This document shows, in pieces, positions 1 to 34,061 of a stretch of 34,061 nt of DNA (position 1 is its first letter; each line of letters begins with the position of its first letter). Source of the DNA: Ilumatobacteraceae bacterium. GTDB lineage: Bacteria > Actinomycetota > Acidimicrobiia > Acidimicrobiales > Ilumatobacteraceae. The stretch is taken from positions 1-34,061 of the forward strand of contig JAFMMJ010000017.1 in NCBI GenBank assembly GCA_017859785.1, given 5' to 3'. Position numbers and translations under genes: made by a program. The notes below the pieces were generated by a model. It worked only from the letters and a program-made list of their open reading frames with translations. It ran no database searches and was not told the DNA's origin.

Positions 1-1331
1 TCCACCCAGGCCTCGCCCCCCATGGCGGCGGCGTGCTCGGCGACAAGAGCAAGCCCGAGGCCGGTGCCGACACGGTGTCGGGCGGCACTGCCCCGGGCGA
101 ATCGTTCGAAGATTCGTTCGCGCTCGCTGGCGGCGACCCCGGGCCCCTCATCCTCCACGGCGAGGAGCAGTGTGCCGACGCGATCTCCGGGTTCGATCGA
201 GACGCGCGTCGCTCCACCGGCGTGGTGGGCGGCGTTCTCGAGGAGGTTGCCGAGGATCCGCTCGAGACGAACCTTGTCGACCACAGCGCGGCGTGGAGCA
301 CCTCGCTCCACTTCGATCGGAACTTCGGGCGTCGCGGAGCGCGAAGCGACGCGCTGGGCCCACTCGACGAGATCGAGTTCCTCCGCGTGGCCGTCGACGG
401 CCCCGGCGTCGAGGCGCGACAACTCGAGGAGGTCGATGACCATCGAGTCGAATCGTCGAACCTGCTCCACGAGCAGGTCGAGGGCTTGTCGAGAGCGGTC
501 GCCGAGTTCATCGCGACGGGCGGCGAGCACCTCAACGGCGGCGGTCATCGCGGTGATCGGCGACCGCAACTCGTGGCTGACATCGGAGGCGAAACGGGCC
601 TCGCGCTCGATCCTCGCTTGCACAGCGTCGGCCATGTCGTTGAACGAACGCACGAGTCGGTCGAGTTCGGGGTCGTCGGAGTTGTCGAGGCGGGCATCGA
701 GGGCGCCCTGGGCGATATCGCCCGCGGCGTCCGCTACCCGGGTCAGTGGCTTGAGTAGCCCGCGGCTCGTCGTGAAGCCGAAGAAGGTGGCGAAGAGCGC
801 GGCGAGTACCGAACCGATCAAGAGGGCGGTCACGATGATGCGGAGTGTTCGCTCGGTCGATCCGAGAGGGAAGGCCTCCACGTAGGAGGTGTCGTACGCG
901 GCGATGTGCACACCGATACCGAGGTACGGCTCCCCGTCGTACACGAATTGCTGTTGGCCCGACTGGGTGCGCTCCACCGAGTCGAGCAGCTCGGTTGGGA
1001 AGGCCGAGGCGGGGAACTGCAGGAAGAGCGGGATGTACGGACGGGTCAGCATGCTGAATCCGCCCGGCTCGACATCGAGGGTGAGGAAGGAGTCGGAGAT
1101 GACCTTGCTGTCGAGGCCGCCGGAGGGGAGGAGCGCCTGGTCGAAGGCGTTCTTGACGGCGAGGGCGTTGTCGAAGGCGGACGATCGCGCGGCCGATACG
1201 CGCTGGTCGAGCAGGGAGTCGCGAGCGATCGAGTAGGTGGCGGTGGTCAGGCCGAGTCCGGCGAGGAGCCCGATGAGCCCGAAGAACAGCGCGACCCGGG
1301 TGCTGAGGCGGGGTGATCGCAGACGGGCCAT
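1..1331 (-). CDS. Sensor histidine kinase, partial (C-terminal end outside the window)
   Basis: Membrane sensor kinase that should phosphorylate the response regulator encoded divergently at 1570. Reading the minus strand from ATG 1331 gives 443 open codons. They show a first membrane helix (about residues 10-35), an extracytoplasmic sensor region of roughly 125 residues, a second helix (RIIVTALLIGSVLAALFATF), a HAMP linker, a HisKA dimerisation helix with the phospho-acceptor in FASDVSHELRSPI, an N box (NLLENAAHHA), G1 (DEGPGV), F box (IFERFARG) and G2 (GTGLGLALV). The frame runs off the window just after G2, so only the last few dozen residues are missing. The ATG is preceded by AACACT at a 6-nt gap, a weak leaderless -10 mirrored by CACACT before the partner regulator. 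An in-frame GTG at 1349 is a less likely start. The signal sensed cannot be read from the sequence. Confidence 0.93.
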   Translation of the reverse strand, partial: MARLRSPRLSTRVALFFGLIGLLAGLGLTTATYSIARDSLLDQRVSAARSSAFDNALAVKNAFDQALLPSGGLDSKVISDSFLTLDVEPGGFSMLTRPYIPLFLQFPASAFPTELLDSVERTQSGQQQFVYDGEPYLGIGVHIAAYDTSYVEAFPLGSTERTLRIIVTALLIGSVLAALFATFFGFTTSRGLLKPLTRVADAAGDIAQGALDARLDNSDDPELDRLVRSFNDMADAVQARIEREARFASDVSHELRSPITAMTAAVEVLAARRDELGDRSRQALDLLVEQVRRFDSMVIDLLELSRLDAGAVDGHAEELDLVEWAQRVASRSATPEVPIEVERGAPRRAVVDKVRLERILGNLLENAAHHAGGATRVSIEPGDRVGTLLLAVEDEGPGVAASERERIFERFARGSAARHRVGTGLGLALVAEHAAAMGGEAWV

Positions 1332-1410
1332 CTGGACAGTGTTGCGCACGAGGGGAGAGGCGAATGACGCGGGATCGGCGCTGCTCGATGGAGAAGCCGA
1401 GGTTCCGCCG

Positions 1411-1455
1411 CTGCCGGTGAGGCACCAGGGGGAGGGAGGTACCTCACCGGGGCAG
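1411..1455. repeat. Imperfect inverted repeat (12-bp arms)
   Basis: The left arm CTGCCGGTGAGG (1411-1422) pairs with the right arm at 1442-1455 (CCTCACC, GG, GGCAG) if two G residues bulge. The core CCGGTGAGG/CCTCACCGG is a perfect 9-bp match across a purine-rich 19-nt spacer. It could be a regulator operator or a hairpin in a divergent transcript. No T-tract follows, so a terminator is unlikely. Confidence 0.55.
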
Positions 1456-1527
1456 CGTGAACAGATCTCATGATGCAGGGGTCCTGTGACGCGCCGGTGC
1501 CCGTTCTGTGCGATTTGTGTAACAAAA

Positions 1528-1554
1528 CGCGACCTCCTCGCGGATGGGGTCGCG
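1528..1554. promoter_or_regulatory. Inverted repeat upstream of the response regulator start
   Basis: CGCGACC (1528-1534) and GGTCGCG (1548-1554) form a 7-bp inverted repeat with a 13-nt spacer. It lies immediately upstream of the putative -10 CACACT (1558-1563). The position suits an operator covering the -35 region, but the function is inferred from placement only. Confidence 0.35.
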
Positions 1555-1569
1555 TGGCACACTTGCCTC

Positions 1570-2262
1570 GTGGATTCGCTGCTGTTCGTGGAGGACGATG
1601 ACGCGATCCGCCTCGCTCTTCGTCTCGCCCTCGAGGACGAGGGCTACGAGGTGCACGAGGCGTCCGATGGGGCGTCCGGGCTCGTCCAATTCGGCCAGCA
1701 CCATCCTGATCTCGTCCTCCTCGACCTTCGCCTTCCGGATCTGTCGGGTTTCGAGGTCTGTCGAGCGCTTCGCGCGACCTCGACGGTGCCGATCATCATC
1801 ATCACGGCCCAGACCGAGACTCAGGACCTCGTCGCGGGGCTGGAGGCGGGAGCCGATGATTACGTCACCAAGCCGGTGGTGCCGAAGGAACTCGCGGCGA
1901 GGATCCGGGCGCTGTTACGCCGGGCGAAGCTCTCACCCGCGCCGGAGGACTCCGGCCGCTCGGGTGTGGAGCGTTTCGGGAGCGTCACCCTCGATCGTGA
2001 GCGCCAGGTGGTCGCGAGAAATGACGTGGAGATCTCGGTGACCCGAACGGAGTATCGGCTCCTCTGCGAGTTCGCCGATCATGTCGGCGCGGTGCTCAGC
2101 CGCGATCAGTTGCTCGAGCGGGTCTGGGGATACGAGTACCTCGGTGATTCTCGGCTCGTCGACGCGCATGTGCGCCGACTTCGTCTGAAGATCGAGGACG
2201 CCCCCGATGATCCGCGGTTGATCGTGACGGTGCGCGGTCTCGGCTATCGGCTGATGGCCTGA
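1570..2262 (+). CDS. OmpR-family response regulator (MtrA-like)
   Basis: DNA-binding response regulator, 230 aa from GTG 1570. The receiver domain has the acidic cluster D9-D11, phospho-acceptor D52 in LVLLDLRLPD, T79 and K101 (YVTKPV). A winged-helix effector follows at about residues 130-230, with the typical end RLVDAHVRRLRLKIED ... TVRGLGYRL, close in style to actinobacterial MtrA. An ATG at 1486 is in frame, but it would add 28 Cys-rich residues unlike any receiver start. GTG 1570 begins the first beta strand and has CACACT 6 nt upstream. The divergent kinase at 1-1331 is the likely partner. Promoter targets cannot be deduced, although the inverted repeats just upstream make self-regulation plausible. 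Confidence 0.93.
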   Translation: MDSLLFVEDDDAIRLALRLALEDEGYEVHEASDGASGLVQFGQHHPDLVLLDLRLPDLSGFEVCRALRATSTVPIIIITAQTETQDLVAGLEAGADDYVTKPVVPKELAARIRALLRRAKLSPAPEDSGRSGVERFGSVTLDRERQVVARNDVEISVTRTEYRLLCEFADHVGAVLSRDQLLERVWGYEYLGDSRLVDAHVRRLRLKIEDAPDDPRLIVTVRGLGYRLMA

Positions 2263-2265
2263 GGC

Positions 2266-3030
2266 TCAGTTCGCCTCGGGCGACCAGCGGGGTGGGCGTC
2301 GCTCGGCGAAGGCGGCCATGCCTTCCGCGGCGTCGGGCGACGAGAAGAGCCGTTCGCTCAGGGCACGCATCTCAGCGAACGCGATGGTGCGATCGACGCC
2401 CGGCACCGAGGCGAGCAGCCGTTTCGTTGCCGCGACCGCATCGGGGGCTCCTCGGAGCACGCCAGCGCAGATCTCATCGACGGTTTCCACGACGTCGGAG
2501 GTCACGTGGGTGACCAGTCCAATGTCGCGTGCCTCAGCGGCGTCGAACCGCTCGCCGGTGAGCATGGCCGCGGCGATGCGCCCAGGCGCGACGCGGCGCA
2601 GGATCGGGACGGCGATGATCGCCGGGGCGACTCCGATGCGCACCTCAGTGAGGGCGAAGTCGACCGAGGTGTCGACCACGACGAGGTCGCAGGACGCCAT
2701 GAGACCGATTCCACCAGCGCGGACGGCACCCCGAACGGCGGCGATTGTCGGACGCTCGGTGTCCATGAGGCGTTCGAGAGCGGCGACCATCGGCCCAGAG
2801 TCCGGTGGACCCGCTGACCGTTCGCGCAGGTCGGCCCCCGAGCAGAACGCAGGTCCGGCGTGGGTGAGCACGATCGCTCTCGCGGCGGCCTCCTCGGCTT
2901 GATCAAGGGCGCGGTGGAGCTCCTCGAGGAGTTGGCGCGATAGGGCGTTTCGGTTGTGCTGGGAGTCGAGGGTGATCGTCGCGATCCCCCGGTCAATGTC
3001 GAGGCGCACCAATTCCGTGTCGTTCGCCAT
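2266..3030 (-). CDS. Enoyl-CoA hydratase/isomerase (crotonase) family protein
   Basis: Crotonase-fold protein of 254 aa, the normal size. It shows the N-terminal ATITLDSQHNRNALS strand-turn, the CoA and oxyanion segment FCSGADLRE, and the second oxyanion region RGAVRAGGIGLMASCD, followed by ALTEVRIGVAP. Aligned with mitochondrial enoyl-CoA hydratase, the second acid/base Glu is kept (LTEVRIG). The first (GGGCE in hydratases) is replaced by Gly (AGGIG), so classical hydration is doubtful. Isomerase, hydrolase or another crotonase chemistry is possible. It converges on the response regulator with a 3-bp gap and follows dinG by 33 bp. Its own leaderless promoter is likely (TACCGT, 6 nt, ATG). 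Confidence 0.88.
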   Translation of the reverse strand: MANDTELVRLDIDRGIATITLDSQHNRNALSRQLLEELHRALDQAEEAAARAIVLTHAGPAFCSGADLRERSAGPPDSGPMVAALERLMDTERPTIAAVRGAVRAGGIGLMASCDLVVVDTSVDFALTEVRIGVAPAIIAVPILRRVAPGRIAAAMLTGERFDAAEARDIGLVTHVTSDVVETVDEICAGVLRGAPDAVAATKRLLASVPGVDRTIAFAEMRALSERLFSSPDAAEGMAAFAERRPPRWSPEAN

Positions 3031-3036
3031 GGGCGC

Positions 3037-3042
3037 ACGGTA
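3037..3042 (-). promoter_or_regulatory. Leaderless -10 element of the crotonase gene
   Basis: On the minus strand TACCGT is followed by 6 nt (GCGCCC) and then ATG 3030. There is no Shine-Dalgarno sequence. The geometry matches the other TANNNT elements in this window. Confidence 0.55.
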
Positions 3043-3063
3043 GACGGATTGGCCGATCGGCGG

Positions 3064-4950
3064 TCAGTCGGTGATCGCCCGCAGGAACCGCTCCGCCTCG
3101 GCTCGGTCGCGGGTGCGTCGCATGGGCGGCAGGGCGGAGATGAGATCCCAGCGGTAGCCGGCGGTGCCGAGGCGGCGGTCGAGCACGGCGACCACCCCTC
3201 GGTCGGCGTCATTGCGGATGAGGCGGCCGCTGGCCTGGGCGAGCATGGTCGCGGCGCGCGGGAGGTCGATTTGGCCGAACGCGGCGCGGCCGAGTCGGTC
3301 GCGTCGGGCCGACAGCAGCGGGTCGTCGGGTCGCGGGAACGGGATCCGGTCGATCACAACGAGCGAGAGTGTGCGGCCGGGCACGTCGACCCCTTGGAAG
3401 AGTCCAGCAGTGGCAAAGAGACACGTCGACTCGTCCTCGGCGAAGGCGGCGACGAGGGCTGGTTTCGGGAGGTCACGCTGGGTGAGGATGGTGTGAGGGA
3501 CCTGTCCGGTGAGGGCGGCCGCGGCTTCATCCATTGCTGCCCAACTGGTGAAGAGCGCCAAGGTCCGGCCGCCGGCGGCGGTGATGAGCGCGGCGAGTTC
3601 CTCGTGGGTGGCGGCTCGGAACGCCGGGTCGTTCGGGGCGGGCAGGTGCATCGCGCAATAGAGGAGCGAGTTCTCGCCGTAATCGAAGGGGCTCCCAACG
3701 TCGATGACCTCTGGCTCGGGCAGGCCGATGCGTTCGGGAAGGGAGCGAGGCACGGTGGCTGAGGTGAGGATCGCGGTGCGGCGCGACCAGACACCGGCCG
3801 CCATGGTGGGCCCGACGTCGAGCGGGGCGATCTCGAGTGACGGAGATCCTGGGGCGCCCGAGACGAAGGCGACCGTGTCGGCCGACGGTGACAGCGTCCG
3901 GTCGATCATCTCGGTGGATCGGGTGAGGATGACCTGCGCGCGCAACCGACGTTGACGGGCGTCCTCGACGTCGGTCTCGATGGCGTTGACGACTGCCGAG
4001 GCCCGTTCGAGAGCGCCTCGGGCGGTGACGAGAGCCGAGGTGACATCGGAGGGGAGCGGGATCTCGAGTCGCTCGCCCCGGTGACCCTCGATCACTTCCC
4101 CGAAGGCGACTCCGGCGTCGGCGATCGAGGCGATGAGGGAGGGGTCGTCGATGATTCGGCGGACGGTCGATGCCACGGTCGCGAACCGGCCGGGGGAGAG
4201 GTCGACACCGACGGTGTCGCTCATGACGTCCTCAAGGACGTGGGCTTCGTCGAAGACGACGATGTCATGTTCGGGCAGGATCGCGTCATCGGCACCGACG
4301 TTCAGCCCGTAGAGGTGCGTGTTGACCACGACGACATCAGCGGTGGACGCGCGATCGCGGGCGACCTCGGCGAAGCAGGTCGAGCCGAGCGGGCAACGGT
4401 TCGCCCCTGGGCACTCGTCGGAGGTGACGCTCACCGCCCGCCATACCGCTGGGTCGGGGAGCCGGTCGAGTTCGGCTTGGTCGCCGGTCTCGCTCGACTC
4501 GGCCCAGTCGGCGAGCGCTGCGATCTCGTCGCGCCGGCCGTCGCCGAGCCCCTCAAGGGCGAGTTGATCGTCTCCGGAGGACACCTCTGCGAGCCGTTGG
4601 CGGCAGAGGTAGTTGGACCGCCCCTTCAGTACGGCCCACTCGAGTTCTCGGCCGAGAGGTTCGCGAAGATGCTCGGCGAGGAAGGGGAGATCCTTGGTAG
4701 CCAGCTGGTCCTGCAGGGCTTTCGTGGCGGTGGCCACCACGACGGTACGCCCGGCGCGCATCGCGGGGACGAGATAGGCGAGCGTCTTTCCCGTACCGGT
4801 TCCGGCTTGCACCACCAGATGCCGCCCCTCGGCGATGGCGCGGTCGACGGCGTCGGCCATCTCCCGTTGTCCTGGTCGTCGCTCAGCGGCGGGCAGGGCC
4901 GATGTGGCGATGTCGAGAAGCTCGCCGACGCCGAGCGGAGCGTCACTCAA
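3064..4950 (-). CDS. dinG: ATP-dependent DNA helicase DinG-like (XPD/Rad3 superfamily)
   Basis: Superfamily 2 iron-sulfur helicase, 628 aa, predicted to unwind DNA 5'-3' and act on R-loops, D-loops or stalled forks. Visible elements are the Q-motif-like RPGQREMADAV, Walker A AGTGTGKT (about residues 49-56), the four cysteines C116, C180, C186 and C192 expected to hold a 4Fe-4S cluster (YLCRQRL ... DECPGANRCPLGSTC), the DEAH box (234-237), and the C-terminal motifs VVIDRIPFPRPDDP and QASGRLIR. No N-terminal exonuclease domain is present. The start is TTG 4950, which overlaps the TGA stop of uppS by four bases, so translation is probably coupled. Starting at the next ATG would remove the Q-motif. 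The uppS linkage looks like compact packing rather than a shared pathway. Confidence 0.92.
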   Translation of the reverse strand: MSDAPLGVGELLDIATSALPAAERRPGQREMADAVDRAIAEGRHLVVQAGTGTGKTLAYLVPAMRAGRTVVVATATKALQDQLATKDLPFLAEHLREPLGRELEWAVLKGRSNYLCRQRLAEVSSGDDQLALEGLGDGRRDEIAALADWAESSETGDQAELDRLPDPAVWRAVSVTSDECPGANRCPLGSTCFAEVARDRASTADVVVVNTHLYGLNVGADDAILPEHDIVVFDEAHVLEDVMSDTVGVDLSPGRFATVASTVRRIIDDPSLIASIADAGVAFGEVIEGHRGERLEIPLPSDVTSALVTARGALERASAVVNAIETDVEDARQRRLRAQVILTRSTEMIDRTLSPSADTVAFVSGAPGSPSLEIAPLDVGPTMAAGVWSRRTAILTSATVPRSLPERIGLPEPEVIDVGSPFDYGENSLLYCAMHLPAPNDPAFRAATHEELAALITAAGGRTLALFTSWAAMDEAAAALTGQVPHTILTQRDLPKPALVAAFAEDESTCLFATAGLFQGVDVPGRTLSLVVIDRIPFPRPDDPLLSARRDRLGRAAFGQIDLPRAATMLAQASGRLIRNDADRGVVAVLDRRLGTAGYRWDLISALPPMRRTRDRAEAERFLRAITD

Positions 4951-5645
4951 CGCACGAGGTCCAGTGCGCGGTCGAGGTCGTCAGCGTCGAAGTCGGGCCA
5001 TGAGGCGTCAGTGAAATGGATGGCGGCCCCGGCGGCCTGCCACAGCAGGAAGTTCGACACCCTCATCTCGCCGCTGGTGCGCACGAGCACGTCGACGTCA
5101 GGCAGTTCGGGGTCGTACAGGTGTGCGGCGAGGCGGTCGGCATCGACGGTGCCCGTCGTCGATCGCAGCGTTCGGACGGCGGCCATCAGTTCGGCGCGGC
5201 CGCCGTAGTCGAAGGCGACGGTGAGGGTCATCCCGGTATTCGACGAGGTGTCGTTGATCGCTCGCCGAATCGCACGCTGCACGTATTTCGGCGTTCGGGC
5301 CTCCGGGCCGTCGAAGGGTCGTCCGATCCATCGAACCCGAACATTGTTCTCGTTGAGTTCCTCGAGCCGTCCGAAGAGCCGCTCATGGAGTCCGAGGATG
5401 TGCCGCACCTCGGCTCGTGGCCGCACCCAGTTCTCGGTCGAGAATCCGAACACGGTGAGCCAGCCGACTCCCCTCGCGACGCAGGCGCGCACAACCTCGG
5501 CGAGGTTCTCCTCCCCGGCGGTGTGCCCGGCGGTGCGAGGGAGCGAACGCTGCTCCGCCCAACGGCCGTTGCCGTCCATGATGCAGGCGACGTGGAGCGG
5601 CCGGTCGTGCCTGGGGTGCTCGAGAGGTGTGTGAGAGGTCGCCAC
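4947..5645 (-). CDS. uppS: Catalytic cis-prenyltransferase (undecaprenyl-diphosphate synthase) lacking the RxG tail
   Basis: Cis-prenyltransferase, 232 aa, condensing isopentenyl diphosphate onto an allylic diphosphate to make the polyprenyl carrier for peptidoglycan. All the substrate motifs are intact: MDGNGRWA with the metal-binding D24, AGH (H41), FSTEN with S69, E71, N72 and then R75, FDYGGR (145-150), RTSGE (189-193) and SNFLLWQ (197-203). Two features are abnormal. The usual YAELYF segment reads GAAIHF, so the conserved Glu is A208. The protein also ends at LDRALDLVR, about ten residues before the RRFGG (RxG) motif that normally finishes the active site. The stop is read directly, and neither other frame restores the tail. 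The gene is divergent from a paralogue that has exactly these missing pieces. GTG 5645 lies 9 nt after TAACGT. dinG is coupled downstream. Confidence 0.95.
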   Translation of the reverse strand: MATSHTPLEHPRHDRPLHVACIMDGNGRWAEQRSLPRTAGHTAGEENLAEVVRACVARGVGWLTVFGFSTENWVRPRAEVRHILGLHERLFGRLEELNENNVRVRWIGRPFDGPEARTPKYVQRAIRRAINDTSSNTGMTLTVAFDYGGRAELMAAVRTLRSTTGTVDADRLAAHLYDPELPDVDVLVRTSGEMRVSNFLLWQAAGAAIHFTDASWPDFDADDLDRALDLVR

Positions 5646-5654
5646 GGGAGAACC

Positions 5655-5660
5655 ACGTTA
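5655..5660 (-). promoter_or_regulatory. -10 element of uppS
   Basis: TAACGT on the minus strand lies 9 nt before GTG 5645 with no Shine-Dalgarno. It sits between the two divergent cis-prenyltransferase genes, so both promoters share under 45 bp and could interfere with or co-regulate each other. Confidence 0.45.
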
Positions 5661-5675
5661 GCGATGGCCTCGTGC

Positions 5676-5681
5676 GAGAAT
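5676..5681 (+). promoter_or_regulatory. Putative extended -10 of the uppS-like gene
   Basis: TGC plus GAGAAT (5673-5681) resembles an extended -10. It is 6 nt from GTG 5688, the same gap as at other leaderless starts here. The match is weaker than TAGCCT-type boxes, but it favours GTG 5688 over ATG 5664. Confidence 0.35.
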
Positions 5682-5687
5682 GGGCCG

Positions 5688-6281
5688 GTGACGTCTGGTG
5701 TGACGGAGGCGATCGGAGCGGCGGCGAGCGATCAGATGGGGCCTGCTCATGTCCTCGTCGTCGGTGGCTCGACCGGCGATTGGGATGCGCTCGGAGGTTC
5801 CGCTTGGGCGACGAGACGACGCTCGCTGGGTGAGCTCGCGGCGCAACTGGGTGTCGAGTGGTTGACGATTCGTCCGTACTCGGTCGAGGGTGTGGCGGGA
5901 CTCGCTGGCCGTCTCAAGTCCGCGAATGATGCAGCGCCGGTCACCGTCACCGTCGAGCCGGTTGGGTGTTGCACGGTGATCGTCGATCCAGCGGCGGATG
6001 GGCGCGAGCGGTTCGCGGCCGCCATGCGATCGCTCAGCGGCGATCCGGTGAACGAGGCCTCCGTGGCCGGTGTGCTCTATGAGCCGGCCGATTGCGAACC
6101 CGACCTCGTGCTCGTGCTCGGGCCCCCTACGCGCCTTCCGCCCTCTTTGGTGTGGGAACTCGCCTATGCCGAACTTGTCTTCATGGAGGTTCCCTGGGGT
6201 GATCTCAAGCCGGATCACCTGGCGGAGGCTGTGGCCGAGTACGCCGGCCGCCGGCGCCGCTTCGGCGGACTCGACGCGTGA
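5688..6281 (+). CDS. Degenerate cis-prenyltransferase paralogue, putative NgBR/Nus1-like accessory subunit
   Basis: A 197-aa protein recognisable as a UppS homologue by its fold-defining segments. AHVLVVGG aligns with HVACIMDG, GVEWLTIRPYSVEG with GVGWLTVFGFSTEN, and EPDLVLVLGPPTRLPPSLVWELAYAELVF with the RTSGE-SNFLLWQ-YAELYF block. Catalytic residues are gone: the Asp of MDGNGRWA, the AGH His, the Asn of STEN and the RTSGE Arg/Ser. The C-terminal YAE (E162) and GRRRRFGG (R191-F192-G193) are retained, precisely the features missing from the divergent uppS. It is also shorter than a full UppS, with the helical middle compressed. An alternative start is ATG 5664 (205 aa). Its stop overlaps recO by four bases, the slot uppS often occupies beside recO. 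I infer a non-catalytic partner subunit. A decaying duplicate is the alternative, but an open frame and selective retention argue against it. Confidence 0.78.
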   Translation: MTSGVTEAIGAAASDQMGPAHVLVVGGSTGDWDALGGSAWATRRRSLGELAAQLGVEWLTIRPYSVEGVAGLAGRLKSANDAAPVTVTVEPVGCCTVIVDPAADGRERFAAAMRSLSGDPVNEASVAGVLYEPADCEPDLVLVLGPPTRLPPSLVWELAYAELVFMEVPWGDLKPDHLAEAVAEYAGRRRRFGGLDA

Positions 6282-7006
6282 AGGAGCTGTATCGCGACGA
6301 GGCGGTGGTGTTGCGCACCTACCGCCTGCGAGAGTCCGACCGAATCGTCGTGCTGCTCACCAAGGAGCACGGGAAGGTTCGGGCGGTCGCGCACGGAGTC
6401 AGGAAGACCAACTCGAAGTTCGGGGGGCGGCTCGAGCCGATGAGTCATGTCTTGGTGCAGCTGCGTCGTGGCCGCGAGCTCGACACGGTCACCCAGGTCG
6501 AGTCGGTCGATCGGCTCGGGCCGATGCTCTCCTCCCTCGATCGGACCTCTCAGGGGATGGCGGCGATCGAGGCGGTCGAGCAGCTCGCCCTTGATCGCGA
6601 GCCGACCCCGCAGTTGTTCCGCTCGACGGTTGGGGTGCTGCGCACGATCGCGGAGCGTCCGTCTTCGATGAACGTGCCGGCGTTCTATTGGAAACTGCTC
6701 GCTGCCGAGGGGCTGAGCCCGATGCTCGATGCCTGTGTGCGATGCGAGGAGTCAGGGGATGGTGTCGAGATCGTTGCCTTCGACCTCGACGAGGGTGGGG
6801 TGCTCTGTCGCAACTGCCGTTCAGGGGTGTCGCTGTCACCGGCCGCGCTCTCACTGCTGCGCGCGGTGCTCGGCGGCCGACTCAACGAGGCGCTCGCCGC
6901 GCCGGAGAGCCCCGCCACTCACGAGGTCGGCTTGCTCGCGACGAGAGCGATGGAGCACCACCTCGAGCGACGCCTCAAGACGATCGCACTGTTCGAACGC
7001 CACTGA
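6278..7006 (+). CDS. recO: DNA repair protein RecO
   Basis: Recombination mediator, 242 aa, that with RecR loads RecA onto SSB-coated single-stranded DNA and anneals strands. The N-terminal OB fold begins YRDEAVVLRTYRLRESDRIV and continues with the basic AHGVRKTNSKFGGRLEP. The C-terminal helical domain has a zinc-binding pair of CxxC motifs (C153/C156, C177/C180), as in Gram-positive-type RecO. GTG 6278 overlaps the upstream TGA in the four-base GTGA arrangement, so it is translationally coupled to the uppS-like gene. glyS follows 21 bp downstream with its own promoter. This order preserves the recO-uppS and recO-glyS neighbourhood seen in other actinobacteria. Confidence 0.94.
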   Translation: MKELYRDEAVVLRTYRLRESDRIVVLLTKEHGKVRAVAHGVRKTNSKFGGRLEPMSHVLVQLRRGRELDTVTQVESVDRLGPMLSSLDRTSQGMAAIEAVEQLALDREPTPQLFRSTVGVLRTIAERPSSMNVPAFYWKLLAAEGLSPMLDACVRCEESGDGVEIVAFDLDEGGVLCRNCRSGVSLSPAALSLLRAVLGGRLNEALAAPESPATHEVGLLATRAMEHHLERRLKTIALFERH

Positions 7007-7013
7007 GCCTCCC

Positions 7014-7019
7014 TAGCCT
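7014..7019 (+). promoter_or_regulatory. Leaderless -10 element of glyS
   Basis: TAGCCT is followed by 8 nt and GTG 7028, without a Shine-Dalgarno sequence. It lies in the short gap after the recO stop. Confidence 0.6.
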
Positions 7020-7027
7020 GTGGGGTC

Positions 7028-8338
7028 GTGGCAGCGACCGAACTCGATCAGATCGTCAATCTCTGCAAGCGGCGCGGGTTCGTCTACCCGTCAGCAGAGA
7101 TCTACGGCGGTTTCCGGTCCACCTACGACTACGGCCCGCTCGGGTCGCTGATGCTCCGCAACGTGAAGGACGCCTGGGTGCGTTCGATGGTGCAGCAACG
7201 CGACGATGTCGTGCTCATCGACGCGGCCGTTCTCGGCCCCCCGCAGGTGTGGGAGGCCTCCGGGCATCTCAGCAACTTCAGTGATCCGCTCGTCGACTGC
7301 ACCGTGTGCCGCAACCGGTTCCGCCTCGACAAGCTCGACGACCCGAACGTGTGCCCGAGTTGCGGTGGAAGCGGCACCTTCACCGAAGCTCGCCAGTTCA
7401 ACCTGATGTTCAAGACCCAAGCCGGCCCGGTCGCTGATGCCGGCGCTGATGCCTATCTGCGCCCTGAGACCGCTCAGGGAATGTTCACCAACTTCTCGAA
7501 TGTGCTCCAGACGAGCCGTAAGCGCCCGCCGTTCGGTATCGCTCAAGTCGGTAAGTCGTTCCGCAACGAGATCACCCCGCAGAACTGGATCTTCCGGACC
7601 CGCGAGTTCGAGCAGATGGAACTCGAGTTCTTCGTTCCGCCCGCCGACGGCGCGTCCTGGTACGAGTACTGGTGTAACCATCGGATGGAGTGGTACCGCG
7701 AGCTCGGTATTCCCGACTCGATGCTTCGGTTGCGCCCCCACGCCGACGACGAGCTCTCGCACTATTCGACCGGCACCTCCGACGTTGAGTTCCTCTTTCC
7801 GTGGGGCTGGGATGAGCTCGAGGGGATCGCCCAACGCACCGACTACGACCTCACTCAGCACGCCGCCCATTCTGGCGAGCGCCTCGATTTCTTCGATCAG
7901 GCGACCGACGAGCGGTACGTGCCTTACGTGATCGAGCCAGCGGCCGGTGCCACACGCACGATGGCCGCGTTCCTCCTCGCTGCCTACGACGAGGAGGAGG
8001 TCAATGGGGAGACGCGCACCGTGCTGCGCCTTCATCCGCGTCTCGCCCCGTACAAGGTGGCGGTGCTCCCGCTCTCGAAGAAGGACACGCTCACCCCGCT
8101 CGCTCGCGAGATCAGGTCGATGATCGGGGAGCGCTACATGGTCGATTACGACGAGACTCAGGCGATCGGGCGTCGCTACCGGCGTCAAGATGAGATCGGC
8201 ACGCCGCTGTGCGTGACGGTCGATTTCGACTCGCTGGAGGACTCGGCGGTCACTGTCCGCGATCGCGACTCGATGGAGCAGGTTCGCGTTCCGATCGACT
8301 CGCTGATGTCGGAGCTCTCGACGCGACTCGGGATCTGA
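7028..8338 (+). CDS. glyS: Glycyl-tRNA synthetase, single-chain dimeric type
   Basis: Class II aminoacyl-tRNA synthetase charging tRNA-Gly, 436 aa, the alpha2 type rather than the alpha2beta2 type. It has the N-terminal YPSAEIYGGFRSTYDYGPLG, a zinc ribbon (C91, C94, C109, C112), RPETAQGMFTNF, class II motif 2 (FRNEITPQNWIFRTREFEQ, 178-196), motif 3 (EPAAGATRTM) and a C-terminal anticodon-binding domain starting near VAVLPLSKKD. GTG 7028 is the first residue of the family and lies 8 nt after TAGCCT. trpC follows after 17 nt and may be read through from here. Confidence 0.97.
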   Translation: MAATELDQIVNLCKRRGFVYPSAEIYGGFRSTYDYGPLGSLMLRNVKDAWVRSMVQQRDDVVLIDAAVLGPPQVWEASGHLSNFSDPLVDCTVCRNRFRLDKLDDPNVCPSCGGSGTFTEARQFNLMFKTQAGPVADAGADAYLRPETAQGMFTNFSNVLQTSRKRPPFGIAQVGKSFRNEITPQNWIFRTREFEQMELEFFVPPADGASWYEYWCNHRMEWYRELGIPDSMLRLRPHADDELSHYSTGTSDVEFLFPWGWDELEGIAQRTDYDLTQHAAHSGERLDFFDQATDERYVPYVIEPAAGATRTMAAFLLAAYDEEEVNGETRTVLRLHPRLAPYKVAVLPLSKKDTLTPLAREIRSMIGERYMVDYDETQAIGRRYRRQDEIGTPLCVTVDFDSLEDSAVTVRDRDSMEQVRVPIDSLMSELSTRLGI

Positions 8339-8355
8339 TTCGGGGCTCTCACTCG

Positions 8356-9144
8356 ATGGCGACCTACCTTGACCGCATCCTGGAGGCGCATCGAGCCGAG
8401 GCCGCGGCGGATAGGCGTTCGACGACCGAACTCCGACGCCGTTGCGACGACCTTCCGGCGGCGCGCGGCTTTCGTGAGGCGCTCGCCGCCGTCGACACGG
8501 AAGTCGACGGGGTTGGGGTGATCGCCGAGGTGAAGCGGCGATCGCCGTCGAAAGGCGCCCTGGCGCCCGATCTCGACCCGGCGGCCCTTGCGCGCAGCTA
8601 TGCCGATGGCGGGGCGACCTGCCTTTCGGTGCTCACCGATGTCGAGTTCTTCGGCGGGTCCCCCGATGATCTCGCTGCTGCCCGCTCCGCGGTCTCTTTG
8701 CCGGTGCTGCGGAAGGACTTCACTGTCGCTCCGAACGACGTGCTCGATGCCCGACTGATGGGAGCGGACTGTGTGCTGCTGATCGCGGCGGCGCTCGGGG
8801 TGGAGGAACTCGTCGATCTACACGGTCTCGCCCACGAGATCGGGCTGGACGTGCTCGTCGAGATCCACGATGAGACCGAACTCGAGCACGCGCTCGCGGC
8901 CGGCGCTGATCTCGTCGGGGTGAATCAGCGCGACCTCGTCACCTTCGAGGTCGACCAGGAGCGTGCGGTCCGGATGGCCTCGGTGATTCCGTCTGGCGTG
9001 GTCCGTGTCGCAGAGTCGGGGGTGCGGGGACGCGATGACGCGCTCGCGCTCGCTGAGGCCGGATACGCGGCGGTGCTCGTCGGGGAGTCGTTGGTCACCT
9101 CAGGTGACCCGGCCGCCGCCCTTCGCTCGATGCGTCGCGGGTGA
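8356..9144 (+). CDS. trpC: Indole-3-glycerol phosphate synthase
   Basis: Closes the ring of CdRP to indole-3-glycerol phosphate in tryptophan synthesis. The TIM barrel of 262 aa has the expected residues: AEVKRRSPSKG (K60), TCLSVLTDVEFFGG, LRKDF (K120), DVLVEIHDE (E169), GVNQRDL (N190), and VAESGV near the end. ATG 8356 is chosen because an in-frame ATG at 8209 would overlap glyS by 130 bp and add a non-homologous leader. No clear Shine-Dalgarno or TANNNT is seen, so co-transcription with glyS is likely. trpF starts 39 bp downstream. trpE, trpG and trpD are not in the window. Confidence 0.96.
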   Translation: MATYLDRILEAHRAEAAADRRSTTELRRRCDDLPAARGFREALAAVDTEVDGVGVIAEVKRRSPSKGALAPDLDPAALARSYADGGATCLSVLTDVEFFGGSPDDLAAARSAVSLPVLRKDFTVAPNDVLDARLMGADCVLLIAAALGVEELVDLHGLAHEIGLDVLVEIHDETELEHALAAGADLVGVNQRDLVTFEVDQERAVRMASVIPSGVVRVAESGVRGRDDALALAEAGYAAVLVGESLVTSGDPAAALRSMRRG

Positions 9145-9169
9145 GCGGTTAGAGCGGATCGCTCGCGAG

Positions 9170-9175
9170 TAGGTT
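9170..9175 (+). promoter_or_regulatory. Leaderless -10 element of trpF
   Basis: TAGGTT lies 8 nt before ATG 9184, with no Shine-Dalgarno. It suggests an internal promoter for trpFBA independent of trpC. Confidence 0.55.
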
Positions 9176-9183
9176 CAGCGTCG

Positions 9184-9864
9184 ATGTTCGTCAAGATCTG
9201 CGGGATCACCAACGAGGAGGACGCTCTTCTTGCGGTCGCCATGGGCGCCGATGCCGTCGGGTTCATTTTCGCGCCGTCACCGCGCCAGGTGGTAGCCAAA
9301 CATGTTTACGACATCACGCGCAGACTGCCTTCTGATGTGTTGACGGTCGGCGTTTTCCGGGACGAACTGCCGGCGCGGGTGCTCTCGATCGCCGATAGCG
9401 CCGGCGTGCGCGCTGTGCAGCTCCATGGCTCTGAGACCCCGGAGCAGGTGCGGGAGGTTGTGGAGAAGGGTCCTGGTCATGGGATCAGACACGTCATCAA
9501 GGCGTTCGGCGCTGACTCCGACCATCTGTCGCGGGCCGACCGCTTCCATACCGATCTCGTTCTGGTGGATGCCCCGGCACCGGGAAGCGGCAAGGTGTTC
9601 GACTGGCATCTCGCCTCCGAGGTGCCCGACTCGGTCCGCCTGATCCTGGCCGGGGGTCTCAACCCCGACAATGTGGCCGATGGCATCCGCGCGGTTCGGC
9701 CGTGGGGGGTCGATGTTTCTTCTGGAGTTGAGGCCGCTCCGGGTCGCAAGGATCCAGTGAAGGTGAGAAGATTCATCTCTAACGCGCGAGCGGCGGCCCC
9801 CCCAGACGAGATGTCTGACCTTCCTCCGCTCGAGGACGTGCCCTACGACTGGGAGGACGAATGA
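9184..9864 (+). CDS. trpF: Phosphoribosylanthranilate isomerase
   Basis: Amadori isomerase converting PRA to CdRP, the step before TrpC. The 226-aa TIM barrel has the catalytic pair C6 (VKICGIT) and D129 ([16 protein letters not shown]), the phosphate-binding [10 protein letters not shown] and GVDVSSGVE. It carries an acidic tail of about 25 residues ([18 protein letters not shown]) beyond the usual end. The ATG of trpB overlaps its stop by four bases, and GGAGG in this tail is the trpB ribosome site. Streptomycetes and mycobacteria use the bifunctional PriA instead of TrpF, so a dedicated trpF separates this genome from them. Confidence 0.96.
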
Positions 9865-11051
9865 CGATCACCGCGGACACACGATCGCTGATGGGCGAGC
9901 CCGATGATTCGGGTCGTTTCGGGGAGTTCGGCGGGCGATTCGTCCCCGAGACGCTCGTGCCGGCCTGCCAGGAGCTCGAGCGGGCCTTCCACGAGGCGTG
10001 GAACGATCCGGAATGGCGCGAGGAACTCGCCGCGGTGCTCCGCGACTACGCAGGTCGTCCGTCGGGCTTGACCGAGTGCCACCGGCTCGGTGAGGAACTT
10101 GGTCTCCGCCTGTTCCTGAAGCGCGAGGATCTCAACCACACCGGTTCGCACAAGATCAACAACGTCATCGGTCAGGCGCTTCTCGCCAAGCGGATGGGCA
10201 AGACCCGGCTCGTCGCCGAGACGGGGGCCGGCCAGCACGGTGTGGCGAGCGCCACCGCGGCCGCGCTCCTCGGAATGGAGTGCAAGGTCTACATGGGCGC
10301 TGTCGACGTTGAGCGCCAGGCGCTCAACGTCTTCCGGATGCGCCTGCTCGGAGCTGAGGTCGAGGCGGTGCATAGCGGCAGTCGCACCTTGAAAGACGCG
10401 GTCAACGAGGCGATGCGCGACTGGGTCGGGACGGTCGGCGACACCCATTACTGCCTGGGCTCCGTGATGGGCCCGCATCCGTATCCATTCATGGTGCGCC
10501 AGTTCCATCGGGTGATCGGTGAGGAGGCTCGGACGCAGTTCCTCGCGCTCGTCGGTGACGACCCCGATCTCGTCGTGGCCTGCGTGGGCGGAGGGTCCAA
10601 CGCCATCGGCATCTTCTCGGGATTCGTCGATACCACGAGCCGGCTCATCGGTGTCGAGCCAGCCGGCGGTGCGGCGGTGTCAAGAGGTGCACCCGGTGTC
10701 GTGCACGGCATGAGGAGTTTCCTGATGCAGGACGAGTACGGCCAGGTAGAGGAAGCCCACTCCATCTCAGCGGGCCTCGACTACCCGGGGGTCGGCCCCG
10801 AGCACTCGTATCTCTCGTCGATCGGCCGTGCGGAGTATCCGAACGTGACCGATTCCGAAGTGATCGAGGCGTTCCAGTTGCTCAGCCGTACCGAGGGGAT
10901 CATCCCGGCTCTCGAGCCGGCTCATGCCATCGCCTGGGTGGCCCGCGAGGCGGCTCAGCTGAAGGGTCAGACCGTGCTCGTCAACATGAGTGGACGTGGT
11001 GACAAGGACGTCGGCCAGATGATGGACGTGCTGAAGGACCAACTCGGCTGA
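9861..11051 (+). CDS. trpB: Tryptophan synthase beta chain
   Basis: PLP enzyme condensing indole with serine, 396 aa (TrpB1 length). The Schiff-base lysine is K98 in [18 protein letters not shown], the PLP phosphate loop GGGSNAIG and the C-terminal SGRGDKD are present. The start codon overlaps trpF (ATGA) and a GGAGG ribosome site precedes it, so it is coupled. trpA starts directly after the stop, as expected for partners of one alpha2beta2 complex with an indole tunnel. Confidence 0.98.
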
Positions 11052-11819
11052 GTGATGGGTCTCGAGTCACACCTGCGAGGGTGCAAGGAATCAGGTCGCA
11101 AGATTCTCGTCCCGTACATCACCGGCGGGTATCCGGGCTGGCAGGACGCCATTCGGGCGTGCGCGGCCAACGGCGCTGACGCGGTCGAGATCGGCATCCC
11201 GTTCTCCGATCCGGTCATGGACGGCCCGGTCATCCAGCAGGCCTCCCAGGCTGCCCTCGAGGCCGGCACGACGCCACAGTCGGTGCTCGAGGAGGTGCCG
11301 CATCTCGATGTCGACATCCCGCTCGCGGTCATGACGTATTTCAATGTCGTCCATCACGACGGGCCGGTCCGGTTCGCCAATCGGCTGGTCGCAGCCGGTG
11401 TGACGGGATGCATCCTCCCCGATCTGCCCCTCGAGGAGTCCGGTGACTGGTGCGAGGCCGCTGACGCCGCCGGGGTTGACACCGTGATGCTCGCCGCGCC
11501 AACCGCCCCGGATGATCGGCTTCCGAAGATCGTCGCGCGCTCGCGCGGCTTTGTGTACTCGGTCGGTCTGCTCGGCGTCACCGGGGAGCGCGACTCTCTC
11601 GCGGCGACGGCGACCGCGCTCGCCGAGCGGCTTCTCCCGTTGACCGATCTGCCGGTCCTTGTCGGGGTGGGAGTGTCGAACGCTGAGCAGGCAGCAACCG
11701 CGTGTCGGGTGGCCGATGGGGTCATTCAAGGCGCCTCGATGGTGCGCCGACTCATCGAGTCGGGTCCCGACGAGGTGGGCCGCTACGTCGCCGAGGTCCG
11801 AGCGGCCATCGACGCCTGA
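11052..11819 (+). CDS. trpA: Tryptophan synthase alpha chain
   Basis: Cleaves indole-3-glycerol phosphate to indole and glyceraldehyde 3-phosphate, 255 aa. The catalytic Glu and Asp are E46 (DAVEIGIPFSDP) and D57 (VMDGPVIQ), and LVGVGVSN forms the phosphate site. The GTG at 11052 follows the trpB stop with no gap. ATG 11055 is the next codon and equally possible, changing only one residue. A weak AAGGA sits 13 nt upstream inside trpB. Confidence 0.97.
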   Translation: MMGLESHLRGCKESGRKILVPYITGGYPGWQDAIRACAANGADAVEIGIPFSDPVMDGPVIQQASQAALEAGTTPQSVLEEVPHLDVDIPLAVMTYFNVVHHDGPVRFANRLVAAGVTGCILPDLPLEESGDWCEAADAAGVDTVMLAAPTAPDDRLPKIVARSRGFVYSVGLLGVTGERDSLAATATALAERLLPLTDLPVLVGVGVSNAEQAATACRVADGVIQGASMVRRLIESGPDEVGRYVAEVRAAIDA

Positions 11820-11830
11820 TCTCACCTGAC

Positions 11831-11836
11831 TAGGGT
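11831..11836 (+). promoter_or_regulatory. Leaderless -10 element of fabZ
   Basis: TAGGGT, a 6-nt gap (CGCCGC), then GTG 11843. ATCGAC about 17 bp further upstream is a fair -35 candidate. Confidence 0.6.
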
Positions 11837-11842
11837 CGCCGC

Positions 11843-12253
11843 GTGAGCCCAGAGGACCTGCTTCCGCATCGAGCGCCATTCCTGTTCGTCGATGAGATCT
11901 TGGAGATCGTGCCGGGTGAGTCAGCGCGAGGGGTTTGGAGATTGACCGGCGACGAGTGGTTCTTCCCCGGTCACTTCCCGGGCCGCCCCACCCTCCCGGG
12001 TGTGCTCATGTGCGAGGCGATCGCCCAGGTCGGCGCGCTCGCGGTGCTCTCCGATGAGCGGTTCGCGGGCCGGCTGCCGCTCTTCGGCGGGATTGACAAG
12101 GCGAGGTTCCGTCGGCAGGTGGTGCCCGGTGACGAACTCGTTCTCGAGTGCTCGATGACGAGGCTCGCTGCGCGGGCTGGGCGCGGATCGGGCCGAGCGC
12201 TCGTCGGTGGCGAGGTCGCCACCGAGTGCGACCTGATGTTCGTGATCGCCTAA
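11843..12253 (+). CDS. fabZ: 3-hydroxyacyl-ACP dehydratase FabZ
   Basis: Hot-dog-fold dehydratase converting 3-hydroxyacyl-ACP to trans-2-enoyl-ACP, 136 aa. Catalytic H44 lies in FFPGHFPGRPTLPGV and E58 in CEAIAQVGA. The N-terminal LLPHRAPFLFVDEI is typical. It is on plus and converges with the fabF end of the fab operon across a 12-bp gap. It has its own leaderless promoter. No enoyl-ACP reductase gene is in the window. Confidence 0.95.
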   Translation: MSPEDLLPHRAPFLFVDEILEIVPGESARGVWRLTGDEWFFPGHFPGRPTLPGVLMCEAIAQVGALAVLSDERFAGRLPLFGGIDKARFRRQVVPGDELVLECSMTRLAARAGRGSGRALVGGEVATECDLMFVIA

Positions 12254-12256
12254 GCC

Positions 12257-12277
12257 GGCGCCAGCTCAGGCTGGGCC
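12257..12277. terminator. Hairpin between convergent fabZ and fabF
   Basis: GGC-(G)-CCAGC and GCTGG-GCC pair around a TCAG loop, giving an 8-bp stem with one bulged G. It starts just after the fabZ stop and covers the fabF stop. There is no T-tract on either strand, so it is at most a weak bidirectional terminator or RNA-protecting hairpin. Confidence 0.35.
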
Positions 12278-13450
12278 GATGATGATGGACCCGTTGTGGC
12301 CGCCGAAGCCGAAGTTGTTTGACATCGTCGGGCCGGGGTCCCAGGGTCGCGCCTCGCCGGTGACCACGTCGACGGTCATCTCGGGATCGACATCGACGGT
12401 GTTCGCCGTCGGCGGGATGAGTCGGTGTTCCATCGACAGCAGCACGGCCGCCGCCTCGAGGGCTCCAGCAGCACCGAGGGCGTGGCCGGTGACCCCCTTC
12501 GTCGACACGATCGGCACGGCCCCGGGGCCGAACACCTCGGACACGGCAGCGGCTTCGGCGGCGTCGTTCAGCGGGGTGGAGGTGCCGTGGGCGTTCACCT
12601 GCTTGATTTCGGCTGGGTCGAGACCGGCGTCGGCGAGGGCGAGCCTCATGCAGTTGATCGCGCCGACACCGCCCGGTGATGGCGCGGTGATGTGGTGGGC
12701 GTCGGCATTCGAGGCCGCGCCAAGTATCTCGCCGATGATGCGGGCTCCCCGTCCGACAGCGGACTCCCACTCCTCGAGCACGAGGACCGCGGCGCCCTCT
12801 CCCATGACGAAGCCGTCTCGGGCGGCGTCGAACGGTCGGCTGGTGCCGGTGGAGGAAAGGGCGGTCATGTTGCCGAAGCTGGCGAGCGAGGTCGGGGTGC
12901 CGGCGTACTCGGTGCCTCCGGCCACCACGGCGTCGGCGAGGCCCCAGGCAATGAGGCGCGCCGCGTAGCCGAGGGCGTGCGTGCCGGCGGCGCAGGCGGT
13001 GCAGAGGGTTTCGTTCGGACCGCGCAGGTCGAATCGCATCGACACGTTCGCCCCGGGCGCGTTGGCCATCATCATGGGCACGAGGAACGGCGAGACGCGA
13101 CGCTCGCCCTTATCGAGCCGAACGACGATCTGCTCCTCGAGGGTGTGGATGCCGCCGACGCCCGTTCCGAAGATCGTTCCGATCCGACTCGGATCCGCAG
13201 CGGGACGCCCCGACTGCTCGAGCGCCTCCGTGGCGGCCGCGATCGCGTATTGCTCGCTGCGATCGGCCCGGCGGGCATCCTTCGGCGAGTCGTACCAGGG
13301 GCTCGGGTCCCAGTCCTCGATGGTGGTGAGGCGTCCAGCGTCGACGAGTCCGGGGCCGAGCAGACCCTGCCAGAAGGCGTCGCGGCCGATCCCGCAGGGG
13401 GCGACAACGCCGAGACCCGTGACGGCGACTCGCCGTCCGGTGCCGATCAT
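12266..13450 (-). CDS. fabF: 3-oxoacyl-ACP synthase II (FabF)
   Basis: Condensing enzyme elongating acyl-ACP with malonyl-ACP, 394 aa from ATG 13450. The thiolase fold has the Cys-His-His triad: C153 in LCTACAAGTHA, H288 in NAHGTSTPLNDA and H323 in STKGVTGHALGAAG (with K318). GFGGHNGSIII closes the C-terminus. The ATG follows the acpP stop by one base (TGAGATG). An upstream in-frame ATG at 13546 would read through acpP and is rejected. It is the last gene of fabD-fabH-fabG-acpP-fabF. Confidence 0.97.
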   Translation of the reverse strand: MIGTGRRVAVTGLGVVAPCGIGRDAFWQGLLGPGLVDAGRLTTIEDWDPSPWYDSPKDARRADRSEQYAIAAATEALEQSGRPAADPSRIGTIFGTGVGGIHTLEEQIVVRLDKGERRVSPFLVPMMMANAPGANVSMRFDLRGPNETLCTACAAGTHALGYAARLIAWGLADAVVAGGTEYAGTPTSLASFGNMTALSSTGTSRPFDAARDGFVMGEGAAVLVLEEWESAVGRGARIIGEILGAASNADAHHITAPSPGGVGAINCMRLALADAGLDPAEIKQVNAHGTSTPLNDAAEAAAVSEVFGPGAVPIVSTKGVTGHALGAAGALEAAAVLLSMEHRLIPPTANTVDVDPEMTVDVVTGEARPWDPGPTMSNNFGFGGHNGSIIIGPA

Positions 13451-13451
13451 C

Positions 13452-13688
13452 TCAGAGCTTGTTGGTGACGAGAGCGAAGGCCTGGCCGACGGTCTCGATC
13501 CCCTCGAGGTCTTCCTCGGGCACCTCGATGCCGAACTCCTCCTCAAGGGCCATCACGAGCTCGACGAGGTCGAGGCTGTCGGCGTCGAGGTCATCACCGA
13601 ACTTCGCGTCCTCGGTGACCTGGTCATCCGAGACCGAGAGCACCTCAACGGCGCACTTCTTGAAGCGGGCGAACAGTTCCTGATCCAT
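13452..13688 (-). CDS. acpP: Acyl carrier protein
   Basis: Carrier of growing acyl chains, 78 aa and strongly acidic. The phosphopantetheine serine is S38 in [16 protein letters not shown], the canonical DSL motif. A strong ribosome site AAGGAG lies 5 nt before ATG 13688, one of few classical Shine-Dalgarno sequences here and fitting an abundant protein. A possible promoter (TACACT) lies in the 82-bp gap after fabG, so acpP-fabF may also be transcribed on their own. Confidence 0.97.
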
Positions 13689-13770
13689 GTCGTCTCCTTA
13701 TGGTCGCGAATCCGCGATCGCGTTGGTCGCCGCCAAGTGTAGGTAGTGGCGGGTGTCCGTGATGGGACGC
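13689..13770 (-). promoter_or_regulatory. acpP upstream region: RBS, possible -10, palindrome
   Basis: On minus, AAGGAG (13699-13694) is the acpP ribosome site. TACACT (13741-13736) could be a -10 giving a leader of about 40 nt. Between them lies the perfect 10-bp palindrome CGCGATCGCG (13713-13722), with an alternative hairpin TCGCG/CGCGA next to it. The sequence would suit an operator or mRNA hairpin controlling acpP. No regulator is identified. Confidence 0.4.
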
Positions 13771-14487
13771 TCAGTGTCCCATACCGAGTCCACCGTCCAC
13801 CGGAATCACGGCTCCGGTGATGTAGCCGGCATCGGGGGAGGCGAGGAACTCGACGACCCCGGCGATCTCATCTGGTTCGGCCATGCGGGCGAGGGGGACC
13901 GAGGCGGTGATCTCGGCCAAACGGTCCTCGCCGAGCGCGGCGGTCATGTCGGTGGCGACCGGTCCGGGAGCCACAACGTTCACAGTGATCGACCGTGAGC
14001 CGAGCTCTCGGGCGAGGGATCGGGCGAGCCCGACGAGACCGGCCTTTGATGAGGCGTAGTTCGCCTGACCGGCGGCCCCGAGCAACCCGACAACCGAGGA
14101 GACGAGGATGATCCGGCCGGAGCGGGCGCGGAGCATCTGCTGGACCGCCCGCTTCGTCACCCGGTAGGCGGCGGTGAGATTGGCATCGATAACCGCGGTG
14201 AAGTCGTCTTCACCCATCCGCAACAGCAGGCCGTCCCGCGTGATCCCGGCGTTCGACACCAGCACCTGCACGGCTCCACCGAAGTGCTCCTCCACCTCAG
14301 AGAACGCGCGGTCGACGTCTTCAGCTGAGGTGACGTCGCAGCGCACACCGAACAGGCCGTCGGGGGGCGGTGACGAGTTGTAGGTCACGGCGACGCGATC
14401 TCCCGCGGCGGCGAAGCGGTGGGCGACGGCGAGGCCGATACCCCGCGAGCCTCCCGTGACGAGGACGATCCTCCCGTTGTCACTCAC
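13771..14487 (-). CDS. fabG: 3-oxoacyl-ACP reductase FabG
   Basis: NADPH-dependent short-chain dehydrogenase reducing 3-oxoacyl-ACP, 238 aa. The Rossmann motif is TGGSRGIG (11-18). NAG is at 79-81. The tetrad is N103, S131, Y144 and K148 (NYASSKAG). The end PVDGGLGMGH is typical. GTG 14487 is preferred over ATG 14514 because AAGGGAG lies 7 nt upstream and the GTG overlaps the fabH TGA in the GTGA arrangement. The longer start adds nine residues before the family start. Middle gene of the fab operon. Confidence 0.96.
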   Translation of the reverse strand: MSDNGRIVLVTGGSRGIGLAVAHRFAAAGDRVAVTYNSSPPPDGLFGVRCDVTSAEDVDRAFSEVEEHFGGAVQVLVSNAGITRDGLLLRMGEDDFTAVIDANLTAAYRVTKRAVQQMLRARSGRIILVSSVVGLLGAAGQANYASSKAGLVGLARSLARELGSRSITVNVVAPGPVATDMTAALGEDRLAEITASVPLARMAEPDEIAGVVEFLASPDAGYITGAVIPVDGGLGMGH

Positions 14488-15446
14488 GCTGACGCTCCCT
14501 TCTCGCCGCCCCACCTCAGGACGGCGCTCGCTGCGGTCATGCCCCCTCCGAAGCCGACGAGGAGCACGAGGTCACCATGTTCGATCCGGCCGTCGTCGAG
14601 GGCAGCGGCGAGGGCGAGAGGGATGGATGCCGACGAGGTGTTGCCGGTGCGATCGATCACCACCGAGGCCCGGTCGAGCGGCACCTCGAGTCGTTCGCAG
14701 GCCGCCTGGATGATCCGGATGTTCGCCTGATGAGGAACGATCATGGCGATGTCGTCGCCGGTGACGCCGGCATGGCGCATCGACTTCTCGGCGGAGTCCA
14801 CCATGATTCGCACGGCCCGCCGGAAGACTTCTTTCCCGTCCATGTTGACGGTGCCCCCGACCTCTGCCCAGAGCAGCTCGCTGGCTGAGCCGTCCGCGTC
14901 GAAATCCCAGCCGAGCAGTTGGCTGCCGTGGGGCGTCGACTCGAGGACGACGGCCCCGGATCCGTCGGCGAAGAGGGGCGCGGTCCCTCGGTCGTTCCAG
15001 TCGGTGATCCGCGACAGGGTGTCGGTGCCGATGAGCAGCACTCGCTCGGCGCCCATGGCGATGAGCCCGTGCGCGTTGACGAGGCCGTAGACGAAGCCCG
15101 AGCAGGCGGCGTTGAGCTCGAAGGCTCCGCAGGACAGTCCAAGGTCGCGCTGGATGATCGGAGCGGTGCCCCATTGGCGGTCGGGGGTTGTGGTGGCGAC
15201 AACGAGAGCGTCGATGCGCTCCGGGGTGAGTCCGGCCATCTCCATGGCGGCCCGCCCCGATTCGACCGAGAGCGAGGCCGTGGAACCGCCGATTCGGCGC
15301 TCGGAGATCCCCGTGCGCGCGACGATCCATTCGTCGCTGGTGTCGAGCGTCTTCTCGAGGTCGTGGTTAGTGACCACCTTCTCAGGTAGCGCGGTACCCC
15401 AACCGGAGATGACCGCGCCGGTGGCGCCGGGACGTGTTGCGGGCAT
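14484..15446 (-). CDS. fabH: 3-oxoacyl-ACP synthase III (FabH)
   Basis: Initiating ketosynthase that joins an acyl-CoA primer to malonyl-ACP, 320 aa. The triad is C115 (NAACSGFVYG), H239 (VPHQANIRI) and N269 (RTGNTSSASIP). GGAGGA lies 6 nt before ATG 15446. The stop overlaps fabG. Primer preference (acetyl versus branched) cannot be read reliably. Together with FabD, FabG, AcpP and FabF it makes a full initiation and elongation set except for the enoyl reductase. Confidence 0.97.
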   Translation of the reverse strand: MPATRPGATGAVISGWGTALPEKVVTNHDLEKTLDTSDEWIVARTGISERRIGGSTASLSVESGRAAMEMAGLTPERIDALVVATTTPDRQWGTAPIIQRDLGLSCGAFELNAACSGFVYGLVNAHGLIAMGAERVLLIGTDTLSRITDWNDRGTAPLFADGSGAVVLESTPHGSQLLGWDFDADGSASELLWAEVGGTVNMDGKEVFRRAVRIMVDSAEKSMRHAGVTGDDIAMIVPHQANIRIIQAACERLEVPLDRASVVIDRTGNTSSASIPLALAAALDDGRIEHGDLVLLVGFGGGMTAASAVLRWGGEKGASA

Positions 15447-15509
15447 ATGGAGTCCTCCTCGACGACCCAGTTGGGCCGATCGGTTATTTCACCCTAGATG
15501 GGACGATCC
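15447..15509 (-). promoter_or_regulatory. fabD-fabH intergenic region with RBS and possible -10
   Basis: This 63-bp gap holds the fabH ribosome site GGAGGA (15458-15453) and, about 45 nt upstream of the ATG, TAGGGT (15496-15491). The latter could be a -10 giving fabH a promoter separate from fabD. Confidence 0.35.
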
Positions 15510-16685
15510 TCACGAGGTGCGGAGCCACGCGATCGGTTGCCTTGGCGCGACGCGTTCGGTATCGGCGGCGATGTAGCTCTGGAACACACCAGCGAAGGGG
15601 GAGCGCACCTCGTCGTCACCGACGCGACCGAGGATGGCCCCGACCTCGATGGCGCTGCCCTCGGCGAGACCGGCTGAGGAGAACACCCCAGCGGACGGGC
15701 TGACGACGAAACGCTCGGCGAGATAGAGATGCTCGCCCTCATGGTCGGCGGCGGGGGCGGGTGGCGCGGTGCCAGCGATCCACTCGACGAATCGGTCGAG
15801 GTCGTCGGGGGTGGCGACGGCGATGGTGTGGATGTCGTCGAGGGTGCGTTTCGCCATCCCGGTGAGCACCCCGCCCGGTCCGAGCTCGGCGAAGGAGGTG
15901 ACCCCCATCTGCGCCATGGCGAGGAGGCCGTGTTTCCAGCGCACCGGGCTGGTGAGTTGAGCGGAGAGCAGGCTGGTCCAGTCGTCAGCGGAGTCGTGGG
16001 CGAGCGAGTCGACGTTGGACACGATCGGCAGGTCACTGCTGCGGATCGAAGCCGTGGCGATCGCGTCGCGGAGGCGGTCGCGGGCCGAACCCATGAACGG
16101 GGTGTGGAAGGCCCCGGACACTTGCAGCGGCATGACCTTCTTGGCGCCGAGTTCTTTGGCGTGGGCGCTGGCGGAGGCGACGCCTTCGGGGGATCCAGCG
16201 ATCACCACTTGGCCGGGGGCGTTGAAGTTGGCCACCCAGACCTCGTCGTCGGCGAGGTTGCAGGCGACCTCGACCTTGTCGTCGTCGAGTCCGAGGACCG
16301 CGGCCATCGTGCCGGGTCGTTCTTGACCGGCATCGTGCATGGCGTCGGCTCGTGCGCCGACGAGCGCGACTCCTTCGGGAAAGCCGAGCGCGCCGGAGGC
16401 CGCGAGGGCGGTGTACTCCCCGAGCGAATGCCCGGCGTAGACGTCAGCGTCGACGCCGAGGCGCTCGACGGCGTCGAGCACCATCAGGCTCGACACGAAC
16501 GTGGTGAGCTGGGCGTTTCTGGTGTCGCGGAGCTCCTCGGCCTCGGCGTCGAGCAGGAGACGGGCGACGTCGCGACCGGCGACCTCGCTGGCCTCGTGAA
16601 CGAGGTCCCAACTGTCGTGGTCAACCCAAGGACGCCCCATTCCGGGACGTTGCGACCCCTGCCCGGGGAAGGTGAACGCGAGCAC
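15510..16685 (-). CDS. fabD: Malonyl-CoA:ACP transacylase fused to a biotinyl/lipoyl-like domain
   Basis: FabD moves malonyl from CoA to ACP. The product is 391 aa, about 80 longer than usual. Residues 1-305 form the transacylase: FTFPGQGSQ, nucleophile S87 in GHSLGEY, R112, NFNAPGQVVIAG, H194 in SGAFHTPFM, and ELGPGGVL. After an Ala/Pro-rich linker, residues 320-391 repeat a barrel-sandwich pattern (VVSPSAGVF ... IEVGAILGRVG ... EVRSPFAGVF ... ERVAPRQPIAWLR) like biotin-carrier and lipoyl domains. The hairpin that would carry MKM is replaced, so no modifiable lysine is present. GTG 16685 has TAGCCT 7 nt upstream. A longer reading would cross the tRNA gene. First gene of the fab operon. Confidence 0.92.
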   Translation of the reverse strand: MLAFTFPGQGSQRPGMGRPWVDHDSWDLVHEASEVAGRDVARLLLDAEAEELRDTRNAQLTTFVSSLMVLDAVERLGVDADVYAGHSLGEYTALAASGALGFPEGVALVGARADAMHDAGQERPGTMAAVLGLDDDKVEVACNLADDEVWVANFNAPGQVVIAGSPEGVASASAHAKELGAKKVMPLQVSGAFHTPFMGSARDRLRDAIATASIRSSDLPIVSNVDSLAHDSADDWTSLLSAQLTSPVRWKHGLLAMAQMGVTSFAELGPGGVLTGMAKRTLDDIHTIAVATPDDLDRFVEWIAGTAPPAPAADHEGEHLYLAERFVVSPSAGVFSSAGLAEGSAIEVGAILGRVGDDEVRSPFAGVFQSYIAADTERVAPRQPIAWLRTS

Positions 16686-16692
16686 GCCGGAG

Positions 16693-16698
16693 AGGCTA
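16693..16698 (-). promoter_or_regulatory. Leaderless -10 element of fabD and the fab operon
   Basis: TAGCCT on minus, 7 nt, then GTG 16685, with no Shine-Dalgarno. It decides the fabD start and is the likely main promoter of fabD-fabH-fabG-acpP-fabF. Confidence 0.6.
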
Positions 16699-16754
16699 GA
16701 CGGGTGTTCTCCCGGTCGCCGGCTACCGCTCGGTAGGCGCAGACGCGTCGCCGG

Positions 16755-16760
16755 TAGGCT
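16755..16760 (+). promoter_or_regulatory. Putative -10 of the tRNA gene
   Basis: TAGGCT lies 9 nt before the first base of the tRNA, the spacing expected for a -10 with a short 5' leader removed by RNase P. No clear -35 is seen. Confidence 0.4.
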
Positions 16761-16769
16761 CCCTGCGTC

Positions 16770-16842
16770 GCCCCGGTAGCCCAACGGCAGAGGCAGCGGT
16801 CTCAAACACCGTCCAGTGTCGGTTCGAATCCGACTCGGGGCA
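16770..16842 (+). tRNA. tRNA with anticodon CAA (Leu codon UUG), short variable loop
   Basis: A full 73-nt cloverleaf is visible. The acceptor stem pairs GCCCCGG with TCGGGGC (one G-U) and A is the discriminator base. The D stem is GCC/GGC with a 10-nt loop containing GG. The anticodon stem pairs GCGGT with ACCGT (one G-U). The loop CTCAAAC has U33 and anticodon CAA (16803-16805). The variable loop is CCAGT, and the T arm is GTCGG-TTCGAAT-CCGAC. CCA is not encoded. CAA and A73 indicate leucine, and the 3-bp D stem is Leu-like. However, bacterial tRNA-Leu normally has a long variable arm, and here it is only 5 nt, with A15-U48 pairing possible as in class I tRNAs. Confidence 0.88.
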
Positions 16843-16906
16843 CTTCTCAGCCACAACGGTTACCGACCGAGCCCAGTAGCTCCGGTGGGTCAGCTGGTGG
16901 TCGGCC

Positions 16907-16912
16907 TAGCAT
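16907..16912 (+). promoter_or_regulatory. Leaderless -10 element of the coiled-coil gene
   Basis: TAGCAT, a 6-nt gap (GTTCGA), then ATG 16919. This supports the small gene as real. Confidence 0.5.
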
Positions 16913-16918
16913 GTTCGA

Positions 16919-17212
16919 ATGGCCACTTGGCTCGCGGAACGACGGCTGGCGCAGAACGCCGCGCGACTAGCGGAGTTGCGGCACGAGCTCGCCCAGATCG
17001 AGGAGCAGTACGCGGTCGTCGCCTCAGAAGCCGATGATCACGCGCTCCGAGCGCTCGTCTCGGAGACTCCGCTCGCCGAGTTCGAGGCCACCGATGCCCG
17101 TCGGCACGCCTCCGCCCTTGACCGACATCGTCTCCACCTCGTCGGCGAGATCGCCGAACTTGAGCGCCGGCAAGACGAACTGCTCGACCGGATCGCCGCG
17201 GCTCCCCGATGA
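16919..17212 (+). CDS. Small coiled-coil protein of unknown function
   Basis: A 97-aa protein I do not recognise. It is rich in Ala, Leu, Glu and Arg with heptad-like spacing in two stretches, about residues 5-40 (ERRLAQNAARLAELRHELAQ) and 65-95 (DRHRLHLVGEIAELERRQDE). A helical hairpin or dimeric coiled coil is therefore likely. It has no signal peptide, membrane segment or cysteine. A leaderless promoter directly precedes the ATG, and the ANTAR regulator gene starts 25 bp after the stop, so the two may be co-transcribed. The opposite strand is also open here, but the promoter and codon pattern favour this frame. Confidence 0.7.
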   Translation: MATWLAERRLAQNAARLAELRHELAQIEEQYAVVASEADDHALRALVSETPLAEFEATDARRHASALDRHRLHLVGEIAELERRQDELLDRIAAAPR

Positions 17213-17237
17213 ACCCACTCGCCCGAGGTAACCGCTG

Positions 17238-17816
17238 ATGGCCATCCGTGTCGTGATCGCCGAGGATGAAGCGATCATCCGCATGGATCTGCGAGAGACC
17301 CTCGAGGATGAGGGTTACGAGGTGGTGGCAGAGACCGGCCGGGGCGATGAAGTGGTCGGCTTGGTTCGCGACCTGGCACCCGACCTCGCGATCCTCGACG
17401 TCAAAATGCCCGGGATGGACGGCCTTCAGGCCGCGGGAGTGATCACCTCCGAGAAGCTCTGCGCCGTGCTCATGCTCACGGCCTTCAGTCAGCGCGAGGT
17501 GATCGAGCAGGCCCGCGACGCTGGTGCGCTCGCCTTTCTGGTCAAGCCGTTCCAGCGGAGCGATCTCGTTCCCGCGATCGAGGTGGCGATCGGAAGGTTT
17601 CGTGAGCTCCGGGACCTGACCGGTGAGATCGACGCCCTCGGCGAGCAACTCGAGGCCCGCAAACTCGTCGATCGAGCCAAGGGCTTGCTGATCGATCAGG
17701 TCGGCATGTCGGAATCGGACGCTTTCTCGTTTATTCAGCGCACCGCGATGTCGGAGCGGGTGCGGATGCGCGATGTCGCTGACCGCATCCTCGACGGCTC
17801 GCTGCGCCCCGGCTGA
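17238..17816 (+). CDS. ANTAR-domain response regulator (PdtaR-like)
   Basis: RNA-binding response regulator, 192 aa. The receiver has E9/D10, phospho-acceptor D54 (LAILDVKMPGMDG), the TAF Thr and LVKPF Lys. A helical linker (residues 120-137) leads to the ANTAR domain with ARKLVDRAKGLLIDQVGMSE and AFSFIQRTAMSERVRMRDVA. Such proteins bind paired hexanucleotide hairpins in mRNA and prevent termination once phosphorylated. In mycobacteria the homologue PdtaR (Rv1626) is also encoded near polA, rpsA and coaE. Its usual partner is an orphan histidine kinase (PdtaS), absent here. GAGG lies 9 nt before ATG 17238. polA starts 13 bp downstream. Confidence 0.93.
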   Translation: MAIRVVIAEDEAIIRMDLRETLEDEGYEVVAETGRGDEVVGLVRDLAPDLAILDVKMPGMDGLQAAGVITSEKLCAVLMLTAFSQREVIEQARDAGALAFLVKPFQRSDLVPAIEVAIGRFRELRDLTGEIDALGEQLEARKLVDRAKGLLIDQVGMSESDAFSFIQRTAMSERVRMRDVADRILDGSLRPG

Positions 17817-17829
17817 GGTCGATCCTTCC

Positions 17830-20514
17830 GTGGCTCGGCATCTCCTCATCGATGGGAACTCGCTGACCTATCGAGCGTTCTTCGCTCTCCCGGAGGACAT
17901 GGCGACGAGCACGGGACAGCCGACGAATGCCGTGTTCGGACTGGTGTCGATGCTGGTGAACGTGCTCCGCGATCAGCGCCCCGACGGTGTGCTCGTGGCG
18001 TTCGACCGGCCCGAGCCGACGTTCCGTCACGAGGCTGAGCCCGAATACAAAGCCCAGCGCGAATCGACCCCCGACACCCTCCGTCAGCAACTCCCGGTGG
18101 TGCGCGAGGTGCTCGCGGCGGCCGGAATCCATCAGGTGGAGGCGGCTGGCTGGGAGGCGGACGACTTGATCGCGACGGCGGCTGACGGGCTCGCGGCCCG
18201 CGGCGACGACGTGATCATCGTGACCGGCGATCGCGACAGCTATCAGTTGGTCCGCGATCCGCATATCCGGGTGCTCTACAACAAGCGCGGGGTCAGCGAT
18301 TACGCCCTGTACGACGAGGCGGGGATCCTCGAGCGCACGGGGGTGACCCCCGCGCTCTACCCGCAGTACGCGGCGCTCCGCGGCGACCCGAGCGACAACT
18401 TGCCGGGCGTGCCGGGGGTGGGGGAGAAGACGGCGGCGAAACTCATCAACGCTCACGGAGGGCTCGACGGGATTTTCGCGGCGCTCGATGAGCAGACACC
18501 GAAGCTTCGCGAGAATCTCGCCGCGAACGAGGATCGCGCCCGTCACAACCACGAGCTGATGGTGTTACGCACCGATGCCCCGGTCGGTGACCTGTCCGCG
18601 GAGACGCTCGCGCTCACTCCCGACACCGGCGAGCTGCGGCGTCTGTTCGGTGTGCTCGAGTTCTCTCAGCTGCTCGGCCGACTCGAGTCGGTGTTGGCCG
18701 AGCTCGGAGGCGTCACCCTCGACGAGGCGCCGACCGCGGCACCGGTCGAGGCCATCGCGGCGACCGTGAATCGCGCCGATGACCCTGCGGCAGTGGTGGC
18801 CGCTGTGGAGGGTGCCGAGGTGTTGCACTTGGCGGTCGATTTCGACGGCGAGCCGGGCCGGAGCTCAGTTGGTGGGGTTGCGCTGGTGACCGACGACGAT
18901 TCGGGTGGGGTGCTCTGGGTTGGCGCGGACCTCCTCGCTCGCCCGGAGGTTGGAGCCGCGCTCGGGGGGCACCCGCGGTTGAGGATGCACCGCGCGAAGG
19001 ATGCGATGCGCTCGCTTCTGCCAATCGGGATCGATCTCCGCGGGCTCGAACTCGATCTTGCCATCGCCGCCTACCTTGTCGATCCGGTCGTCGGCGACTA
19101 CGAGATCCCCGACCTCGTGGCCCGGTTCACCGACCTCACCATCGGTGAGCGGCGTGCCGTGCCGTCAGGGCAACTCGATCTCGGCGGAGAGGACGAGGAC
19201 CGCGCTCAGGCGGCCGGTGATGCCGCGCTCGCGGTGGCTCGATGCGCGGCGCCGATTCTCGCGGCGGTGGCCGAAGTTGGTGCCGCGAGCTTGCTTGCCG
19301 AGATCGAGACCCCACTGGTCCGGGTGCTCGCCCGCATGGAGCATCTCGGCATTGAGGTGGATGTCGTTCGGTTGCGCGAGATCGGCGACCGCTTGCGATC
19401 CGAGGTCGAGGAACTCGCCGCGCGTTTGCGTGAGGAGGCGGGGCACCCCGATCTCAATCTCAATTCACCCACCCAGTTGCGTCAACTGCTCTACGAGGAG
19501 CGGGGGCTCTCCCCGGCTGGGGTGCGCAAGACGAAGTCCGGCTACTCGACCGACGCCCAAACGCTCGAGAAACTCCGCGATCAGTGGCCGGAGTTCATCG
19601 AGCCGCTTCTGCGTCACCGAGAGGTTGACAAGCTCCGCGGCACGTACGGCGAGGGCCTCATCGCAGAGGTGGCCTCCGACGGACGCATCCATGCGACCTT
19701 CCATCAGACGGTCGCCCGCACGGGTCGACTCTCGAGTGATCGGCCGAACCTGCACAACATCCCGGTGCGTACGGACGAGGGCCGGGTGTTCCGGACTGCC
19801 TTCCGGCCGACGGCCGGGCATCGCCTGCTGGTGGCCGACTACAACCAAATCGAGTTGCGCTGTATCGCCCATCTCGCGGCCGACCCGGGGCTCGTCGGCG
19901 CCTTCACCGCTGGTGAGGACATCCATCGCGCGACCGCGGCGCGCGTCTTCGAGGTCGACCCCGACGAGGTGACGGTCGATCAACGATCGAAGGCGAAGAT
20001 GGTCTCCTACGGTCTTGCCTACGGGATGGAGGCGTACGGGCTCGGCCAGCGCTTGGCGATCCCGACCGATGAGGCGGCCACGATTCTCGAGGCGTACTTC
20101 CAGGCGTTCCCGAACGTTCGCGACTACATGGACCGCACGGTGGCAGAGGCCCGCACCAAGGGCTTCACTGAGACGCTATTCGGCCGTCGCCGCCCGGTGC
20201 CCGAGCTGCTCGACTCGAACTGGAGAGTGCGTCAGGCGGGCGAGCGGCAGGCGATGAACGCTGGCATCCAAGGCCTCGCCGCCGACATCTTCAAGATCGC
20301 GCTGGTGCGCATCGACGAGGCCCTCGACTCGGCGGGTCACGCCGCGAGGCTGGTGCTTCAGGTGCACGACGAGGTCCTCGTGGAGGTGCCCGAGGGCGAG
20401 TGCGACGCCGTTGGGCCGCTCGTCATCGAGTTGATGCGCGGCGCCGCAGATCTCGATGTGCCTCTCGAAGTCAACGTGGCGTGGGGTGACACCTGGGCCG
20501 CGGCGAAGTCGTGA
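17830..20514 (+). CDS. polA: DNA polymerase I
   Basis: Repair and Okazaki-fragment polymerase, 894 aa. Residues 1-290 are the 5' nuclease (LLIDGNSLTYRAFFALP, GWEADDLIA, VTGDRDSYQLV, LRGDPSDNLPGVPGVGEKTA). Residues 310-500 are a 3'-5' exonuclease-like domain with eroded motifs: D337-F-D339 instead of DxE, and the Tyr of YxxxD replaced by Gln (Q460 with D464). The polymerase part has motif A VADYNQIELR (D670), motif B R719-xxx-K723-xxx-Y727-G, and motif C VHDEV. Y727 stands where E. coli has F762, as in mycobacterial PolA. GTG 17830 is the family start, and an in-frame ATG at 17773 would lie inside the regulator gene. Its stop overlaps the methyltransferase start. Confidence 0.96.
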   Translation: MARHLLIDGNSLTYRAFFALPEDMATSTGQPTNAVFGLVSMLVNVLRDQRPDGVLVAFDRPEPTFRHEAEPEYKAQRESTPDTLRQQLPVVREVLAAAGIHQVEAAGWEADDLIATAADGLAARGDDVIIVTGDRDSYQLVRDPHIRVLYNKRGVSDYALYDEAGILERTGVTPALYPQYAALRGDPSDNLPGVPGVGEKTAAKLINAHGGLDGIFAALDEQTPKLRENLAANEDRARHNHELMVLRTDAPVGDLSAETLALTPDTGELRRLFGVLEFSQLLGRLESVLAELGGVTLDEAPTAAPVEAIAATVNRADDPAAVVAAVEGAEVLHLAVDFDGEPGRSSVGGVALVTDDDSGGVLWVGADLLARPEVGAALGGHPRLRMHRAKDAMRSLLPIGIDLRGLELDLAIAAYLVDPVVGDYEIPDLVARFTDLTIGERRAVPSGQLDLGGEDEDRAQAAGDAALAVARCAAPILAAVAEVGAASLLAEIETPLVRVLARMEHLGIEVDVVRLREIGDRLRSEVEELAARLREEAGHPDLNLNSPTQLRQLLYEERGLSPAGVRKTKSGYSTDAQTLEKLRDQWPEFIEPLLRHREVDKLRGTYGEGLIAEVASDGRIHATFHQTVARTGRLSSDRPNLHNIPVRTDEGRVFRTAFRPTAGHRLLVADYNQIELRCIAHLAADPGLVGAFTAGEDIHRATAARVFEVDPDEVTVDQRSKAKMVSYGLAYGMEAYGLGQRLAIPTDEAATILEAYFQAFPNVRDYMDRTVAEARTKGFTETLFGRRRPVPELLDSNWRVRQAGERQAMNAGIQGLAADIFKIALVRIDEALDSAGHAARLVLQVHDEVLVEVPEGECDAVGPLVIELMRGAADLDVPLEVNVAWGDTWAAAKS

Positions 20515-21293
20515 CGTCGAACATCACCGGCGGAACCGACGACGAGCACTGGTTCGAGCCCGTCGCGGAGCATCTTGGAGGGGCATACCTCCGCTACTCG
20601 TTCACGAAGGGCACGGTCGCCGAGGTCGATCGACTCATGGAAGTGCTCGAGCTTCGCGAGGGCGATCGGGTTCTCGACGTTGGCTGCGGCCCCGGACGGC
20701 ACAGTCATGAACTGGCACGACGTGGCGTCATGGCCCACGGTGTCGATATCTCACAGCGGTTCATCGACCTCGCCGTCGAGTCGGCGCCTGCCGGTGCCAC
20801 CTTCGAACGACTGGACGCTCGCGACCTCGCTTCGGTCGAGCGGTTCGGCGGCGCGTTCGACGCGGTCATTTGCCTCTGCCAAGGAGCGTTCGGTCTGATG
20901 CGACCTGAGGATTCCAGAGGGGGAGTCGACGGAGACCGGCTAGTGCTCGACGGCATCGCAGCGGCCCTCGCGCCCGGAGGACGCCTCGCCCTCTCAGCGT
21001 TCAACAGCCTCTTCACCGCCGCCGCTATCGCCCGCGGCGACTACGAGGCGGCACTCGACGTCGGGTCGGGGATTATCCATGAGCGCACCGAGGTGCGCGA
21101 CGAAACCGGTCGCGTTGAGGCGGTCGATCTGTGGACCGGCGGGTACACCCCTCGCGAACTGCGGTTGCTCTGCGAACTCGTCGGGCTCGAGGTCGTCACC
21201 GTCGACGGCGCCGAACCGGGGGACTATTCAGCGAAACCTCCTTCGGTCGACCTTCCCGAGCACCTGCTCATCGCTCGGATTGCATCGCTCTGA
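20511..21293 (+). CDS. Class I SAM-dependent methyltransferase
   Basis: A 260-aa Rossmann methyltransferase. Motif I is RVLDVGCGPGRHSHELAR (53-70), with the acidic end of strand 2 in AHGVDISQRFIDLA, motif II FDAVICLCQGAFG, and motif III LAPGGRLALSAFN. The C-terminal half (GGYTPRELRLLCELVGLEVVTVDG) is the usual substrate cap, and the substrate cannot be assigned. GTG 20511 overlaps the polA TGA (GTGA), so translation is coupled. A relation to DNA or translation factors would be speculation. Confidence 0.85.
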   Translation: MTSNITGGTDDEHWFEPVAEHLGGAYLRYSFTKGTVAEVDRLMEVLELREGDRVLDVGCGPGRHSHELARRGVMAHGVDISQRFIDLAVESAPAGATFERLDARDLASVERFGGAFDAVICLCQGAFGLMRPEDSRGGVDGDRLVLDGIAAALAPGGRLALSAFNSLFTAAAIARGDYEAALDVGSGIIHERTEVRDETGRVEAVDLWTGGYTPRELRLLCELVGLEVVTVDGAEPGDYSAKPPSVDLPEHLLIARIASL

Positions 21294-21384
21294 GCCACTG
21301 ATACGCTCTGCCGCCGCGGATTGGCGACCCTTTTGGGCGCTTCCGCCGACCATCCGTATCCGTTTCCGAAAGCAGTACCCGACC
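21294..21384 (+). promoter_or_regulatory. rpsA promoter and leader
   Basis: This 91-bp gap separates the methyltransferase stop from the rpsA start. TACGCT (21302-21307) resembles a -10 and would give a leader of about 70 nt, unlike the leaderless genes around it. A long leader would fit S1 autogenous control, but no specific structure is demonstrated. Confidence 0.35.
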
Positions 21385-22713
21385 TTGTCCGACACCACTA
21401 TCGCCCCCGCAGAATCCCAAATGGGAACCTTCGATGACGAGGGCAACTACACCCCCCGCGAGGTCGTCTCGAACGATCTCGGAATGAGTTTCGCCGACGC
21501 CGTCGACGGAGGCGACGCCTCGATCATCGATGTCGATGACGGGCAATTGGTCCACGGCACCGTGGTCAAGATCGACCGCGACGAGGTGCTCCTCGACATC
21601 GGGTACAAGAGCGAGGGTGTGATTCCCTCCCGCGAGTTGAGCATCCGCAATGACGTCAACCCGGCCGAGATCGTCACCATGGGTGAGCAGGTCGAGGCGT
21701 TGGTCCTCACCAAGGAGGACAAGGAAGGTCGTCTGGTCCTCTCGAAGAAGCGCGCCCAATACGAGCGCGCCTGGGGCGACATCGAAGCCAAGAAGGAAGC
21801 GGACGCCATTGTCGAGGGTCCGGTCATCGAGGTCGTCAAGGGCGGACTCATCGTCGACATCGGCCTCCGCGGCTTCCTCCCGGCCTCGCTCGTCGAGCTT
21901 CGCCGGGTCCGCGATCTGCAGCCCTATGTCGGCACGGTGGTGCAGGCCAAGATCATCGAACTCGATAAGAACCGCAACAACGTCGTGCTGTCGCGTCGCG
22001 CCTACCTCGAAGAGAACCAGAAGGAGACCCGCGACAACTTCCTCACCAACCTCAAGGTCGGCGAGGTTCGCTCGGGAACCATCTCCTCCGTCGTCAGCTT
22101 CGGCGCCTTCGTCGATCTCGGCGGCATGGACGGCCTCATCCACGTGAGCGAGCTGTCGTGGAAGCACGTCGACCATCCGGGTTCCGTGGTCGCTGTCGGC
22201 GATCCGGTCACCGTCCAGGTGCTCGACGTCGACTTCAGCCGCGAGCGCATCAGTTTGTCGCTCAAGGCCACCCAGCAGGATCCGTGGGCGGAGTTCGCCG
22301 AGGGTCACGCCGTCGGCCAGCTCGTCTACGGCCGCGTCACCAAGCTCGTGCAGTTCGGTGCCTTCGTGCAGGTGGGCGACGGGATCGAGGGTCTGGTTCA
22401 CATCTCCGAGATGTCGGCCCACCACGTTGAGAACCCCGCCGACATCGTCACTCCCGGCGAGGAGCTGTGGGTGAAGATCATCGATCTCGACCTCCCGCGT
22501 CGCCGCATCAGCCTGTCGATCAAGCAGGCCGCTGAGGGTGGCGAGCTCGCTGCCGAGTACCGCGAGCACTTCGACGTCGACTCTGAGGGCAACTGGACCC
22601 ACAGCGATGACGAGGTGGAGGCGGCTTGGGCCGAGTACGAGAGCGGCTCCGAGGCTGCCCCCGAGGCGGTCGCCGCCCCGGAGACCCCCGCCGAAGCCGA
22701 ATCGGACGACTGA
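21385..22713 (+). CDS. rpsA: 30S ribosomal protein S1
   Basis: RNA-binding ribosomal protein, 442 aa from TTG 21385, with four S1 (OB-fold) repeats at about residues 52-121, 138-206, 223-294 and 308-380. The last two are the most canonical (SFGAFVDLGGMDGLIHVSEL, QFGAFVQVGDGIEGLVHISE). The four-repeat form is typical of actinobacteria and Gram-positives rather than the six-repeat proteobacterial S1. The tail is acidic and Ala/Pro/Glu-rich. The start is uncertain. TTG gives MSDTTIAPAESQ before the conserved GTFDDEGNYTPREV, while ATG 21421 would begin directly at MGTFDDEG. Neither has a strong Shine-Dalgarno. coaE follows after 3 nt. Confidence 0.93.
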   Translation: MSDTTIAPAESQMGTFDDEGNYTPREVVSNDLGMSFADAVDGGDASIIDVDDGQLVHGTVVKIDRDEVLLDIGYKSEGVIPSRELSIRNDVNPAEIVTMGEQVEALVLTKEDKEGRLVLSKKRAQYERAWGDIEAKKEADAIVEGPVIEVVKGGLIVDIGLRGFLPASLVELRRVRDLQPYVGTVVQAKIIELDKNRNNVVLSRRAYLEENQKETRDNFLTNLKVGEVRSGTISSVVSFGAFVDLGGMDGLIHVSELSWKHVDHPGSVVAVGDPVTVQVLDVDFSRERISLSLKATQQDPWAEFAEGHAVGQLVYGRVTKLVQFGAFVQVGDGIEGLVHISEMSAHHVENPADIVTPGEELWVKIIDLDLPRRRISLSIKQAAEGGELAAEYREHFDVDSEGNWTHSDDEVEAAWAEYESGSEAAPEAVAAPETPAEAESDD

Positions 22714-22716
22714 ACC

Positions 22717-23331
22717 GTGCTGCTCGTCGGACTGACGGGCGGTATCGGAGCCGGCAAGTCCACTGTGTCGGCTCTCCTCGCCGGGCACGGCGCGGAGATC
22801 ATCGACGCTGACGCGATCGTCCGCGAGCTCCAGCAGCCGGGGTCGCCCGTGCTGAGCGAGATGGCCGAGCGTTTTGGCGCGCACGTGATCCTCGACGACG
22901 GTTCCCTCGACCGAGCGGCCGTGGCGGCGGTCGTGTTCGGCGACTCAGAAGCGGCCCGATCGGCGCGATCTGATCTGAACGGGATTGTCCACCCTGCGCT
23001 CCAGCGCGAGATCCGATCCCGTATCGATTTGCTGAGCGAGACCGATCGGATCGTCATCCTCGACTTTCCGCTTCTCGCCGAGAACCCTCGCGATGATCTT
23101 GACGCCACGATCGTCGTGGATGTCGATCCCGATATCGCCGTTGAGCGACTTGTTGCCTTCCGCGGGATGGATGCCGACGACGCGTGTCGCCGCATCGCGA
23201 GCCAAACCGACCGCGAGGCGAGGCGCGCGATCGCCACCCACGTGATCGACAACTCTGGTGACGAGGCGACGCTCGACCGGCGGGTCGGTGAGGTGTGGGA
23301 CGACCTCTTGCGGCTCGCGGCCGGGGGGTAG
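22717..23331 (+). CDS. coaE: Dephospho-CoA kinase
   Basis: Final step of coenzyme A synthesis, phosphorylating the 3'-hydroxyl of dephospho-CoA, 204 aa. The P-loop is GGIGAGKS (8-15). DADAIVRELQQPG is the substrate-binding segment, and VVDVDPDIAVERLVAFRGM is the lid region. GTG 22717 begins three bases after the rpsA stop, so they are co-transcribed, matching the rpsA-coaE order of mycobacteria. Mycobacterial CoaE carries an extra C-terminal domain that is absent here. Confidence 0.96.
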   Translation: MLLVGLTGGIGAGKSTVSALLAGHGAEIIDADAIVRELQQPGSPVLSEMAERFGAHVILDDGSLDRAAVAAVVFGDSEAARSARSDLNGIVHPALQREIRSRIDLLSETDRIVILDFPLLAENPRDDLDATIVVDVDPDIAVERLVAFRGMDADDACRRIASQTDREARRAIATHVIDNSGDEATLDRRVGEVWDDLLRLAAGG

Positions 23332-23334
23332 CGT
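23329..23334 (+). promoter_or_regulatory. Leaderless -10 element overlapping the coaE stop
   Basis: TAGCGT, whose first three bases are the coaE TAG stop, is followed by 7 nt and GTG 23342. One hexamer therefore serves as stop codon and probable -10. Confidence 0.5.
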
Positions 23335-23341
23335 CGGGTTC

Positions 23342-23911
23342 GTGAGCGAGAGCATCTGGGTCTTCGGGTACGGCTCGCTGGTCAGTCCGACATCGCTCGG
23401 AGGGACACTCCGACGCGATCCGATTCGAGGGGTCGATTTCGTAGCTGCGGAGTGCGACGGGTGGGAACGACGCTGGAACTACGGCATGCCGGTCGCCGAG
23501 GGCGATCTCGTTGGGCCGGACGTCGATCGAGTCGACGTGGTGGTCGCTCTCGGGATCACCGAGGTTGATGGTGCCTGCATGAACGGGATCGTGACAATGG
23601 TGCACCCCGACGAACTGGTTCGCCTCGACGCGCGTGAACGCAACTACGACCGAGTCGACGTCACCGACGGGGTGCGGCTCCTCGAGGACGGTCCCGACAT
23701 CGGTCAGGTCGTTACCTACGTACCGCGTCAGGTCGCTCTCGACATCTATCTCGATGGTCGCGATCGAGGACGAGCCGGAATCGAGCGCCGCTACTGGAAT
23801 CTCGTCGACGGCGCGTTCGACGCCCTACTGCCCGGCGAAGGCGATCGCTATCGGGCGACCACCCCGCCACCGGATGTGCCAGTGGTCGACGCGAACCGCG
23901 CGGGCCGATGA
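23342..23911 (+). CDS. Gamma-glutamylcyclotransferase-like protein
   Basis: A 189-aa protein of the GGCT/AIG2-like fold. The signature FGYGSL (8-13) binds the gamma-glutamyl carboxylate, and the catalytic Glu is likely E99 in [13 protein letters not shown]. True members release 5-oxoproline from gamma-glutamyl dipeptides, but bacterial relatives often have unknown substrates. GTG 23342 places FGYGSL at the usual distance, and an in-frame ATG at 23258 lies within coaE. It overlaps uvrB by four bases (ATGA), so it sits upstream of and is coupled with a repair gene without an evident functional link. Confidence 0.85.
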
Positions 23912-25956
23912 GCGCGCCCCCGACCCCGGTCACCGAGGAACGGTTCCGGGTCGTCTCTGACTTCGAACCGGCCGGCGATCAGCCGAAGGCGATCGCCTCG
24001 CTCGCTGAGGGAATCGACGCTGGCGAGCGGTTCCAGACCCTTCTCGGTATCACCGGTTCGGGCAAGTCAGCGACGATCGCGTGGACGATCGAGCAGGTGC
24101 AGCGTCCGACGCTGATCTTGGCCCCCAATAAGAGCCTCGCGGCCCAGCTCGCCCAGGAGATGCGCGAATTCTTCCCGGAGAACCGGGTGGAGTACTTCGT
24201 CTCCTATTACGACTACTACCAGCCCGAGGCGTACATCCCGTCGAGTGACACGTTCATCGAGAAGGACGCCTCGATCAACGACGAGATCGACCGTCTGCGT
24301 CACTCGGCGACGGCAGCGTTGCTCACCCGACGGGACACCATCGTGGTTGCCTCGGTGTCGTGCATTTACGGCATGGGCTCACCGGAGGAGTACCGCGGTC
24401 AGCTCATCGATCTCAGCGTCGGCGTCGATTACGACATGCGGTCGATCCTCCGGCGTCTCGTCGACATGCAGTACGACCGGAACGACATGACCCTCGGCCG
24501 TGGCAAGTTCCGGGTTCGCGGCGACACCATCGAGGTGCATCCCTCGTATGAGGAGTCGGTGCTGCGCATTGAGCTCTTCGGCGACACCGTGGACCGTCTC
24601 ACTCGTATCGATCCGGTCACCGGCGAGACCCTCGAGGAGATGTCGCGCACTCACGTCTTCCCAGCCACCCATTACGTGGCCGGGGTGGAGCGGATGGCCC
24701 GAGCCATCCAGGGAATCGAAGCCGAGTTGCAAACCCGTCTGGCCGAGTTCGAGGCGGCCGGGAAACTCCTCGAGGCCCAACGCCTTCGAATGCGAACCCA
24801 ATACGACCTCGAGATGATGGCCGAGGTCGGCTACTGCAACGGGATCGAGAACTATTCGATGCACATCGACGGCCGCGCGCCTGACGAGCCTCCCTTCACC
24901 CTCCTCGATTATTTCCCCGACGACTACCTCCTCGTCATCGATGAGAGTCACGTGGCGGTGCCGCAGTTGCACGGCCAGTACGCCGGCGACCGAAGCCGAA
25001 AGGATGTACTCGTCGAGCACGGTTTCCGGCTGCCGAGCGCCCGCGACAATCGGCCACTCCGGTTCGAAGAGGTGCTCGAGCGTGTCAACCAGTGCGTCTT
25101 CCTGTCGGCGACGCCGAGCGATTACGAGATCAGGGTGTCCGATCGGGTCGTCGAGCAGATCGTGCGGCCGACGGGCCTCGTCGATCCGGAGGTGCTGGTC
25201 CGCCCGACGAAGGGGCAGATCGACGATCTGATGGCGATGGTGGAGGGTCGCGTGACCCGCGGCGATCGGGTGCTCGTCACCACGCTGACAAAGAAGATGG
25301 CAGAGGACCTGACCGAGTATCTCCTCGAGCAGGGGCTCAGGGTTCGCTATCTCCATTCGAATATCGACACCATTCAGCGGATCGAGATCCTGAGGGCGCT
25401 CCGCCTCGGCGAGTTCGATGTGCTGGTCGGCATCAACTTGCTGCGTGAGGGTCTCGACTTGCCGGAAGTGTCGTTGGTCTGCATCCTCGATGCCGACAAG
25501 GAGGGGTTCCTCCGCAGTGAGACCTCGCTCATCCAGATGATCGGTCGAGCGGCGAGAAACGTCGAGGGCGAAGTGGTGATGTACGCGGACCGCATCACCG
25601 ACTCGATGAAGCGCGCGATCGGGGAGACGCAGCGACGCCGTGCGCTCCAACTCGCCCACAACGAGAAGCACGGCATCGACCCGCAGACCATCCGCAAGGC
25701 GGTCGGTGACATCCTGTCGATGCTTCGACCTGAGTCCGCGACCGCTCCGGTACCTGGTAAGGACCGGCGCCGCCAGAAGGAGCGTGACCGGGTGCAGCGG
25801 GAGCTCGCTTCGCTTCCCGAAGGCGAGATCGCCCGCCTGATCCAGACGCTGGAGGCCGAGATGCACGAGGCAGCGGTGGATCTTCGGTTCGAGTACGCGG
25901 CCCGCCTGCGTGATGAGATCAACGAACTCCGTCGCGAACTGCGTGACGCCCGCTGA
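23908..25956 (+). CDS. uvrB: Excinuclease ABC subunit UvrB
   Basis: Damage-verification helicase of nucleotide excision repair, 682 aa. It has Walker A GITGSGKS (47-54), the beta-hairpin region around [22 protein letters not shown] (99-120), DESH in [11 protein letters not shown], helicase motifs [28 protein letters not shown] and QMIGRAARN, and a C-terminal UVR domain ([14 protein letters not shown]) that contacts UvrC. ATG 23908 overlaps the preceding stop. uvrA follows 26 bp downstream from its own promoter, and uvrC lies about 5 kb further on. Confidence 0.98.
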
Positions 25957-25968
25957 GCGACGCACCGT

Positions 25969-25974
25969 TAGCCT
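25969..25974 (+). promoter_or_regulatory. Leaderless -10 element of uvrA
   Basis: TAGCCT, 8 nt, then ATG 25983, with no Shine-Dalgarno. No SOS-box-like palindrome (GAAC-N4-GTTC type) is seen in the 26-bp gap. Confidence 0.6.
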
Positions 25975-25982
25975 CGCCGACG

Positions 25983-28982
25983 ATGGCCCCCCGAACCCCG
26001 ACGACCGAGAAGAAGTCGCCAGCGAAGCGGGAGGCCGCTAAGAAGCCGGCTGCGAAGAAGCCGGTCGCGAAGAAGCCAGCCGCGAAACCGGCTGTAGCGA
26101 AAGGGGTCGCGCCGAAGCGTCCACCGCGCTCGTCCGACGGTCCTCCAGTGATCTCGGTGCGCGGGGCGAGGGAGCACAACCTCCGGAACGTGAACGTCGA
26201 GATCCCACGTGATCAACTGGTGGTGCTCACCGGTCTCTCCGGTTCGGGAAAGTCGAGCCTCGCCTTCGACACCATCTACGCCGAGGGTCAGCGTCGCTAC
26301 GTCGAGTCGCTCTCGTCATACGCGCGGCAGTTCCTCGGGCAGATGGACAAGCCCGATGTCGATGTCATCGAGGGACTCTCCCCGGCGATCTCCATCGATC
26401 AGAAGTCGGCCAGCCGGAACCCTCGGTCGACGGTGGGGACGATCACCGAGGTCTACGACTACCTCCGCTTGCTGTACGCCCGTATCGGGGTGCAGCACTG
26501 CCCCGATGACGGCACCCGGCTACAGCGCCAGACCCCCCAGCAGATCGTCGACCGGGTGCTTGAACTGCCGGAGGGAACGCGGTTCCAGGTGCTCGCTCCG
26601 GTCGTCCGTGGACGCAAGGGCGAGTACGAGACACTGCTCGAGGATCTGTCCGGTCAGGGCTACGTGCGAGCGCGGGTCGACGGCGAGACGGTGCAGATCG
26701 ACGAGTTCCTCGCCCGCGAGGAGAAACTCGCCCGCTACGAGCAACACGACATCGAGGTCGTCGTCGACCGTCTCGTGCTCCGTGAGGGAATCGAGCGGCG
26801 ACTCACCGACTCCCTCGAGTCAGCCCTCACCCTCGCCGACGGCGTCGCGCAGATCGAACTGGTCGGTGCTGGAGACGGGGGTGAGGACGAGACGCTGACC
26901 TTCAGCCAGCACCTCGCCTGCCCGACCTGTGGGGCGAGCCATCCCGAGCCCGCCCCCCGAAACTTCTCGTTCAACTCGCCCTATGGCGCCTGTGAGACCT
27001 GCGACGGGCTCGGCACCACCTTCGAGGTCGATCCGGAACTCGTCGTCCCCGACACCGATCTGTCGGTGCATGACGGGGCGATCGCCCCGTGGCGGAGCGC
27101 GCACACGCAGTACTTCGTGAGAATGCTCGAGTCGGTTGCTGACGCTAACGAGATCGACCTGGATATCCCGTGGTCGAGCTTGCCGGCCAAGCAACAGCGA
27201 ATCCTCCTCCACGGCACCGGTGGCCAGTTGACCGTGCGCTATCGCAACCGTTACGGGCGTCAGCGTTCCTACAGCACCGAGTACGAGGGGGTGATCCCCT
27301 GGATCAAGCGACGCCATGAGCAGGCCGACAGCGACTGGACCCGCGAGCAGTTCGAGGGGTACATGCGCGAGGTGCCGTGCTCGGCGTGCGGAGGCGCGCG
27401 ACTCCGGCCGTTCACCCTCGCGGTCACGGTGAACGGGAAGAACATCTCCGAGGTGTGCGAGATGTCGATCCGTGACTCGGCAGAGTTTCTCGCCGGCCTC
27501 GAGCTTGGTGAGCGCGATCGAATGATCGCCGAGCGGGTGACCAAGGAGATCAACGCCCGCCTCGGCTTCCTCTTAGACGTCGGCCTCGACTACCTGACTT
27601 TGGCACGTTCCGCGGGCACCCTCGCCGGTGGCGAGGCCCAACGCATCCGGCTCGCGAGCCAGATCGGATCGGGGCTGGTCGGCACCCTGTATGTGCTCGA
27701 CGAGCCGTCGATCGGTCTTCACCAGCGCGACAACCGGCGGCTGATCGACACGCTCACCCGGCTCCGCGATCTCGGCAACACCGTGCTCGTGGTCGAGCAC
27801 GATGAGGAGACGATCCGAGAGAGCGACTGGATCGTCGATATCGGCCCCGGGGCGGGCGAGCACGGTGGCCAGGTCGTCTACTCCGGGCCCGTGGCAGGCC
27901 TCGACGCCGTGGCCGACTCGGTGACCGGCGACTATCTCTCGGGTCGACGCTCGATTCCGGTGCCGGGGGAGCGGCGCCCGCCCAAGGCCGAGCGACTCGT
28001 CGTGCGGGGTGCCCGCGAGCACAACCTCGACGATCTGACGGTCGAGATTCCGCTCGGGTGTTTCGTAGCGGTCACGGGAGTGTCGGGTTCAGGCAAGTCG
28101 ACGCTGGTCCGTGACATCTTGCTCCCGGTGCTGATGCAACGCATTTACAAGTCGAAGACTCCGGCCGGACGGCACAAGCGGATCGACGGCATTGAGCACC
28201 TCGACAAGGTGATCGACATGGACCAGTCGCCGATCGGGCGCACACCTCGCTCGAACCCGGCGACCTACACGGGTGTGTTCGACCACATCCGAAAGTTGTT
28301 TGCGACCACGAATGAGGCGAAAGTTCGCGGCTACCTGCCCGGCCGGTTCTCCTTCAACGTGAAGGGGGGGCGATGCGAGGCCTGCTCAGGCGACGGCACG
28401 ATCAAGATCGAGATGCACTTCCTGCCCGACGTGTACGTCCCGTGCGAGGTGTGCAAGGGAGCGCGCTACAACCGCGACACCCTCGACATCGAGTTCAAGG
28501 GACGCAATATCGCCGATGTCCTCGACATGCCGATCGCTGAGGCGGTCGAGTTCTTCGCCAACCAGCCGCCGATCGCCCGGCACCTCCAGACGTTGATGGA
28601 TGTCGGTCTCGGCTACGTGCGCCTCGGCCAGTCGGCGCCCACGCTGTCGGGCGGCGAGGCTCAGCGCGTGAAACTCGCCACGGAGTTGGCGAAGCGGTCG
28701 ACCGGTCACACGATCTATCTGCTCGATGAACCAACGACCGGCTTGCACTTCGAAGACGTCCGGAGGTTGCTGACCGTGCTCTCGAGATTGGTCGACCAGG
28801 GCAACACGGTGCTCGTCATCGAGCACAACCTCGACGTGATCAAGACAGCTGACTGGCTGATCGATCTCGGACCGGAGGGTGGAGTCGGCGGGGGGCGTTT
28901 GGTGGCTGAGGGAACACCGGAGTCGGTGGCTTCTGTCGGGGCCTCCCACACCGGTCGCTATCTGCGACAGTTGCTCGCGTGA
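25983..28982 (+). CDS. uvrA: Excinuclease ABC subunit UvrA with Lys/Ala/Pro-rich N-terminal tail
   Basis: ABC-type damage sensor of nucleotide excision repair, 999 aa. Conserved homology starts at about residue 56 ([20 protein letters not shown]). The first 53 residues are a basic low-complexity tail with tandem [10 protein letters not shown] units. Then come Walker A1 GLSGSGKSS (84-92), a zinc module CPTCG ... CETC, signature [28 protein letters not shown], Walker A2 GVSGSGKST, the second zinc module CEAC ... CEVC, signature [16 protein letters not shown] and [13 protein letters not shown] 25983 is supported by its TAGCCT box, so the tail is likely expressed. The GTG of the MFS gene overlaps its stop. 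Confidence 0.97.
26040..26084 (+). repeat. Tandem 15-bp repeat encoding [10 protein letters not shown] in UvrA
   Basis: Three consecutive 15-bp units (26040-26054, 26055-26069, 26070-26084) encode [10 protein letters not shown] and KKPAA. A partial fourth (KPAVA) follows. The units differ by few bases, suggesting expansion by slippage of a histone-H1-like tail. Confidence 0.8.
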
Positions 28983-30247
28983 GCCCCAGCGACCTCTCGG
29001 TTATCCCCGATCGAGCGGCGGCGCAGCGCCGCACGCTTGGCGTCCTTCGACTCGCGGTGGTGCCGGGTCAGGCGGCGGTAGCGGGCACCGTCGCGGTGGT
29101 GTCGCTGCTCGCCAAGGACATGCTCGGTAGCGATCGTCTCGCTGGGCTCGGGTCGGCGGCGTTCACCCTCGGGGCCGCGGTGACAGCGATTCCGCTGGCC
29201 GCCTTCATGCGCCGCCGCGGTCGTCGCCCAGGTCTCGCTATCGCCTTCTCGATCGGGGCCGTCGGCGCCCTAGTCGCCGCCTCGGGCGGGCAAACCCGTT
29301 GGTTCTGGCTGTTCATCATCGGGATGTTCATGTTCGGTTCCGGGCAGGCGGCGACCTTGCAGACCCGATACGCCGCAGCCGATCTCGCCACACCGGAGGA
29401 GCGAGCCACCGCCATTGGTGCCGTGGTGTGGATCGGAACGCTCGGAGCGGTGTTCGGCCCGGTGTTCACGCCACTCGAGAAGCGATTCGGCATGGCGATC
29501 GGCCTCGATGAGTACGTCGGGCCGTATCTCTTCGCCGCCGCGTTGCTCATGGTCGGGGCCGCGGTCTACCTGACGCTGCTCCGACCCGATCCACTGGTGC
29601 TCTCCGGTGCGGTCGACCCGAACGCCGCTCGGGTGCGGCCGATCCAGCAGGCGCGTCGTTCCTTCGGGGTGATCCGCTCGTCCCGCGGGGCGATGCTCGG
29701 GCTGGTGGCGATGGCGGGCTCGCAGGCCGCGATGGTCGGTGTGATGACCATGACACCCCCGCATATGGACGATCACGGTCACGCCGATCTCTCGTCGATG
29801 GTGATCGCCCTGCACATCGTCGGCATGTTCGGACTCGCGCCGCTGGTGGGCCGCTTCGTCGACCGGGTCGGCACCGTCCGAGCGATCCAGATCGGCGCGG
29901 CGATGCTCGGGGTGAGCACGATCGTTGTGCAGATCGCCGGTTATGTGCCTGTGCTGGTGTTCGTGGGACTGTTCCTGCTCGGGCTCGGCTGGAATCTCGG
30001 ACTGATCGCGGGCACGACGCTCCTCACTGCCTCGGTCCCCGAGGAGTCGCGGGTGGAGGCGCAGGGCACTGGCGATCTGACGCTGAGCCTGTGTGGGGCG
30101 GCGGCCGCCTTCGGATCCGGGTTCGTGAAGCAGGCCTTCGAGTTCCACATTCTCGCCGACCTCGCGACGGTGCTCGCTGGCGGGATGCTGGTCTACGGCT
30201 GGTACACGGGCGCGCGTTTCAGCGCAGCAGTTTCGACAGCTCGTTGA
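28979..30247 (+). CDS. Major facilitator superfamily transporter
   Basis: An integral membrane protein of 422 aa with about 12 hydrophobic helices, including [34 protein letters not shown] and [17 protein letters not shown]. The MFS-A-type loop between helices 2 and 3 is [12 protein letters not shown], and a related loop in the second half reads [14 protein letters not shown] His/Asp-rich loop ([14 protein letters not shown]) lies between helices 7 and 8. The substrate is unknown, and efflux is common in this group. GTG 28979 overlaps the uvrA stop (GTGA). The 3' end overlaps the convergent rhomboid gene by 29 bp. Confidence 0.88.
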
Positions 30248-31112
30248 GCCGCTTCTTCTCGTCGTTCGAGAGAGCGTCGAGACCTTGAGCGGAGATCTTG
30301 TCGAGAAGACCGTCGAGTTCGGCCTGCATGCTCTCGCGGGCGACCCCGTCAACTGAGGGAGGAGCCCACGGCCCCTTGACCACCTCGGTGCGGCCCGTGC
30401 GCCCAGTGCGGCGCGGGGCGGGGCGACGGGCGCGACCCGAGGAGCTTCGGGTCGGCTTGCGGTGACGGCTTGAGCGGGCGAAGCGCGGGATCATGTCGAG
30501 CCGTTCGGCGAAGCCCCATTGGCGGATGGTGACGAGGGCGATCCCGAGCGCCATCAGGAGCACGAGGAGCGTGCCCCACCAGCGGTTGCCGACGTAGCCG
30601 AGGATGTCGATGCCGATGAACACCGAGGCGATGATCCAGGCCGGGATGTTAAAGAAGAACGGGGCGTTCGGGTTCTCGGCGGCGAAGACGACGAGCATGA
30701 TGCTGCCGAGCAGATTGAGGCCCGCCTCCGGTGCCGTCGGCAGGTCGACGATGCTCACGAACAGCGTTGGGGCGATGACGATGGCAGCGATCAGCCGGGT
30801 GAACCGAATGCGGCCGATCATTTCCTCGACGATGTGGCCGAAGTACCAGAAGAAAAACATCGAGATCAGCACCCAGAAGCTCGGGACGCTGACGATCGGC
30901 CAGGTGACGAGACGCCAGACCTCGCCGGAGCGGACGAGGTCGGGGAAGAAGACGAGCCGGCTGGCCGAGCTCGGGCTCACCGCGTAGACGATGAGCATGA
31001 TCGCGCCGAGTCCGACGAGGAAGGCGGTGGTGGTCACGTCGACGTTGCCGACTCGGAACCACCCGTCGCGTCGCCGGGGTTCGGGAAGACCGAACTGGAA
31101 TCGTTGCGCCAC
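30219..31112 (-). CDS. Rhomboid-like membrane protein, probably protease-dead
   Basis: A 297-aa protein with about six membrane helices between residues 27 and 198. Rhomboid-family features are the L1-loop-like VWRLVTWPIV and the helix FWYFGHIVEEMIG. The serine-protease motif GxSG should occur near residues 131-140, but the sequence is GLNLLGSIML, and the helix-6 catalytic His is not evident, so proteolysis is unlikely. After the membrane part comes a basic, disordered stretch (about 213-245). A short helical C-terminal motif (LDGLLDKISAQGLDALSNDE) follows, which resembles tails on other bacterial rhomboids. GTG 31112 has TACCGT 6 nt upstream. The gene is antisense to its neighbours in the uvr cluster. 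Confidence 0.8.
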   Translation of the reverse strand: MAQRFQFGLPEPRRRDGWFRVGNVDVTTTAFLVGLGAIMLIVYAVSPSSASRLVFFPDLVRSGEVWRLVTWPIVSVPSFWVLISMFFFWYFGHIVEEMIGRIRFTRLIAAIVIAPTLFVSIVDLPTAPEAGLNLLGSIMLVVFAAENPNAPFFFNIPAWIIASVFIGIDILGYVGNRWWGTLLVLLMALGIALVTIRQWGFAERLDMIPRFARSSRHRKPTRSSSGRARRPAPRRTGRTGRTEVVKGPWAPPSVDGVARESMQAELDGLLDKISAQGLDALSNDEKKRLNELSKLLR

Positions 31113-31118
31113 ATCGAC

Positions 31119-31124
31119 ACGGTA
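31119..31124 (-). promoter_or_regulatory. Leaderless -10 element of the rhomboid-like gene
   Basis: TACCGT on minus, 6 nt (GTCGAT), then GTG 31112. Confidence 0.55.
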
Positions 31125-31186
31125 CCGGTCGGAGCGCTCCGCATGCCGACACGTTCCCCGGGACGGCGCCCTCAGTGGGGCGGACC

Positions 31187-31192
31187 TAGCCT
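31187..31192 (+). promoter_or_regulatory. Leaderless -10 element of uvrC
   Basis: TAGCCT, 6 nt (GACGAC), then ATG 31199. It is divergent from the rhomboid-like promoter, with about 60 bp between the two hexamers. Confidence 0.6.
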
Positions 31193-31198
31193 GACGAC

Positions 31199-33070
31199 AT
31201 GGTCGAACGCCCGCCAGTCGGCACCATCCCCGACGCTCCGGGCTCCTATCAGTTCATCGACCGGCACGGTCAGGTGATCTACGTCGGCAAGGCCTCGAGC
31301 TTGCGCTCGCGTCTCTCGAGTTATTTCCAGGCCCCGGATCGGCTTCATCCACGAACTCGTCAGATGGTGGAGACCGCCGAGAGGGTCGAGTGGACCATCG
31401 TCCGCAACGAGGTCGAGGCGCTGATGCTCGAGTACTCCCTCATCAAGCGGCATCACCCGCGCTTCAATGTGCGCCTCCGCGACGATAAGAGCTATCCGCT
31501 GCTCGCCGTGACCACCGATGAGGAGTGGCCGCGGGCGGTGGTGGTGCGCGGTCGCCGTCGTCGCGGGGTTCGATACTTCGGTCCCTACGCCCACGCGTAC
31601 GCGATCCGTGAGACCCTCGATCTCCTGCTTCGCTCGTTTCCGGTGCGCACCTGCTCGCCGGGCAAGTTCAGACAGCATGAGCGACTTGGTCGGCCCTGTC
31701 TGCTGTTCCACATCGAGAAGTGCGCCGGACCGTGCGTCGGTGAGGTATCGGCGGACGACTACTCCTCGATGGTCGACGGGCTCTGCCGTTTCCTTGGCGG
31801 GGATACCGAGGATGTGGTGAGGGCACTCGATACCGAGATGCGCGAGGCATCGGCCGAGCTCGAGTTCGAGCGGGCCGCGCGTCTGCGCGACCGCCTTGAT
31901 TCGGTCACCAAGGCGGTCGAGAAGCAGCAGATGGTCGCCGCTCGCGACGAGGACATCGACGTCTTCGGTATCGCTGATGACGAGCTTGAGGCATCGGTCC
32001 AGGTGTTCCACATCCGTCGCGGGCGAGTGGTGGGACGTAAGGGGTTCATCGTCGACAAGGTCGAGGATGTCGAGGGCGGAGCGCTGATCGACCGGGTGCT
32101 CGAGTCGTTTTACGCGGAGACACCTCCGAACGGGGTGCCACGCACAGTTCTGGTGCCCCGAGAGCCGTCGATCGGCCCGCTGATCGAGGAATGGCTGGCG
32201 CTGGAGCGAGGGAGTCGCGTCGAGGTTCGCGTTCCTCAGCGAGGTGACCGGCGGCGCTTGATGGAGACGGTGTTTGAGAACGCCCGCGAGGAGTTCGTCC
32301 GGCACCGCATGCGGCGGGCCAGCGATCACAACACGAGGTCGAGGGCGCTCACCGAGTTGCAGGATCAGCTCGGGTTGCCGGAGGCGCCGTTGCGCATCGA
32401 GTGCTACGACATGGCGCACCTTCAGGGCACCGACTACGTCGGGTCGATGGTCGTGCTCACCGACGGGCTGCCCGACAAGCGGCAGTACCGACGCTTCAAG
32501 GTGCACATCGACGGCAACGACGACTACGCGGCCATGGAAGAGGTGCTCACCCGGCGCCTTGCGGCCTATGTCGAGGAGCGCGACCAGCCGATCGACGAGC
32601 GAGGGGAGAAACCGGGGCGGTTCGCCTATCCGCCGCAGCTGCTCCTCGTGGACGGCGGTAAGGGCCAGTTGGCGGTCGCCGAGCGGGTGGTGGCGGCGCT
32701 CGGTCTCGAGGACGAGATCCCGGTGGCCGCTTTGGCGAAGCGGTTCGAGGAGGTCTACCTGCCCGGGCGATCCGAGCCGGTCGGGGTTCCTCGCGGCAGC
32801 GACGGATTGTTCATGTTGCAACGCATCCGCGATGAGGCACACCGTTTCGCGAACTCGTTCCACCGGGAGCGGCGATCGAAGTCGATGACGCGCTCATCCC
32901 TCGATGGCATCCCCGGGCTCGGCCCGGCCCGACGCGAGCGACTGGTGAAGGCGCTCGGCGGGGTGCGGGCGGTGAAGGCGGCGGACCTTGAGACGTTGCG
33001 CGGGTTGCCCTTCCTCCCCGACGCGGTTGCTGAGGCGGTGCACGCCCACTTCCACCCCGAGCCGGAGTGA
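31199..33070 (+). CDS. uvrC: Excinuclease ABC subunit UvrC
   Basis: Dual-incision nuclease of nucleotide excision repair, 623 aa. The N-terminal GIY-YIG domain is visible as GSYQFIDRHGQVIYVGKA (15-32), followed by SLRSRLSSYF, and makes the 3' cut. A central UVR motif (LEFERAARLRDRLD) binds UvrB. The RNase H-like domain (IECYDMAHLQGTDYVGSMVV, LLLVDGGKGQL) makes the 5' cut. Tandem helix-hairpin-helix motifs close the protein (IPGLGPARRERLVKALG). The length is normal and all active-site segments are present. It completes uvrABC within one 9-kb stretch. The gene converges on the LLM oxidoreductase with a 4-bp gap. Confidence 0.97.
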   Translation: MVERPPVGTIPDAPGSYQFIDRHGQVIYVGKASSLRSRLSSYFQAPDRLHPRTRQMVETAERVEWTIVRNEVEALMLEYSLIKRHHPRFNVRLRDDKSYPLLAVTTDEEWPRAVVVRGRRRRGVRYFGPYAHAYAIRETLDLLLRSFPVRTCSPGKFRQHERLGRPCLLFHIEKCAGPCVGEVSADDYSSMVDGLCRFLGGDTEDVVRALDTEMREASAELEFERAARLRDRLDSVTKAVEKQQMVAARDEDIDVFGIADDELEASVQVFHIRRGRVVGRKGFIVDKVEDVEGGALIDRVLESFYAETPPNGVPRTVLVPREPSIGPLIEEWLALERGSRVEVRVPQRGDRRRLMETVFENAREEFVRHRMRRASDHNTRSRALTELQDQLGLPEAPLRIECYDMAHLQGTDYVGSMVVLTDGLPDKRQYRRFKVHIDGNDDYAAMEEVLTRRLAAYVEERDQPIDERGEKPGRFAYPPQLLLVDGGKGQLAVAERVVAALGLEDEIPVAALAKRFEEVYLPGRSEPVGVPRGSDGLFMLQRIRDEAHRFANSFHRERRSKSMTRSSLDGIPGLGPARRERLVKALGGVRAVKAADLETLRGLPFLPDAVAEAVHAHFHPEPE

Positions 33071-33074
33071 GCCG

Positions 33075-33986
33075 TCAGTCGAGGGCGCTGACGACCTCCG
33101 TCATGAACCGCTCGAGCATTTCCTGTCGCGCGGTCGCGGTCGGACCCATGAACCAGTCCGGCACGATGAATTCGTCGAAGCCGGTCGATCGGTAGGCGGC
33201 GAGCAGTTCGACGAGTTCGTCCGGTCGCCCCGCGATGGCGCGTTCGCCGCCGGGCCCCTCGAGCACGCGCCTCGTCGCTTCGTCATCGTCGGTGACGACC
33301 ACGATCGACTGCACTGAGCAGCGCAGCGTCGCCGGGTCGCGGCCGACGCGCTCGCAGGCCGATCTCATGGCGGCCATTCGCTCGGCCGCTCCGTCGGGGC
33401 GGCCCCAGGTGTTCCACTCGTCGGCGTGACGTGCGGTGATGCGCAGCATTCGGTCGCCGCCCGTTCCGACGAGAATCGGCAGTCGATCCTGCACTGGTTT
33501 CGGCTCGCAAGGGGCGTCGCGGATCGTATGAATCTCACCGGTGAAGTCGGTTCGGCGCTCGTCGAGAAGTGAGCGGATGATCTTGATCGACTCCTCGAAC
33601 CGGGTCACGCGTCTCCCGGGCGCCTCGAGCTCGATCCCGTAGGCATGGTGCTCGTTGATCTGCCATCCGGCACCGAGGCCGAGCACGAACCGTCCGTTGG
33701 AGAGGTGGTCGATGGTCGCGGCTCGATTGGCGAGCAGGGCGGGGTGGTGGATCGAGGTCGGCGCCACGAGAGGTCCGAGGCGCATCCGGCAGGTCACGGC
33801 GGCGACCGCGGGGAGGATCGCCCAGCACTCGTGCCCGGGGGTGTCGGACACCTCGGTGGTGCCGGTGTTGCCCATGTAGTGGTCGGCGAACCAGAACCCG
33901 TGCCAGTCACCGGCGTCGAGCCAGCGGGCGAGATCGAGCAGTTCCTCGACCGGGTACGACATGTTCGGCCACACGGAGAAGTCCAC
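33075..33986 (-). CDS. LLM-class (luciferase-like, probably F420-dependent) oxidoreductase
   Basis: A 303-aa TIM-barrel protein of the luciferase-like monooxygenase superfamily. Typical segments are GFWFADHYMG near the N-terminus, RMRLGPLVAPTSIHHPALLANRAATIDHLSNGRFVLGLGAGWQ, the loop EAPGRRVTRFEESI, and PILVGTGGDRMLRITARHADEWN. Actinobacterial members of this type generally use coenzyme F420, but the substrate is not predictable and an FMN enzyme is possible. GTG 33986 is chosen because TACGTT lies 6 nt upstream and the product starts with the first beta strand (MDFSVWPN). An ATG at 34010 would overlap the divergent promoter. Confidence 0.87.
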   Translation of the reverse strand: MDFSVWPNMSYPVEELLDLARWLDAGDWHGFWFADHYMGNTGTTEVSDTPGHECWAILPAVAAVTCRMRLGPLVAPTSIHHPALLANRAATIDHLSNGRFVLGLGAGWQINEHHAYGIELEAPGRRVTRFEESIKIIRSLLDERRTDFTGEIHTIRDAPCEPKPVQDRLPILVGTGGDRMLRITARHADEWNTWGRPDGAAERMAAMRSACERVGRDPATLRCSVQSIVVVTDDDEATRRVLEGPGGERAIAGRPDELVELLAAYRSTGFDEFIVPDWFMGPTATARQEMLERFMTEVVSALD

Positions 33987-33992
33987 GGGGCG

Positions 33993-34002
33993 AACGTAGC
34001 CT
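33993..34002. promoter_or_regulatory. Overlapping divergent -10 elements
   Basis: TACGTT on minus (33998-33993) serves the LLM gene at GTG 33986. TAGCCT on plus (33997-34002) serves ATG 34009. Both have a 6-nt gap to the start, and the two hexamers share two bases, so RNA polymerase could probably use only one direction at a time. Confidence 0.5.
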
Positions 34003-34008
34003 GAGGTC

Positions 34009-34061
34009 ATGGCAGCGGGGGAGGGGGACCTGTCGCGGCGACTCTGGGAGGAGCACGCCGC
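34009..34061 (+). CDS. N-terminus of an unidentified protein, cut by the window end
   Basis: ATG 34009 follows TAGCCT by 6 nt, the strongest start signature in this window. It opens a frame that reads MAAGEGDLSRRLWEEHAA to the last base. Seventeen to eighteen residues are too few to assign a family. The gene is divergent from the LLM oxidoreductase. Confidence 0.55.
   Translation, partial: MAAGEGDLSRRLWEEHA

Follow-up and report, generated by a model that had tools for sequence, protein, structure and literature searches.

The locus raises the question of whether two divergent genes, each encoding an incomplete homologue of the cis-prenyltransferase UppS, together specify a single enzyme. 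They lie within a window of 34,061 nucleotides (the whole stretch of DNA analysed, from contig JAFMMJ010000017.1 of an Ilumatobacteraceae bacterium), and an initial annotation had proposed that their products, A and B, form a two-subunit enzyme with complementary loss of motifs. Both ORFs are present, and the profile search suggested there places both above the Pfam cut-off of 27 for PF01255, A with 224.4 bits over profile positions 1–208 of 219 and B with 46.6 bits over positions 145–219. The features are listed in Table 1.

Subunit A carries MDGNGRWA, FSTENW and RTSGE, as had been claimed, has an alanine (A208) at the position of the YxE Glu and ends before the RxG motif. Its assignment to PF01255 rests on a match to the catalytic domain that includes the Asp of MDGNGR and RxSGE. 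Among the aligned A proteins of the family, the catalytic Asp, FSTEN and RTSGE are found in 83/83 and an RxG tail in 0/83. The tail is also absent from the further A proteins fetched for their longest profile matches (to positions 212–217, some running through a stop codon), so that no RxG-bearing A was found beside B. An RQG near the end of one A protein (L122) is a chance match and does not align with the motif. The reported loss of the YxE Glu holds in 78 of the 83 proteins, the present one included; five keep the residue. A literature search on this Glu acting across the dimer found nothing. The AF2 model of A (pLDDT 89.9) predicts the UppS fold, with VIA Z up to 25.6 against solved UppS structures; in this comparison the alignments with E. 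coli UppS extended as far as residue 237.

Subunit B is the reciprocal case. It is missing three MDGNGR residues (Asp, Asn and Arg) and retains Y160/E162 and R188–G194 (RRRRFGG), which bears out the description of a homologue without catalytic motifs. The position of the catalytic Asp is Gly in 81/81 B proteins, and YxE and RxRRFGG are intact in all 80 readable tails (81 less that of G407, cut by a stop codon). Membership of PF01255 is indicated by the match above the curated cut-off and by a predicted cis-prenyltransferase fold: the AF2 model (pLDDT 88.8) gives VIA Z up to 11.9 against cis-prenyltransferases, this value being reached with 5hc8 (rmsd 3.5, 155 residues aligned). The matches listed when B was searched by fold did not include NgBR; this does not argue against a likeness to it. 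A profile built from 47 B proteins matches E. coli UppS at 3.1e-22 and human NUS1/NgBR at 3.9e-6, the latter alignment falling on the NUS1 C-terminus. Across these 47 sequences 15 residues never vary, and the tail contributes six. The rate of evolution is higher in B than in A. B is under purifying selection, with dN/dS of 0.03–0.31 in all the pairs that allowed its calculation (14 of 15). Decay of B, named at the outset as a sign that would speak against pairing, was looked for; selection argues against it, and the one disrupted copy among 81 has an in-frame TAG (G407).

Table 1. Features of the A–B locus (positions in the window)
Feature	Position	Strand	Basis or remark
Subunit A, catalytic cis-prenyltransferase (UppS) without C-terminal RxG tail	4947..5645	-	PF01255, AF2 fold (predicted)
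Subunit B, non-catalytic cis-prenyltransferase homologue, C-terminal part and RxG tail kept	5688..6281	+	PF01255, AF2 fold (predicted)
A motif MDGNGRW, catalytic Asp D24 (which we take to be E. coli UppS D26)	5559..5579	-	Asp in 83/83 A proteins
A motif FSTEN	5430..5444	-	identical in 83/83 A proteins
A motif RTSGE	5067..5081	-	identical in 83/83 A proteins
A208, position of the YxE Glu of full-length UppS	5022..5024	-	Glu in 5/83 A and 55/55 full-length UppS
Divergent A–B gap	5646..5687	.	42 bp with B start GTG 5688; longer with ATG 5736
B motif YAE (Y160–E162)	6165..6173	+	Tyr and Glu in 80/80 readable B
B C-terminal RRRRFGG (R188–G194), the RxG tail	6249..6269	+	R188, R190, R191, F192, G193 and G194 in 80/80 readable B
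recO (context)	6278..7006	+	single uppS adjoins recO in related families
Presumed DinG-like helicase gene (context)	3064..4950	-	similarity to related loci
Presumed glyS-like gene (context, downstream)	7028..8338	+	

The gene order is DinG–A|B–recO. A and the DinG-like gene overlap in TTGA, which combines the TTG called as the start of the latter with the stop codon of A. The promoter gap was put at less than 45 bp, which is correct if B begins at the called GTG; the B profile match begins at the in-frame ATG, however, and a start there may widen the gap to approximately 90 bp. A and B are divergent in 78/78 fetched family loci that hold both, with a median core-to-core distance of 164 (range 77–752); in one further genome (G387) they lie approximately 9 kb apart and both are kept. 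B occupies the slot adjoining recO in which uppS is otherwise found: uppS directly adjoins recO in 29/30 other loci, 13 of which have DinG as its opposite neighbour, and in the family member G408 it is flanked by both. Three genomes of genus g13 have DinG adjoining recO and neither A nor B.

The motif counts refer to fetched loci rather than to all family genomes: 78 loci hold both genes, five A only and three B only, giving 83 A and 81 B. No chain among these combines the catalytic motifs with RxG; the layout is that of a catalytic subunit without RxG and a non-catalytic subunit with it. For comparison, 55 full-length UppS proteins (from 51 of 58 loci outside the family, plus G408, G238, G485 and G399) all keep both the catalytic Asp and YxE; the motif filter left out seven loci of a second UppS type, with DGHRR in place of DGNGR. 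Across 221 family genomes, at least two PF01255 matches were found in 192, one in 16 and none in 13. Among the matches listed, those spanning positions 1–219 occur only in G408, G238, G485 and G399, each the sole match of its genome. G399 belongs to a genus that otherwise has A and B, but is uninformative because its recO was not found and the A–B locus may therefore be missing. The only PF01255 match in G400 is a fragment of 49 positions. In ten genomes A or B stands alone, and in eight of these the gene is cut off at a contig end. For the other two, the contig of G300 continues for approximately 1.2 kb past B with no A in that stretch, and that of G469 runs 871 bases past A with no B. Outside the family, 32 genomes from other families of the class were re-searched, and none has a match ending near 209 with B beside it; their matches either covered 1–219 or were fragmentary, at least several of the fragments lying at contig ends. 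Among the matches listed, 12/296 genomes of the class sample have no PF01255 match.

In the gene tree A forms one clade and B another, and on a recO tree the genomes with both form a single clade (91/87). The nearest genera, g157 and g13, lack both genes, and three of their four genomes carry one full-length UppS. This fits the expectation that B co-occurs with an RxG-less A, to which G469 and G300 are possible exceptions. On the recO tree L029, which belongs to a different family of the order, groups with g13 and G408. Among the matches listed for the phylum sample, no B was found outside the family; no other UppS relative comes near the score of B, and the best non-B matches of the B profile are UppS proteins of the same order. 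The reciprocal pattern is more than chance, since it holds in 83 A proteins (except for Glu in five) and 80 B tails and since B stands so far above those other relatives.

From sequence and predicted structure, A and B very probably form an obligate heteromeric cis-prenyltransferase, the only UppS detected in this cell, making the precursor of the cell-wall carrier. Head-to-head duplication of an ancestral homodimeric UppS would have given two copies that then lost complementary halves of an active site built from both subunits, A keeping the substrate and catalytic motifs and B the fold, YxE and the RxG tail. It is quite probable that a bacterial UppS thus became an obligate two-gene heteromer, an independent repeat of DHDDS–NgBR, by a change on one branch near the base of the family, with unsplit genera extant nearby. 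We infer both the association of A with B, presumably through the usual cis-prenyltransferase dimer interface, and their activity. The C-terminal Arg and Gly of B would reach into the active site of A and hold IPP and Mg2+, by analogy with the counter-subunit Arg of homodimers and with NgBR for DHDDS. In published structures of known enzymes the RxG Arg does act across the dimer (PMC6450523, PMC7573591): in M. tuberculosis DPPS the counter-subunit Arg292* lies at the catalytic Asp (PMC6450523), and the NgBR tail enters the DHDDS site, the complex having an approximately 400-fold higher kcat (PMC7573591). The product would be a polyprenyl diphosphate, most likely C50–C55, converted to the cell-wall lipid carrier.

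Loss of RxG is not in itself proof that a partner is needed, because M. mazei MM_0014, from a family without RXG, is described as active and crystallizes as a homodimer (PMC8131916), and DHDDS alone is reported to have weak activity (PMC6921004); both observations count against obligate pairing. A might accordingly work alone as a homodimer, B being a paralogue with another job, for instance regulating A or partnering the product of a neighbouring gene. B lies in a conserved cluster with recO immediately downstream and evolves faster than A, which would suit such a role. Against this, conservation in B is highest in just the part missing from A, A and B are jointly absent from the nearest genera, and, G469 apart, RxG-less A without B was found only where the copy is cut off close to a contig end; this explanation is unlikely. 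A reading in which B is what remains of a decaying ancestral uppS, and A an ordinary enzyme with a lost end, is scarcely credible: B is short, fast evolving and in the old slot, with one stop codon, but its selection and its invariant residues speak against decay, and loss of RxG recurs in every A protein examined.

It is very improbable that A and B pair to make something different from the main cell-wall carrier, for example a short-chain Z-prenyl diphosphate or a glycosyl carrier of greater length. Other cis-prenyltransferases are described as making products of C10 and above, long chains in the case of the eukaryotic heteromers (PMC7839719, PMC7573591). Against this, PF01255 matches nothing but A and B in their own genome (98.8% complete), and the family exceptions have a single full-length UppS instead of the two genes. 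That genome also has two matches to PF00953 (the MraY/WecA family), whose enzymes use the UppS-derived carrier. For the obligate heteromer itself, the five A proteins with Glu, the stop codon of G407, the lone copies of G300 and G469, the existence of g13 without either gene and the placement of L029 count on the other side.

UppS has been studied as a drug target. If the heteromer is real, an essential bacterial enzyme has been split into one catalytic and one tail-donating subunit, and the DHDDS–NgBR design would be one that can arise repeatedly when an enzyme with a trans-completed active site is duplicated. Why heteromeric cis-prenyltransferases evolve would also become directly testable, since genera with the unsplit enzyme exist nearby and A and B are small proteins.

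HexA/HexB and HepS/HepT belong to the trans family, which is unrelated to the cis family in fold and mechanism. They are likewise bacterial prenyl diphosphate synthases of two different subunits (PMC7839719). Bacterial UppS is described as a homodimer (PMC7839719). A shares with homodimeric UppS, including M. tuberculosis decaprenyl diphosphate synthase, the predicted fold and all substrate motifs, and in the M. tuberculosis enzyme the RxG Arg also acts in trans (PMC6450523); unlike in these enzymes, neither the A nor the B gene holds the catalytic residues and RxG together. The view that no such bacterial system was known stands for bacteria among the papers listed in a literature search, which showed no heteromeric cis-prenyltransferase there, but not for prokaryotes as a whole. 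Besides the eukaryotic heteromers, one is known from Methanosarcina, M. mazei MM_0618/MM_1083 (Emi 2019, cited in PMC8131916). By its description there, this is likewise a prokaryotic two-paralogue enzyme for a glycosyl carrier, differing in being archaeal and in its C45–50 product (PMC8131916).

The eukaryotic DHDDS–NgBR, Rer2–Nus1 and CPT–LEW1 complexes likewise pair a catalytic with a non-catalytic subunit of cis-prenyltransferase fold, an RxG tail completing the site (PMC7573591, PMC13247534), although in yeast Nus1 an Asn replaces the RxG Arg (PMC7573591). The reciprocal pattern likened to DHDDS/NgBR is borne out, and the B profile finds human NUS1. Unlike the eukaryotic system, A has no C-terminal extension and the A and B genes are a divergent pair. 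B is also far nearer to bacterial UppS than to NUS1 and sits in the uppS position, so the A/B pair is likely to be independent in origin from the eukaryotic heteromer.

The divergent pair of ORFs placed here by the initial annotation is present. A is a catalytic cis-prenyltransferase (UppS) homologue and B a non-catalytic one. The short gap proposed between them holds, at 42 bp, if B starts at the GTG, but widens to about 90 bp if it starts at an in-frame ATG at 5736. The profile match of B begins at this ATG, which leaves both the start codon of B and the gap size uncertain.

Cis-prenyltransferase homologues in the window
Gene	Position	Strand	Description
A	4947–5645	minus	ORF, 232 aa
B	5688–6281	plus	ORF, 197 aa if the start is GTG 5688

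Against PF01255, A scores 224.4 bits over profile positions 1–208 of 219, and B 46.6 bits over positions 145–219. These are the only PF01255 matches in the source genome (1.96 Mb, 98.8% complete), in which two matches to PF00953 (MraY/WecA family) indicate that a polyprenyl phosphate carrier should be needed.

An alignment of A (83 proteins), B (81) and full-length UppS (55), with columns set on locus L003, reveals reciprocal conservation; residue numbers follow E. coli UppS, and the UppS set omits seven loci of a second UppS type, removed by a motif filter. All 83 A and all 55 UppS have the catalytic Asp26, which is Gly in 81/81 B. Asn28, Arg30, Ser71, Glu73, Asn74, Arg77, Arg194, Glu198, Arg200 and Ser202 are likewise invariant in A (83/83) and UppS (55/55), and are mostly replaced in the 81 B proteins, some of which keep Arg200 (34), Ser71 (20) or Glu73 (seven). 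B also lacks, relative to E. coli UppS, a segment following the FSTEN position, which probably holds helices of the substrate tunnel. The Tyr and Glu of the YxE motif occur in all 55 UppS and all 80 readable B; none of the 83 A has the Tyr, and the five that have the Glu all belong to one genus (g3). The C-terminal RxRRFGG is found in 80/80 readable B and is absent from every one of the 83 aligned A. The RxG Gly is present in all 54 readable UppS, with Arg in 50 and Thr in four. Four UppS of a small-genome family, f29 (L106, L109, L110 and L112), end in RTYG, with Thr replacing the RxG Arg.

The AlphaFold2 model of B (pLDDT 88.8, pTM 0.84) matches cis-prenyltransferases, the highest VIA Z being 11.9, with 192 chains at Z of at least 8. 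That of A (pLDDT 89.9, pTM 0.86) reaches Z 25.6, and E. coli UppS rows align with it only to residue 237, i.e. short of the tail. A profile built from 47 B proteins detects E. coli UppS (3.1e-22) and human NUS1/NgBR (3.9e-6).

B is under purifying selection, with dN/dS of 0.03–0.31 in 14 of 15 pairs, the remaining pair being saturated; values for A are 0.03–0.15. In G387 the genes lie about 9 kb apart (L246, about 2269–11521), A still beside DinG and B beside recO, and both are retained despite the separation. The gap is about 2 kb in G317 and G468.

Outside the family, recO adjoins uppS in 29 of 30 loci (L003–L032), the 30th being cut by a contig end, and in 13 of the 30 the opposite flank of uppS carries a DinG-like gene. 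The order in one family genome, G408, is DinG(−), uppS(+), recO(+), and that of the family is DinG(−), A(−), B(+), recO(+); thus it is B that occupies the place of uppS, with A next to DinG as an inverted copy. In certain other families of this class uppS instead lies between recO and glyS (L099–L113). A and B are divergent in all 78 loci holding both, and in a tree of 96 rows A and B each come out as a single clade (SH-aLRT 99 and 100); as B branches are long, the tree leaves the placement of B relative to A and UppS unsettled. In the recO tree, genomes with A and B form one clade (91/87), outside which lie G408 and the near genus g13, accompanied by L029, a row from a different family. In g13 (G238, G485 and G486) DinG adjoins recO, and neither A nor B is present; one full-length UppS is encoded elsewhere in G238 and G485, and a PF01255 search found none in G486. 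A single origin of the pair after the split from g13 and G408 is the simplest reading.

Divergent full-length UppS (RTSSE, FPWH) occur at L064, L065 and L066, in G238, G485 and G399. They group with the small-genome family UppS of L106 (support 85), which suggests that this UppS was transferred and, in g13, took the place of the pair.

The family (f1, 221 genomes) is most likely Ilumatobacteraceae, since relatives with B, among the best 80 of 349 stretches, include Ilumatobacter nonamiensis and many bins titled Ilumatobacteraceae. Two bins titled Bifidobacterium breve (L236, L242) carry an Ilumatobacteraceae-type B; this label looks wrong. With B as query, 205/221 genomes show a match (E 0.01), including genomes whose weak hit is to A or to another UppS. 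PF01255 matches occur in 208/221 (79/79 among good-quality genomes); 192 genomes have two or more, 16 have one and 13 have none. Among the family matches listed, those of A stop at profile positions 208–217 (of 219), except where a contig end truncates them, and no RxG tail was found in the fetched A proteins with the longest matches. Full-span matches (1–219), among those listed, are confined to G408, G238, G485 and G399, each as the genome's sole match. Of the remaining twelve single-match genomes, G333 has B by the B query and A by a separate search, and G400 shows no more than a short fragment where a contig ends. Where A alone was found, it stops 23 bases (G452) or 52 bases (G315) short of the end of its contig, or starts 1–30 bases from a contig end (G367, G445, G357); in G469, 871 bases lie beyond it. 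B alone lies at contig ends in G027, G320 and G325; in G300 (L250; 75% complete) about 1.2 kb of contig beyond B holds no A. When the B profile was run on a phylum sample of 246 genomes, the scores of the nine family members were 9e-54 to 2e-73; the match that follows (5.6e-29) lies in the reading frame of a same-order UppS. The 32 genomes of the class that were re-searched yielded UppS, full-length or as fragments.

Structures of related enzymes suggest how such a pair could work. Arg292* of the RxG motif of Mycobacterium tuberculosis decaprenyl diphosphate synthase contacts the other subunit's catalytic Asp and substrate (PMC6450523), the C-terminus of one Methanosarcina mazei MM_0014 subunit covers the cavity of the other (PMC8131916), and the NgBR tail of human DHDDS–NgBR passes the interface into the DHDDS site, giving a complex that works about 400-fold faster than DHDDS on its own (PMC7573591). 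A homodimer with a tail acting in trans has two composite sites; after duplication, loss of the tail from one copy and of catalytic residues from the other would leave one complete site. The parts retained and lost in A and B fit such complementary loss; we infer that A binds B and that the pair makes the polyprenyl diphosphate from which the cell-wall lipid carrier is formed. If the YxE Glu also acted in trans, this would account for its following the tail; no literature support for this was found, and five A proteins keep the Glu. Counting against an obligate heteromer are the activity of MM_0014 without RXG (PMC8131916), the weak activity of DHDDS alone (PMC6921004) and a stop codon in 1/81 B. 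This is an in-frame TAG in G407 (L137, about 1031–1033), with adjacent A and recO open, which may be a sequencing error or recent loss.

Among the open-access papers listed, no bacterial heteromeric cis-prenyltransferase was found; a published case may exist elsewhere. Nor was any open paper found on Ilumatobacter with undecaprenyl. One review assigns homodimers to bacteria and plants and heteromers to eukaryotes (PMC7839719), and an archaeal heteromer is known, as cited in PMC8131916. The A–B pair probably arose in bacteria independently of the known heteromeric cis-prenyltransferases, whose design it would share.
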